A DNA stretch of 52,994 bases, from NCBI GenBank assembly GCA_014859375.1, contig JACUUH010000011.1, forward strand, positions 1-52,994. Reading direction: 5' to 3'. The first letter of the stretch is position 1. The number at the start of each line of letters is the position of its first letter. The DNA is from Gammaproteobacteria bacterium. Lineage in GTDB: Bacteria > Pseudomonadota > Gammaproteobacteria > Nitrosococcales > Methylophagaceae. Shown here piece by piece: positions 1 to 52,994 of the stretch. The notes below the pieces were generated by a model. That model had not been told where the DNA came from. It saw only the letters and a program-made list of their open reading frames with translations, and made no database searches. The position numbers and the translations under genes were made by a program.

Positions 1-314
1 AATTTAGAAAAGAACGCGATTGGGAGCAATTTCATACGCCCAAGGATTTAGCGATTTCTTTGTCTATTGAAGCGGCTGAATTGCTAGAATGGTTTCAATG
101 GCGAACTAATGATGAAATTAATGCACAACTTCAAACCGATAAACGTATAGCACTAGAAGATGAACTTGCCGATGTGGCAGTCTATTTAAGCTATCTTTGT
201 CATGATCTTGGTATTGATTTGAATCAGGCAATAGCCAATAAAGTTGCTAAAAATGCTCAAAAATATCCGGTTGAAAAGGTCAAAGGTCGAGCAGATAAAT
301 ATAATGAATACTAG
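1..314 (+). CDS. MazG-like nucleotide pyrophosphohydrolase, 5'-truncated by window edge
   Basis: The reading frame is open from base 3 to the TAG at 312-314 and has no start inside the window, so only the C-terminal ~103 residues are present. The visible part is all-helical, with SIEAAELLEWFQW followed by LEDELADVAVYLSYL. This matches the metal-binding E-x-x-E ... E-x-x-D pattern of small single-domain MazG / RS21-C6-type NTP pyrophosphohydrolases, which cleave (d)NTPs, often non-canonical ones, to the monophosphate and PPi. The C-terminus (PVEKVKGRADKYNEY) is the usual family tail, so the gene ends normally. Which nucleotide it prefers cannot be told. Confidence 0.85.
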   Translation, partial: FRKERDWEQFHTPKDLAISLSIEAAELLEWFQWRTNDEINAQLQTDKRIALEDELADVAVYLSYLCHDLGIDLNQAIANKVAKNAQKYPVEKVKGRADKYNEY

Positions 315-383
315 GGTGTGTTTATCTTCTGCTACGATATGCGAGTTGCAATGTACTTAATTCTTTAAAGGTCTTACTGCTAT

Positions 384-1241
384 ATGAATTCAATTGTTTT
401 TCTAATCCAATGTCCTGATCAAAAAGGTCTTGTTGCAGGGATTACAGGCTTTTTTGCTGAACGTGATTTTAATATTTTGCACTGCCAACAATACACCGAT
501 GTGCAAGATGGTCAGTATTTTATGCGGATTAAGTTAGAAGATCATGCAGGCATTGAACGCACAATATTAGAAATGCAATTTAGCGAGTTTGCAAAATCCT
601 TAGATCTTACCTGGTCGGTACGTTATTCAGATCAACCTTATCGGGTTGCATTATTAGTGACTCGAGCATCACATTGTCCCTATGATTTACTACTACGTGA
701 ATTAGAAGGTGAATTGAAATGTGATATTCCCGTCATTATTGGTAACCATAATGATCTTGAAACCATGGCCAAACAGTTTGATAAGCCGTTTTATCACCTG
801 CCTATTACCAAAGAAACCAAGGCTGAGCAAGAAGCTCAGATTAAGGCGCTTTTATCAAAATACAATATTGATTTGGTCGTAATGGCGCGTTATATGCAAA
901 TTCTGTCAGAACAGTTTGTTGAAGAATTTGCTGGCCGTGTTATCAATATTCATCATGGTTTTTTACCTGCATTCCAAGGTGCCAAACCTTATCATCAGGC
1001 CTATGATCGTGGTGTTAAGATCATTGGTGCAACCTCACATTATGCAACAGCTGATCTTGATGAAGGCCCGATTATTGAACAAGGCGTTGAACGGGTAATG
1101 CATGATAATAGCCCCGAAGATCTTGTTATGATTGGCAAAGATATCGAACGCTTAGTGCTTGCCAGAGCTGTCAAAGCCCATATTGAGCATCGCATTATTA
1201 TTTCAGGGCGACGTACCATTGTTTTTTCTGAAGGCGCATAA
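384..1241 (+). CDS. purU: Formyltetrahydrofolate deformylase
   Basis: A 285-residue protein, close to the ~280 of E. coli PurU. Residues 1-80 form an ACT regulatory domain beginning VFLIQCPDQKGLVAGI. Residues about 88-285 are a formyltransferase-fold domain with the catalytic set N188, H190 and D226, seen in NIHHGFLPAF and LDEGPII. The enzyme hydrolyses 10-formyl-THF to formate and THF in the cytosol and balances the one-carbon pool for purine and glycine metabolism. The ACT domain is known to sense methionine and glycine in E. coli. The start ATG at 384 has only a weak, distant AAAGG upstream. It stands alone, 69 bases after the MazG-like gene. Confidence 0.96.
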   Translation: MNSIVFLIQCPDQKGLVAGITGFFAERDFNILHCQQYTDVQDGQYFMRIKLEDHAGIERTILEMQFSEFAKSLDLTWSVRYSDQPYRVALLVTRASHCPYDLLLRELEGELKCDIPVIIGNHNDLETMAKQFDKPFYHLPITKETKAEQEAQIKALLSKYNIDLVVMARYMQILSEQFVEEFAGRVINIHHGFLPAFQGAKPYHQAYDRGVKIIGATSHYATADLDEGPIIEQGVERVMHDNSPEDLVMIGKDIERLVLARAVKAHIEHRIIISGRRTIVFSEGA

Positions 1242-1340
1242 GTTTAATTGCGTATTATGAGTACAGTCATTTATTTGACCTCGATAGCTATGCACTTGAC
1301 ACGTTTTCGTCGAACTAAATAGCGATAGTTAGGAAATGTT

Positions 1341-2204
1341 ATGAGTTTAGAAGCGGCAACACTGCCATTAGAGCTGCAACAGTTTGAGCAAATGTTACAA
1401 CAGCAAATAGATGCGGGCGATATTGATGTGCCAATGCTACCGGAAGTTGCAAATAAAGCACTTTTATTAGCTCAGAATCCAGACTCTGATGCCAGCGAAA
1501 TGGCCAAACTTATTCAAAGTGATCAATCCTTAGCCGGCCATGTAATGCGGATTGCTAATTCGGTAGCATACACGCCAATGTCCAATTTAGTATCGCTACA
1601 GCAAGCAATTTCCCGCCTTGGTATGCGCGTTATCAGTGAAATTGCGCTGACGGCAGCCATCGGCGCCAAACTATTTCATACACCGGGTTATGAACCGTAT
1701 GTTGCTAGTGTTTGGAGACATGCACTTGCAACGTCATTATGGTCTAAAGAAATTGCTCGTCATTGCCGCAGTAATGTTGAAGTGGCATTTTTATCTGGGT
1801 TGTTGCATTCAATTGGTCGTCCAGCGATTATGCAAGTGATATTGGATTTAGCCAAACAACAGCAGATTGAACTATCTGTAGATCAGGTTCATCAGTTAGA
1901 ACAAAACTATTGTCAACAAATTACGCAACAGGTTGTTTGTAAATGGAAAATGCCGCAACTAGTCATAGATGCAATACATTGGAATAGTGAAGATGCCACC
2001 ACCACTATAGCGGCTAAAGTGGCTGCGGTTGTCAATACAAGTGCGGCTTTCTCGGTTTATATGCTTGGATCTGACAAGGTCGATAAAGCCAGTTTATATA
2101 CATTACCGGAACTGACCATCTTGAATCTATATCAAGATGAAGTTAAGTCTCTGCTTAATAAAGTTGACGATATTAAGCAAGGTTTAGAAGGGCTTTCATC
2201 ATGA
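1341..2204 (+). CDS. HDOD-domain protein
   Basis: A 287-residue protein. Residues about 25-230 form an HDOD domain, recognised by MLPEVANKALLLAQNPD, IANSVAYTP and QQAISRLGMRVISEI. HDOD proteins are HD-domain relatives that usually lack phosphohydrolase activity and act in signalling or stress regulation, so no reaction is assigned. The ATG at 1341 is preceded by TTAGGAAATGTT, a usable ribosome-binding site. A consensus TTGACA hexamer at 1296-1301 may belong to its promoter, though no good -10 follows. Its TGA overlaps the sthA ATG (ATGA at 2201-2204), so the two are translationally coupled. A second HDOD gene lies at 46074-47261. Confidence 0.85.
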   Translation: MSLEAATLPLELQQFEQMLQQQIDAGDIDVPMLPEVANKALLLAQNPDSDASEMAKLIQSDQSLAGHVMRIANSVAYTPMSNLVSLQQAISRLGMRVISEIALTAAIGAKLFHTPGYEPYVASVWRHALATSLWSKEIARHCRSNVEVAFLSGLLHSIGRPAIMQVILDLAKQQQIELSVDQVHQLEQNYCQQITQQVVCKWKMPQLVIDAIHWNSEDATTTIAAKVAAVVNTSAAFSVYMLGSDKVDKASLYTLPELTILNLYQDEVKSLLNKVDDIKQGLEGLSS

Positions 2205-3592
2205 CTATTGATATATTTGATTATGATGTTGTTGTTATTGGCAGTGGACCTGCTGGTCAAAAAGCTGCAATACAAGCAGCAAAATCACGGCAACGTGTCG
2301 CTATTATTGAACGTGATAGTTTGTTTGGAGGAGCCTGTGTACATCGTGGTACGATTCCATCAAAAACCTTGAGAGAAAATGCACTCCGCGTTAATCATAT
2401 GCGACAGAATGCAGCCTTGGCTAATTTTCAGCTTGATGAAGACACTGAGATGGTGACATTGATTGACCGTTTGGACGAAGTGCTTAAATCTCATGATAGC
2501 TATATGCGTCAGCAAATTGATCGAAATAAGATTGAGCGTATACATGGCCGTGCCAGTTTTGTAGATAATCACACCTTGGCCGTCACTATGGTGGGTGGGA
2601 AGGTGAATACACTTCGGGCTAATAACATCATTATCGCGACAGGATCATATCCACGCAAACCCGATAATATTCCAATTGATCATGAACATATCTTTGATAG
2701 TGACTCGATTTTGTCGATGCTCTATCTGCCCTCAAGTTTGACTGTATTAGGTGGCGGTGTAATTGCGAGCGAATATGCCTCAATATTTCAGGCTTTAGGG
2801 GTCAAAGTGACCATGATTGATCGTTATCCAAATCCATTAGGTTTTCTTGATAAAGATATGACCGATACCTTTGTTAGTGCTTTTGAAGCAATGGGCGGCA
2901 CCTGGCTAGGTAGCGAAGAGCTTGAGAAGGTTTATTGGGATGGTGTTAGTCAGGTTGTCACTGAGTGTAAAAGTGGCAAAATAATCACCAGTCAAAAATT
3001 ATTATGCGCTGCGGGTCGCGTTGCCAATGTTGATAATCTTGACTTGGATAAAGCTGGTTTGGCTTTAAATGAGCGTGGTGTGATGCCGGTTGATGAGCAC
3101 TTAACAACGCAAGCGCCCAATATTTTTGCGGCAGGGGATGTCATTGGACCGCCATCCTTGGCGTCAGCATCAATGGAACAAGGTCGAAGAGCGAGCTGTA
3201 ATGCATTAGGGATCAAAACAGGGCAGTTTAGTCAGCTAATTCCAGCGGGTATCTATTCTATTCCTGAACTATCTTCAGTTGGCTTAACTGAAGATCAGGC
3301 AAAACAACAATATGGAGAGATCACTGTCGGAAGAGCACGCTTTTCTGAAGTAGCACGCGGTCTTATTTCTGGCAATACCGAAGGTATGCTGAAGATTATC
3401 GCAGATAAAGACGCTAAGAAAATTCTTGGTGTCACGGTAGTGGGTGAGGGTGCGACAGAAGTTGTCCATGTCGGCCATATGGCGATGTTATGTGATGCTG
3501 ATGTTGATATCTTTGTTGAGAGTACCTTCAACTTTCCTACACTTGCTGAAGCCTACCGTATTGCAGCTCTGGAAATTCTGGCACAACGTTAA
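2201..3592 (+). CDS. sthA: Soluble (Si-specific) NAD(P)+ transhydrogenase
   Basis: A 463-residue flavoprotein (E. coli SthA is 466). It has the FAD-binding GSGPAG (residues 14-19), a second Rossmann motif GGGVIASEYASIF for NAD(P)H, and a C-terminal dimerisation domain ending FNFPTLAEAYR. Dihydrolipoamide dehydrogenases have a C-x4-C redox pair at this site. Here the first Cys is kept (C46) but the second is T51, in CVHRGTIPSK, which separates SthA from the lipoamide enzymes. The enzyme moves hydride between NADPH and NAD+ in the cytosol, chiefly to dispose of excess NADPH. It overlaps the HDOD gene by four bases and is followed 18 bases later by the YdfG-like gene, probably the same transcript. 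Confidence 0.95.
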   Translation: MTIDIFDYDVVVIGSGPAGQKAAIQAAKSRQRVAIIERDSLFGGACVHRGTIPSKTLRENALRVNHMRQNAALANFQLDEDTEMVTLIDRLDEVLKSHDSYMRQQIDRNKIERIHGRASFVDNHTLAVTMVGGKVNTLRANNIIIATGSYPRKPDNIPIDHEHIFDSDSILSMLYLPSSLTVLGGGVIASEYASIFQALGVKVTMIDRYPNPLGFLDKDMTDTFVSAFEAMGGTWLGSEELEKVYWDGVSQVVTECKSGKIITSQKLLCAAGRVANVDNLDLDKAGLALNERGVMPVDEHLTTQAPNIFAAGDVIGPPSLASASMEQGRRASCNALGIKTGQFSQLIPAGIYSIPELSSVGLTEDQAKQQYGEITVGRARFSEVARGLISGNTEGMLKIIADKDAKKILGVTVVGEGATEVVHVGHMAMLCDADVDIFVESTFNFPTLAEAYRIAALEILAQR

Positions 3593-3610
3593 CAATATAA
3601 AGATGATGCA

Positions 3611-4369
3611 ATGAAAACGATTCTAATTACGGGTGCTACTTCGGGGTTTGGTGAAGCCATTGCACGAGTTTTTGCAAAAAATGGCTGGCAGCTAATTCTG
3701 ACAGGGCGACGTCAACAACGTTTAGATAAGCTACAAACCGAGTTAGGTGGATCTGAAAAAGTACATACCTGCTGTTTTGATATTACTGATAGAAATGCAG
3801 TTAAAAGCGCGATTGATACCTTACCTGCTCAATTTGCTGATATTGATGTCTTAATCAATAATGCGGGCCTTGCACTTGGTTTAGAACCAGCCGACCAAAC
3901 TAATCTTGACGATTGGGAAGCTATGGTTGATACCAATATCAAAGGTGTGATGTATTGTACTCGAACCGTGTTGCCGATAATGAAACAAAAGCAGCGTGGT
4001 TATATCATCAATATTGGTTCTGTCGCCGGCAATTGGCCCTATCCTGGAGGCAACGTCTATTGTGGCACCAAAGCCTTTGTCAGGCAGTTTTCATTAGCGA
4101 TTCGTGCTGATTTATTAGGTTCTGGCATTCGAGTTAGTAATATTGAACCCGGCAATGCTGAAACCGAATTTTCAATGATACGGTTTAAAGACAATCAGCA
4201 GCGTGCTCAAAGTGTCTATCAAAATACCAAGGCGCTAACGGCACACGATATTGCTGATAGCGTTTGGTGGTTAGTGAATACGCCAGAGCACGTTAATGTC
4301 ACTACGATGGAAATAATGCCAACGGACCAAGCGACTGGTCCGTTGGCGATTTATCGTGAACAAGACTAA
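3611..4369 (+). CDS. ydfG: YdfG-like NADP-dependent 3-hydroxy acid dehydrogenase (SDR)
   Basis: A 252-residue classical short-chain dehydrogenase. It shows TGATSGFG (7-14), NNAG (83-86) and the catalytic triad S137, Y150, K154 (GNVYCGTK). The pattern ALGLEPA ... SVAGNWPYPGGNVY ... EPGNAETEFS is very close to E. coli YdfG, which oxidises 3-hydroxy acids such as L-allo-threonine and reduces malonic semialdehyde. R33 and R34 just after the second strand fit NADP preference. The physiological substrate here is inferred from similarity. Its 3' end contains a perfect 12-bp inverted repeat (4318-4347), described separately. It faces the convergent 4384-4731 gene with a 14-base gap. Confidence 0.9.
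   Translation: MKTILITGATSGFGEAIARVFAKNGWQLILTGRRQQRLDKLQTELGGSEKVHTCCFDITDRNAVKSAIDTLPAQFADIDVLINNAGLALGLEPADQTNLDDWEAMVDTNIKGVMYCTRTVLPIMKQKQRGYIINIGSVAGNWPYPGGNVYCGTKAFVRQFSLAIRADLLGSGIRVSNIEPGNAETEFSMIRFKDNQQRAQSVYQNTKALTAHDIADSVWWLVNTPEHVNVTTMEIMPTDQATGPLAIYREQD
4318..4347. repeat. Perfect 12-bp inverted repeat in the 3' end of the ydfG-like gene
   Basis: GCCAACGGACCA (4318-4329) and TGGTCCGTTGGC (4336-4347) are exact reverse complements separated by a 6-base loop. The hairpin lies inside coding sequence, 22 bases before the stop codon, between two convergent genes. It lacks a clear T-run on either strand, so it may be a weak bidirectional terminator or an mRNA-end stabiliser. Confidence 0.6.
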
Positions 4370-4383
4370 AACTATTTAATTGT

Positions 4384-4731
4384 TTAGCCAAACATCCATG
4401 CTGTTGGATTAGGATGTGCTTGCTGATTATCTAAGTATTTCATCGCTTTAACACAGCGAATAATCATCCAAATAACAGTAAATAATAGGATGAGATAACC
4501 AATTAGAATGATAGTGAATAGCATACCCAATACAACATAGGCCAGCCCAAACCAGAAGGTGCGAATTTGGAACTGATAATGGCTTTGTAGCCAATCTGGA
4601 GCATCATCTTTATTCACATAGGCCATAACTACACCGATAATGCCTAAAAATGGTACTAAGATATTCACCAGAAATAAGATATACACTAAACGACAGTGTG
4701 TTATTGCACTTGAGTTAAGCAAAGTGATCAT
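4384..4731 (-). CDS. Small DUF4870-like membrane protein
   Basis: A 115-residue protein with hydrophobic stretches at about 15-39, 58-75 and 76-93, and a polar segment between the first two (NKDDAPDWLQSHYQFQIRTFW). The LQSHYQFQIRTFW signature is typical of DUF4870 (Tic20-like fold) proteins, which sit in the inner membrane and have no established function. The ATG overlaps the znuB-like TGA (ATGA, 4728-4731), so it is the last gene of the zinc-uptake operon. Whether it has a transport role is unknown. The start is fixed by that overlap. Confidence 0.75.
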   Translation of the reverse strand: MITLLNSSAITHCRLVYILFLVNILVPFLGIIGVVMAYVNKDDAPDWLQSHYQFQIRTFWFGLAYVVLGMLFTIILIGYLILLFTVIWMIIRCVKAMKYLDNQQAHPNPTAWMFG

Positions 4732-5525
4732 CCTTTAAATTTAAAGTAGAGTTGCCATTTTGCCACAAATTTGCGGCTTATTAATTGATTTACAATTAAT
4801 CCGCACAGCATTAAAGTCCACACTGTAATGGCTCCGGTAGGAAAATCAAACAATACTGAGGCGAACAGACCAGTCATATAGCCGAATATACCGATAATAT
4901 AGGCAACACCTAATCCAACGGTGTTGTTTGAAAGTTTGCGCGTCGCCAGTGCCGGTAAAATTAAACTAGCAAAGACAAGGTAGATGCCGACCAATTGTAC
5001 AGACGCTGTAACTGTCAACGAAAATAACAGATAAAACAACACAGGATGGCGTTTGGTTTTTGTGTTGAACCAGATAAATAATATTGGGACATACAGAGCT
5101 GCAACCCATAATAATTGATCCCAGTTAACCCATAAAATTTGACCAACTAGTAAATCATGTAGTAATTCGTCACTATTTGGTGCATAGCTGGCTAATAATA
5201 AACCACCACTTGCAGCTAAAACAAAAAGTAAACCAATTAACGCTTCTAAAATAGCACCATGTTTTTTTTCTAACCAATGAATAAAAGCAGCACCAGCAAG
5301 GGCGCTTAATCCTGCAAACAGTTGTATTTGCCAGCAATGTAATTCACCACCAAACACAGTGGCAGCAATCACCCCTAGGGCCGCAATTTGAGCAATGGCA
5401 ATATCAATAAAGATAATGCCACGCTTAAGTACTTCTTGCCCTAGCGGTACATGAGTGGATAACACAAGTGCACCTGCCAGAAAGGCAGGCACAACAAGCA
5501 TTAGATCAAAATCAGCCGCAATCAT
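4728..5525 (-). CDS. znuB: Zinc/manganese-type ABC transporter permease (ABC-3 family)
   Basis: A 265-residue integral membrane protein with about seven or eight hydrophobic helices. The N-terminal region LVLSTHVPLGQEVLKRGIIF and the following DIAIAQIAALG match the ABC-3 permeases (ZnuB/TroC/MntB), which form the inner-membrane channel for Zn, Mn or Fe. It overlaps the upstream binding-protein gene by four bases and the downstream DUF4870-like gene by four. No ABC ATPase (ZnuC) gene is in this cluster, which is unusual because these systems normally carry one. Metal identity is inferred from the His-rich partner proteins, so the symbol is tentative. Confidence 0.82.
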   Translation of the reverse strand: MIAADFDLMLVVPAFLAGALVLSTHVPLGQEVLKRGIIFIDIAIAQIAALGVIAATVFGGELHCWQIQLFAGLSALAGAAFIHWLEKKHGAILEALIGLLFVLAASGGLLLASYAPNSDELLHDLLVGQILWVNWDQLLWVAALYVPILFIWFNTKTKRHPVLFYLLFSLTVTASVQLVGIYLVFASLILPALATRKLSNNTVGLGVAYIIGIFGYMTGLFASVLFDFPTGAITVWTLMLCGLIVNQLISRKFVAKWQLYFKFKG

Positions 5526-6421
5526 TGCTTAGCGGCATCCAGCAAACGCTGAATAGTGTTATCAAACAAGCTGAACAAATCCTTGCTTTGCTCATTACCA
5601 CCAATGGTAAAAGGTAACGTAACAGATGTGATGGCTGTTTTATCGACCAGCCAATCACTTGCTTTACTTGGTTGATAAGCCGCATGAATCACCATTGTTG
5701 CTGGCGTAGTTTTGAGTTGATTTAGGGTGTTATTTAAATCAGATACCGTGGGTGGCACGCCTGGTTTCGCTTCGAGCACAGCCACTTTCTTTAAACCTAA
5801 CCAATCAAATAGATAGCCCCAACTATTGTGTTGGACAACAACATTGACCCCTTTAAGTGGTGCTGCTTGTTGTTGCCATTTATCAATAGCCGCTTGCCAG
5901 CGCTGATTAAAATCATCAAAACGTTGCTGATAGAAGACGGCATTAACACGATCAATTTCTTGCATGCGTTGCGACAATGCCTGTGCGACTTTCATTATAT
6001 TTAACGGACTGGTTTGAATATGCGGGTTGCCAGCCGCATGAATATGACCTTGGCTACGATCAAGTGATGTTGGAATATCAATCAATCTGACATAGTTGCT
6101 CGCCATAAAATAACCAGAAGCACCCGTTTGAATGACTGAATTACCGGCTTTAGCTTGTAATAGTGGCAACCATCCAGATTCCAGTTCTGCACCAGTACAA
6201 ACCAATAAATCAGCACGTCTGGCTTTAGCAATGAGACTAGGACGGGCTTGAATATAGTGTGGATCTTGCAGACCTGTAGTGGCAGAAAAAACACTGACTT
6301 TATCACCGCCTAATTCTTCGCTTAATGAAGCCCATTCAGGTTCACAGGCAAAAATAGTCAGATCAGCCCGCACCGTAGCGCTGAACACACTTAAAAATAC
6401 TATAATAAATAAAAATCTCAT
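5522..6421 (-). CDS. znuA: Zinc-type ABC transporter periplasmic binding protein
   Basis: A 299-residue protein with a signal peptide (about 1-19, ending TVRA). It is TroA/ZnuA-like: a long central helix joins two lobes, and likely metal ligands are H55 (QDPHYIQARPS), H134 (GNPHIQTSP), H198 (VQHNSWGY) and possibly H246 (VIHAAYQP). The acidic His-rich loop of typical ZnuA is reduced to a short HIH at 126-128. It captures metal in the periplasm for the permease. The gene follows the beta-barrel gene by 12 bases and overlaps the permease gene by four. Metal preference for zinc over manganese is inferred. Confidence 0.85.
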   Translation of the reverse strand: MRFLFIIVFLSVFSATVRADLTIFACEPEWASLSEELGGDKVSVFSATTGLQDPHYIQARPSLIAKARRADLLVCTGAELESGWLPLLQAKAGNSVIQTGASGYFMASNYVRLIDIPTSLDRSQGHIHAAGNPHIQTSPLNIMKVAQALSQRMQEIDRVNAVFYQQRFDDFNQRWQAAIDKWQQQAAPLKGVNVVVQHNSWGYLFDWLGLKKVAVLEAKPGVPPTVSDLNNTLNQLKTTPATMVIHAAYQPSKASDWLVDKTAITSVTLPFTIGGNEQSKDLFSLFDNTIQRLLDAAKQ

Positions 6422-6433
6422 CTTATTCGTCCT

Positions 6434-7798
6434 TTAAAAGCTATGAGCACCATGGGCACCGATGCTAACGGTATATTGCAAGAACAATTGCGTGTCATCG
6501 TTGCGCGAAGATTTATCATGGTTGACCTGAGCGCGAACACGGCTGAATTCGCTTGGTAGCCACTCCAACATTAAACTGTAACGTTGTGGATGGAAGCCTG
6601 AGAAATCCAGATCGGCATCAGTCAGTAACTCATCATCGGAAGCGCGCAATTTACTGCCTAACCAGTCATAACGTGCACCAGTACGCCAGCGAGGCGCAAA
6701 TTGATAGATACCTTCAACAAAGCCACCGTATTGTTTAGCATCGTATTGTGCTAATTCAGTACTATTATTGAGTTGACCATCTTCATTGAGATAAAAATAT
6801 TCTCCTAATAGGGTGATATTTTTTTGTTTGAAATTACCATTAGGTGCCCATTTATAAATCAAAGATACATTACTGATATCGGTGTCACCGTTGAACAGCA
6901 CAGGATCAGCGCCAGCATCACCGCCGTGATTATGACCACCAGCATACTCGCGATCTTTTGGACTAGATTGCCAATGTGACGCACTGGCTTGCCAACTATG
7001 ATTAGTCCCTATATCGCCACCGGTACGCGCATAGATTAACCAGTCACCAATGCCACTGTTGGTGCCAGCACCTGGATGCTGATCACCGCTACCAACCGTA
7101 CCTCCTAGTTCGATCATCTGATCAGTCGGTAATAAATACGAAAATTTAACACCATCTGTGGTCAGTTGATTGCCAAATAGCCCACGATAAATCAGTGGTG
7201 CATCGGCAAAGTTCCATGCATGAATGTGTTTTTCATTCAGGTAGCCCATTGGTGAATAAAAGCGACCCGCTCGAACCGTGATGCCATTGCTCAGACCCAA
7301 GGTTTGTATAAAGGCTTCTTCTATGCCCACTTCTGTCGTGCCAGCATCATCATGCAAGGCAATGGTTGCTTGACCAAACAATAGTTGATCTATACTTGCA
7401 CTCATCGTGATCTCACTTTCACCTAATGACAAGCCTTCGGGCGCTAAACCACCTTCGCCCTGAAGTGCAAAACCACTTAGCTCATAGTTATCTGGCGATT
7501 CACTATAGTTACTGAACTGACCATTCAATACCATACTAATTGCTGGGTTGAAGCTGTTATTGTTACGTGTTGTGGCTGTTGGTGACGGTGTTGCTTTAAC
7601 ACTCGCTACTTCAGTTTTAACTTCATTGGTTGTGACTTCAGCTTGAGCGAGACGTTGTTCTAATTGCTCAATTCTTTGCTCATAGTCAGCTCTCATTTGT
7701 AAAAACTCGGCTTTTAGATCGCTGATTTCATCAGCATGTACAGATATAGACGTACCTAAGCTTGCTGCGATAAGCAGCGCTAATTTTAATGGTTTCAT
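6434..7798 (-). CDS. Outer-membrane beta-barrel protein of the zinc-uptake cluster
   Basis: A 454-residue protein. It has a signal peptide (1-22, ending SVHA), a heptad-like coiled coil (about 24-60: EISDLKAEFLQMRADYEQRI and on), a Thr/Pro/Ser linker, and then alternating short amphipathic strands with many aromatic girdle residues typical of a 12- to 16-strand barrel. The C-terminus ends in His-Ser-Phe, with Phe last as in many outer-membrane barrels. A predicted loop near 280-300 reads GGHNHGGDAGADP, a plausible metal-contact site. Lying 12 bases before the znuA-like gene, it is probably the outer-membrane step for the same metal. I recognise no named family beyond this, and the specific function is inferred from position. 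Confidence 0.7.
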   Translation of the reverse strand: MKPLKLALLIAASLGTSISVHADEISDLKAEFLQMRADYEQRIEQLEQRLAQAEVTTNEVKTEVASVKATPSPTATTRNNNSFNPAISMVLNGQFSNYSESPDNYELSGFALQGEGGLAPEGLSLGESEITMSASIDQLLFGQATIALHDDAGTTEVGIEEAFIQTLGLSNGITVRAGRFYSPMGYLNEKHIHAWNFADAPLIYRGLFGNQLTTDGVKFSYLLPTDQMIELGGTVGSGDQHPGAGTNSGIGDWLIYARTGGDIGTNHSWQASASHWQSSPKDREYAGGHNHGGDAGADPVLFNGDTDISNVSLIYKWAPNGNFKQKNITLLGEYFYLNEDGQLNNSTELAQYDAKQYGGFVEGIYQFAPRWRTGARYDWLGSKLRASDDELLTDADLDFSGFHPQRYSLMLEWLPSEFSRVRAQVNHDKSSRNDDTQLFLQYTVSIGAHGAHSF

Positions 7799-7822
7799 TG
7801 TGTTTCCTCATAGCATATAAGT

Positions 7823-7853
7823 AGGAAAGAGCGTGATAAGACGGATCTTTCCT
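7823..7853 (-). promoter_or_regulatory. Inverted repeat in the leader of the beta-barrel gene
   Basis: AGGAAAGA (7823-7830) and TCTTTCCT (7846-7853) are exact complements with a 15-base spacer, in the 76-base gap upstream of the barrel gene ATG at 7798. It could be an mRNA hairpin or an operator. It does not resemble the usual Zur palindrome. Confidence 0.3.
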
Positions 7854-7874
7854 GTTAAGTTTGGGTAGTTAAGG

Positions 7875-9789
<1,915 letters not shown>

Positions 9790-9793
<4 letters not shown>

Positions 9794-10131
9794 TTTAATA
9801 ACGCCATGTAGTTCTGTTCATTAAAACCGATAATCATCTTATCACCATTTACAAGTACAGGGCGTTTGATGATGGTGGGTGACGTTAGCATGAGTTGAAT
9901 GGCACTGTCTGCATTCAGTGCATTACGTTGTGCCGGATCGACTTGGCGCCATGTTGTACTTTTGCGGTTGAGTAGATCGTGCCAGGTGACTGTTTGTAAC
10001 CACGTAGTAATTATATTTTCATCTAAACCATCGCGACGAAAATCATGAAATTCAAAAGCAATGCCGTTAGCATCAAGCCAGCGGCATGCTTTTTTGACTG
10101 TATCGCAGTTTTTGATACCGTAAATGATCAT
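9790..10131 (-). CDS. yffB: ArsC/Spx-family reductase YffB
   Basis: A 113-residue thioredoxin-fold protein beginning MIIYGIKNCDTVKKA, with a single N-terminal Cys (C9) in the N-C-D-T-V-K-K motif and the RPVLV segment around residue 94. This is the YffB branch of the ArsC family, thought to act as a glutathione-dependent thiol reductase rather than an arsenate reductase. In E. coli yffB also lies directly upstream of dapE. Here it follows dapD by six bases and overlaps the outer-membrane protein gene by four. Confidence 0.9.
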
Positions 10132-10137
10132 TACAAA

Positions 10138-10959
10138 TTAGATATCACGTAATAACTCGTTAATACCGACTTTACCTAAGGTTTTAGCATCAACTTGTTT
10201 AACGATGACCGCACAGTAAAGGCTATAAGACCCATCTTTAGAAGGTAGACTGCCTGATACGACAACCGAACCAGCAGGAACGCGGCCATAGCTGATTTCG
10301 CCAGTCATACGGTTAAAGATTTTAGTACTTTGTCCAATGAAAACACCCATTGAGATAACAGAGCCTTCTTCGACGATAACACCTTCAACCACTTCAGAAC
10401 GGGCACCGATGAAACAGTTATCTTCAATGATCGTTGGGCCTGCTTGTAATGGTTCTAATACGCCACCAATACCAACACCGCCAGAAAGATGAACGTTTTT
10501 ACCAATTTGGGCACATGAGCCTACTGTCGCCCAAGTATCAACCATTGTGCCTGAGTCAACATAGGCACCAATATTGACATAAGAAGGCATTAATACGACG
10601 CCTGGTGCCACATACGAACCACGACGCGCCATCGCTGGTGGCACCACACGAACACCGGCAGTATTAAAGTCTGCTTCGCTGAAACTGGCGAATTTAGGCT
10701 CAACTTTATCGTAGAAGTTAGTTTCGCCACCATCCATGATTCTGTTGTCATTCAAACGGAAAGACAGTAATACCGCTTTTTTCAACCATTGATTAACAAC
10801 CCAGTCACCATTTTGTTTTTCAGCAACACGTGCTGTGCCATTATCAAGCATTGCTAATGCTTCATTGACTGCATTACGAACAGTAGCATCAGCATTTTTA
10901 GGATTGATTTCAGCTCTGTTTTCAAAAGCCTGTTCAATAATGTGTTGGATATCGCTCAT
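10138..10959 (-). CDS. dapD: Tetrahydrodipicolinate N-succinyltransferase
   Basis: A 273-residue protein, the family length (E. coli 274). The N-terminal helical domain is followed by a left-handed beta-helix built of hexapeptide repeats ([20 protein letters not shown], then [19 protein letters not shown]). The signature [15 protein letters not shown] and the [11 protein letters not shown] block are characteristic. It transfers succinyl from succinyl-CoA to tetrahydrodipicolinate, the committing step of the succinylase DAP branch. It lies 24 bases after dapC and six before yffB in one likely operon. Confidence 0.97.
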
Positions 10960-10983
10960 TTTAGAATTTCTCCAGTTGGAATT

Positions 10984-12180
10984 TTATAAGTTTTCAATCA
11001 TATGTTTGATACGGTATGCAGCTTCAACACACTCTTCAAGTGGTGCGACCAAGGCCATGCGAATGCGATTCTGTCCAGGGTTACCGCTTTCAGTTTCTCG
11101 TGCTAGATAAGTGCCTGGTAATACGGTGACATTTTGCTGATCAAATAATTGGCGCGCAAAGTCAGTGTCAGCAATCGGGGTTTCAGCCCATAAATAGAAA
11201 CTCGCTTCAGGCAAACTGACATTCATCACCGGTGACAAAATGGCTAATACAGCATTGAATTTTTGGGTATACAGTTTGCGGTTATAAGCAACATGGTCTT
11301 CATCATTCCATGCCACAATCGAAGCGGATTGTGTTGATGGTGGCATTGCACAACCATGGTAAGTACGGTAACGAAGGAAGTCTTTTAGAATTTTGGCATC
11401 GCCAGCAACAAAACCTGAACGTAGACCAGGGGCATTTGAACGTTTAGATAAGCTATGAAATACGACACAACGACTTAAATCGGTATAACCGGCAGCAATG
11501 GCTGCCTGTAACAGTCCAACAGGCGGTTCGCCTCTATCTGGATAGATTTCGGAATAGCATTCATCACAAGCAATAATGAAATCATAATGATGCGCTAGTT
11601 CAATTACTTTTGTTAAAGTTGCCTGATCAATCACGGCACCGGTAGGGTTACCTGGACTGCATAAATAGAGCAGTTGGCAGCGCTGCCAGATATCCGGGCT
11701 GACACTGGCAAAATCCGGGATAAAGTTATTGCTAGCGTCACAGTTAAGAAAATGAGGTTGTGCACCCGCTAAAATAGCGGCACCTTCATAAATTTGGTAA
11801 AAGGGATTAGGCATAACAACAACGGGATCAATTTTATTTCGATCAATCACTGCCTGCGCAAATGCAAATAACGCCTCACGTGACCCATTTACAGGTAGAA
11901 TTTGCGATGCAATATCAATATGCCCCGATAATTGGAAGCGCTTATCTAACCACTGTGCAATAGCTTGCCTGAGTTCAAGCGTGCCCGCTGTTGTTGGGTA
12001 GCTTGATAGGCCATGTAAATGCTCTATGACGGCTTCAGTGATAAAACCGGGCGTTGGATGTTTAGGTTCGCCAATTGATAACGCAATATGGGCTAGCTCC
12101 TTTGGCGGAGTGCATCCTGCTTTTAATTCAGCAAGCTTTTCAAACGGATAAGGGTGCAGTTGAGCTAAGTCAGGGTTCAT
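10984..12180 (-). CDS. dapC: Succinyldiaminopimelate transaminase
   Basis: A 398-residue fold-type-I PLP aminotransferase (DapC length about 400). The PLP lysine lies in FHSLSKRSNAPGLRSG. LCSPGNPTGAVI and the C-terminal arginine region (NRIRMALVAP) are standard. The N-terminus LHPYPFEKLAELK and the context next to dapD and dapE identify DapC rather than ArgD, which belongs to a different subgroup. It converts N-succinyl-2-amino-6-ketopimelate to N-succinyl-LL-DAP using glutamate. It is the first gene of the minus-strand run, with a TATACT -10-like hexamer at 12210-12215. Confidence 0.93.
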   Translation of the reverse strand: MNPDLAQLHPYPFEKLAELKAGCTPPKELAHIALSIGEPKHPTPGFITEAVIEHLHGLSSYPTTAGTLELRQAIAQWLDKRFQLSGHIDIASQILPVNGSREALFAFAQAVIDRNKIDPVVVMPNPFYQIYEGAAILAGAQPHFLNCDASNNFIPDFASVSPDIWQRCQLLYLCSPGNPTGAVIDQATLTKVIELAHHYDFIIACDECYSEIYPDRGEPPVGLLQAAIAAGYTDLSRCVVFHSLSKRSNAPGLRSGFVAGDAKILKDFLRYRTYHGCAMPPSTQSASIVAWNDEDHVAYNRKLYTQKFNAVLAILSPVMNVSLPEASFYLWAETPIADTDFARQLFDQQNVTVLPGTYLARETESGNPGQNRIRMALVAPLEECVEAAYRIKHMIENL

Positions 12181-12209
12181 AACAGATTAAATGATTGGAA
12201 AATCGAACT

Positions 12210-12215
12210 AGTATA
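12210..12215 (-). promoter_or_regulatory. Possible -10 element for the dapC operon
   Basis: On the minus strand this reads TATACT, 30 bases upstream of the dapC ATG. A -35 at 17 bases is poor (TTCGAT). It is the best -10 match in the 110-base divergent gap between dapC and the EamA gene. Confidence 0.35.
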
Positions 12216-12290
12216 GCGGGTTATAAACAATAATCGAAAACTGAATAACACAGAGTCGTTGGCTGCTATTTTCGGTTGGACCATTGAGGC

Positions 12291-13193
12291 ATGATAAAAC
12301 AGGCGTATATGTTAACTAAAACAATCCCAGAAAATTATTTGGCTGTCACCGCTGTACTGTTTTCTTCTGCAATGTGGGGACTGATTTGGTATCCCATGCG
12401 CATATTAGATCAAGCAGGTATGTCTGCGGTCTGGGCGTCGCTGGTCATGTATCTAGCTGCAGGTAGTGTGGCATTACCCTTTATGATCAAAAAGCGGTTT
12501 TTTAGCAATATCACAGCTGATTTAATCTGGATCTCGCTTGCTGCTGGTGTGACCAATGTTGCTTTTTTAACCGCCCTGATTGAAGGCGAAGTGATGCGAG
12601 TGATGTTGCTGTTCTATTTATCACCTATTTGGTCGGTGTTATTAGGTCGCTGGTGGTTGGGTGAACGGTTATCACCAATGGCTATTGTGATGTTTTGCCT
12701 TGCTATTGTAGGTTCGCTCATTATGTTATGGGATCCATCAATAGGCTGGCCATGGCCAAGTGGATTAGGTGATTGGTTAGCCATAATTGGTAGTGTCGCA
12801 TTCTCTATCAATAATGTGTTGGCGCGTAAATTGGGTGATGTCTCAATGATAATGAAAGTAGGTAGCATCTGGTGGGGTGTAGTCTTGGTGTCGGCTGTTA
12901 TCTTATTGATACAAAATGCAGCTATGCCAGTGGTGACACCCTCTGTATGGTTAGGTGCAATAGGGATAGGCTTGTTTGGCATGATCGCGATGAATATTGC
13001 TGTTTTGTATGGTCTAGCCAGAATGCCCGTGTATCGAGCAGCTGTAATCATGCTGTTTGAATTGGTTGTGGCAGCACTCTCGGCATGGTGGCTAACAGAG
13101 GAGGTGATGTCAGTGCAAGAATGGATTGGTGGCGTTTTAATACTGGGTGCTGGATACGGCGTCACAAAATTTGAAATCGCTGTTAATGAATAG
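12291..13193 (+). CDS. EamA/DMT-superfamily transporter
   Basis: A 300-residue protein with about ten hydrophobic helices arranged as two five-helix EamA repeats (about 20-145 and 160-295). Features include AMWGLIWYPMRILD in helix 1, LSPIWSVLLGRWWLGERL, a conserved end-of-repeat motif, and ALSAWWLTEEV in the second repeat. DMT proteins export or import small metabolites such as amino acids, and the substrate cannot be told from sequence. It diverges from dapC, which is only circumstantial. The start is uncertain: ATG 12291 follows TTGAGGC very closely, and ATG 12309 (residue 7) is an alternative. Confidence 0.85.
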   Translation: MIKQAYMLTKTIPENYLAVTAVLFSSAMWGLIWYPMRILDQAGMSAVWASLVMYLAAGSVALPFMIKKRFFSNITADLIWISLAAGVTNVAFLTALIEGEVMRVMLLFYLSPIWSVLLGRWWLGERLSPMAIVMFCLAIVGSLIMLWDPSIGWPWPSGLGDWLAIIGSVAFSINNVLARKLGDVSMIMKVGSIWWGVVLVSAVILLIQNAAMPVVTPSVWLGAIGIGLFGMIAMNIAVLYGLARMPVYRAAVIMLFELVVAALSAWWLTEEVMSVQEWIGGVLILGAGYGVTKFEIAVNE

Positions 13194-13257
13194 CCACAGT
13201 GCTATCATTTCGTATTAAACAAGATGGCATTATGACTAATTTTGGAGGAGTAAATAA

Positions 13258-13644
13258 GTGATTAAATCTATTGCCCACGCTAGTTTCCTTGTTGACGATG
13301 TTCAACGATCATTAGCTTTTTATTGTGGCGTATTACAAATTAAACAAAACATGTCTCGCCCCAACTTTCCATTTGATGGCGCATGGTTAGATCTTGGTGA
13401 CAGTGGCCAACAACTGCATTTAATGCAATTGCCTAACCCTGATTCTAAAGAAGGCAGACCGGATCATGGTGGTAAAGACAAACATGTGGCATTGGTTGTT
13501 GATAATTTAGATGAATTAGCCAAACGTTTAGATGCGGCCAATATAACCTATTCGAGAAGTAAATCTGGACGAGCTGCCTTTTTTTGTCGCGATCCTGATG
13601 GCAATGCTTTGGAATTTTCTGAAAATTTCAGCCCAAAAATCTAG
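13258..13644 (+). CDS. VOC (glyoxalase/bleomycin-resistance fold) protein
   Basis: A 128-residue protein with paired beta-alpha-beta-beta-beta modules: ASFLVDDVQRSLAFYCGVL opens the first, and VALVVDNLDELAKRL opens the second. The end RDPDGNALEFSE is the common VOC C-terminus. Likely metal ligands are H7, the His in LHLMQLPNPD and the Glu in LEFSE. Members include glyoxalases, FosA-type enzymes and dioxygenases, so no reaction is assigned. The start is GTG at 13258, supported by a strong GGAGG ending about nine bases earlier. It is the last gene before the 640-base repeat region. Confidence 0.85.
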   Translation: MIKSIAHASFLVDDVQRSLAFYCGVLQIKQNMSRPNFPFDGAWLDLGDSGQQLHLMQLPNPDSKEGRPDHGGKDKHVALVVDNLDELAKRLDAANITYSRSKSGRAAFFCRDPDGNALEFSENFSPKI

Positions 13645-13670
13645 CTATTTCAGTCCTTAAAATAACAATT

Positions 13671-13806
13671 CAATGAGTTACAGAGTTACTCACAATTTCT
13701 GTGGATAACTCTGTGGTTAAAATTGGGGAAAGTCCCTAAGTCATTATTCTTTAACAGACACTCTCAAATTGGTTAAAAAATAACCACTACATAAAAATGT
13801 AATTAA
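13671..13806. repeat. Direct repeat copy 1 with DnaA boxes
   Basis: This is the first of two copies offset by exactly 360 bases. Line-by-line comparison over 13681-13800 against 14041-14160 gives 18 differences in 120 bases. The copy has a perfect DnaA box, TGTGGATAA, at 13700-13708 (complement TTATCCACA). It also has a one-mismatch box TGTGGTTAA at 13712-13720 and a weaker TTACTCACA at 13686-13694. Confidence 0.85.
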
Positions 13807-14030
13807 ATCAATAACATAGTGTCAGTTGATGAAAGATCAATGACTTAGAGATGCTTATTGCGAACAAAGTTTAACAGTCAAAATTAATAGTGCATAACTT
13901 TGCATTGTCAATAAATTAGATCAGAAAAATGTCATTAGAACAATGCATGACTTAGCTCTGATATTAGAGCAATTATTTAGTCGGTAAAAATAGGAATACA
14001 CAGCCATATTTTTATCAGAAAGTAAAAATT

Positions 14031-14166
14031 CAATGACTTACACACTTACTCACATTTTCTGTGGATAAGTCTGTGGTTAAAATAGGGGAAAGTTCCTAAG
14101 TCATTATTCTGTAATGAACATCGTCAAATTGATTAAAAAATAACCAGACCATTAAAATGTAAATAA
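14031..14166. repeat. Direct repeat copy 2 with DnaA boxes
   Basis: This is the second copy, offset 360 bases from the first. The same boxes are kept: TGTGGATAA (14060-14068), TGTGGTTAA (14072-14080) and TTACTCACA (14046-14054). The bases around them have diverged, which suggests the boxes are under selection. Downstream of each copy is a further shared patch, AGTCAAAAT followed by GTGCATAACTTT (near 13876-13902 and 14224-14261), containing TTATGCAC on the complement. Confidence 0.85.
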
Positions 14167-14286
14167 AACAACATGTTAGTCTTTGGCAGGCAGGTTGTAA
14201 TGCTCGTTTATGGGCTAATCAATAGTCAAAATGATTTGGATCAATTTGGTGCATAACTTTTGATTATTAACAAAATCAAGTGACAA

Positions 14287-15159
14287 TTAACCTTCTCTAG
14301 CTAGTGGTAATTGCTGATTGTCATAGTCTTCGTCTTCTAGGCCTGTTGGCGCTTGACGTTGTAATTCTAAGTCTTTGAAATTGAATAGGGCAGTGTCAGC
14401 AAGTTGTGATGGCGAAATATTTTGTAGACTTCGAAAGATATTTTCCAGACGGCCGGGATGTTGTTTTTCCCACCCTTGAAGCATTTCTTTGATAACTTGG
14501 CGTTGCAGGTTTTGTTGAGAACCACATAAGTTACACGGAATGATCGGAAATTGTTGATGTTCAGCGTAGCGAATAATATCTGCTTCTTTGCTGTAACAAA
14601 GCGGGCGGATTAAGATATTGGTTTTATCATCACTCAATAGTTTGGGTGGCATAGCTTTAATTTTGCTGCCATAAAACATATTTAAAAATGCGGTTTCGAT
14701 AATGTCATCACGGTGATGACCTAAAGCAATTTTAGTAATGCCATTTTGCCTTGCATAACCATAGAGTGAACCGCGACGTAAACGCGAGCAAATGCCACAG
14801 GTGGTTTTACCTTCTGGCACTACTTCTTTGACGATACTGTAGGTATCTTTTTCAATAATATGAAAAGGTACGCCAATTGAGCTTAAGTAGTTAGGTAATA
14901 CATCTTCAGGAAAACCGGGTTGTTTTTGGTCAAGATTGACAGCAATTAAATCAAACTGAATAGGCGCGTGCTTTTGCAAGTTCAGCAAAATATCAAGCAT
15001 GGTATAACTGTCTTTTCCACCAGATAGACAGACCATGACGTTGTCGCCATCCTGAATCATATTATAGTCAGCAATAGCCTGACCTACCTGACGACGAAGA
15101 CGTTTACGCAGTTTATTAAACTCGGTTATTTGTTTTGCAGGTGTAGCTGTATCGGACAT
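14287..15159 (-). CDS. ttcA: tRNA 2-thiocytidine biosynthesis protein
   Basis: A 290-residue PP-loop ATPase. It shows the P-loop SGGKDS (46-51) and two CxxC pairs, C121/C124 (CGICSR) and C209/C212 (CNLCGSQ), which supply ligands for the catalytic 4Fe-4S cluster. TtcA adenylates C32 of certain tRNAs and inserts sulfur to make s2C32. Its ATG directly abuts the moeA stop (TAA at 15160-15162), so it is the last gene of the mobAB-moeA-ttcA run. No terminator is visible after it. The duplicated DnaA-box region begins at once downstream. Confidence 0.96.
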
Positions 15160-16419
15160 TTAAATAAGACCTGAAAAAGGTTGAACAGTGACCCGTGTAT
15201 TTGGCTCAATACCATCGCAGTCTTCGTCTAATAAAATAAAACAATTGGCAATACTCATTGACCGTAAAATTCCCGATCCTTGTTCACCGGTGGTTTTTAC
15301 TTCTAGTTCGCCATTGTCATTGTTAAATAAAATACCGCGTTGAAATTCAAAGCGACCAGCACGTTTTTTAATTGCACTGATGCAATTAACCCGAACTAGG
15401 TGTGATATCAGTTCCGTTTGTCCTGATAACGCTGCCAATGCTGGTTTTACAAATTGATAAAACGTCACCATTACCGAAACGGGATTGCCAGGAAGACCGA
15501 ACAACAAGGCATCATTAACTTGTCCAAATGCCAGCGGTCTACCCGGTTTCATGGCTATTTTCCAGAAGTTAACGTGACCGAGTTCATCTAGCATTTCTTT
15601 AACATAATCGGCATCACCCACTGACACGCCACCAGACGTAATGACTACATCAGCTTGCTCAGAAGCCAAGGTTAAAGCATCACGTAAAGCTTGTTTTTGA
15701 TCTGCAACAACGCCCATATCGATAATATCGACATCACATTTTTTTAACATGCCATAGAGGGTATAGCGATTGCTGTCATAAATTTGTCCGGGTTCTAATG
15801 GCTCGCCAATCGAACGTAGTTCATCACCTGTCGAGAAAAAAGCAACGCGAAGTCGTCGTTTAACAGTAACTTCAGCAATGCCTAATGATGCAATCAAACC
15901 AAGATCAGCGGCTGTGATGCGATGGCCTTGAGCGAACACGGTTTGCCCCGTTGTTAAGTCTTCGCCAGCAAAGCGTACATTTTGTCCCTTTTTATGTTGT
16001 CCATGAAGCGTAATCATGGACTCATTGATTTCAACATGTTCTTGCATGACCACCGTGTCACACTGCTTAGGCATCATTGCCCCTGTCATGATTCGTACAC
16101 ATTCGCCACGTTGAACGTCACCGTGATAAGGATGACCGGCAAAGGCAATGCCCACTTGTTTGAGATTTACTGGGCTATCGGATAAATCATCGCCATAAAT
16201 AGCATACCCATCCATTGCCGAATTATTATAGGCTGGCACCTGAATTGGTGAGGTGATTTCACTATGTAATACGCGATCCAGCCCATCACGCAATGCACAT
16301 TTATGCCATGATGTAACAGGCCTAATCAACTGCGCAATTCGTTGTCTTGCTTGATCAACACTTAAAGCGCCGATTTCTTGGGGATCGGCACAACTAGCTT
16401 GAGGTGTGAATTTGACCAT
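15160..16419 (-). CDS. moeA: Molybdopterin molybdenumtransferase
   Basis: A 419-residue protein (E. coli MoeA 411). The N-terminal MoeA domain includes VPAYNNSAMDGYAI. The central MoCF domain has SGGVSVGDADYV, and a C-terminal beta domain follows. It inserts molybdate into adenylylated molybdopterin to form Moco. I place the start at ATG 16419, one base after the mobAB stop. The longer frame from 16473 adds 18 hydrophobic residues that overlap mobAB and are not seen in MoeA. No MogA, MoaA or other moa gene is in the window. Confidence 0.94.
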   Translation of the reverse strand: MVKFTPQASCADPQEIGALSVDQARQRIAQLIRPVTSWHKCALRDGLDRVLHSEITSPIQVPAYNNSAMDGYAIYGDDLSDSPVNLKQVGIAFAGHPYHGDVQRGECVRIMTGAMMPKQCDTVVMQEHVEINESMITLHGQHKKGQNVRFAGEDLTTGQTVFAQGHRITAADLGLIASLGIAEVTVKRRLRVAFFSTGDELRSIGEPLEPGQIYDSNRYTLYGMLKKCDVDIIDMGVVADQKQALRDALTLASEQADVVITSGGVSVGDADYVKEMLDELGHVNFWKIAMKPGRPLAFGQVNDALLFGLPGNPVSVMVTFYQFVKPALAALSGQTELISHLVRVNCISAIKKRAGRFEFQRGILFNNDNGELEVKTTGEQGSGILRSMSIANCFILLDEDCDGIEPNTRVTVQPFSGLI

Positions 16420-16420
16420 A

Positions 16421-17536
16421 TTATTTAGTCCAGCTTTGAGAAAAATGTTGAATAAAATCAGCAATTTTATCAATGTTATTTAAATCAAGTTGCGCTATCG
16501 TGACATCATCAATTGTTTTGTCGCTAGCAATCGCAATAATATTACTATCATCAAGGTAGAGTAGCGGCTTACCTAAACTAGGTCTGTGCAATTCAATTTT
16601 TGCAATAGTTTCATGTTTGAAACCTTCAACCAATATCAAATCAAGCAGATTTGTATTCAATCTCGGAATCAGTTCAGCCAGACTTGGTTGTTTAAGTTCA
16701 GGCGGTTGTGTTTCCATTAATGCCATTAATCGACTGGATGAGACTAATACCTGTTGCGCGCCAGCTCGACGTATTTCATAACTGTCTTTTCCCGGCACAT
16801 CGATATCAAAATTATGATGAGCATGTTTAATCACTGCTACCTCTAAGCCTCGTGCCCGTAATTCGGGAATAAGTTGGCGTAATAAGGTCGTTTTACCAGT
16901 GCCACTAAATGCAGCAAAACCGATCATGGGAACAGGTGAGAAGACCTTGTTTGCAGGTGTTGATAAATCTTCAGGGCGATTGAAGTTAACAAATGTATCA
17001 GGTTGATCTGAAAAATTGACTAAAGCCAATTTATGGCGTGCTAACCAAAGATCGATTTTGCGATCACCATTTGCCAAAAAGTCGGCTAAATCATGTTTGA
17101 GTGAGGTTGGAATCAAGCAAAATACAGGTTGTAAACGTTCACCATCATGGGCAACAGCAATATCAGCGCGCTCTAATAATACTGTTTCCATCATTCGTTG
17201 CCGCAGTTGCAAAGAGATTTTTGGTGAATCACAGGGGGCTGTCAGAATATAGTCGCTGTTAACGGTTTGCATGGCACTTAACATACCTGCCAGTGGGCCA
17301 CAAAAACCAGTGATACTATCTTCAATGACGGGATAGCCAAAGCCTTTATAAGTGTCGATATTACGATTAGCATTAATCACGAGCTGATCAACTTGGGGTG
17401 CGAGGGCTTTTATCGCATAACTAATTAAGGGTTTATGATTGAATAGGATTAAGCCTTTATCATTGCCACCCATACGTTGCGCGCGACCGCCGGCTAATAT
17501 GACACCAGTAATGGATAGTAAAGATGATGTATTCAT
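16421..17536 (-). CDS. mobAB: MobA-MobB fusion: molybdenum cofactor guanylyltransferase and GTP-binding adaptor
   Basis: A 371-residue fusion. Residues about 8-195 are MobA, with the nucleotidyltransferase signature LAGGRAQRMGGNDKGL (14-29) and metal-binding D103 in PCDSP. It transfers GMP to Mo-molybdopterin to make bis-MGD. Residues about 202-371 are MobB, with a P-loop FSGTGKTT (210-217) and VIKHAHHNFDIDVPGKDS, a GTP-binding helper that is a separate gene in E. coli. Fused forms are known in other bacteria. It heads the mobAB-moeA-ttcA run and diverges from the 17589 aspartic protease gene, with 52 bases between start codons. Confidence 0.94.
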   Translation of the reverse strand: MNTSSLLSITGVILAGGRAQRMGGNDKGLILFNHKPLISYAIKALAPQVDQLVINANRNIDTYKGFGYPVIEDSITGFCGPLAGMLSAMQTVNSDYILTAPCDSPKISLQLRQRMMETVLLERADIAVAHDGERLQPVFCLIPTSLKHDLADFLANGDRKIDLWLARHKLALVNFSDQPDTFVNFNRPEDLSTPANKVFSPVPMIGFAAFSGTGKTTLLRQLIPELRARGLEVAVIKHAHHNFDIDVPGKDSYEIRRAGAQQVLVSSSRLMALMETQPPELKQPSLAELIPRLNTNLLDLILVEGFKHETIAKIELHRPSLGKPLLYLDDSNIIAIASDKTIDDVTIAQLDLNNIDKIADFIQHFSQSWTK

Positions 17537-17588
17537 TTGTATTCGCTGTTATTCTGACGTGGAGATAGGATTAAAAAGGTTGATTTGT

Positions 17589-18233
17589 ATGATTAAATCT
17601 CGATTATTGGCCGTTATTATACTGTTAAATACACAAGCCGTATGGTCTGATGAGTTACAGATTGTGGTTGTTGGCTTATTTGCAGATCATGCTGTGGTCG
17701 AAATCAATCAAAAACAACGCATTTTGAGCGTAGGTAAGACGAGTCCTGAAGGCGTTAAGCTTATTTCTGCCACCAGTCAGAAAGCAGTATTAGAGCTTAA
17801 AGGCAAGCAGTTTGACTATGTTTTGGGATCGCATATTGGTACTCATTACACACCACCTGTAGCGCAACCTATCGTTAATTTATGGCCAACGAATGGTATG
17901 TATATTACGCCTGGAAGCATCAACGGATTCTCTGTTAATTTTATTGTCGATACAGGTGCATCAACCATAGCGTTAAATGCTGATACTGCAAGACGCTTAG
18001 GCATTGACTATTTAAAAGCACCACAGATAGCAGTGAAAACAGCGTCAAAAATTGAGATTGCCTATCAAGTAAAATTAGATCAAGTGCAAGTTGGTACTAT
18101 CACGCTTTATAACGTTGATGCGATGGTGATCGATGGTTCTGAGCCTAGTGTCGCATTATTGGGCATGAGCTTTTTGGGGCAACTTGATATGCAACGTACA
18201 GATAACAAATTGCAATTGAAAAAGAAATTTTAA
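17589..18233 (+). CDS. Exported retropepsin-like (clan AA) aspartic protease
   Basis: A 214-residue protein with a signal peptide (about 1-20). The aspartic protease half-domain is marked by V-D-T-G-A-S (D121 in IVDTGASTIALN), and the C-terminal LLGMSFLGQLDM matches the family's second hydrophobic motif. Such single-domain TIGR02281-like proteins are predicted periplasmic, dimerise to form the active site, and have no known substrate. I chose ATG 17589 because AAAAAGG lies about nine bases upstream and a signal peptide follows. The frame stays open further upstream to 17439, but that part overlaps mobAB and looks non-coding. Confidence 0.88.
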   Translation: MIKSRLLAVIILLNTQAVWSDELQIVVVGLFADHAVVEINQKQRILSVGKTSPEGVKLISATSQKAVLELKGKQFDYVLGSHIGTHYTPPVAQPIVNLWPTNGMYITPGSINGFSVNFIVDTGASTIALNADTARRLGIDYLKAPQIAVKTASKIEIAYQVKLDQVQVGTITLYNVDAMVIDGSEPSVALLGMSFLGQLDMQRTDNKLQLKKKF

Positions 18234-18250
18234 GCGTATATTGCAGATAT

Positions 18251-18289
18251 AAAAAAGCCCCTGTTAGCAAAACTAATAGGGGCTTTTTT
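18251..18289. terminator. Bidirectional Rho-independent terminator
   Basis: A 17-bp stem: AAAAAAGCCCCTGTTAG (18251-18267) pairs with 18273-18289 with a single G-T pair, around a CAAAA loop. The left arm is A-rich and the right arm T-rich, so both strands give a U-tail. It separates the convergent aspartic protease gene and folE2. Confidence 0.95.
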
Positions 18290-18303
18290 TAAGATAAGGT
18301 TTA

Positions 18304-19110
18304 TTAGAAACCGTTAGTAATCAATGCATATGCCGAGTGGTTATGAATTGATTCAAAGTTTTCTGATTCAACCGTGTAAGCGCTAATGCGTTTGTCATCA
18401 TTAAGACGAGCGGCAATATCACGGACGATATCTTCAACAAATTTAGGATTATCATAAGCACGTTCAGTGACATATTTCTCATCTGGACGTTTTAATAAAC
18501 CAAAAATTTCACATGATGCTTCTTGTTCAACCATATCAATAATGTCTTCTATCCAAATGAATTTATCGGCACGGACAGTGACTGTTACATGTGAACGTTG
18601 GTTATGTGCACCGTAGTCAGAAATGTTTTTAGAACATGGGCAAAGACTGGTTACAGGCACAACCACTTTAACCATAACGTCAGTTTTATCACCGGTAATT
18701 TCACCGATAAAGCTGACTTGATAATCCATCAAGCTTTTAACTTTACTGATAGGTGCTTCTTTATTGACAAAATAAGGAAACGACATTTCAATGTAGCCAG
18801 ATTCAGCTTGCAGACGCTCAGTCATTTCACCCAGCATTTCGCGGAATGATTTAACCGTGATCTCACGTTCATGTTTGTTCAAAATTTCAACAAAGCGTGA
18901 CATGTGAGTACCTTTGAACTGATGAGGCAAATTCACATACATATTAAAATGAGCGATGGTATGTTGCTCACCACTGGTGCGATCGCTTACTTTTACAGGG
19001 TGTTGGATATCTTTGATACCGACTTTGTCGATTGCAATATGACGTTTATCAGCAATATTCTGAACATCTTCAATTTCATCACAGCAATCTGGTTTGATAT
19101 CTGTTGTCAT
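18304..19110 (-). CDS. folE2: GTP cyclohydrolase FolE2 (type IB)
   Basis: A 268-residue protein of the FolE2 family, unrelated in sequence to E. coli FolE. Typical segments are [44 protein letters not shown] and the catalytic Cys region within it. It converts GTP to dihydroneopterin triphosphate, the entry point for folate and, via QueD, for queuosine. FolE2 is less strictly zinc-dependent than FolE and in many bacteria is a zinc-starvation substitute. No second folE is visible here. It lies six bases after queD, as a likely two-gene unit, and ends at the strong terminator. Confidence 0.95.
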
Positions 19111-19116
19111 TTTTTA

Positions 19117-19497
19117 TTAGTCCTCGCTATAACGAACACATGCACGATCCGTTTCCCAAAGGGTAACGCCTGATACTGTTGCGATATCGTTATTTAGGGT
19201 TATACTCAATTTTTGATAAAAATATTGAGCAATATTTTCTGCTGTCGGGTTAATGACATCGAATGGTGGTATATCGTTCAGATAACGATGATCCAATGTT
19301 TTTGCCAATTCTCGGGTAGCAGTTTTAATGGTTTTAAAGTCCATACCCATGCCATGATCATTAAGTGCAGTGGCAGTGACTTCAACTTCCAATTTCCAAT
19401 TGTGACCATGCATACGGCTACAATCCCCTGGATAGTCCCTTAGGGTATGTGCAGAAGCAAAATCAGCTAAAATTTTTAAGGTATAGGTTGCGCTCAT
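19117..19497 (-). CDS. queD: 6-carboxytetrahydropterin synthase
   Basis: A 126-residue PTPS-fold enzyme. Zinc ligands are H17, H30 and H32 (RMHGHNW). The catalytic residues are C26, D69/H70 (LDHRYLND) and E115 (TLWETDRA). QueD makes 6-carboxy-5,6,7,8-tetrahydropterin from dihydroneopterin triphosphate in the queuosine/preQ0 route. It uses the product of the folE2 gene six bases downstream, so the pair is a coherent pathway. It could also be a general PTPS-like protein, but the QueD residue pattern fits. Confidence 0.93.
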   Translation of the reverse strand: MSATYTLKILADFASAHTLRDYPGDCSRMHGHNWKLEVEVTATALNDHGMGMDFKTIKTATRELAKTLDHRYLNDIPPFDVINPTAENIAQYFYQKLSITLNNDIATVSGVTLWETDRACVRYSED

Positions 19498-19538
19498 AGT
19501 TGACTATTATACTCAGGTATTGCTGTGGTTAACAAATA

Positions 19539-21377
19539 TTATGCCGGAAAATGCTGTTTAACGGTATTAACAATACCGCTTGCATCAAGGCCGCAGTCTG
19601 CTAATTGTTGTTTATGTTCACCGTGGTCAATGAAGTGATCGGGTAAGCCCATAATTGATATCGCTGTTTGACTGCCTATCGACAGCAGATATTCTGCAAC
19701 GGCTGAACCCGCGCCACCCAAGCGTGCATTTTCTTCTATAGTGATAATCAAATCGTGCGATTTGGCGATATGTTTGATTAAATTCTGATCAAGCGGTTTT
19801 ATAAATCGCATGTTTACAACCGTCGCATTAAGCTGCTGAGCGGCATCTAATGCCGGTTGTACCATGCTGCCAAAAGCTAAAATCGCAATTTTTTGACCCT
19901 GACGTTTTAGTTGTGCTTTACCAATTTCGAGTACAGTTAATTCAGGTTCTATCTGGATGCCAATACCTGCACCTCTAGGATAGCGAACAGCAGCGGGACC
20001 AGTATGGTAGTAGCCTGTAGTTAACATTTGACGACATTCATTCTCATCTGCCGGTGCCATCACAATCAAATTGGGGATACAGCGCAAATAACTTAGATCA
20101 AAACTTCCGGCATGGGTTGCCCCATCAGCACCGACTAATCCACCACGATCGATTGCAAATAACACGGGTAGATTTTGTAATGCAACATCATGAATTAATT
20201 GATCATAGGCGCGTTGTAAAAAAGTGGAATAAATGGCAACAACGGGCTTTTTACCTTCACACGCCATACCGGCAGCTAGTGTTACCGAATGTTGTTCTGC
20301 GATGCCAACATCAAAATAGCGATCGGGAAACTGTTCTGAGAATGCATTAAGACCTGAACCATCACACATGGCTGGGGTTATACCGATCAGATCCTTAGAC
20401 TCCTTGGCCATATCACATAACCATTGACCAAAGACGTGGGTATAAGTCGGGCCAGACGGTTTACTGTTGGCAGGGCTGACACCATGAAATTTGCCCGGTT
20501 GCAGTTCAGCCGGTTCATAACCTTTGCCTTTTTTGGTGACGATATGAAGAAATTGAGGCCCTTTACGCTCGCGAAGGTTGGTTAGGGTTGCAATTAAGGT
20601 ATCAAGATCATGACCATCAATTGGCCCGATATAATTGAAACCCATTTCTTCGAATAATGTACCGGGGATCATCATGCCTTTAACATGTTCTTCTGCTCTA
20701 CGAGCAAATTCCCAGGCAGAAGGTAATTTTTCTAATACCTTTTTACTGCCTTCACGGGCTGAAGCATAAAAACTACCAGATAATAATTTAGCCAGATAAT
20801 TCGACATACCACCGACATTTTTAGATATCGACATTTCATTATCATTGAGGATAACTAATAAGTTAGCTTCTAAGTCACCAGCATGTGCCAATGCTTCATA
20901 CGCTTGTCCGGCAGTTAAGGCGCCATCACCAATGATTGCGATCGAATGACGAGGGTCATTGTTGTGCTGAGAGGCAATTGCCATACCTAAAGCGGCACTA
21001 ATTGATGTACTGGAATGCCCAACACCAAAGGCGTCATAATCACTTTCACTACGTTTAGGAAAACCAGATAAGCCACCTGCCTGACGCATGGTGTGCATTT
21101 GATTACGACGACCGGTAAGAATTTTATGAACATAGCTTTGATGGCCGACATCCCATACCAGACGGTCATTAGGCGTATCAAATACATAATGTAAGGCTAA
21201 TGTCAGCTCAATCACACCGAGATTAGATGAAATATGCCCGCCCGTTTGTTGGACACTATTTACAATCAGAGATCTGATTTCTTCAGCTAATTTAGGTAGC
21301 TGTTTCTTATCCAATTGCCGTAAATCGTCAGGACTATTAATGTCGGCAAGGGTGGCATTATCCATATCATTTTTCAT
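19539..21377 (-). CDS. dxs: 1-deoxy-D-xylulose-5-phosphate synthase
   Basis: A 612-residue transketolase-like TPP enzyme (E. coli 620). It has the [15 protein letters not shown] and [13 protein letters not shown] motifs, the TPP-binding GDGALTAGQ ... NDNEMSIS, and a central [15 protein letters not shown]. It makes DXP from pyruvate and glyceraldehyde-3-phosphate, the first step of the MEP isoprenoid pathway. It lies four bases after ispA. The order xseB-ispA-dxs is conserved in gammaproteobacteria, so the three form one operon. ATG at residue 5 is an alternative start. Confidence 0.97.
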
Positions 21378-21381
21378 AATG

Positions 21382-22287
21382 TTAGTGGCTACGTTTCACA
21401 ACAAATTGCGCTAAGGCGGCAAGAATGTGTGTGTCAAAGGCTAAGTCATCAAGCTCGGCAAGTGCGCTATCTATTAAATCAATTGCTTTTTGTTGTGCCA
21501 CATCAAGTCCTAATAATGCAGGGTAGGTCGGTTTATTTAAACTCATATCTGCGCCTTGGGTTTTGCCCAATGTGTCAGTATCTGCAATCACATCCAGCAC
21601 ATCATCTTGTACTTGAAATGCTAAGCCGATGGCTTGCGCGTAATTATCTAATTTAGTCAAAGTAGATTGATCGGTATGTTTTGATGCTAAGGCACCTAGT
21701 CGTACACTTGCACGAATTAACGCCCCTGTTTTTAATTCATGCATTTTTTGTAATGCATCTAAACTCAGTTGCTGACCGACAGATTCTAAATCAATCGCTT
21801 GCCCGCCTGCCATACCAAAAACACCAGACTGTACCGCCAAGGTTTTAACCATGTTACTTTGTTGAAGCGGAGATAACTGGTCAGAACACAATACATCAAA
21901 CGCTAAAGATTGTAATGCATCGCCAACTAATAAAGCGGTTGCTTCGTTATAGGCTTTATGACAGCTTGGGCGACCGCGGCGTAAATCATCATCGTCCATG
22001 ATCGGCATATCATCATGTACTAAAGAATAAGCATGGATCATTTCAACGGCAGAAGCGGGGGGATCAAGTAAGCTTAAATCAGCGTTTAACGCTTCACCAG
22101 TGGCATAAACTAATAATGCACGTAAACGTTTGCCACCACCTAAGGTTGAATAGCGCATCGCTTCAAGTAATTGAGCTGATGTTTTATTCGGAGTGTGGTC
22201 ACTTTCAGGAATGTGTTTGGAAAGTACGTTTTCAATACGTTGCTGGCGCTGTTGCATCCAGACTGTAAGGCTAAAACCTGCTATCAC
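21382..22287 (-). CDS. ispA: Farnesyl diphosphate synthase
   Basis: A 301-residue polyprenyl synthase. It has the first aspartate-rich motif [10 protein letters not shown] (about 92-101) and the second DDVLD in [29 protein letters not shown] matches IspA well. It condenses IPP with DMAPP and GPP to FPP for quinone and cell-wall lipid carriers. The frame starts at GTG 22287, overlapping the xseB TGA (GTGA), a coupled arrangement. ATG at residue 11 (22257) would give 291 residues and is equally possible because neither has a clear Shine-Dalgarno. Confidence 0.95.
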
Positions 22288-22529
22288 GATTCAGACATAT
22301 TTGGGTCAAAATCCACCAAGTTTGATTGGCCGGATTGCTGTATTAACATTTGAACTTTCTGTTGTGCTGATTGCAAGGCTTCTTGACAATCACGCGTCAG
22401 CAAAACGCCACTTTCATAGAGTTTAAGTGATTCTTCAAGGCTAATATCACCTTGTTCAAGACGCTCTACTAACGATTCCAGCTCTGCGACAGCTGCTTCA
22501 TAATCGAGTTTTTTCTTTTTTGCTACCAT
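22284..22529 (-). CDS. xseB: Exodeoxyribonuclease VII small subunit
   Basis: An 81-residue helical protein, the normal length. The sequence DYEAAVAELESLVERLEQGD and SLEESLKLYESGVLL is the XseB signature. It assembles in several copies with XseA to degrade single-stranded DNA in both directions. It overlaps ispA by four bases and leads the xseB-ispA-dxs operon. A TATAAT -10-like hexamer is found on the minus strand at 22563-22568. Confidence 0.96.
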   Translation of the reverse strand: MVAKKKKLDYEAAVAELESLVERLEQGDISLEESLKLYESGVLLTRDCQEALQSAQQKVQMLIQQSGQSNLVDFDPNMSES

Positions 22530-22562
22530 GACGGTCTCTAACCAAAAATCGAGTTAGTACCT

Positions 22563-22568
22563 ATTATA
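22563..22568 (-). promoter_or_regulatory. Possible -10 element for xseB-ispA-dxs
   Basis: Reads TATAAT on the minus strand, 33 bases upstream of the xseB ATG, inside the near-palindrome CCTATTATAGG. No clear -35 at 17 bases. Confidence 0.35.
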
Positions 22569-22655
22569 GGTTAATCGTCGTATTATTGCCTGCTGGATTG
22601 TTTGTGACATAAGCTTTAGGCTGTTAGCGTTTTATTAGCGATTTTAAAATCAATT

Positions 22656-23588
22656 ATGCAAAGAATTATTCGAGGTTTACACAATTTACCATCGCGGCCA
22701 ACTGGCTGTGTTGCCACTATTGGTAACTTTGATGGGATCCACCTTGGACATCAGGCTGTGTTAAGCCAATTGGCGATGAAAGGCGATACGCTTGGATTGC
22801 CAGCGGTAGTTATTACATTTGAACCTCAACCGAATGAGTTCTTTGCGCCAGATAACGCGCCAGCACGATTATGTCGTTTTCGTGAAAAAGTCGAAGCACT
22901 GCGTTGTTATTCAATTCAACAGCTCTGTGTTCTACGTTTTGATAAAAAACTGGCCAATATGACCGCTGATACGTTTATTAAGCGTTTGTTAGTTCAAGGT
23001 TTAAATGTGCGTTATTTAGTGGTGGGTGACGATTTTAAGTTTGGTAAGGACCGACAAGGTGACTTTGCGTTATTACAACAAGCTGGCAAACAACATGGTT
23101 TTCAAGTGGTTAATATGCATACCTTTGCCATTGAACAAAAACGTGTTAGCAGTACGCGTATTCGTAAAGCTCTGGCAGCGGGTGATTTAATTATGGCAGA
23201 AAAATTACTCGGTCGTCCGTTTCGGATGAGTGGTCGTGTTGCGCATGGCGATAAACGTGGTCGCACCTTGGGCTTTCCGACTGCGAACATTCATTTACAT
23301 CGACACAAAGTACCTTTGAACGGAGTTTATGCAGTTCAACTGTTTGGTATCGAAGGCGAACCGATTCAGGGTGTGGCTAACATTGGACTAAGACCAACCG
23401 TGGGTGCTGAAAAAGCATTACTAGAAGTGCATTTGTTCGATTTTAATCGGGATATTTATGGCGAACATGTACAAGTACATTTCTTACATAAATTACGAGA
23501 TGAGCAAAAGTTTGATGGATTGGATAGTTTGATCAAACAAATCCAATCAGATTGTCAGCAAGCAAAGCACTATTTTGCTAAAAGTTAA
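22656..23588 (+). CDS. ribF: Bifunctional riboflavin kinase / FAD synthetase
   Basis: A 310-residue protein with two domains. The N-terminal FAD synthetase (about 1-180) has the nucleotidyltransferase motif GNFDGIHLGHQ and FKFGKDRQGD. The C-terminal riboflavin kinase (about 185-305) has HGDKRGRTLGFPTANI. It makes FMN and then FAD from riboflavin and ATP. In many gammaproteobacteria ribF sits with ileS and lspA, but here it stands between divergent xseB and the convergent HExxH gene. No Shine-Dalgarno is strong, and the ATG at 22656 gives the usual family N-terminus. Confidence 0.97.
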   Translation: MQRIIRGLHNLPSRPTGCVATIGNFDGIHLGHQAVLSQLAMKGDTLGLPAVVITFEPQPNEFFAPDNAPARLCRFREKVEALRCYSIQQLCVLRFDKKLANMTADTFIKRLLVQGLNVRYLVVGDDFKFGKDRQGDFALLQQAGKQHGFQVVNMHTFAIEQKRVSSTRIRKALAAGDLIMAEKLLGRPFRMSGRVAHGDKRGRTLGFPTANIHLHRHKVPLNGVYAVQLFGIEGEPIQGVANIGLRPTVGAEKALLEVHLFDFNRDIYGEHVQVHFLHKLRDEQKFDGLDSLIKQIQSDCQQAKHYFAKS

Positions 23589-23599
23589 GGTTAATCAAA

Positions 23600-24118
23600 T
23601 CATTGGCGACAATGCCATGTTGGCAATTGTTCAATATCAATAATATGGTGTGATTGTAGCCATTGTCGGGCGTCATCAGCATCGTGTTCAAACCATGCTT
23701 TAGCACTGCCCAGTCTGAAGGTGTAACCCCAGCGATCCATATCAATCATCATCCGTTCTCTACCGACGTTGGGTAGAATGTCAGCAAGTAGTATTTGTAA
23801 ATAGCAGACACCATTTTCTTCGTCATAATCACCTTCGGCATCGGTATCGAGTTTGGCGCGACGTTGTGGATCCATACAAATATAGTGACAGGCTTCATGC
23901 AAAGCTGAATGCACAGGGGTGTCATGGCGTAATAACAGTTTATTACGAATTAAGCCGGCTTCACGTTCGCCAAAGAAACTGCCTGAGATGGTTTGATTAT
24001 CAGCCACATGCTCAATTTCAATGCCGTAAGGTTTGAGTAATTTAGCAAGTTGTATTTGGCGCTCGGCATTGCAATTTAAGACATTGGTTGAATCAGACAC
24101 GCCTTGCATCACCGACAA
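23600..24118 (-). CDS. Predicted small zinc metalloprotein with an HExxH motif
   Basis: A 172-residue protein with no signal peptide. The segment SALHEACHYICM carries H74-E75-x-x-H78, the zincin motif. A conserved-looking acidic stretch follows (DAEGDYDEENG), where E101 or E102 could serve as a third ligand as in gluzincins, and the C-terminal region is Trp- and His-rich. I do not recognise a named family, and a protease activity is only a motif-based guess. The start overlaps tcdA by 26 bases, which suggests coupled expression. An internal ATG at 24109 is an alternative start. Confidence 0.7.
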   Translation of the reverse strand: MSVMQGVSDSTNVLNCNAERQIQLAKLLKPYGIEIEHVADNQTISGSFFGEREAGLIRNKLLLRHDTPVHSALHEACHYICMDPQRRAKLDTDAEGDYDEENGVCYLQILLADILPNVGRERMMIDMDRWGYTFRLGSAKAWFEHDADDARQWLQSHHIIDIEQLPTWHCRQ

Positions 24119-24830
24119 TGTGGTTAATCACCATACCCGCTAAGGTAAGACCAAAGATAGAAGGCATATAGCTAACGGTGCCATTAACAGCCCGAGGGCG
24201 ACCACGGCCGACGGCTTCTGGTGGTAATGGTGGTAGTGGTGATTCAAGTGAATACACAGTTTGAATACCTCGACCAACACCACGTCTACGTAAATGACCG
24301 CGTAATTGTTTAGCCAATTTACAGATTGACGTATCTAATAAATCCCCGGTTCTGACTTGGGTCGGATCAAGTTTGCCACCGGCACCCATGCTGGAGAACG
24401 TTGCTTGTTTATTTCGCCAAGCTGTTTCAATTAAGGTGGTTTTGCTACTCATACTATCAATGGCATCAATCACTGCATCATAAGGATGAGCAAGTAAGTC
24501 TGGAATGGTGTCAGGTGTAAGAAACGCTTTGATAATAGTAATGTGGCACTCAGGATTGATATCACCAATGCGTTCTGCCATGACCTCTGCTTTTGACATA
24601 CCAACAGTTGAGTTTAATGCGACTAATTGGCGATTAGTATTCGAGCTTGAAACTACATCATGATCGACTAATGTCATTTGACCAACGCCCATTCTTGCTA
24701 GTGCTTCAGCGGTAAATGAGCCAACACCACCGATACCCGCCAGAAAGATATGACTGTTTTGCAGGCGCGCAATGCCTTGGTCACCTATTAAGATATGAGT
24801 ACGTTCAAACAGCGGATTAATTTTAGTCAT
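24093..24830 (-). CDS. tcdA: tRNA threonylcarbamoyladenosine dehydratase
   Basis: A 245-residue E1-like protein (E. coli TcdA/CsdL 268). The ATP-binding GIGGVGSFTAEALAR motif (about 32-46) is near the N-terminus, followed by VDHDVVSSSNTNRQ and DAIDSMSSKTTLI. TcdA cyclises t6A37 to ct6A37 in tRNAs in an ATP-dependent step, with CsdA/CsdE as sulfur partners in E. coli. Its 3' end overlaps the HExxH gene by 26 bases. It is separated from tgpA by 82 bases containing a hairpin. Confidence 0.93.
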   Translation of the reverse strand: MTKINPLFERTHILIGDQGIARLQNSHIFLAGIGGVGSFTAEALARMGVGQMTLVDHDVVSSSNTNRQLVALNSTVGMSKAEVMAERIGDINPECHITIIKAFLTPDTIPDLLAHPYDAVIDAIDSMSSKTTLIETAWRNKQATFSSMGAGGKLDPTQVRTGDLLDTSICKLAKQLRGHLRRRGVGRGIQTVYSLESPLPPLPPEAVGRGRPRAVNGTVSYMPSIFGLTLAGMVINHIVGDARRV

Positions 24831-24890
24831 AACTCTGTGTCAAGCAGTTGATTTAAACTGCGTATTTTAGCTTATTAGTTAATCTAAAGA

Positions 24891-24910
24891 CATGATTCTA
24901 TTGAATCATG
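24891..24910 (-). terminator. Hairpin just downstream of tgpA, possible terminator
   Basis: CATGATTC (24891-24898) pairs exactly with GAATCATG (24903-24910) around a TATT loop, two bases after the tgpA stop. The minus-strand flank TCTTTAG is only weakly T-rich, so termination is uncertain. Confidence 0.45.
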
Positions 24911-24912
24911 AG

Positions 24913-26901
24913 TCAGTTTGACGCTGTAAATTTGAATTGCTTGATTGCGAGGCGTAGATCTGACACCGAGACTGTTTGTTTACCAAAGTGGAGATTGATG
25001 TAAAGCTCGGTAATATGATCAATCTGCTGACTAAGGTGAGGATAATGTTGTTTTAATGCCGTAGCAAAATCAAGCGGGCCTTGTTGTTTGGGTCTGACAC
25101 AGCCAGCACGTGCCGCTTTTTTACAAAAAGTAGAATAGAGTTGTGATACCGGATCATAGTGTGGGCGATGGTAAAACAAATAAAAACTAATCATTAATGA
25201 CATTAATACAAAGCCCATTGCCAGCCATAAAGCCATAGTTTGCCAATCAGGTTTAGTCATACCGATCTTTTGTAGAAATTCTTTTTGCAGTTCAGGCCCA
25301 TAAGCCAAAATCCATTGATTCCATGCATTATCAAACGCATCCCAATTATTGCGAATGGCTTGCCAGAGATCGATAAGTTGTCGACTATTTGCCATTAATA
25401 ACGGAGTATTAAATCCTTCTGGCATGATCGTGCTGATACCGTGGTCAATACGCTGTGGTGATACTGCTGCGGTTGGATCGATGCGGATCCAGCCTTGGTC
25501 TTGCAACCATACTTCAACCCAGGCATGGGCATCGCGTTGACGAACGACTAAAAAGCCATCAACAGGATTTATTTCTCCACCGAGATAACCGGTAACAATA
25601 CGTGCTGGCACATCGGCAGCACGCATCAACACTGTAAAACTGGCAGCATAATGTTCACAAAAGCCACGTCGACTTTCAAATAAAAAGCGGTCAATGCTGT
25701 CCCCCGTTAATACGGGTGGGGTGAGCGTGTAATAAAAGTCATTTTGATTGAAATAAGCTAAGGCTTTGTTAATAAGTTCAGCCGGTTGCGAGCTTTGTTG
25801 CAGCCAGGTCTGAGCAAGTTGTCTGGTTCTTGGGTGTAACTTGTCTGGCAGTTGCAGTGCATTATTAATAGCGTCATCTTGTTTAGGGTTTAAGTTAAAT
25901 TGGGTATAAGACCTTAAACGAATTTTTTGGCGTTGATTGATTGGTTTGATGCTACGTAACTGACCATCATAGGTGTAGTGGCTGGCAGGTGTTAGCGGCA
26001 GTTCGCCAGGGAAATCAAGTGCAAATAACCAGCGTTTATTATGAGGTTCAAGTGTTATGGTGTAGGAGTATTCGTCTCCACTAGTAGTGAAATCGGGGCG
26101 GCTCGACATTAAATAGCGCTTATTCAACTCTGTCCATGTGGTGCCATCTGTTTGCCATAACACAGGGCCTCGCCAGTATAGCTGTGATTGAGCAGGAATT
26201 TGGTCGTTAAATTTAACGCGAAAGGCAATTTCATCCGATAAAATCAGTTGGCTAATTTTGCCCAAAGTCATGCTGTCATCTATGCCCGATTTGCCAGAAT
26301 GAGCATCTTGCGGTAAGCCCCAGAGAGGCCCTGCGATACGAGGGAATAAAACAAATAGCAACAGCATTAAAGGGATGGCTTGTAATAACATCGAACTAGC
26401 CAGTTTGATTAGCCCTTTATTGGATAAAGACTTTTTGCTGTCATTTAAGCTAATCAAGCTGGCGGTCATAATGATCACAACAATAAACATCAGTAGTGCT
26501 GTTGGAATAGTTTGTGAATAAAAGAAGTTGGTCACGACCAAAAAATAGCCAAGAAAACAGCTGATGTAATAATCACGGTGATGTCGAATTTCGACTACTT
26601 TTAAGCTAAGCATTACCGTGAGCAAGGCGACACCTGCATCACGACCAATGAAGTTACCATAACTGATAAACAGCAATACGAATGCGATGCCGGCGATGGC
26701 AAGATGAATTAGTTTGAACGCTGAAAGTTGCTTTGTTGGCAAAGGCCATAAATGCCGAATTGCCATTATCCGCCAAAAAATCATGGCAATGAAAATGATG
26801 GCAACCCAAATAGGTTGATAGATAAAATGAGGTAACGCACCGAGACTTAGTCCCGCCATTAACCACAATAAAGACGTATTGGATGGTTGAGGCTTATTCA
26901 T
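24913..26901 (-). CDS. tgpA: Transglutaminase TgpA-type membrane protein
   Basis: A 662-residue protein with a cluster of membrane helices in the first ~190 residues (DUF3488). A periplasmic transglutaminase-like domain follows, with Cys415 in RRGFCEHYAAS, His in DAHAWVEVWL and Asp in IRIDPTAAV. One more helix and a C-terminal DUF4129 tail follow. TgpA of Pseudomonas aeruginosa is an essential membrane transglutaminase. Its substrate is not firmly known. I prefer ATG 26901 (MNKPQPSN) to the upstream start at 26958, as this overlaps the DUF58 stop by only eight bases. It closes the moxR-DUF58-tgpA operon. Confidence 0.9.
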   Translation of the reverse strand: MNKPQPSNTSLLWLMAGLSLGALPHFIYQPIWVAIIFIAMIFWRIMAIRHLWPLPTKQLSAFKLIHLAIAGIAFVLLFISYGNFIGRDAGVALLTVMLSLKVVEIRHHRDYYISCFLGYFLVVTNFFYSQTIPTALLMFIVVIIMTASLISLNDSKKSLSNKGLIKLASSMLLQAIPLMLLLFVLFPRIAGPLWGLPQDAHSGKSGIDDSMTLGKISQLILSDEIAFRVKFNDQIPAQSQLYWRGPVLWQTDGTTWTELNKRYLMSSRPDFTTSGDEYSYTITLEPHNKRWLFALDFPGELPLTPASHYTYDGQLRSIKPINQRQKIRLRSYTQFNLNPKQDDAINNALQLPDKLHPRTRQLAQTWLQQSSQPAELINKALAYFNQNDFYYTLTPPVLTGDSIDRFLFESRRGFCEHYAASFTVLMRAADVPARIVTGYLGGEINPVDGFLVVRQRDAHAWVEVWLQDQGWIRIDPTAAVSPQRIDHGISTIMPEGFNTPLLMANSRQLIDLWQAIRNNWDAFDNAWNQWILAYGPELQKEFLQKIGMTKPDWQTMALWLAMGFVLMSLMISFYLFYHRPHYDPVSQLYSTFCKKAARAGCVRPKQQGPLDFATALKQHYPHLSQQIDHITELYINLHFGKQTVSVSDLRLAIKQFKFTASN

Positions 26902-27865
26902 TATCAAATAATGCCAAAGCAGATAGACAATGATGACGATGGCCATCACCATAGCCATAACTAACCAAGGTATTGGGTAAGCTTAGACCATAATCAATTC
27001 CTGCTTCATCGGCTTGCAAAATCCATTTGCATAGTTGTGATAATCGGGCTTCATGATCGGCAAGTTGTGAAACTGCATCCCAAGATAACATCAACTGACT
27101 GCCTTGGTAGCCTGTAAATTGTTTAATTCGTAATACATCATCGCGAGCTAATGCCTTCCAGGCAATGGAACCAAGTGGATCGCCAGAGCGATAGGTATTT
27201 AAACCTGAAAAATCATCATTACCTTTTTGCGTTGGATCTGTTATCTGATCACCAGAATCTTTTGATAGAGGCAAGGCTAATGCCCCCAAAGGTTGTGGAT
27301 AAACCAGCGCTTTGGTATCGCTAGTGAAGTAACTCCATGTGTTAAACAAGCCCAGAGGAAACTGACTTGCAATACGGATTTGTCCTAATGATTGATAACC
27401 ACGTCGTAGGCTTGGAACAGGACAATGTACTGTGATTGTTGCACCCGCTTTTAACTGTGCAATGGTGACATTATGAGCGAAACCACCTAAGCGCTTGAAC
27501 AGATTCCATGAGCGTGATTTAGACGGTTTACTGCTGAGTTCTATCTGATAGCTGGTGCGACGACAACGATTTTCAAACAGTAGATTAAAGTTGATGGCTT
27601 GGCCTGCAAATACGGGGTTAGCATAGCCATTTATCAATTCGATTTTTGCGACATTGCGATAACTGTGATGCATGGCAACCCAGCCCATACTCGCGAGTAA
27701 AAAACACAGGATGTGACCAAGACTATTACTGTAGTTGATCGCACCTAATAAAATCAGGATTAGAAAACCAGCATAAATAAAGCCAAATCGTGTTGGAATA
27801 ATAAATACCCGACGGCGACGAACAGCATTTAGTCGTTGATAAAGTTGGCTAAGATACTGCGTCAT
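26894..27865 (-). CDS. DUF58 domain protein
   Basis: A 323-residue protein. Two hydrophobic segments at about 25-65 anchor it in the inner membrane, followed by a cytoplasmic beta domain and the DUF58 signature (FSGLNTYRSGDPLGSIAWKA). DUF58 proteins are von Willebrand A-like and almost always found with MoxR ATPases. The role is believed to be protein assembly or maturation, not proven. It follows moxR by five bases and overlaps tgpA by eight. A Bat-type VWA gene is not present beside it. Confidence 0.9.
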   Translation of the reverse strand: MTQYLSQLYQRLNAVRRRRVFIIPTRFGFIYAGFLILILLGAINYSNSLGHILCFLLASMGWVAMHHSYRNVAKIELINGYANPVFAGQAINFNLLFENRCRRTSYQIELSSKPSKSRSWNLFKRLGGFAHNVTIAQLKAGATITVHCPVPSLRRGYQSLGQIRIASQFPLGLFNTWSYFTSDTKALVYPQPLGALALPLSKDSGDQITDPTQKGNDDFSGLNTYRSGDPLGSIAWKALARDDVLRIKQFTGYQGSQLMLSWDAVSQLADHEARLSQLCKWILQADEAGIDYGLSLPNTLVSYGYGDGHRHHCLSALALFDNE

Positions 27866-27870
27866 GATAG

Positions 27871-28782
27871 TTATGGAATGGCAATAGCATTAATCAGATC
27901 AGTAATGAAGTCACCATTAGCATTGTCTACCCGAAGATGGAGGCGATGAGCGATCACATTGGGTAAAACGGCTTGCACATCTTCTGGTAATACCTGCTGA
28001 TGGTGTGCAATTAATGCCCATGCTTGCGCTGCTCGTAATAAGGCAATGCCTGCCCGTGGTGATAAGCCATAGACAAACTGACCCGAATCACGGGTGTAGG
28101 CTAAGATCGTTTGAATATAATCAATCAAGGCGGATGAAACATGTACTTTGCTGACGGCATCTTGTAAGACCTTTAATTGATCTGAATTGATGGCGGCGGT
28201 TAGATCATGCACTAATTGCCGACGGTCTTGCCCTAATAATAATTCACGTTCTGCTTGTGCGTCAGGATAGCCCAATTCAATTCGCATTAAGAAGCGATCA
28301 AGTTGGGATTCTGGCAGTGGAAACGTACCAATTTGATTGGACGGGTTTTGGGTGGCGATGATGAAAAAGGGCTCGGGTAAATCGTAGGTTTGGTTTTCTA
28401 TAGTGATTTGATGTTCTTCCATTGCCTCTAATAAGGCACTTTGAGTGCGTGGTGTGGCACGATTAACCTCATCAGCTAAGATCAATTGGGTAAATATTGG
28501 ACCTTTATGAAGGCTGAATTCGTGGGTGTCACGATTAAAAATGGCTACACCTAAAATATCAGCCGGCAGCATGTCACTGGTGAATTGGATACGTTGAAAA
28601 CTCAAACCAAGTGTTTTGGCCAAGGTATGAGCCAAGGTTGTTTTACCAACACCGGGCAGATCTTCAATTAATAAATGGCCACCTGCCAATAAACAGCTCA
28701 AAGCAAGTTTCACAGGGGTCTTTTTCCCAACAATAACAGCATTGATCGCGTTTAAAATATGTTCGATGTCGTTGTGCGGCAT
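27871..28782 (-). CDS. MoxR-family AAA+ ATPase
   Basis: A 303-residue AAA ATPase with Walker A DLPGVGKTTLA (41-51) and a Walker B-like LILADEVNR near residue 105. The sensor and arginine-finger region around IATQNPSNQIGTFPLPESQLDRF is typical of MoxR. MoxR ATPases act as chaperones for metal or protein maturation of their operon partners. Here it leads the DUF58 and tgpA genes and follows tatD after 34 bases, so it may be read from the tatD promoter. The gap contains a perfect palindrome GAATGATCATTC (28798-28809). Confidence 0.95.
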   Translation of the reverse strand: MPHNDIEHILNAINAVIVGKKTPVKLALSCLLAGGHLLIEDLPGVGKTTLAHTLAKTLGLSFQRIQFTSDMLPADILGVAIFNRDTHEFSLHKGPIFTQLILADEVNRATPRTQSALLEAMEEHQITIENQTYDLPEPFFIIATQNPSNQIGTFPLPESQLDRFLMRIELGYPDAQAERELLLGQDRRQLVHDLTAAINSDQLKVLQDAVSKVHVSSALIDYIQTILAYTRDSGQFVYGLSPRAGIALLRAAQAWALIAHHQQVLPEDVQAVLPNVIAHRLHLRVDNANGDFITDLINAIAIP

Positions 28783-28816
28783 GCAGCTTTCCTTTAAGAA
28801 TGATCATTCCATTAGG

Positions 28817-29578
28817 TTAAATATTGAATATTCTTTTACAGTTTTCAGTTGTGATTCTAGCAATGTCGTTGACTTTTTGCTGACGCAGATCGGCAACAAT
28901 ATTGGCTATGACAGCAATAGACTCTGGTGAGTTGCGTTGGCCTTGTTTGCCTTGTAACGGCATATCAGGCGCATCGGTTTCTAGGGTGATACTGGAAAGG
29001 GGTAATTGTTTAATTAAATTATGTAGTCGTGTTGCTCGTTGATAACTATACGCACCACCAATACCAAATAACATGTCTTGTTTTATGTAATTTTGTGCCT
29101 GTTGTGCGCTGCCACTAAATGCATGAACAACGCCACCTTTTACTGGGTACTGTTTTAATAAGGCGATCATTTGGTCATGCGCTTTTCGCACATGTAAAAT
29201 CACGGGCAGGTCTGCCTGTTGCGCCAGTTGTAATTGCTTTATCAGTAATTCAATTTGTGCGTTTTTATCATGATCTTTACTATAAAAATCGAGTCCAATT
29301 TCACCTATAGCAACAACTGAATGTTGAGTTAATAAATGTTCTAATGTGGCAAGATCATCAGCATGATGTTCAAGCATAAACATGGGGTGTAATCCTAAAG
29401 CAGGATGTAGCATGTCATTGTGGTCACAGAGTTCCAACAGTCTGTGCCATCGTTTGGCTGTTACGCCAGGAATAACAATATTGCTAATTCCTAATTGTTG
29501 ACAGCGTTTTAAGATCTGCCAACGATCCAGATCAAATTGTTCGAAATCAAGGTGGCAATGGCTATCAATTAAGTGCAT
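28817..29578 (-). CDS. tatD: TatD-family metal-dependent deoxyribonuclease
   Basis: A 253-residue TIM-barrel hydrolase. The metal ligands H7 and H9 are in DSHCHLD. GEIGLDFYSKD, LPVILHVRKAHD, GGVVHAFSGSA and LETDAPDMPL are the standard motifs. TatD proteins are 3'-5' exonuclease or endonuclease types with magnesium. The exact branch (TatD, YcfH or YjjV) is unclear. YjjV or YcfH is as likely by length, so the symbol is generic. It diverges from the 29618 membrane-protein gene with 39 bases between the start codons. Confidence 0.88.
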   Translation of the reverse strand: MHLIDSHCHLDFEQFDLDRWQILKRCQQLGISNIVIPGVTAKRWHRLLELCDHNDMLHPALGLHPMFMLEHHADDLATLEHLLTQHSVVAIGEIGLDFYSKDHDKNAQIELLIKQLQLAQQADLPVILHVRKAHDQMIALLKQYPVKGGVVHAFSGSAQQAQNYIKQDMLFGIGGAYSYQRATRLHNLIKQLPLSSITLETDAPDMPLQGKQGQRNSPESIAVIANIVADLRQQKVNDIARITTENCKRIFNI

Positions 29579-29617
29579 TATTAAATGCTAATATAGTCGT
29601 TGTGTAATGGGGTCATA

Positions 29618-30067
29618 ATGAAAACAATTAATCGCCAAGCTGCGGCAGCTCATGAAGTGTTGATGATGAATTTGGCTATCTTCCATTTATTATTACCTGT
29701 TGCAGCATTGAGTAGTGGCTATATGACCATTGTGCTAACCATATCATTAATCGGTTCTTTATTAATCATGTTTTACATCAATTATCGTTCACGAACAGGC
29801 CATCAAGATGATTTTGTTGCGTTGAATTGGAAGCTGGCGTGGAAACGTTGTCGTTTGTTGTTAATTAGTTATGCGATTGCAGCATTGATCATGTTATTAG
29901 GACTAGTGTTAGCGCTTATTCAGCCAGATCACGGAATGTATAGCATTATCTTGGTGGTGTTTAGTCGTATCGCAGCGGTGCCAATCGTATTGATGGTGTT
30001 AGCGTTATTTGTAATGGCAACTACGGATTTATCTCAAGCGCGTCAGGGTGTAATGGCAAAACCGTAA
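29618..30067 (+). CDS. Hypothetical inner-membrane protein
   Basis: A 149-residue protein with four predicted membrane helices (about 17-37, 40-58, 82-105 and 115-138). No motif known to me. I chose the ATG at 29618 (MKTINRQAAAAHE) because GGGG lies a few bases upstream and the ATG at 29600 gives only a short extra prefix. Its last 47 bases overlap the end of ggt on the opposite strand, so the two mRNAs would be complementary at their 3' ends. Confidence 0.7.
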   Translation: MKTINRQAAAAHEVLMMNLAIFHLLLPVAALSSGYMTIVLTISLIGSLLIMFYINYRSRTGHQDDFVALNWKLAWKRCRLLLISYAIAALIMLLGLVLALIQPDHGMYSIILVVFSRIAAVPIVLMVLALFVMATTDLSQARQGVMAKP

Positions 30068-31736
30068 TCTGTCTTATTGCTGCTTGACCTTCACCACGTG
30101 GATCACTTGCTGCTGATAATTGTTGGGTAGTTTTATCAAAAATAATGACCTGCATATTGCCGTACTGACGATCCAATGGTTTTATGTCGTGACCATAACG
30201 TTTAAGTTGGTTTAATTCATTATCAGAAAATCCGCTTGATTCAACTTGAATAGAATTTGGTGAGTATTGATGGTGGAAGCGAGGAGATCTAACAATTTCC
30301 TGTGCTGATTTATCCTCAATAAAATCCAGGATACCCAGCAAAACCATTGTAATGATCCGGCTACCACCCGGTGTACCAAGGATCATCAATTGATTGTCAT
30401 TTTCGACAAATGTTGGGGTCATACTGGACAAAGGTCGTTTGTTGGCTTCAATGGCATTAGCGGAACTACCAAGTAAACCATAAACATTTTCAGTCCCAGT
30501 TTTGGCAGAAAAATCATCCATTTCATCATTGAGCAACACACCGGTTCCGGCAGGTACAAAGCCTGAACCAAATGGATAATTAATACTCAACGTTGCTGAA
30601 ACACGATTACCATATTGGTCGATGACCGAAAAATGGGTGGTATCTTCACCTTTATTTTGATCAAGCGGCTGTGTAAATGAGCTAAGGTCACTGGCATGTT
30701 CCAAATCAATTGAAGAAGCCAGTTGTTGACTATAATTTTTTGAAATCAGCTTTTGGGTAGGGACGGCGATAAAGTCAGAATCACCCATATAACGGCTACG
30801 ATCATAATAGGCACGACGCATCACTTCGCTAATTAGATGTTTGCGTTGAACAGGATCGGCTTGTGTAAAGGGCAGTACTTCAAGCTGATTAAGCATAGAC
30901 AGTAATGCGATGCCTCCTGATGATGGCAATGCTGACGATGTAATGGTGTAACCTTGAAAACTACCTTTAATAGGTTGGCGGAGTTTGATTGTGTAATTAG
31001 CAAGATCATCCAGCGTCCAAATTCCGCCGTGTTTTTGCACGTCAGCCACTAATTTGGCAGCAATATCACCTTGATAAAAACCATCACGCCCAGATTGAGC
31101 CAGTTGACGTAAGGTGTTTGCCAAATCAGTTTGAATAAGCAGTCTATTAACGTCAGGTACGTGATTGTTATCTAAAAATATAGTCGCACTAGCAGGTGAA
31201 TCGATGAGTGCATTTAATCGGAACTGAGCGAGTTTGCGATAGTGTTCGCCAATTTTAAAGCCTGTTTCAGCATAATGAATGGCGGGTGCCAAACTTGTTT
31301 TTAGGGGTAGTTTGCCAAAATTATTGGCTAGATAATCAAGTGCAGCAGGAACCCCAGGGATCGCCGCAGCCAGAGGACCATTAAGTGATTTGGCTTTATC
31401 AAATTGTCCGTGCTGATTGAGATACATATCTTGATCGGCTTGTGATGGTGCAGTTTCGCGACCATCGACCATAACTTCAAAACCATCGTGTGCACGATGT
31501 AATAACCAAAATCCGCCACCGCCTAAGCCAGATCCTGTTGGTTCAACCACAGCTAATGCTGCACTGATGGCAACGGCGGCATCAAAAGCATTACCACCCT
31601 GGTTTAATATGTCAAAACCAGCTTGTGTTGCGAGTGGATGTGCTGTTGCTATGGCAGCTTGATGTTGTTGTGCATAACTAGTCTGGCTGATTAAGCTTGC
31701 CGTTATTAACAACAATGTCCAAATCAATTTCAACAT
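30021..31736 (-). CDS. ggt: Gamma-glutamyltransferase (glutathione hydrolase)
   Basis: A 571-residue Ntn hydrolase with a signal peptide (about 1-22, ending SYAQ), so it is periplasmic. The autocleavage site and nucleophile are at T366 in KGEDTTHFSVID, which begins the small subunit. LGGGGFWLLH, DGRETAPSQA and TPGGSRIITM match the family. It cleaves gamma-glutamyl bonds of glutathione and transfers the glutamyl group to water or amino acids. The end overlaps the convergent membrane-protein gene by 47 bases. The start follows trhO by nine bases on the same strand. Confidence 0.95.
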   Translation of the reverse strand: MLKLIWTLLLITASLISQTSYAQQHQAAIATAHPLATQAGFDILNQGGNAFDAAVAISAALAVVEPTGSGLGGGGFWLLHRAHDGFEVMVDGRETAPSQADQDMYLNQHGQFDKAKSLNGPLAAAIPGVPAALDYLANNFGKLPLKTSLAPAIHYAETGFKIGEHYRKLAQFRLNALIDSPASATIFLDNNHVPDVNRLLIQTDLANTLRQLAQSGRDGFYQGDIAAKLVADVQKHGGIWTLDDLANYTIKLRQPIKGSFQGYTITSSALPSSGGIALLSMLNQLEVLPFTQADPVQRKHLISEVMRRAYYDRSRYMGDSDFIAVPTQKLISKNYSQQLASSIDLEHASDLSSFTQPLDQNKGEDTTHFSVIDQYGNRVSATLSINYPFGSGFVPAGTGVLLNDEMDDFSAKTGTENVYGLLGSSANAIEANKRPLSSMTPTFVENDNQLMILGTPGGSRIITMVLLGILDFIEDKSAQEIVRSPRFHHQYSPNSIQVESSGFSDNELNQLKRYGHDIKPLDRQYGNMQVIIFDKTTQQLSAASDPRGEGQAAIRQITVLPLHPDALEINP

Positions 31737-31745
31737 CGTAAAGGC

Positions 31746-32744
31746 TTATTTATGGCGTTTTTTAAGTGAGGCTTGGCGCATGTTTTCCCTAATTTGTTGT
31801 TTTTTGGCACGATGCGTCGCAATGGTAATGGCGGTGTCAGCGCCAATGTGAGCTTCACCGCGTTGTTGTGCTAGTAACATTTGCTTTTCACGCTCTTTAA
31901 AACGTGCTTTTTGCTCATCGCTAGATTTGTTATAACAATGTGGACAACTGACGCCGTGCTCATAATGTTCGCTCAGTTTATCTTGTTCAGTGATGGGCAT
32001 ACGACAAGCATTACACTGATCGTAGTTACCTTTTTCCAGACTATGGTTGACGGTGACACGTTCGTCAAACACAAAACATTCACCTTGCCACAATGTTTCT
32101 TGTTCTGGCACCTCCTCAAGGTACTTTAAAATACCACCTTCGAGATGATAGACCTCTTCAAACCCCTGCTGTTTTAAGTAGGCTGTTGATTTTTCACAGC
32201 GAATACCGCCCGTGCAAAACATAGCTACTTTTTTATTTTTGTTCGGATCGAGATGTTGTTTTACATAGTGAGGAAACTCACGAAAACTTTCTGTTTGAGG
32301 GTTTATTGCATTTTTGAATGTACCGACTTGTACTTCATAATCATTGCGGGTATCGACTAGAATTACATCAGGATCACTAATTAAAGCATTCCAATCTTTG
32401 GGTTTGACATAGGTGCCTACAACCCGTTTGGGATCAATGCCTTCAACCCCCATGGTGACGATTTCTTTTTTTAATTTCACGCGAGTACGCAGGAAAGGCA
32501 TGTCATCTGTATAGGACTCTTTGTAGCTCAGTTCAGCTAGTCTTGCATCGTTTCGCAGATACATTAACAAAGCATCAATACTTTCACGACAACCCGCAAC
32601 GGTGCCATTGATACCTTCCTGGGCAAGCAATAATGTGCCTCGCACATGATTATCCAGCATAAAATCAAGTAATGGCTGCTTTATGTCTTGGAAGTTATCC
32701 AAGCTGACAAATTTATATAAAGCACATACAACAAACTTAGCCAT
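31746..32744 (-). CDS. trhO: tRNA uridine(34) hydroxylase (rhodanese-like, YceA)
   Basis: A 332-residue protein. The rhodanese-like domain (about 120-220) has the active Cys in [15 protein letters not shown]. The N-terminal acylphosphatase-like domain and C-terminal Cys-x2-Cys motifs (CNACRMP, CPHCYNK) resemble TrhO. It makes 5-hydroxyuridine at tRNA position 34 using O2, an oxygen-dependent modification shared with the TrhP pathway. It lies upstream of ggt by nine bases. Confidence 0.94.
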
Positions 32745-32812
32745 GGTCGGTCCTGAACATAAAAAATAATGGATAGTATTTTACGTTGAATTGAACTGCT
32801 TGTCCTAACGTA

Positions 32813-32841
32813 TTGGTAACTAACTATCTGGACAATATAAT
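32813..32841 (+). promoter_or_regulatory. Sigma-70-like promoter upstream of the 32924 gene
   Basis: TTGGTA (32813-32818) and a perfect TATAAT (32836-32841) are spaced by 17 bases. The likely start of transcription is about 75 bases before the ATG at 32924. Confidence 0.55.
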
Positions 32842-32923
32842 AAATCTGTTAACTGAGTTATGTTTAACTTACTTTTATAATGGTACAGTGAACACTGACG
32901 TATTTTCATTAGTGGAGATTCTT

Positions 32924-33349
32924 ATGATCGACGCTGACATATCAATATACGAAAATAAGCAGTGGCAACGTGATCATGCCTTATGGTCGCAAGAGGTTCG
33001 GTTCTGGCAACATGAAACTGAACGCTTGGTCGCCATGTTATACCTGATTGAACGTGCTATACCTGATCATGCTTCTTTATTGGACCAGCATATATCGATG
33101 GTTGATAAGCATGAGCAGCGAATTATCAGTTATGAGTGCTGCGGTATTGATCGATATTGCCTAGAGACGTCGCCTGATTATAAAACGCTTAAGCAACAAC
33201 TTTGTTGTCATGACGAACTGTCAAAAGTGCATGAGCAAATGCGGCTCGAACATCAAAAAATCAAGGAACTTTACAGTACTGAAATGAAAAGGTTTAGAAC
33301 CTTATTATTAAAATTACTGGAGGAATCTGAGTCATTATTTAATGACTGA
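32924..33349 (+). CDS. Hypothetical helical protein
   Basis: A 141-residue soluble protein rich in Glu, Gln and His, with predicted long helices (WSQEVRFWQHETERLVAML, QQLCCHDELSKVHEQM, HQKIKELYSTEMKRF). No family recognised. I start it at ATG 32924, preceded by GTGGAG 7-8 bases upstream, rather than at 32813, because a good promoter sits at 32813-32841. Two CC pairs occur (ECCGID, LCCHDE). It ends one base before the convergent YcbK-like gene. Confidence 0.65.
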   Translation: MIDADISIYENKQWQRDHALWSQEVRFWQHETERLVAMLYLIERAIPDHASLLDQHISMVDKHEQRIISYECCGIDRYCLETSPDYKTLKQQLCCHDELSKVHEQMRLEHQKIKELYSTEMKRFRTLLLKLLEESESLFND

Positions 33350-33350
33350 A

Positions 33351-33932
33351 TTAGCTACCCCAGTGTCGAACACGACCCGTGTCGAGATGGACAAAATCCG
33401 ATTTGGAATAATAGCCAACACCTCCTGCATCAAGGTTTAGTGCCGCTTTTCGTAAATCAGATAAATGTCTTCCTGGTAAACGGATATCTATAGCTTTACC
33501 TTGCATGTGCAAGCTTTTCTTAGCAACACCTGAACTTTGTTGATTGAGCATGGCATTGGTTTTGGGTGAGCGGTATCCAGAAATAACATGGAAAGGTTGT
33601 TTGCCATTCATTTTGTGATGAAGAATATTGAGTAAATCAATTAAATCTTTATCAATTGGCGCCATATCACCAGTGCGATGATCACGCAAAACACGATTAA
33701 TGGCATGTAATTCACTGGCTTGATAGTCACCTTCAGCCCAATAGGTTGAACTGAGACTTTCACCTGTGTGTAAATTGATTAACGATAATTTTCGTTCAGG
33801 TTGCTTAAATGCGGTGGCAAATGCATTTGGCATGATGAGGCCGGTAGTTAAACCTAGACTCATTTTAAGAAATTGACGGCGGGTATTGTGTCGTTGCGTA
33901 TGTTGTTGCAGTTGTTCACGTTCGAATTGCAT
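33351..33932 (-). CDS. Tat-exported YcbK-like peptidoglycan peptidase (DUF882, M15A)
   Basis: A 193-residue protein with a twin-arginine signal (NTRRQFLKMSLGLTTGLI, ending NAFA). The mature domain carries the M15-type zinc motif, with His in SLHMQGKAIDIRLPG and HLDTGRVRHW. YcbK/MepK of E. coli is a murein endopeptidase that cleaves DAP-DAP crosslinks made by L,D-transpeptidases. Here it stands 60 bases after an LdtD-like gene, the same pairing as in E. coli. It is followed by a one-base gap to the convergent 32924 gene. Confidence 0.88.
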   Translation of the reverse strand: MQFEREQLQQHTQRHNTRRQFLKMSLGLTTGLIMPNAFATAFKQPERKLSLINLHTGESLSSTYWAEGDYQASELHAINRVLRDHRTGDMAPIDKDLIDLLNILHHKMNGKQPFHVISGYRSPKTNAMLNQQSSGVAKKSLHMQGKAIDIRLPGRHLSDLRKAALNLDAGGVGYYSKSDFVHLDTGRVRHWGS

Positions 33933-33992
33933 ACATTTTACCCGTTAAATTTAGTGTTAATCTTATGAATTATATATAGAATTTAATTGCTA

Positions 33993-35555
33993 TTACAACA
34001 TATTAGCTATCTGTTTGTCGCGATGATAGACATCAGAAGAGAAGGAGAGTTCACCTTCTATCACTGATGCTGTGATATAGACCACATAAATTTTTAATGG
34101 TTGGGCTAATTTCTGTCCACGATTTTGATTGCTTGCAATCGTATCTAAAACAGTTTGATCTGAATCAGAATTATCTAAGCTAAAGTTTGCCAGAGCAATA
34201 GGATCTTGTACCCGAATACAGCCAGAGCTAAATGAACGATTAACTTCACTGAATAATTCTTTATGAGGAGTATCGTGTAAATAGATATCCCATTTGTTCG
34301 GAAACATAAATTTTAACCTGCCCAATGCGTTATGTTCACCAGGATCTTGTCGTAAGGTATAGGGAAAATGTCGGCTGCTAAGTGATTGCCAATCTATAGC
34401 GTAGGGATCATGTTCAATTCGTTGACCATTTTCAGTTGAAAACATACGAATGTCGTGTTGATAGAAATAGTTGAGATCCTTTTTCTGTTTTGGCAATAAA
34501 TCCAAACGCGCTAACTTTGTAGGTACATTCCAATAGGGATTAAAGACTAATCGATCAATATCACTACTAAAACTGGGTGTTTGACGTGTGGTTTGACCAA
34601 CTATGACTGGCATTTCCAGCTTTTCTTGGCCTTGTTTTACTGCTGTCAGTGAATAATTTGCCAAATTAACCAAGACATAACGTTCTCCTAAATTTTTTGG
34701 TAACCAGCGATGGCGCTCGAGCGCTACTTTTATTTGGTTGAGACGATCTGTGGCGGATACATTCATTTGTTGCCGCGTTTCAGAGCCAATAATGCCGTCA
34801 ACTTTCAAGTTATATTTTTTTTGAAAACGTTTAACGGCTTGTTGCAGTAATGGGGCATAAACATCGGTGGATAATGACTGAGATAATGTCAAATGTTCAT
34901 CTTCAAATGCTAAACGTTGCTGAATTAAAGCAACATTTGGATGAGTGTCACCAGGTTTTAATAATGGCATATCGGGAATGTCAGACCAACCACCCCGATC
35001 AACATAACGTTGATAATCTGTCAGAGCCTGGCTTAATAAACGATATTGTTCTGAATCAGGGACTACTTTATTCAGTTCTGACTTAAGGTGAGGTTGTAGT
35101 ATGGCCTGTTGTAAAAATTCAAGATTATTAAATTTGGGTTGTTCTATAAACCAACTAGGATCGGCTGATTTAGCATGTAATGTTCCATTTTGAAGATGAT
35201 CAATAAGTTTTAACAGACCATCTGATAGCACTAAATCAAAGAGTTGGGCTGTCTCTGTGTTTGTTGAGGGATTTAACTTTTGCAGTTCAGTCCAATGGTA
35301 ATCATCTCGTCTCAAACCATGTTGTGTTGCGGCCGCGATAAAATCAAGCGCGTCATGGGCATGAGAGCTAAGTTGATTTTTATCAAGCCAGAGATAATGT
35401 TGATCGCGATAAAGTGCTTTTAATATAGGTAAATTCAATTCAAGGTGTGAGCTGGGTGTGATCTGATCAAGCCAGTGATTGTTATCAGCAAACGTTGGCA
35501 AGCTGATCGTAACTATCAGTAACAATGCCAAAACTATTATCCTGCTCTGTTTCAC
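33993..35555 (-). CDS. ldtD: L,D-transpeptidase (YcbB/LdtD type)
   Basis: A 520-residue protein with a signal peptide (1-23). A peptidoglycan-binding domain lies at about 200-265 (LLKPGDTHPNVALIQQRL). The YkuD catalytic domain follows, with the nucleophile C446 in SSGCIRVQDP and a His in LHDTPHKEL. It forms 3-3 DAP-DAP crosslinks in the periplasm. It is near the E. coli LdtD organisation. The next gene, YcbK-like, probably acts on the product. Confidence 0.93.
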   Translation of the reverse strand: MKQSRIIVLALLLIVTISLPTFADNNHWLDQITPSSHLELNLPILKALYRDQHYLWLDKNQLSSHAHDALDFIAAATQHGLRRDDYHWTELQKLNPSTNTETAQLFDLVLSDGLLKLIDHLQNGTLHAKSADPSWFIEQPKFNNLEFLQQAILQPHLKSELNKVVPDSEQYRLLSQALTDYQRYVDRGGWSDIPDMPLLKPGDTHPNVALIQQRLAFEDEHLTLSQSLSTDVYAPLLQQAVKRFQKKYNLKVDGIIGSETRQQMNVSATDRLNQIKVALERHRWLPKNLGERYVLVNLANYSLTAVKQGQEKLEMPVIVGQTTRQTPSFSSDIDRLVFNPYWNVPTKLARLDLLPKQKKDLNYFYQHDIRMFSTENGQRIEHDPYAIDWQSLSSRHFPYTLRQDPGEHNALGRLKFMFPNKWDIYLHDTPHKELFSEVNRSFSSGCIRVQDPIALANFSLDNSDSDQTVLDTIASNQNRGQKLAQPLKIYVVYITASVIEGELSFSSDVYHRDKQIANML

Positions 35556-35611
35556 AGACTACACTCAGTAACTAAGTTAACTGTTATCTTCACACTTTGA
35601 ACTGGCTATGG

Positions 35612-36577
35612 TCAAGCAGCATTTAGTCGAGATTTAACTAATAACCATAAAAAGAATGGGCCGCCTAATAAGGTAGTAATGACACCAACAGGAATTTCAG
35701 CGGGTGCAATAATAGTGCGAGCTAGCGTGTCACAGACAATTAAGAAGCTGCCTCCGAATAATAATGTTGCTGGCGTTAACCAGCGATGATCACTGCCGAT
35801 AAGTAATCGGCAGATATGCGGTACCATCATTCCAATAAAACCAATAGGCCCACATAATGCAACGATAGCGCCGACACATAAGGAAGTGACAAAAAATAAT
35901 AGGTAACGAACTTGTTTAACAGCGACGCCGCGACTCAGTGCAATATCATCACCTGCCATTAATAGGTTCAGCTCACGTCTTAACCACAGAATGGTGACAA
36001 TGCATACACTAACAAAGGGGATTAATTGCACAATATCGCGATAGCCGACAACATTGATGCTGCCCATTAGCCAACGTATGATTCTGAAAGAGTCGGAGAT
36101 ATTGCTGAGATATTGAATAAATAAAATCAGGCTTGAGAAAAAGAAGTTGATGGCAACACCGCTTAATAATAAGGTTTCTGGTGAAAAACCACTACGAAAA
36201 CGACTGATTGCAAATACAATTGAAATCGCAACTAATGCGCCACTAAATGCAGCCAAACTACTACCATCAATACCCAATACACTGAAGCTTAAACCTAAAA
36301 AAACATAGCTTGCCGCCCCAAGTGAGGCACCACTGGCAACACCTAAAGTGAATGGTGTCGCCAGAGGGTTATGAAACATGGCTTGAAACACCATGCCACA
36401 GACGGCCAGCCCTGCACCTACTATAAATGCAAGCAATACGCGCGGTAATCGGATTTGCGTCAAAATTTGAGTGTAGAGTTCACTGTTATCGAAATGAATT
36501 TGTCCGATATAGGGACTGACACCAAGAGTGAAAAGCGATATTATAGTAATCGTTATTAAGACGGATTTTGCGGTCAT
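35612..36577 (-). CDS. btuC: BtuC-type ABC transporter permease (FecCD family)
   Basis: A 321-residue inner-membrane protein with about ten helices. The signature LPRVLLAFIVGAGLAVCGM and GPIGFIGMMVPHICR are typical of the FecCD permeases for cobalamin, siderophores and heme. It overlaps btuD by four bases. The cobalamin assignment comes from the periplasmic protein two genes upstream. Heme or siderophore transport is an alternative. Confidence 0.85.
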   Translation of the reverse strand: MTAKSVLITITIISLFTLGVSPYIGQIHFDNSELYTQILTQIRLPRVLLAFIVGAGLAVCGMVFQAMFHNPLATPFTLGVASGASLGAASYVFLGLSFSVLGIDGSSLAAFSGALVAISIVFAISRFRSGFSPETLLLSGVAINFFFSSLILFIQYLSNISDSFRIIRWLMGSINVVGYRDIVQLIPFVSVCIVTILWLRRELNLLMAGDDIALSRGVAVKQVRYLLFFVTSLCVGAIVALCGPIGFIGMMVPHICRLLIGSDHRWLTPATLLFGGSFLIVCDTLARTIIAPAEIPVGVITTLLGGPFFLWLLVKSRLNAA

Positions 36578-37359
36578 TTGAATTCACTCGTCAAAGCCAC
36601 TTTTGCCCCTGTCTGTGGATGAGTTGCAAACACAAATTGTTGATCATAAAGCTGATGTAATTGTTGTGTATTGATAAACTCGGTTGAATTGCCATACCAT
36701 AAGGTTTTACCCTGTTTCAGCGCTAGAATATGTTGGCTATGCTGACAGGCATGATTAAGATCATGACTGACTTCGATCACACTGATATTGTGCTGTTGAT
36801 TCAGCTCTCGTATTAAATTATGTACTTCAACCTGGTGATGGGGATCGAGAAAACTGGTGGGTTCATCCAATAACAATAGTGGTGTTTGTTGACACAACGC
36901 AGCGGCAATCATAACTCGCTGTATTTCGCCACCGCTCAAGGTGTGTATCTGCCTTTCAAGAAAGGGTGTGGAAGCCGTGATCTCAACGGCACGATCAAAA
37001 GCCTGCTGATCATTTTGAGACCAATCCGACAATGCCGAGTGATAGGGATAACGCCCCATTTTGATAAACTCATTCACGTTAAAAAACAGAGCATGACCGT
37101 GAGCCTGAGGCACATAACTAATATGTTGTGCTAATGCTTTTTGCTTGAGTTGAGATAGTGGTGTTTGATTGAGTTTTATCGAACCTGAACTAAGTGGGAC
37201 TATCGACATAATCGTTTTTAATAAGGTGCTTTTACCAGCACCATTAGGTCCGATCACACACAGATAATCACCTTTTGTCATAGCAAAACTAATATCAGAA
37301 AGCAGTGTTTTATTGGCAGTAGTAACGACCAAGTTATCAATTGCGAAAAACGCTGTCAT
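36574..37359 (-). CDS. btuD: BtuD-type ABC transporter ATPase
   Basis: A 261-residue ABC ATPase with Walker A GPNGAGKST (37-45), signature LSGGEIQRV, and Walker B LLLLDEPTSFLD. It is typical of FecE/BtuD-type vitamin B12 and iron-siderophore importers. It overlaps both the permease and the binding-protein gene by four bases, a tightly coupled three-gene set. The substrate is not decided by this protein. Confidence 0.87.
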   Translation of the reverse strand: MTAFFAIDNLVVTTANKTLLSDISFAMTKGDYLCVIGPNGAGKSTLLKTIMSIVPLSSGSIKLNQTPLSQLKQKALAQHISYVPQAHGHALFFNVNEFIKMGRYPYHSALSDWSQNDQQAFDRAVEITASTPFLERQIHTLSGGEIQRVMIAAALCQQTPLLLLDEPTSFLDPHHQVEVHNLIRELNQQHNISVIEVSHDLNHACQHSQHILALKQGKTLWYGNSTEFINTQQLHQLYDQQFVFATHPQTGAKVALTSEFK

Positions 37360-38267
37360 GGCCTTAGCTCAGTCCAATCAATTTCGGGATGAATAATCTG
37401 GGCAAACTGATCTAATAACAACATAATTCGTGGGCCAGGAATGGTAGCGTAACTTTGTTCGATAATATGGACGCGCTTATGTTGCACAGCATTAACATGA
37501 CCTAGACTCTGCCATTGTTGTTTGACCTTGGTCAGATCAGAATTATGATCATCGGCTTCTGGAAAAATATCAATAATAACCTCTGGATTAAGTGTTAATA
37601 CACCCTCGAGTGTTATTGAAGGTACTTTAGGTGTGCTCTTAGAATACACATTTTGACCACCGGCTAAATTAATCAGATCGTTATAAAAGTCGTGTTGACC
37701 TGAAATATAGATTGTTTTGACCTGTTGTTCAGCCAGACTATGGCCAATAGTGACCATAACCTTAGGGCGATTTAAGCCTTTAATTTTGCCGTTGATAAAG
37801 GCTATTTTTTGATCCATTTCAGTCACAATTTTCTGGGCTTGTTTTAAATGATCTGTTTGTTGTCCGATCTTGATAAGTGTATTTTTAATCGTTGCCAAGG
37901 TTTCATTACGCACGGTCAGTGTTTTAATATTAAGTTGTTTGAGTTGTTCGACTGCACGGGTTTGATTTTCCAGCAAAATCACTAAATCAGGTTGCAGTGC
38001 CAGAATAGCCTCAAGGTTTGGATCGAGAAAACCACCGACTTTGGGTAGCGTCTCAACCTTACTTGGATAATCACAATAATCAGATACTGCGATGACCCGA
38101 TCGCCAACGCCCAAAGCAAATAAACTTTCAGTAATGCTTGGGGCGATAGAAATAATGCGCTGTGGTGATGTTGGCTCGACAGTTGCTATCGGCGTTTCAT
38201 CTTTTGCCTGTATTACGATAAAAATAAAAATCGCAATGAATAATAATAGCGGCCAAAAATGGCGCAT
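37356..38267 (-). CDS. btuF: BtuF-type periplasmic binding protein
   Basis: A 303-residue protein with an N-terminal hydrophobic segment (about 5-20) for export. The TroA-type fold shows RIISIAPSITESLFALGVGD and DYPSKVETLPKVGGFLDPN, and DLVILLENQTRAVEQL. These resemble BtuF-like proteins that bind cobalamin. No cobalamin riboswitch is seen in the 65-base gap upstream. Operon order F-D-C. Cobalamin is the best guess, with heme or siderophores the alternatives. Confidence 0.83.
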   Translation of the reverse strand: MRHFWPLLLFIAIFIFIVIQAKDETPIATVEPTSPQRIISIAPSITESLFALGVGDRVIAVSDYCDYPSKVETLPKVGGFLDPNLEAILALQPDLVILLENQTRAVEQLKQLNIKTLTVRNETLATIKNTLIKIGQQTDHLKQAQKIVTEMDQKIAFINGKIKGLNRPKVMVTIGHSLAEQQVKTIYISGQHDFYNDLINLAGGQNVYSKSTPKVPSITLEGVLTLNPEVIIDIFPEADDHNSDLTKVKQQWQSLGHVNAVQHKRVHIIEQSYATIPGPRIMLLLDQFAQIIHPEIDWTELRP

Positions 38268-38332
38268 TTTTAGCCCCTAAATAATCGAAATTGACATTAT
38301 AATGCCTAATTAGCTTCAACAACGAGAAATCG

Positions 38333-38872
38333 ATGAAACAACTACAACACGTGTTCGATAGTGCCGACCTTTTGTATAACTTGGCTGAAATTGATCAAGC
38401 CCTAGTGCAATTATCAGAGCAGTTAAGTGCAGAGTATTCACAGTTAAATCCGTTATTACTTTGTGTAATGACCGGTTCAGTGATAACAGCAGGGCATTTA
38501 TTGCCAAAATTGGTTTTTCCACTTGAATTGGACTATATCCATGTCACACGTTATGGCGATAAAACCGTTGGCGGTGACTTAAACTGGTTGCATCGTCCTG
38601 TAAGCGATTTAGCTAATCGTCATGTTATTTTAATTGAAGACATTTATGATGAAGGTGTGACCTTGCATACCTTGCGAGATTATTGTGAAAAAGCAGGCGC
38701 TGCCAGCGTTAAATGTGTTTGTCTGATTGATAAAAATCATACTAATAAAGTGGGAAAACTGCCTGAGTTTATAGGGCTAACTGTGCCTGATCGCTATGTG
38801 TTTGGATTTGGTATGGATTACAAAGGCTATTGGCGAAATGCACCTGGTATCTATGCTGTAAAGGAGTGTTAA
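38333..38872 (+). CDS. Hypoxanthine-guanine phosphoribosyltransferase
   Basis: A 179-residue type I PRTase. The PRPP-binding motif is VILIEDIYDEGVTL. The N-terminal hood and the C-terminal VFGFGMDYKGYWRN are typical of the HGPRT branch. It joins hypoxanthine or guanine to PRPP to make IMP or GMP. It is followed by the methylthioinosine phosphorylase gene with one base between, so it probably salvages hypoxanthine released by that enzyme. Named hpt or hgt in relatives, not fixed here. Confidence 0.88.
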   Translation: MKQLQHVFDSADLLYNLAEIDQALVQLSEQLSAEYSQLNPLLLCVMTGSVITAGHLLPKLVFPLELDYIHVTRYGDKTVGGDLNWLHRPVSDLANRHVILIEDIYDEGVTLHTLRDYCEKAGAASVKCVCLIDKNHTNKVGKLPEFIGLTVPDRYVFGFGMDYKGYWRNAPGIYAVKEC

Positions 38873-38873
38873 T

Positions 38874-39614
38874 ATGACTGCGCTAGCAATTATCGGTGGT
38901 ACGGGTTTGAGTGAGCTGGATGATCTCGTTATTCACGGATATAAACAGGTCGATACCCCATTTGGCAAAACGTCATCGGATATTTTGATCGGGGACTTGG
39001 CGGGGCAATCTGTTTTGTTTTTACCACGACATGGTCAAAATCACACCATTGCGCCACACAAAATTAATTATCGTGCGAATATATGGGCCTTACATAGTTT
39101 GGGTGTCACATCGATTATTGCTGTTGCTGCTGTAGGTGGCATTCGTGACGATATGGCACCTGGTGTAATAGCTGTACCAGATCAAATTATTGACTACACC
39201 TATGGTCGTGAGCACAGTTTTTTTAGTGACGATTTTTGCTCAGATAATCATATTGATTTTACCTATCCTTATGATCAGCACTTACGTCAGCAATTACTTG
39301 CTGCTGGTAAGCAACGCAACATAAGTATGATTGATGGTGGTACCTATGGTGCAACGCAAGGTCCACGATTAGAGACGGCTGCTGAAATCAAAAGAATGGC
39401 ACAAGATGGTTGTGCAATGGTCGGTATGACCGGTATGCCTGAAGCAGGTTTAGCGAGAGAGTTAAACATGGCTTATGCCACCTGTGCGGTAATGGCTAAC
39501 TGGGCAGCGGGTTTAAGCGATGGCATTATTACTATGGCAGCGATTGAACACACCCTTAATTTAGCAATGAAACAGGCCAAACAGATCGTTAGTCAGCTTA
39601 TTCTGACACAGTAG
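38874..39614 (+). CDS. S-methyl-5'-thioinosine phosphorylase-like (MTAP/PNP family)
   Basis: A 246-residue phosphorylase. Phosphate-binding and base-pocket motifs include GGTGLSEL, PRHGQNHTIAPHKINYRANI, GGTYGATQGPRLET and MVGMTGMPEAGLA. The base-contact region reads MANWAAGLSDG, with Asn, which fits 6-oxopurines (methylthioinosine) more than MTAP-type adenine specificity, as in P. aeruginosa MTIP. The AAGGAG site seven bases before the ATG (38861-38866) is strong. The gene overlaps the convergent csiV-like gene by 17 bases. Confidence 0.85.
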   Translation: MTALAIIGGTGLSELDDLVIHGYKQVDTPFGKTSSDILIGDLAGQSVLFLPRHGQNHTIAPHKINYRANIWALHSLGVTSIIAVAAVGGIRDDMAPGVIAVPDQIIDYTYGREHSFFSDDFCSDNHIDFTYPYDQHLRQQLLAAGKQRNISMIDGGTYGATQGPRLETAAEIKRMAQDGCAMVGMTGMPEAGLARELNMAYATCAVMANWAAGLSDGIITMAAIEHTLNLAMKQAKQIVSQLILTQ

Positions 39615-40260
39615 GTGCGGCTTCTGTTGGCAATGAGAATGATTCCAGTTGATCAATGCCAACTTGCGCAGCTTCTGGTGTTGCGACTGGCGTTAATTCC
39701 AGCAAGGCTCCGAATTTGGGATGATCAAATAGATAGATTTTTTTAGAACGGATACGCTGAGATTGATCAAGGTGAGGATTGCGAGGGGCATCAATATCAA
39801 CACCTTCAGGTGTGACATCGGACCAACTGTTCAGGCTCGTTGGGTTTTCCATCATCCATAAGTCTAATTTGGCGTGAAGATAGGTTGCTTTATAAAGTTG
39901 TATCGAACCTGAAATAAAACCATCATTTGATTTAACTTCAATGGATTGTGATCGCCCTCTGCTTAACATGGGTTGTTGCCATGCTTGATAATAATGCACG
40001 CGGTATCCTGCTGAGCGATTCAAATTCCCCACGACATTGGTCAATGAGTGTGTTTGTGCCGGTTGGATATAGGCATTTGCCATTGTGGGGTTTAAGTCTG
40101 CTTCAACAATTTTAGTGAATGGCCATTGTTCATCGCTATAGGTATTAAGTTGTTCAAACACAACTAATTCAACTTGATACCATTGTTCGGCACGTGCTTG
40201 TGTGGCTATAAATAAAGCGAATAGTGTGAAGATAATCTGTGTGAAATGATATGATTTCAT
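39598..40260 (-). CDS. CsiV-like periplasmic protein
   Basis: A 220-residue protein with a signal peptide (1-24, ending ARA). The start of the mature protein is EQWYQVELVVFEQ, the typical opening of CsiV-family proteins (peptidoglycan-binding protein CsiV in Vibrio cholerae, needed for D-amino-acid related response). Conservation of the rest is low, and function is uncertain. It overlaps the convergent phosphorylase gene by 17 bases. Confidence 0.7.
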   Translation of the reverse strand: MKSYHFTQIIFTLFALFIATQARAEQWYQVELVVFEQLNTYSDEQWPFTKIVEADLNPTMANAYIQPAQTHSLTNVVGNLNRSAGYRVHYYQAWQQPMLSRGRSQSIEVKSNDGFISGSIQLYKATYLHAKLDLWMMENPTSLNSWSDVTPEGVDIDAPRNPHLDQSQRIRSKKIYLFDHPKFGALLELTPVATPEAAQVGIDQLESFSLPTEAAPTVSE

Positions 40261-40393
40261 GCTAGGTCTGAATTCAAAATAGTATGACTATTGTGCTGTT
40301 TCATGTTGAAAAAGTCCAAGATTTATCTTGAACATTTATTTTTACTGTTATTATTTGGTTTGTCATTTTATCTATATTATCTGGAGAGCAAAA

Positions 40394-41317
40394 ATGGAAG
40401 GTTTCTCAGCGTTTGTACTTTTTTTCCTTGTCCTTGCAATTGTCATTGTTGTTATGGGCGTTAAGTCGGTGCAACAGGGTCGAGAATTCACCGTTGAACG
40501 ATTTGGTCGTTATACACGTACTTTACGTCCTGGCCTCAATTTGATCGTACCTGTAGTCGACAGCATAGGCGCCAAGATCAACATGATGGAACAGGTGTTA
40601 GATGTGCCCTCACAAGAGATTATTACTAAAGATAATGCGATGGTACAAGTGGATGGCGTCGTGTTTTTTCAAGTGATTGATGCGGCCAAAGCAGCCTATG
40701 AAGTCAATAATCTTCATAATGCGATTCTAAATTTAGTCATGACTAATATTCGTACGGTTATGGGATCGATGGATTTAGATGAATTATTATCAAAACGTGA
40801 TGAAATCAATGCGCGTTTGCTTCATGTTGTTGATGATGCCACCACACCTTGGGGTGTAAAAGTGACCCGTATTGAAATTAAAGATATTGCACCACCTGCT
40901 GATTTGGTTGAAGCAATGGGGCGTCAAATGAAGGCTGAGCGGGTTAAACGTGCCAATATTCTTGAAGCAGAAGGGTTGAGACAGTCTGAAATTTTACGAG
41001 CAGAAGGTGAAAAACAAGCTGCGGTATTAGAAGCAGAAGGTCGACGTGAGGCAGCATTTAAAGATGCTGAAGCGCGCGAACGGTTAGCACAGGCCGAAGC
41101 TGTAGCAACTACCATGGTGTCTGAAGCGATTGCAAAAGGTGATATTCAGGCAATTAATTATTTTGTCGCTCAAAAATATGTTGAGGCACTGAAAGATATG
41201 GCGAGTGCTAACAATCATAAAGTTGTGTTTATGCCACTGGAAGCCAGTGCGGTGATTGGTTCCTTAGGCGGTCTTGCAGAATTAGCAAAAGATACCTTTA
41301 AGAAGGAAGCATCATAA
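40394..41317 (+). CDS. Paraslipin/SPFH-domain membrane protein (QmcA-like)
   Basis: A 307-residue protein. It has one N-terminal helix (about 5-27), then an SPFH/band-7 domain ([31 protein letters not shown]) and a long Ala/Glu-rich coiled coil (about 185-250). SPFH proteins scaffold inner-membrane domains. I use ATG 40394, preceded by TGGAGAG, since the upstream frame from 40328 adds only an odd aromatic peptide. Stop TAA overlaps the next ATG (TAATG), coupling it to the nfeD-like gene. Confidence 0.9.
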
Positions 41318-41769
41318 TGGATGCGTTAATACCGTTTGTACCTGACTTCTGGCATTGGTGGATAGTTGCCGTTGTGTTAGTCATTATTGAAATTTTAGCA
41401 CCGACCTTTTTTGCGATGTGGATGGCGATTGCCGCATTTTTTACTGGGGTAGCGTTATATTTAATGCCTGATATGACTTGGGAGTATCAGGTGTTGATGT
41501 TTGCGATATTGTCGGTGATAAGTATTGTGCTATGGCGTAATTATTATTCAAAAAATCCGATAGCGACTGATGAACCTTTACTTAATCGCCGTGGTGAACA
41601 ATATGTTGGCCGTGTTATTACCTTGAAAACGCCTATTGTTGATGGCCAAGGCAAAATTCAAATTGATGATTCAACATGGAAAATAGAAGGTGAAGACTGT
41701 CCTGAAGGCACCAAAGTTAGAATTACCAGTGTTGACAATGTGATTTTTACGGTTGAGATACAGCATTAA
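41317..41769 (+). CDS. NfeD-family membrane protein
   Basis: A 150-residue protein with about three membrane helices (10-80) and a C-terminal OB-fold domain (about 90-150, from GEQYVGRVITLKTPI to VRITSVDNVIFTVE). NfeD proteins are the partners of SPFH proteins; this is the short clan member lacking the protease domain. It shares one base with the upstream gene and precedes roxA by three bases. Confidence 0.9.
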   Translation: MDALIPFVPDFWHWWIVAVVLVIIEILAPTFFAMWMAIAAFFTGVALYLMPDMTWEYQVLMFAILSVISIVLWRNYYSKNPIATDEPLLNRRGEQYVGRVITLKTPIVDGQGKIQIDDSTWKIEGEDCPEGTKVRITSVDNVIFTVEIQH

Positions 41770-41772
41770 TTT

Positions 41773-42948
41773 ATGGCTGAATTTTTCAACACAGGCTTGA
41801 GCCAGCAAGAATTTTTAGATCAATATTGGCAGAAAAAACCACTTGTTATTCATAACGCATTTAAGCAGTTTAAATCGCCCATTTCACCAGAGGAACTAGC
41901 TGGATTAGCCTGTGAACCTGATATTGAATCTCGCTTGATCCAAGAGTTTGGTCGTCAAGGTTCATGGCAAGTCCGGCATGGGCCATTTTCAGAGCAGGAT
42001 TTTGAGACCTTACCTGCTACACACTGGACTTTGTTGGTTCAGGATGTCGATAAACATGTTCCCGATACGCAAGCCATTCTTGATCCATTTCGATTTATAC
42101 CTGATTGGCGTCGAGATGACTTGATGATTAGCTACGCACCTGAGCATGGCACTGTAGGTCCTCATACTGATGGTTATGATGTGTTTTTATTGCAAGCTAT
42201 GGGAACACGACGCTGGCAAATAAGCGATCAACCCTTACTTCAGCCAGATTTGTTAAAGGGATTAGATGTACAAATCTTAGCTGAATTTGAGCCGGATCAT
42301 ACGTGGGATTTGCAAGCAGGCGATATCTTGTATTTGCCGCCACATTTTGCTCATCATGGTGTGGCGTTAAATGACTGTATGACTTTTTCGGTAGGTTTTA
42401 GAGCGCCAAGTCAAACCGATATGCTGGATGCTGTCATTAACAGCTTGTTAGAGCATAATTTGGCTACGGGTCGCTATCATGATCCTGATTTGCTGGTGGC
42501 AGCGCATCAATCAGAGATCGATGCAGCAGCTATAGCACGTTTAAAACAGTTATTACATCAAACGATAGAACAAGCCGAACCGGTGTTAGCACAAGCCTTG
42601 GGTAACTATGTCAGTGAAACAAAATCAAGCCTAGCGGTTTTGGCGGAACAAGCCATAAGCGATATCCCAAGCATTGCTGAAATTAGCTGGGAATTTGAGC
42701 AGGGGCATACTTTAAAACGTAATTTATATTACCGCTTTGCCTGGACTGAATATGACGATTATGCGCAGTTATTTTTAGCTGGTGTCAGCTATCGTGTTGA
42801 TAAAAAAGAGGCTCGATTTTTACCGATGCTGACTGAAAATCCAGTCATCACTAACAATGACTGGCAACACATTATAACTAGCTCATCATTAGCTGAACTT
42901 TTATGCCAACTTATCGCTGAAGGAGGGTGGTACTGGCAAGTCAGTTAA
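41773..42948 (+). CDS. roxA: Ribosomal protein uL16 3-hydroxylase (RoxA/YcfD)
   Basis: A 391-residue JmjC-type cupin oxygenase (E. coli YcfD 373). The Fe(II) triad appears as H131, D133 (GPHTDGYDVF) and H194 (YLPPHFAHHGVAL). RRWQISDQPL contains an Arg for 2-oxoglutarate. It hydroxylates an Arg in uL16 (RplP), using O2 and 2-oxoglutarate. The C-terminal dimerisation and winged-helix part follows. It ends eight bases before the convergent zinc-ribbon gene. Confidence 0.95.
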   Translation: MAEFFNTGLSQQEFLDQYWQKKPLVIHNAFKQFKSPISPEELAGLACEPDIESRLIQEFGRQGSWQVRHGPFSEQDFETLPATHWTLLVQDVDKHVPDTQAILDPFRFIPDWRRDDLMISYAPEHGTVGPHTDGYDVFLLQAMGTRRWQISDQPLLQPDLLKGLDVQILAEFEPDHTWDLQAGDILYLPPHFAHHGVALNDCMTFSVGFRAPSQTDMLDAVINSLLEHNLATGRYHDPDLLVAAHQSEIDAAAIARLKQLLHQTIEQAEPVLAQALGNYVSETKSSLAVLAEQAISDIPSIAEISWEFEQGHTLKRNLYYRFAWTEYDDYAQLFLAGVSYRVDKKEARFLPMLTENPVITNNDWQHIITSSSLAELLCQLIAEGGWYWQVS

Positions 42949-42956
42949 ATGCTGTG

Positions 42957-43472
42957 TTATTTGCGTCGTGTCCGTTTGAATGTTGTTTTATGACATTTAG
43001 GGCAAGGTGGAATACGACTGGTTTTGTTAAAATGGATCAGAGTGTCACATTCCAGGCAGGCCAGGGTACCGATACTAGTAATTTCGCCAGTGTGATATTC
43101 CTGTGCTCGTCTTGCCTGTTGTGCCAATTGATTCAATTCTAATCGTGTTTTATCTGCGACTTTAGCAAATAGTTCCAAGGCGCGATCTTCGATTAATTCC
43201 ATATCAAAACGAAACCAACTCGACAGTTGTTCACCTGAATGTTCAAGATGTTCAGCGGCATCATGCAAATCACGCAATAAATAATTGCCGAGTTTTTCCG
43301 CTTCTTCTTGGGTGAGCTCTTTTAGATCGATTGCCTGTTGTTTGGCTTTTTCAATATTGTTCTGGAGCGCTGGTAGCGCTTGATGCTCAGCTTTACTGAG
43401 AAATTCATCAACGCGTTGCATCATATTGTCATATGCTGCAATCAATTTTTGCTCTAAATTTTGTTCATTCAT
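42957..43472 (-). CDS. YbeL-like zinc-ribbon protein (DUF1451)
   Basis: A 171-residue protein: an extended helical N-terminus (about 1-125) and a C-terminal zinc ribbon, with Cys139, Cys142, Cys157 and Cys160 (CLECDTLIHF, PPCPKCHKTTF). The same layout as E. coli YbeL, of unknown function. It is divergent from dsbB, which starts at 43542. Between the start codons lie 69 bases. Confidence 0.85.
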   Translation of the reverse strand: MNEQNLEQKLIAAYDNMMQRVDEFLSKAEHQALPALQNNIEKAKQQAIDLKELTQEEAEKLGNYLLRDLHDAAEHLEHSGEQLSSWFRFDMELIEDRALELFAKVADKTRLELNQLAQQARRAQEYHTGEITSIGTLACLECDTLIHFNKTSRIPPCPKCHKTTFKRTRRK

Positions 43473-43541
43473 ACTGATTACTCCTTTATACCTGAACCAT
43501 ATTACTGTAAGTTAGCACACTATTATTGTTTGGAGGTAGTG

Positions 43542-44030
43542 ATGTTATCTACACGAAGTATATTTGGTTTAGGTTTTGTCTTTTGTAGTGTGATGTTAGC
43601 CATAGCGGGATATTTCCAGATGGTTGAACAGTTAGAGCCATGCCCATTATGTATTTTGCAACGGGTATCGACCTTGTTTGTTGGTGTGGTATTGCTCATT
43701 GCTATTTTGCATAATCCCAAACAACTTGGAATGCGCATTTATGGCAGTATTGCGGGATTGTTTGCATTGATAGGCGCTGGCATTTCTGCTCGCCATGTCT
43801 GGCTACAAAGTTTGCCTGAAGATCAGGTACCGAGTTGTGGTCCGGGTTTAAACTTCATGTTAGAAAATTTTGCATTGAACGACACGATTAATATGGTGTT
43901 ACGTGGTTCTGGTGAATGTGCAGAAGTAGTGTGGACCTTTATCGGAATTAGTATTCCAGGGTGGACTTTATTAGCATTTGTCGTGTTATTTGTGGCAACA
44001 ATGAGTCAGGTCTTTAGAAGAACAAATTAG
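43542..44030 (+). CDS. dsbB: Disulfide bond formation protein B
   Basis: A 162-residue inner-membrane protein with four helices. The first periplasmic cysteine pair is C34/C37 (EPCPLC) and the second is C99/C126 (VPSCGPG, SGECAEVVW). DsbB reoxidises DsbA and passes electrons to quinones. The ATG at 43542 has a TGGAGG 5 bases upstream (43531-43536), so I discard the upstream frame from 43461. Its stop TAG is part of the terminator hairpin below. Confidence 0.95.
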   Translation: MLSTRSIFGLGFVFCSVMLAIAGYFQMVEQLEPCPLCILQRVSTLFVGVVLLIAILHNPKQLGMRIYGSIAGLFALIGAGISARHVWLQSLPEDQVPSCGPGLNFMLENFALNDTINMVLRGSGECAEVVWTFIGISIPGWTLLAFVVLFVATMSQVFRRTN

Positions 44031-44058
44031 TATTGTTGATCTAGCAATACTAATTTTT
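44024..44058 (+). terminator. Rho-independent terminator of dsbB
   Basis: A 12-bp perfect stem: AAATTAGTATTG (44024-44035) pairs with CAATACTAATTT (44045-44056), loop TTGATCTAG, then T-rich ending. It overlaps the dsbB stop codon. AT-rich, but well formed. Confidence 0.8.
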
Positions 44059-44357
44059 AAGCACTTCAGTATGTGACTATGCATAATGCCGTATTTGTCA
44101 TCGATAGGCGTTAAGTTATATAAATTTGCATTTGAGTTATGCTTAAACTAACAGTGATAGTCGCGAGCTAATCAAACATAAACGCATTAGCATTAGTAGC
44201 GACACTTAGATGGTCTAGACTAATACCAAAGGTGGTGCGAGACGATGTTTCTTGATGCCTATGGTGTATTAGCAATTTAGATCTGGACGAAATTACCTTG
44301 GGAAAAGCTTTTGTCATGACGTTTGAGGTAATGACAATATGATTAGCTCAACAAATA
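44059..44357. other. Intergenic stretch, no gene seen
   Basis: About 300 bases between the dsbB terminator and infA. No convincing ORF. It holds an imperfect stem-loop (44160-44203, arms GTCGC/CTAAT with ATTAG/GCGAC), a perfect GTCTAGAC palindrome (44214-44221) and a hairpin next to infA (44311-44337). Confidence 0.5.
44311..44337 (-). terminator. Possible infA terminator hairpin
   Basis: TTGTCATGAC (44311-44320) pairs with GTAATGACAA (44328-44337) at nine of ten positions, 20 bases after the infA stop on the minus strand. A following AAGCTTTT is weakly T-rich. Termination is uncertain. Confidence 0.4.
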
Positions 44358-44576
44358 CTAACGTGCACGATAAGTGATGCGACCTTTACTTAAATCGTAA
44401 GGTGTAAGTTGAACTGTTACTTTGTCACCCGTTAGGATGCGGATATAATTTTTACGCATTTTGCCAGAAATATGGGCAGTAACCACGTGACCATTTTCTA
44501 ACTCTACACGAAATGTAGTATTGGGCATGGTATCAATTACTGTGCCTTCAAATTCAATATGTTCTTCTTTTGCCAT
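44358..44576 (-). CDS. infA: Translation initiation factor IF-1
   Basis: A 72-residue OB-fold protein, the normal length. [19 protein letters not shown] and [21 protein letters not shown] match IF-1. It binds the ribosomal A site during initiation. Here it lies 59 bases after bpt in the conserved aat-bpt-infA order. Confidence 0.98.
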
Positions 44577-44635
44577 AAATCTCTATCTGTTTAAACGAAG
44601 TTAATCAGCTATTTTGCAGTAAAAACACTTATTTT

Positions 44636-45352
44636 TCAAAGTTTTTCATGTTTAAGTGGTTGCCAATGCTGATCTATGTATCCTTCCAGAGCGGAAAAAG
44701 ACTGTTTGTAGCGCATTTTTTGACATTCCTCAATCCAATATCCCAGATAAAGCCATGATAAATTTTGAGATTTTGCGATGCTCAGTTGTTGTAAAATGGC
44801 GAAGGTACCTAGACTTTGCTTTGATAGATTGGGATCAAAAAAAGTATAAAAAGCAGACAGTCCATCGTGAACATGATCAGTGACTGCAACAGCAACTAAC
44901 TTTTCATGCTCACGAAATTCAATAAAACTGGTTTCACACCAGTGGCTGAGCAAAAAGTTACGATAATTATCTTGTGTTGGATCGTCCATACCACCGCCAA
45001 GGTGGCGTGTTGCCAAATAGTCGCAATACAGTTGATAGTGTTCTTCAGAAAACCCTGCGGGAGTAAGTGTAATGGTAAGGTGCTGATTTCGTTTTAAGCA
45101 TCGTTGCTGGCTACGGTTTGCTTGAAATTGATTAACATTAATACGAACAGGCACACAACGCTGACACATTGGACAATGCGGCCGATATGACATATCGCCA
45201 CTGCGGCGAAAACCATGTTGGATCAACTGGCTATAAAGCTGATTTGTCATTCTAACTTGAGGATCAGGATAAATATTTTGTGCCATTTGATCTGCTAAAT
45301 ATGAGCAGACGTGCGGACTGGCATCCTGATAAAACGTTAATGTCGTGTTCAT
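44636..45352 (-). CDS. bpt: Aspartate/glutamate leucyltransferase (bacterial Ate1 homolog)
   Basis: A 238-residue protein. The N-terminal Cys motif (HCPMCQRCVPVRINV) and the C-terminal GNAT-like part (SAFYTFFDPNLSKQSLG, LYLGYWIEECQKM) match the Bpt/ATE family. It transfers Leu from Leu-tRNA to proteins starting with Asp or Glu, making an N-degron. It overlaps aat by four bases and precedes infA by 59. Confidence 0.93.
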   Translation of the reverse strand: MNTTLTFYQDASPHVCSYLADQMAQNIYPDPQVRMTNQLYSQLIQHGFRRSGDMSYRPHCPMCQRCVPVRINVNQFQANRSQQRCLKRNQHLTITLTPAGFSEEHYQLYCDYLATRHLGGGMDDPTQDNYRNFLLSHWCETSFIEFREHEKLVAVAVTDHVHDGLSAFYTFFDPNLSKQSLGTFAILQQLSIAKSQNLSWLYLGYWIEECQKMRYKQSFSALEGYIDQHWQPLKHEKL

Positions 45353-46071
45353 GATATCAATGGTAAATCATCATCTAATTGCCATGATGTAGTAGCTAAT
45401 GGCTGCTCACAATATGTATCTAAATAGGTGATAAACTCTGTCCGCTTAATGTTTCTCGCTCCCATGCTGGCAAGGTGCTCAGAATAAATCTGGCAATCAA
45501 TCAGAGGAAACTGCCAGCGTTGCAATTGTTGGCAAAGCGCCACCAGTGCAATTTTAGAACTATCTCGCATAATACTAAACATCGATTCGCCAAAAAATAC
45601 CCGACCAATAGCGATACCATATAAGCCACCAACAAGGTGATCGTTATGCCAGACTTCTACACTATGAGCATTACCTTGTTGATGTAATTGTGTATAGGCC
45701 GCGATCATAGCGGGATTGATCCATGTACCACTATCAGTGACTTCTGTTTGATAGTGTCGTGGTACAGCGCAGGATCGTATTACTTGATTAAATGCCTTGT
45801 CTATAGTGACTGACATTGCCGATTTTTGTAGTGTTTTTCTTAAACTTTTTGAAATTTTTACTTGATCAGTAAAAAGCACCATTCTTGGATCAGGTGCCCA
45901 CCACAAAATGGGATCATTGTCATTGAACCAAGGAAAAATACCATGGCGATAGGCGTTAACAAGGCGATGAGTTGATAAATCACCACCTACCGCCAACAGA
46001 CCATCTTCTAATGCCTCTTCTATCGGTGGGAATGGACTATCGCAGTCATGTTCCAGCCACGCTAGAGCCAT
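45349..46071 (-). CDS. aat: Leucyl/phenylalanyl-tRNA-protein transferase
   Basis: A 240-residue protein. FPPIEEALEDGLLAVGGDLS at the start, FPWFNDNDPILWWAPDPRMVL and YGIAIGRVFFGESMFS are its family motifs. It adds Leu or Phe to N-terminal Lys or Arg to make N-degrons. With bpt it forms the N-end rule pair, and overlaps it by four bases. It follows the HDOD gene by two bases. Confidence 0.97.
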   Translation of the reverse strand: MALAWLEHDCDSPFPPIEEALEDGLLAVGGDLSTHRLVNAYRHGIFPWFNDNDPILWWAPDPRMVLFTDQVKISKSLRKTLQKSAMSVTIDKAFNQVIRSCAVPRHYQTEVTDSGTWINPAMIAAYTQLHQQGNAHSVEVWHNDHLVGGLYGIAIGRVFFGESMFSIMRDSSKIALVALCQQLQRWQFPLIDCQIYSEHLASMGARNIKRTEFITYLDTYCEQPLATTSWQLDDDLPLIS

Positions 46072-46073
46072 GG

Positions 46074-47261
46074 TTAGTCTTGTAGTTGGCTGTTAAGTTC
46101 TTTGGCCCAATGTATTGCATCTAGATAGCATCTAGCTAGAATTTCAACAGGAATTGCTGATGCATCCAGTTTTACCCAATCACCTTTTTCATAATTGAGT
46201 ACATCACAAAGTGCATTACCTGCTGGACCAGATTGATTTAATAGTGCAGATTTTAACTCTTCCGATAAAGGTAATTTTTCAACAAGACTTGAGATTGGAT
46301 GATCCATTAAAGCATCTAGGGTTGAAAACAGACCAGCAGCAAAAAACAACTCAGCCGGACCTTTGTAGTATTTTGCAAGTAATTCACACATGCGCGCGCG
46401 CGTCATTGCAACAATTCGAAGTTCGACCGGTTTATCATCAACACCAGATAAGCTAAGTAAACTTGCCCAGGTTTTAATTTTGTTGTGACCTAGCATAACA
46501 ATAGCTTGTTTGGTGCTGCTGACTTCTCGAGGTAGCCCAAAAAACGCAGAATTAATTAAACGTAATAATTTATAGCTCAATGATACATCTTGATTGATGG
46601 TTGCAGCCAGATCGTCAGGGCTGATCTCTGGATCTTGCAAGTTCATGAGTAATTCCATCAAGGTTTGTAATGAAGGCGAGATTTTTTGCTTATCTTTAGC
46701 TGAGGGCAAGGTATAAAATTGTCCTTGGAGTAAATCAAGCACATTGTTTTTAGATAAAGTGTAATCATCTAAACTGTTTACATTAGTTGCACATAAAATC
46801 TTATGATTTTTACGCCAATAGGGTAAATGCTCGGTTAACGATTCAGCGGTTTGTTGTTGAATATCGATTAATAAGGTTTGGGAGGGTGAGTCACTATCAC
46901 TTGTTTCAGCATGACGAGCGAAGGCAAATCGTTCTGTATCAAGTTTGTTTTCTGAAGATTTGCCAGTAATATCAAGGGTAAATTTAAGTGTCGATTCTCT
47001 TGTTTGATTGAGTGCTTCACGCCATGATTCTGGCATCGATAACAGTGCTTGCTGGCGATCACTAATTGCGGGAAGAATATCAGGAAGCTTTTCTAAAAAA
47101 GCAGGAACAGGTAAATCATCATTCAATGGTTCACCGTGTTTATTTAAGAACGTTAAATGGTAACTATCTACATCTAGCCGATTAGTTTCAAATAAAGGCT
47201 GGCGGTGAATAAGTCCAGAAAATGTCTTTAATAATTCAAATGGTTCTTGTTCTTGTGCCAT
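46074..47261 (-). CDS. HDOD regulator with degenerate EAL-like N-terminus
   Basis: A 395-residue protein. Residues ~10-190 look like a decayed EAL domain (RQPLFETNRLDVDSYHLTFL). The key EAL Glu is replaced, with YHL in place of YEL. Residues ~195-390 are HDOD (SLSYKLLRLINSAFFGLPREV, MLGHNKIKTWASLLSL). The YuxH-type arrangement is common in gammaproteobacteria. It probably binds rather than hydrolyses cyclic-di-GMP, if at all. The 2-base gap to aat makes co-transcription likely. Confidence 0.82.
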   Translation of the reverse strand: MAQEQEPFELLKTFSGLIHRQPLFETNRLDVDSYHLTFLNKHGEPLNDDLPVPAFLEKLPDILPAISDRQQALLSMPESWREALNQTRESTLKFTLDITGKSSENKLDTERFAFARHAETSDSDSPSQTLLIDIQQQTAESLTEHLPYWRKNHKILCATNVNSLDDYTLSKNNVLDLLQGQFYTLPSAKDKQKISPSLQTLMELLMNLQDPEISPDDLAATINQDVSLSYKLLRLINSAFFGLPREVSSTKQAIVMLGHNKIKTWASLLSLSGVDDKPVELRIVAMTRARMCELLAKYYKGPAELFFAAGLFSTLDALMDHPISSLVEKLPLSEELKSALLNQSGPAGNALCDVLNYEKGDWVKLDASAIPVEILARCYLDAIHWAKELNSQLQD

Positions 47262-47287
47262 AGTGACTGCTCTTTATTGTTATATGT

Positions 47288-47887
47288 TTATAGTGATGCA
47301 CGCCCTGCAAATGCACGAGATAGTGTACCACTGTCTAGATATTCAAGCTCTCCACCAAGGGGAATGCCATGTGCAAGCCGAGTCACCGGGATATTTCTGG
47401 CTTGTGCAAGTTGGCCTATGTAGTGGGCAGTTGCTTCACCTTCAACGGTTGGGTTAGTCGCTAATATCACTTCTTCAATGATATTTTGATCAAATAAAGC
47501 AATCAACTGAGGCATGCCCAAGGCATCAGGTCCAATGCCATCAAGGGGTGACAAATGACCTGATAATACAAAAAAGTGGCCGTTATAGTGTGTGGCCTGT
47601 TCAATTGCAAGAACATCGCTAGGCATTTCAACAATGCAAAGTTGTTGCCGTTGACGTTGCGGATCGGCACAGCGGCTACAGAGTTCAGTTTCACTTAATA
47701 TCCGGCATTGCTTGCAATGATGGATATGACCTAATGCATCCGTTAACGCTAGAGCCAGTTGCTCTGCACCATCGCGATTGCGTTCGAGCAAATGAAATGT
47801 CATACGTTGAGCAGATTTAGGCCCTACACCCGGCAAACAGCGCAGTGCTTCCATTAAATGATCAATTTTAGGTCCTAATCCTGCCAT
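47288..47887 (-). CDS. recR: Recombination mediator RecR
   Basis: A 199-residue protein (E. coli 201). The helix-hairpin-helix [12 protein letters not shown], the zinc finger [16 protein letters not shown], and the Toprim domain ([15 protein letters not shown]) are present. RecR works with RecF/RecO to load RecA on gapped DNA. It is third in the dnaX-ybaB-recR operon, 25 bases after ybaB. Confidence 0.97.
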
Positions 47888-47912
47888 AACACTATCGCAC
47901 TATATTTAAACA

Positions 47913-48221
47913 TTAAAAAGGAAGCTTCATGCCTGCAGGCATCATTCCAGCCATACGCTGTTGTGATGTTTGTTCAACTTGGCGAACAGCATCATTAATG
48001 GCTGCTGCAATTAAGTCTTCAAGCATTTCTTTATCATCTTCAAATAAAGCATCTTCAATTTCGACACGTTTAACATCATGTTTGCCTGTCATAGTGATTT
48101 TAACCATGCCAGCACCAGACTGACCGACTACTTCCATCGTTGCGAGCTCTTTCTGGGCTTTTTCGATATTAGCCTGCATTTGTTGAGCCTGTTTCATTAG
48201 GTTGCCCATTCCGCCTTTCAT
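47913..48221 (-). CDS. ybaB: Nucleoid-associated protein YbaB/EbfC
   Basis: A 102-residue protein (E. coli 109). [21 protein letters not shown] and [19 protein letters not shown] are the family motifs. YbaB binds DNA as a tweezer-like dimer. It is 15 bases after dnaX and 25 before recR, the standard operon. Confidence 0.96.
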
Positions 48222-48236
48222 CTGTGACCTCGTAAT

Positions 48237-49949
48237 TTAATCTAATGGTTTTATTGTACTTTCAATAACATGTGCGTTAAATGCCTGTTTAATGGCATCA
48301 ACAGCCGGATCTGAATGTATTGAATTTACAGCGTGTTGTTGACTACTTTTAGCATGCTCGGCGCGTGCTGTTGCTAATGTTGTCGTAGTAGTAGCTTGCT
48401 CTGTTGATTGTTGAAGCGTTACTTTAATCGTTTGATTCAGATGTTTCGACAATACATTTTCTAATCGTTCTCGTGCTTTATCTGTTGCAAGATGAGCCAG
48501 TTCTGGCGTCACATGCAAGGTAACATGATTATCTTCAAATTTGACAAAAGCACTGTTGTCGGCAAGTTGACGAGAAAATGCGGTTAACTTTAACTGACTT
48601 ATGGTGTGCAACCAATTATCGGCAGTCAATTGCGATGAACGTTCCGAAGCCGTTCTACTGGTGTCGATTTCATGTGTACTATCTGAAGTGGGTGTTTCGA
48701 CTACTATTTGCTTTGATTCCGTTAAATACTGAGGGCTAGCAGGCTCAGCAGCATTAACAGCATCTATGTTAATGGGCGCTTTGGGTTGAATATTAGTTTT
48801 CTTTTGAGCTTCAGGTCTTACTGGTGATGATGTGACAGAGGACGTTGTTATTGATGTCTCACCGATTTTGGGTTGAAAGCTCAACATACGCAACAGCGTC
48901 ATTTCAAATCCACTTTTAGGATCAGCGGCAAAGGCTAAGTCACGCTTGCCATTGAGTGCAATCTGATAAAACAGTTGTATCAATTCAGGCGAGCTACGTT
49001 GGCCAAATTCAGCTAATTTGTCGTAGTTGAGTTCTTCAGCAAACGCTACATTAGGCACCAGTTGGATGGTGTTGATGCGCTGTAACAAGCTTAGAAGATC
49101 ATTGAGGGCTTTATTAAAATCACGTCCTTGAATGGATAACTCATTAGCCTGTTCAAGCAGTGTTTTACCATCTTGTTCAAGTAAAGCCTCAATCAAAGTA
49201 TAAAGCTGATCCTGATTAATACTGCCTAACATCTGATCGATCTGTGCCGCAGTGACATTACCTGCACCAAATGAGATAGCTTGATCTAATAAACTAAGCG
49301 CATCTCGCATACTACCATCAGCAGCACGAGCAATATTGATAAGGGCATTTTGTTCAAATGAGATAGCTTCGTTTTGCAAAATGAAGGCTAAATGTTGTGA
49401 AATTTGCTGAAGATCAAGACGACGTAAATTAAATTGCAAACACCGGGATAAAATAGTGACGGGTAATTTTTGAGGATCAGTGGTTGCGAACAAGAATTTG
49501 ACGTGTGGAGGCGGCTCTTCAAGCGTTTTAAGCAAGGCATTAAAACTACTAGTCGATAACATGTGAACTTCGTCAATTAAGTAGACTTTATAGCGACCGC
49601 GACTTGGTGCATATTGCACATTATCTAAAAGCTCACGGGTATCATCCACTTTTGTGCGCGAAGCAGCATCAACTTCAATCAGATCAACAAAACGACCTGA
49701 ATCAACTTCGATACAGCTTTGACATTCACCACAAGGGGTCGAGCTAACACCTTGTTCACAGTTCAAAGATTTAGCAAAGATGCGTGCAAGTGTTGTTTTA
49801 CCCACACCACGCGTACCTGAAAATAAGAACGCATGATGAAGACGGTTTTGATCTAAACCGTTGATAAGTGCACGTAGGACATGTTGTTGTCCAACAACGT
49901 CAGAAAAAGCTTTAGGTCGCCATTTTCGGGCCAGAGCCAAATAACTCAT
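48237..49949 (-). CDS. dnaX: DNA polymerase III subunits gamma/tau
   Basis: A 570-residue AAA+ clamp-loader protein (E. coli tau 643). It has Walker A GTRGVGKT (about 45-52), zinc-ligand cysteines in CGECQSC, DEVH at Walker B, and SRC sensor 1 (LSRCL). Residues ~365-450 are a low-complexity linker, and the C-terminal part would bind the polymerase alpha subunit. By eye I find no A-AAA-AAG slippery heptamer, so a gamma form made by E. coli-type frameshifting is not evident. The start is ATG 49949, 34 bases or so downstream of the 4.5S RNA. Confidence 0.97.
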   Translation of the reverse strand: MSYLALARKWRPKAFSDVVGQQHVLRALINGLDQNRLHHAFLFSGTRGVGKTTLARIFAKSLNCEQGVSSTPCGECQSCIEVDSGRFVDLIEVDAASRTKVDDTRELLDNVQYAPSRGRYKVYLIDEVHMLSTSSFNALLKTLEEPPPHVKFLFATTDPQKLPVTILSRCLQFNLRRLDLQQISQHLAFILQNEAISFEQNALINIARAADGSMRDALSLLDQAISFGAGNVTAAQIDQMLGSINQDQLYTLIEALLEQDGKTLLEQANELSIQGRDFNKALNDLLSLLQRINTIQLVPNVAFAEELNYDKLAEFGQRSSPELIQLFYQIALNGKRDLAFAADPKSGFEMTLLRMLSFQPKIGETSITTSSVTSSPVRPEAQKKTNIQPKAPINIDAVNAAEPASPQYLTESKQIVVETPTSDSTHEIDTSRTASERSSQLTADNWLHTISQLKLTAFSRQLADNSAFVKFEDNHVTLHVTPELAHLATDKARERLENVLSKHLNQTIKVTLQQSTEQATTTTTLATARAEHAKSSQQHAVNSIHSDPAVDAIKQAFNAHVIESTIKPLD

Positions 49950-49982
49950 GTGATTGCGTGATACCTATCAAATGATGTTGGG

Positions 49983-50097
49983 CGATGACCCACACCAGCC
50001 AAATCTCGGCGCACGAGTCCGAAGGTTCCGCTGCTCCCTTCCGGGCCTGACGGGCTGACCAACATATCGTCGCGAGGAGACCAGTGCAGGTCACCAT
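49983..50097 (-). ncRNA. ffs: Signal recognition particle 4.5S RNA
   Basis: The minus strand contains GTCAGGCCCGGAAGGGAGCA, the SRP Ffh-binding hairpin (E. coli has GGTCAGGTCCGGAAGGAAGCA). The outer helix pairs GGTGACC near 50095 with GGTCATC near 49984, with one G-U. The RNA is ~114 nucleotides. Ends are approximate. A TAGAAT -10-like element lies at 50108-50113. Position beside dnaX is common in gammaproteobacteria. Confidence 0.92.
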
Positions 50098-50272
50098 AGA
50101 ACCGGTAATTCTAAGCGATTTCATGATTTATTGCCATTATTAATGACAGTATCTACCTAATCAACTCGAAGATGCTTGCTACTTTTACCATTGGTGGTGA
50201 GCATGGTGGCGATGAAAGTTCAATAGACCCTAAGATCTAAAGGATAAAAAGTTTTTTTTGATGCAACGGTAT

Positions 50273-50308
50273 ATTATTATCCCGAAGAATAATTTCGGAA
50301 TAATTTTT
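50273..50308 (+). promoter_or_regulatory. Hairpin plus T-run directly before the histidine kinase ATG
   Basis: CCGAA (50282-50286) pairs with TTCGG (50294-50298), and ATTATT (50273-50278) with AATAAT (50299-50304), with a three-base bulge. Five T bases (50304-50308) then abut the ATG at 50309. It resembles a small attenuator, or simply reduces ribosome access. Confidence 0.35.
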
Positions 50309-52561
50309 ATGAATGAAAATTCAAACACCATTAGTCGGGAAGTAATGTCTCTTTCCATTCGAATTGGAATACTGTTTTTACTGTCAGAGTGGCTTGTCAT
50401 GCTGGTATTAATTTTGATGCCTGGGGTGAATTCATTAAATGTATTTACGGTTGCTGCAATTGATGGTGTTGCGCTGACATTATTGGTCACTCCTTTGCTT
50501 TATGTATTCATTGTTAGGCCTTATGTTCGTGTTATACATGACAAAGAGAGTGAGCTAAAAGACGCGGTGGATCGGGCTGAACAAGCTAATATTGCAAAAT
50601 CTGAATTTTTGGCAAATATGTCTCATGAAATACGCACACCGATGAACGGTGTAATGGGCATGACGGGTCTGTTGCTTGATACTGATTTAAATGAAGAACA
50701 AACAGAATTTGCCGAAACGGTCTATAAAAGTGCAGATAGCCTCCTTGTGATCATCAATGATATTTTGGATTTTTCAAAAATAGAAGCAGGGAAACTTGAA
50801 CTTGAAATTACTAATTTCAATCTCGTAGAAACAATTGAAGAAGTATCAGAACTGCTCTCATTTCGAGCACACGAAAAACAACTGGAATTCATCAGCATAA
50901 TTGAACCAGATGTTGCTCATCATCTACAGGGTGATTCTGGAAGGTTAAGACAAATACTTATTAACCTGGTTGGTAATGCTATCAAGTTCACAGAAAAAGG
51001 TGATGTAGTTATACATGTGAAAAAAATTGCTATGACCGAGGAGCTGGTTAGGCTTCATATAGAAGTACGTGACACTGGCATTGGTATTTCACCGAGTCAA
51101 GCCGAAAAGTTATTTAGTGCCTTTACGCAAGCAGATTCATCAACTACCCGTAAGTATGGCGGTACAGGCTTAGGACTTTCAATTTCAAAAAAACTGGTAG
51201 AGTTGATGGGCGGTACTATTAGTGTTGATAGTCAGGAGGGCAAAGGATCGACCTTCTGGTTTGATATTGATTTTTCACTTTCAAATGCAACTTCATCTTC
51301 AGATTCTGATGTTGCACTCGATGGACATACCATTTTGATCGTTGACGATAACGCAACTAATGTTCGATATCTTGAAGTTTTGATGAAGCATTGGGGATGT
51401 AAACCTCTTATAGCCTATGATGGATCATCTGCCTATTCCTTACTTTCATCTGAATTACAAAAGGGTCATAAAATTGATGCAGCTATTGTTGATATGCAGA
51501 TGCCAGAAATGGACGGTTTGCAACTAGGCGAAACAATCAAAGCCGATCCGCTGATGTCAGATATCCCGATGATTATGTTATCTTCCGTCAACTTATCGCA
51601 TGACTCAGCAGTAAAAACGATTTTTTCAGATTATTTGACCAAGCCAATTAAATCCAAGCAACTCCATCGTTGTCTAGCGGCTGTGCTAAAACCTTCTGAT
51701 GAAAACATTGCCATGCCAAGTGCCAGTCAGTCTGCCATGCATACAGTGCTTACGCCACAGAATATCCTGGGTCGTATTTTGGTGGTTGAAGATAATATGA
51801 CCAATCAGAAACTTATTCTAAGTCTTCTCAGTAAATTGGGGCATAGCGCTCAAGCAGTTGCAAATGGTGTTGAAGCTATACAAATACTTCAATCAGTTCC
51901 CTTCGATCTTGTATTAATGGATTGTCAAATGCCTGAAATGGATGGATTTGAGGCGACGCGAAGAATTCGAGCTCAAAATTCCCCCGTTCTTAATCCAAAT
52001 ATTCCAATTATCGCTTTAACAGCATCTGTTTTGCGACAAGATCAAGAGCAAGCCTTTGAAGCTGGCATGGATGATTTTCTAGCCAAACCAATTGACAGGA
52101 ATAAACTTGCACAAACATTGACACAATGGCTTGAAAAATCCACCGCTACTTCTGAGGAAACGATGCCTTCTGAGTCAGTAGGATCTGTAGATGATGCATC
52201 CTCTTTTTCTTTGGATGGGTTTGAACTTTCCAATCTTTTGAAGATGTTTGAAAATGACATGGCACTATTAGGCGACCTGCTTTACGCGCTTCAAGAAAAC
52301 TTGCTTCAGCTTCGAACCGAATTAGAACCTGCGATTAACTCGCATGAGTTAACGACGGTGCAAGCACTCATACACCAGATAAAAGGGGCTAGCGGTAATT
52401 TAGGCGCGATGCGCCTTCATATGCTTGCTGTTCAATTTGAGCATGAGGTTAAAGAGGGACAACTCAGACCAGAGAGCTGTGATGCCATGTTATCGGAGAT
52501 AGATAAAACTATAAGTGTTATTAATAATGCTTTTGATTTTAGCGATCGCATTACTACATAA
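50309..52561 (+). CDS. BarA-like hybrid sensor histidine kinase
   Basis: A 750-residue protein. It has two membrane helices near the N-terminus (about 14-37 and 47-70) with no extended periplasmic sensor between. A short linker leads to HisKA with H106 ([15 protein letters not shown]) and a HATPase_c ([20 protein letters not shown]). Two receiver domains follow, with phospho-acceptors D395 ([12 protein letters not shown]) and D538 ([12 protein letters not shown]), then a C-terminal HPt with H689 ([12 protein letters not shown]). It would run an internal phosphorelay with an outside regulator. I choose ATG 50309 over the TTG/ATG at 50258/50261. No response regulator gene is nearby. Confidence 0.9.
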
Positions 52562-52654
52562 CCTAATGGATCCTGGATAAGAAACAGCGCTCAGCAGTCT
52601 GATTACATTAGGGAAATATAGTCTTGCGCTATCGCTTATCCAAGATTCAGGTTA
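52559..52654. repeat. Imperfect inverted repeat overlapping the kinase stop codon
   Basis: The arms are 52559-52590 and 52626-52654. Exact cores are TAACCT with AGGTTA, TGGATAAG (52574-52581) with CTTATCCA (52635-52642), and AGCGC with GCGCT. The loop is 35 bases. It lacks a T-run. Could be a REP/MITE-like element or mRNA end structure. Confidence 0.55.
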
Positions 52655-52667
52655 CATAAGTCAGTTT

Positions 52668-52685
52668 GTCGGGTTAAACCCCGAC
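52668..52685. repeat. Small GC-rich hairpin
   Basis: GTCGGG (52668-52673) and CCCGAC (52680-52685) pair around TTAAAC, in the 237-base gap between the kinase and tRNA-Ser. No T-run, so its role is not clear. The rest of the gap shows no gene. Confidence 0.4.
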
Positions 52686-52798
52686 TCACAATGTATAGCA
52701 CGATTCTAAGGTACGACTGTCTAGTTTTCAGCCAAGTGCTCTATCCAGAATTCACGCTATTTATTTTTTGTGATCTAACATATTGTTTTGTGTATATA

Positions 52799-52888
52799 TG
52801 GCGGAGAGCGAGGGATTCGAACCCTCGATAGGGATTAACCTATACACACTTTCCAGGCGTGCGCCTTCGGCCGCTCGGCCAGCTCTCC
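52799..52888 (-). tRNA. tRNA-Ser (anticodon GGA)
   Basis: A 90-base class II tRNA. The acceptor stem GGAGAGC pairs with GCTCTCC, discriminator G, and CCA is encoded (52799-52801). The anticodon loop CTGGAAA gives anticodon GGA. A long variable arm and T-arm GGGTTCGAATCCC are visible. It reads UCC and UCU serine codons. Confidence 0.97.
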
Positions 52889-52940
52889 TAATTTGGGTTG
52901 TGAAGGTTACATTAGTTGGACGATTCTGACAAACTAGTTG

Positions 52941-52994
52941 CTTCAACGGCTTCAACGGCTTCAACGGCTTCAACGGCTTCAACGGCTTCAACGG
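52941..52994. repeat. 9-base tandem repeat at the right edge
   Basis: Six exact copies of CTTCAACGG fill 52941-52994 and run off the window, about 50 bases upstream of tRNA-Ser. Total copy number is unknown. Confidence 0.97.

Follow-up and report, generated by a model that had tools for sequence, protein, structure and literature searches.

The window, as we call the whole stretch of 52,994 nucleotides that was analysed, contains a 642-base gap (13645-14286) between a VOC (glyoxalase-superfamily) gene and a PP-loop gene. The latter we take to be ttcA; Pfam itself gives ATP_bind_3. The GC content of the gap was 30.1% versus 41.1% for the whole window. As reported in the initial annotation, two direct-repeat units offset by 360 bases were found here: the 162-nt unit at 13659-13820 recurred with 135 of 162 positions identical, and the flanks differed to the extent described, with 18 mismatches per 120 bases compared. 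The DnaA boxes it had named were all present in both units, namely TGTGGATAA, TGTGGTTAA 12 bases on, and TTACTCACA to the left (Table 1). A downstream patch, GTGCATAACTTT, had also been listed as part of each unit; it indeed repeats in both, at a spacing of 359 rather than 360. This patch proved to be a fourth DnaA-like box, and Fis sites, IHF-like sites, and a second genomic site had been overlooked.

Table 1. Features of the gap and its flanking genes in window coordinates; plus-signed distances are counted from box III
Feature	Position	Strand	Remarks
VOC (glyoxalase-superfamily) gene	13258..13644 (including stop codon)	+	convergent with ttcA; marks site A
Repeat copy 1	13659..13820		profile match 13683-13819, 79.8 bits; unit is a profile training row
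Unit 1 DnaA box I, TTACTCACA	13686..13694	+	sequence match
Unit 1 DnaA box II, TTATCCACA on - strand	13700..13708	-	sequence match; seen as TGTGGATAA
Unit 1 DnaA box III, TTAACCACA on - strand	13712..13720	-	sequence match; seen as TGTGGTTAA
Unit 1 Fis consensus, GGTTAAAAAATAACC	13771..13785		exact, +50 after box III
Unit 1 IHF-like site, AATCAATAACATA	13806..13818	+	+85, one mismatch
Unit 1 second IHF-like site, GATCAATGACTTA	13835..13847	+	+114, one mismatch
Unit 1 fourth DnaA-like box, TTATGCACT on - strand	13889..13897	-	+168, the patch noted earlier
Repeat copy 2	14019..14180		profile match 14044-14179, 74.4 bits; unit is a profile training row
Unit 2 DnaA box I, TTACTCACA	14046..14054	+	sequence match
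Unit 2 DnaA box II, TTATCCACA on - strand	14060..14068	-	sequence match; seen as TGTGGATAA
Unit 2 DnaA box III, TTAACCACA on - strand	14072..14080	-	sequence match; seen as TGTGGTTAA
Unit 2 Fis consensus, GATTAAAAAATAACC	14131..14145		+50
Unit 2 IHF-like site, AAACAACATGTTA	14166..14178	+	+85, one mismatch
Unit 2 fourth DnaA-like box, TTATGCACC on - strand	14248..14256	-	+167
PP-loop gene taken as ttcA	14287..15159	-	Pfam: ATP_bind_3

The core of each unit consists of box I in forward orientation, 5 nt, box II in reverse orientation, 3 nt, and box III in reverse orientation. Single DnaA boxes were not enriched in the window, where TTWTNCACA had 9 matches against 9.7 expected. The ordered three-box pattern, however, occurred twice in the window and in none of 100 first-order Markov windows, so it is the ordered layout, and not the number of single boxes, that exceeds chance. 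The reversed pattern, used as a control, gave no match in 59 relatives (boxes II-III) or in 369 genomes of the class (three boxes).

The sites downstream of the core were located with the Fis, IHF, and DnaA-box consensus strings given in the figure legend of PMC8682772, the last base of the IHF consensus being relaxed to R. Unit 2 has two more exact Fis words, at 14206 and 14213, and no IHF site at +114 even when one mismatch was allowed. The fourth box has the form TTATGCACN in both units. Furthermore, a Fis gene in the source genome scored above its cut-off, and the genome also encodes DnaA as well as a homologue of 238 aa that we take as Hda.

Conservation in Methylophagaceae and spread beyond the family

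The initial annotation had proposed looking for the repeats at the same place in relatives. The site is kept between the VOC gene and ttcA (site A) across Methylophagaceae, and a second orthologous place lies between cobO and clpA (site B); matches in the family are mostly at A or B, and two orthologous sites per genome are common. The source genome has two units at site A and one at site B. Boxes II-III with at most one mismatch were found in 39 of 59 relatives. The same search over 29 genus genomes gave no match in G008 and G026-G028. We also built a sequence-only profile of 51 rows, with no E. coli sequence and with the window's units included; rows from other families had to contain an IHF-like site. 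This profile matched in all 26 genus genomes searched, G026-G028 being left out, and G008 was among those with matches.

For column statistics, units were collected from hand-picked loci, 32 for site A (31 of which gave units) and 31 for site B. Cores were allowed up to two mismatches, except that a mismatched core was discarded if its box II was imperfect, and identical stretches were collapsed into one. Some of the named loci belong to the same species as the G genomes. In the resulting 39 site-A and 33 site-B units, the boxes held 1.7-2.0 bits per position, partly by row selection. The linkers, which were not used for choosing rows, held 1.24-1.62 bits per position versus 0.32-0.34 far upstream. 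The exact Fis consensus was present at +49 to +51 in 26/39 units of site A and 32/33 of site B, compared with about 0.9 per set in shuffles. IHF sites with at most one mismatch were detected near +85 in 35/39 and 32/33 units, and near +114 in 33/39 and 32/33 units, respectively. Many relatives carry exact IHF words, whereas the IHF-like sites of the window each have one mismatch. A TTATNCACN box was present at +120 to +230 in 25/39 site-A and 30/33 site-B units, nearly always at +160-179, in a count without shuffle control. All these counts come from rows related to each other, both at site A and at site B, and are thus not independent.

Some minor features were seen in the same units. An outer inverted repeat, at window positions 13672-13746 and 14032-14105, has one arm, AATGACTTA, ahead of box I and the other, TAAGTCATT, past box III, the first arm having one change in unit 1; of the two sites, only A keeps it. 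Similarly, the columns at window positions 13685 (the base preceding box I) and 13709 (the first of the 3-nt linker) covary as G-C or C-G in site-A units but not in those of site B. Two small genomes (G018:C3:445992, L084; G022:C56, L086) have a degenerate box I at site A, suggesting decay of one DARS-like site there.

Outside the family, the strict three-box pattern was found in 36 of 369 genomes of the class, 4 of them Methylophagaceae. A narrower pattern matched at least 117 stretches of named genomes, including Methylobacter, Methylomonas, Competibacter, Gallionella, and a Magnetococcales bacterium. Methylophagaceae were separated from the others by a list of our own making, in which three loci titled Methylophaga but with other gene neighbours (L211, L230, and L243) were counted with the family. 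Because matching the profile already favours sites with Fis and IHF letters, the evidence on Fis and IHF was taken from 71 sites of other families that had been chosen by their core alone. Among these 71 sites, which include sister species and are not all independent, Fis occurred at +48 to +53 in 23 (shuffles, 0.24), and exact IHF words at +80 to +90 in 19 (shuffles, 0.09); when one mismatch was allowed, the IHF count at +80 to +90 rose to 48 (shuffles, 1.75). By our ORF rule, 67 of the 71 are intergenic. At E ≤0.001, the profile matched 337 of 369 genomes of the class, leaving 32 without a match, and 222 of 299 genomes in a sample of the phylum that included other classes, leaving 77; its E-values are rough, and these counts can take in weak or antisense partial matches. 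Some of the weak matches may be oriC- or datA-like.

Comparison with DARS1, DARS2, and datA of E. coli

DARS-type sites were among the possibilities named in the initial annotation, and this suggestion is well supported by the core spacing, which is that of DARS1 and DARS2, by profile matches to both, and by Fis, IHF, and fourth-box sites at fixed distances. According to excerpts of PMC8682772, a DARS core consists of three uniquely arranged DnaA boxes, of which I and II are opposed. The units likewise have three DnaA boxes, with I and II opposing and III beside II, and their 9-5-9-3-9 layout is the same as in the cores of DARS1 (L035; TTATCCACT-5-TGTGGATAA-3-TGTGTATTA) and DARS2 (L034; TTATTCACC-5-TGTGGATAG-3-TGTGAAGAA). 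The E. coli DARS1, DARS2, and datA loci were placed by their gene neighbours. When 69.5 kb of E. coli DNA was searched with the profile, DARS1 came first at 31.3 bits (positions 9-153) and DARS2 second at 22.4 bits (positions 11-156); partial matches to oriC (18.0 bits) and datA (17.6 bits) were not far under DARS2. A HMMER build of the same rows gave 16.2 bits for DARS1 and 5.0 bits (E 0.18) for the DARS2 core, which fell below a place at nrdD (9.2 bits) and the second box cluster of DARS2 (7.4 bits). On stretches of the same-genus genome G018, the reversed control of this build stayed at or below 7.7 bits, and the best real match, at 25.3 bits, was the degenerate site A. From the HMMER scores, kinship with DARS1 is therefore better supported than kinship with DARS2.

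DARS1, between bioD and uvrB, has the same three-box core with 5 and 3 nt between boxes and matched the profile over nearly its full length. Unlike the window site, it is a single unit with other gene neighbours, and it lacks both an IHF consensus and, near +50, a Fis consensus; the alignment, as we read it, shows only an IHF-like word with two mismatches near +86. One locus, L341, from another genome of the class, joins the two arrangements: Fis at +51 and IHF at +87 follow its core as in the window, and some 260 nt downstream begins a gene of the same direction with 81% identity to E. coli UvrB, a placement like that of DARS1. Since L341 was chosen by the profile, the Fis and IHF letters in it do not count as independent evidence. 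We take a word within L341 to resemble the Pasteurellaceae uptake signal.

DARS2, between rppH and mutH, also shares the core spacing, although its match in the HMMER profile was weak. According to excerpts of PMC4245941 and PMC8682772, Fis and IHF sites lie downstream of the DARS2 core, with further DnaA boxes beyond. In the window units, IHF and Fis consensus words likewise both lie downstream of the core (Fis exact, IHF-like with one mismatch). Their order, however, is core-Fis-IHF, whereas in E. coli DARS2 the core is followed by an IHF pair and then by Fis (PMC4245941), with the Fis consensus at +110. Besides, the neighbours here are VOC-ttcA and cobO-clpA instead of the mutH side, and the second unit is complete, whereas the second box cluster of E. 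coli DARS2, 316 nt on, is degenerate. With regard to datA, which excerpts of PMC4245941 describe as a non-coding DnaA-box cluster with an IHF site, the non-coding boxes and IHF are shared and the profile match was partial only.

An earlier blastn search of E. coli genomes with the core put plasmid places on top, and the chromosomal place inspected was upstream of nrdD and not at a DARS locus. In E. coli O157:H7 (L036, 2001-2032), a DnaA-box arrangement just upstream of nrdD resembles part of the core.

Alternative readings and the location of oriC

The initial annotation had also considered the gap as a replication origin and suggested comparing it with the GC-skew minimum. Its AT-richness and its combination of DnaA boxes with Fis and IHF-like sites would suit an oriC. 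Immediately to the left of the site, between about 5 and 12 kb, the cumulative skew calculated over the window also dips locally and slightly, from 0.40 to 0.20. This dip, however, lies mostly over - strand genes, the skew is positive on either side, and the overall course across the window is a rise. A whole-chromosome view in G018 (38 stretches totalling 754,726 bases, half of the sequence) placed the turn from negative to positive skew between 529 and 560 kb of C1, the first positive 5-kb bin starting at 533.6 kb, whereas site A had no lasting skew turn. Thus, the site does not coincide with the skew minimum, and the box cluster near the skew turn of G018 is elsewhere: three perfect boxes at 528.6-528.7 kb, between priA and folA. 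Furthermore, orthologous sites are commonly two per genome, none of 110 core-bearing loci had dnaA, dnaN, mnmG, mnmE, yidC, or rnpA beside it (flanks were ≤1.5 kb in 30), and the best profile score in the source genome's oriC-candidate stretch was 7.1 bits. The candidates of other genomes, however, scored 14.7 bits (G018) and 22-27 bits (G005, G009, and G011), the latter still a weak match. It is hardly conceivable that the gap is oriC. That the sites simply bind and store DnaA, or hydrolyse its ATP as datA does, without reactivation, we consider unlikely, though less so than an origin. datA is likewise a DnaA-box cluster with an IHF site (PMC4245941) and matched the profile at 17.6 bits; yet this match covers only model positions 25-109 and ranks under DARS1 and DARS2, and the facing boxes I and II with 5 nt between them, box III another 3 nt on, and the Fis site are DARS-like. 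Moreover, the same layout is found in several families, although a fixed arrangement would not be required for titration. We know of no facing-box core and no Fis requirement in datA.

The inverted repeat formed by boxes I and II with their flanks, whose 15-nt arms are 87% complementary with 5 nt between them, could instead encode an RNA hairpin or a two-way terminator, the more so as the flanking genes are convergent and the base before box I pairs with the first base of the 3-nt linker in 29 of 39 site-A units (shuffle mean, 18.8). This pairing failed at site B (16/33; shuffle mean, 19.7) and was weak elsewhere (36/71; mean, 30.2). None of five predicted consensus pairs changed on both sides among 51 sequences, no T run follows the arms, no Rfam match was obtained, and for many sites across the class the neighbouring genes are not convergent, which together make a hairpin or terminator very improbable. 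A mobile or REP-type repeat that carries DnaA-box-like letters by chance might explain why 8 of the 26 genus genomes have two near full-length profile matches within 1 kb of each other, with a spacing that varies between genomes. Only three full units, however, exist in the whole source genome, and the gene neighbours are fixed across species, so that we give almost no credence to a mobile repeat.

The priA-side box cluster of G018 is, judged from sequence, a candidate oriC, and its orthologue in the source genome is C44:10312-10388. Within 28 kb around dnaA, one perfect TTATCCACA and no cluster were found; mnmG was located, with no TTATNCACA within 5 kb of it. The candidate adjoins priA, and not dnaA or mnmG, in both genomes (G000:C44:10312-10388, L159; G018:C1:528599-528735, L134). 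Of 42 relatives, 24 had the pair-box pattern derived from this cluster, and all 24 belong to the genus; a second pair-box occurs about 2.5 kb from the candidate in five relatives (G001, G005, G006, G008, and G020). In other families, a DARS-like element often lies <4 kb from priA (L066, L209, L213, L221, L228, and L232), and priA was within 4 kb in 14 of 49 profile-selected loci as well.

Putative DnaA reactivation and doubling of the units

We consider it probable (roughly 0.7) that the gap holds two tandem DARS-like elements that reactivate DnaA. The sequence evidence for kinship with DARS is good, and from it we infer DnaA, Fis, and IHF binding, reactivation, and any gain from having two units. 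By analogy with E. coli, ADP-DnaA would assemble on the facing boxes I and II and on box III, where interaction of the facing AAA+ domains would release ADP; apo-DnaA would then depart and load ATP, so that active DnaA increases ahead of the following initiation. In growing cells, DNA bending by Fis at +50 and by IHF at +85 and +114 would activate the complex, and the fourth box at +167/168 may load extra DnaA or give feedback.

To our knowledge, DnaA recharging has been worked out almost only in E. coli. DARS2-like sequences are reported (PMC8682772 and PMC4245941) for seven species proximal to E. coli, Vibrio and Shewanella among them. In a literature search that covered few subscription journals, no title or abstract opening named DARS in Methylophagaceae or the core-Fis-IHF layout. 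With a fixed DnaA-Fis-IHF layout in many sampled Gammaproteobacteria and some other Proteobacteria, the generality of DnaA recharging would become directly testable; a profile is now available for locating the sites, and DARS1 and DARS2 are joined under one design. The core-Fis-IHF arrangement (about +50 and about +85) could be the ancestral DARS, an idea for which we see even odds: about two loci would have existed in the ancestor of Gammaproteobacteria (GTDB) and in other classes of the phylum, the Fis and IHF sites of E. coli DARS1 would since have decayed, and those of DARS2 would have been rearranged. If so, Proteobacteria in general, and not just enterobacteria, would control their cell cycle through Fis- and IHF-coupled reactivation of DnaA, its dosage being tuned by tandem doubling in some lineages.

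The doubled site offers a natural dosage test. Doubled pairs other than those at site A were found once at site B (G009) and once at a third place (G023). In a tree of site-A units, first copies clustered with first copies and second with second in two clades; the doublings in these clades are therefore older than the species splits, and both copies keep their cores there. The two units of the source genome, in contrast, paired together with a support of 0.92, as would be expected if the doubling is more recent or if gene conversion has taken place. By raw identity, however, unit 1 is slightly closer to the L026 unit (0.77), which lies too near a contig end to reveal a second copy, than to unit 2 (0.74). 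Extra core copies were also seen at third places, in L071 (G032:C16), where three lie in a row, and in L081 (G023:C64).
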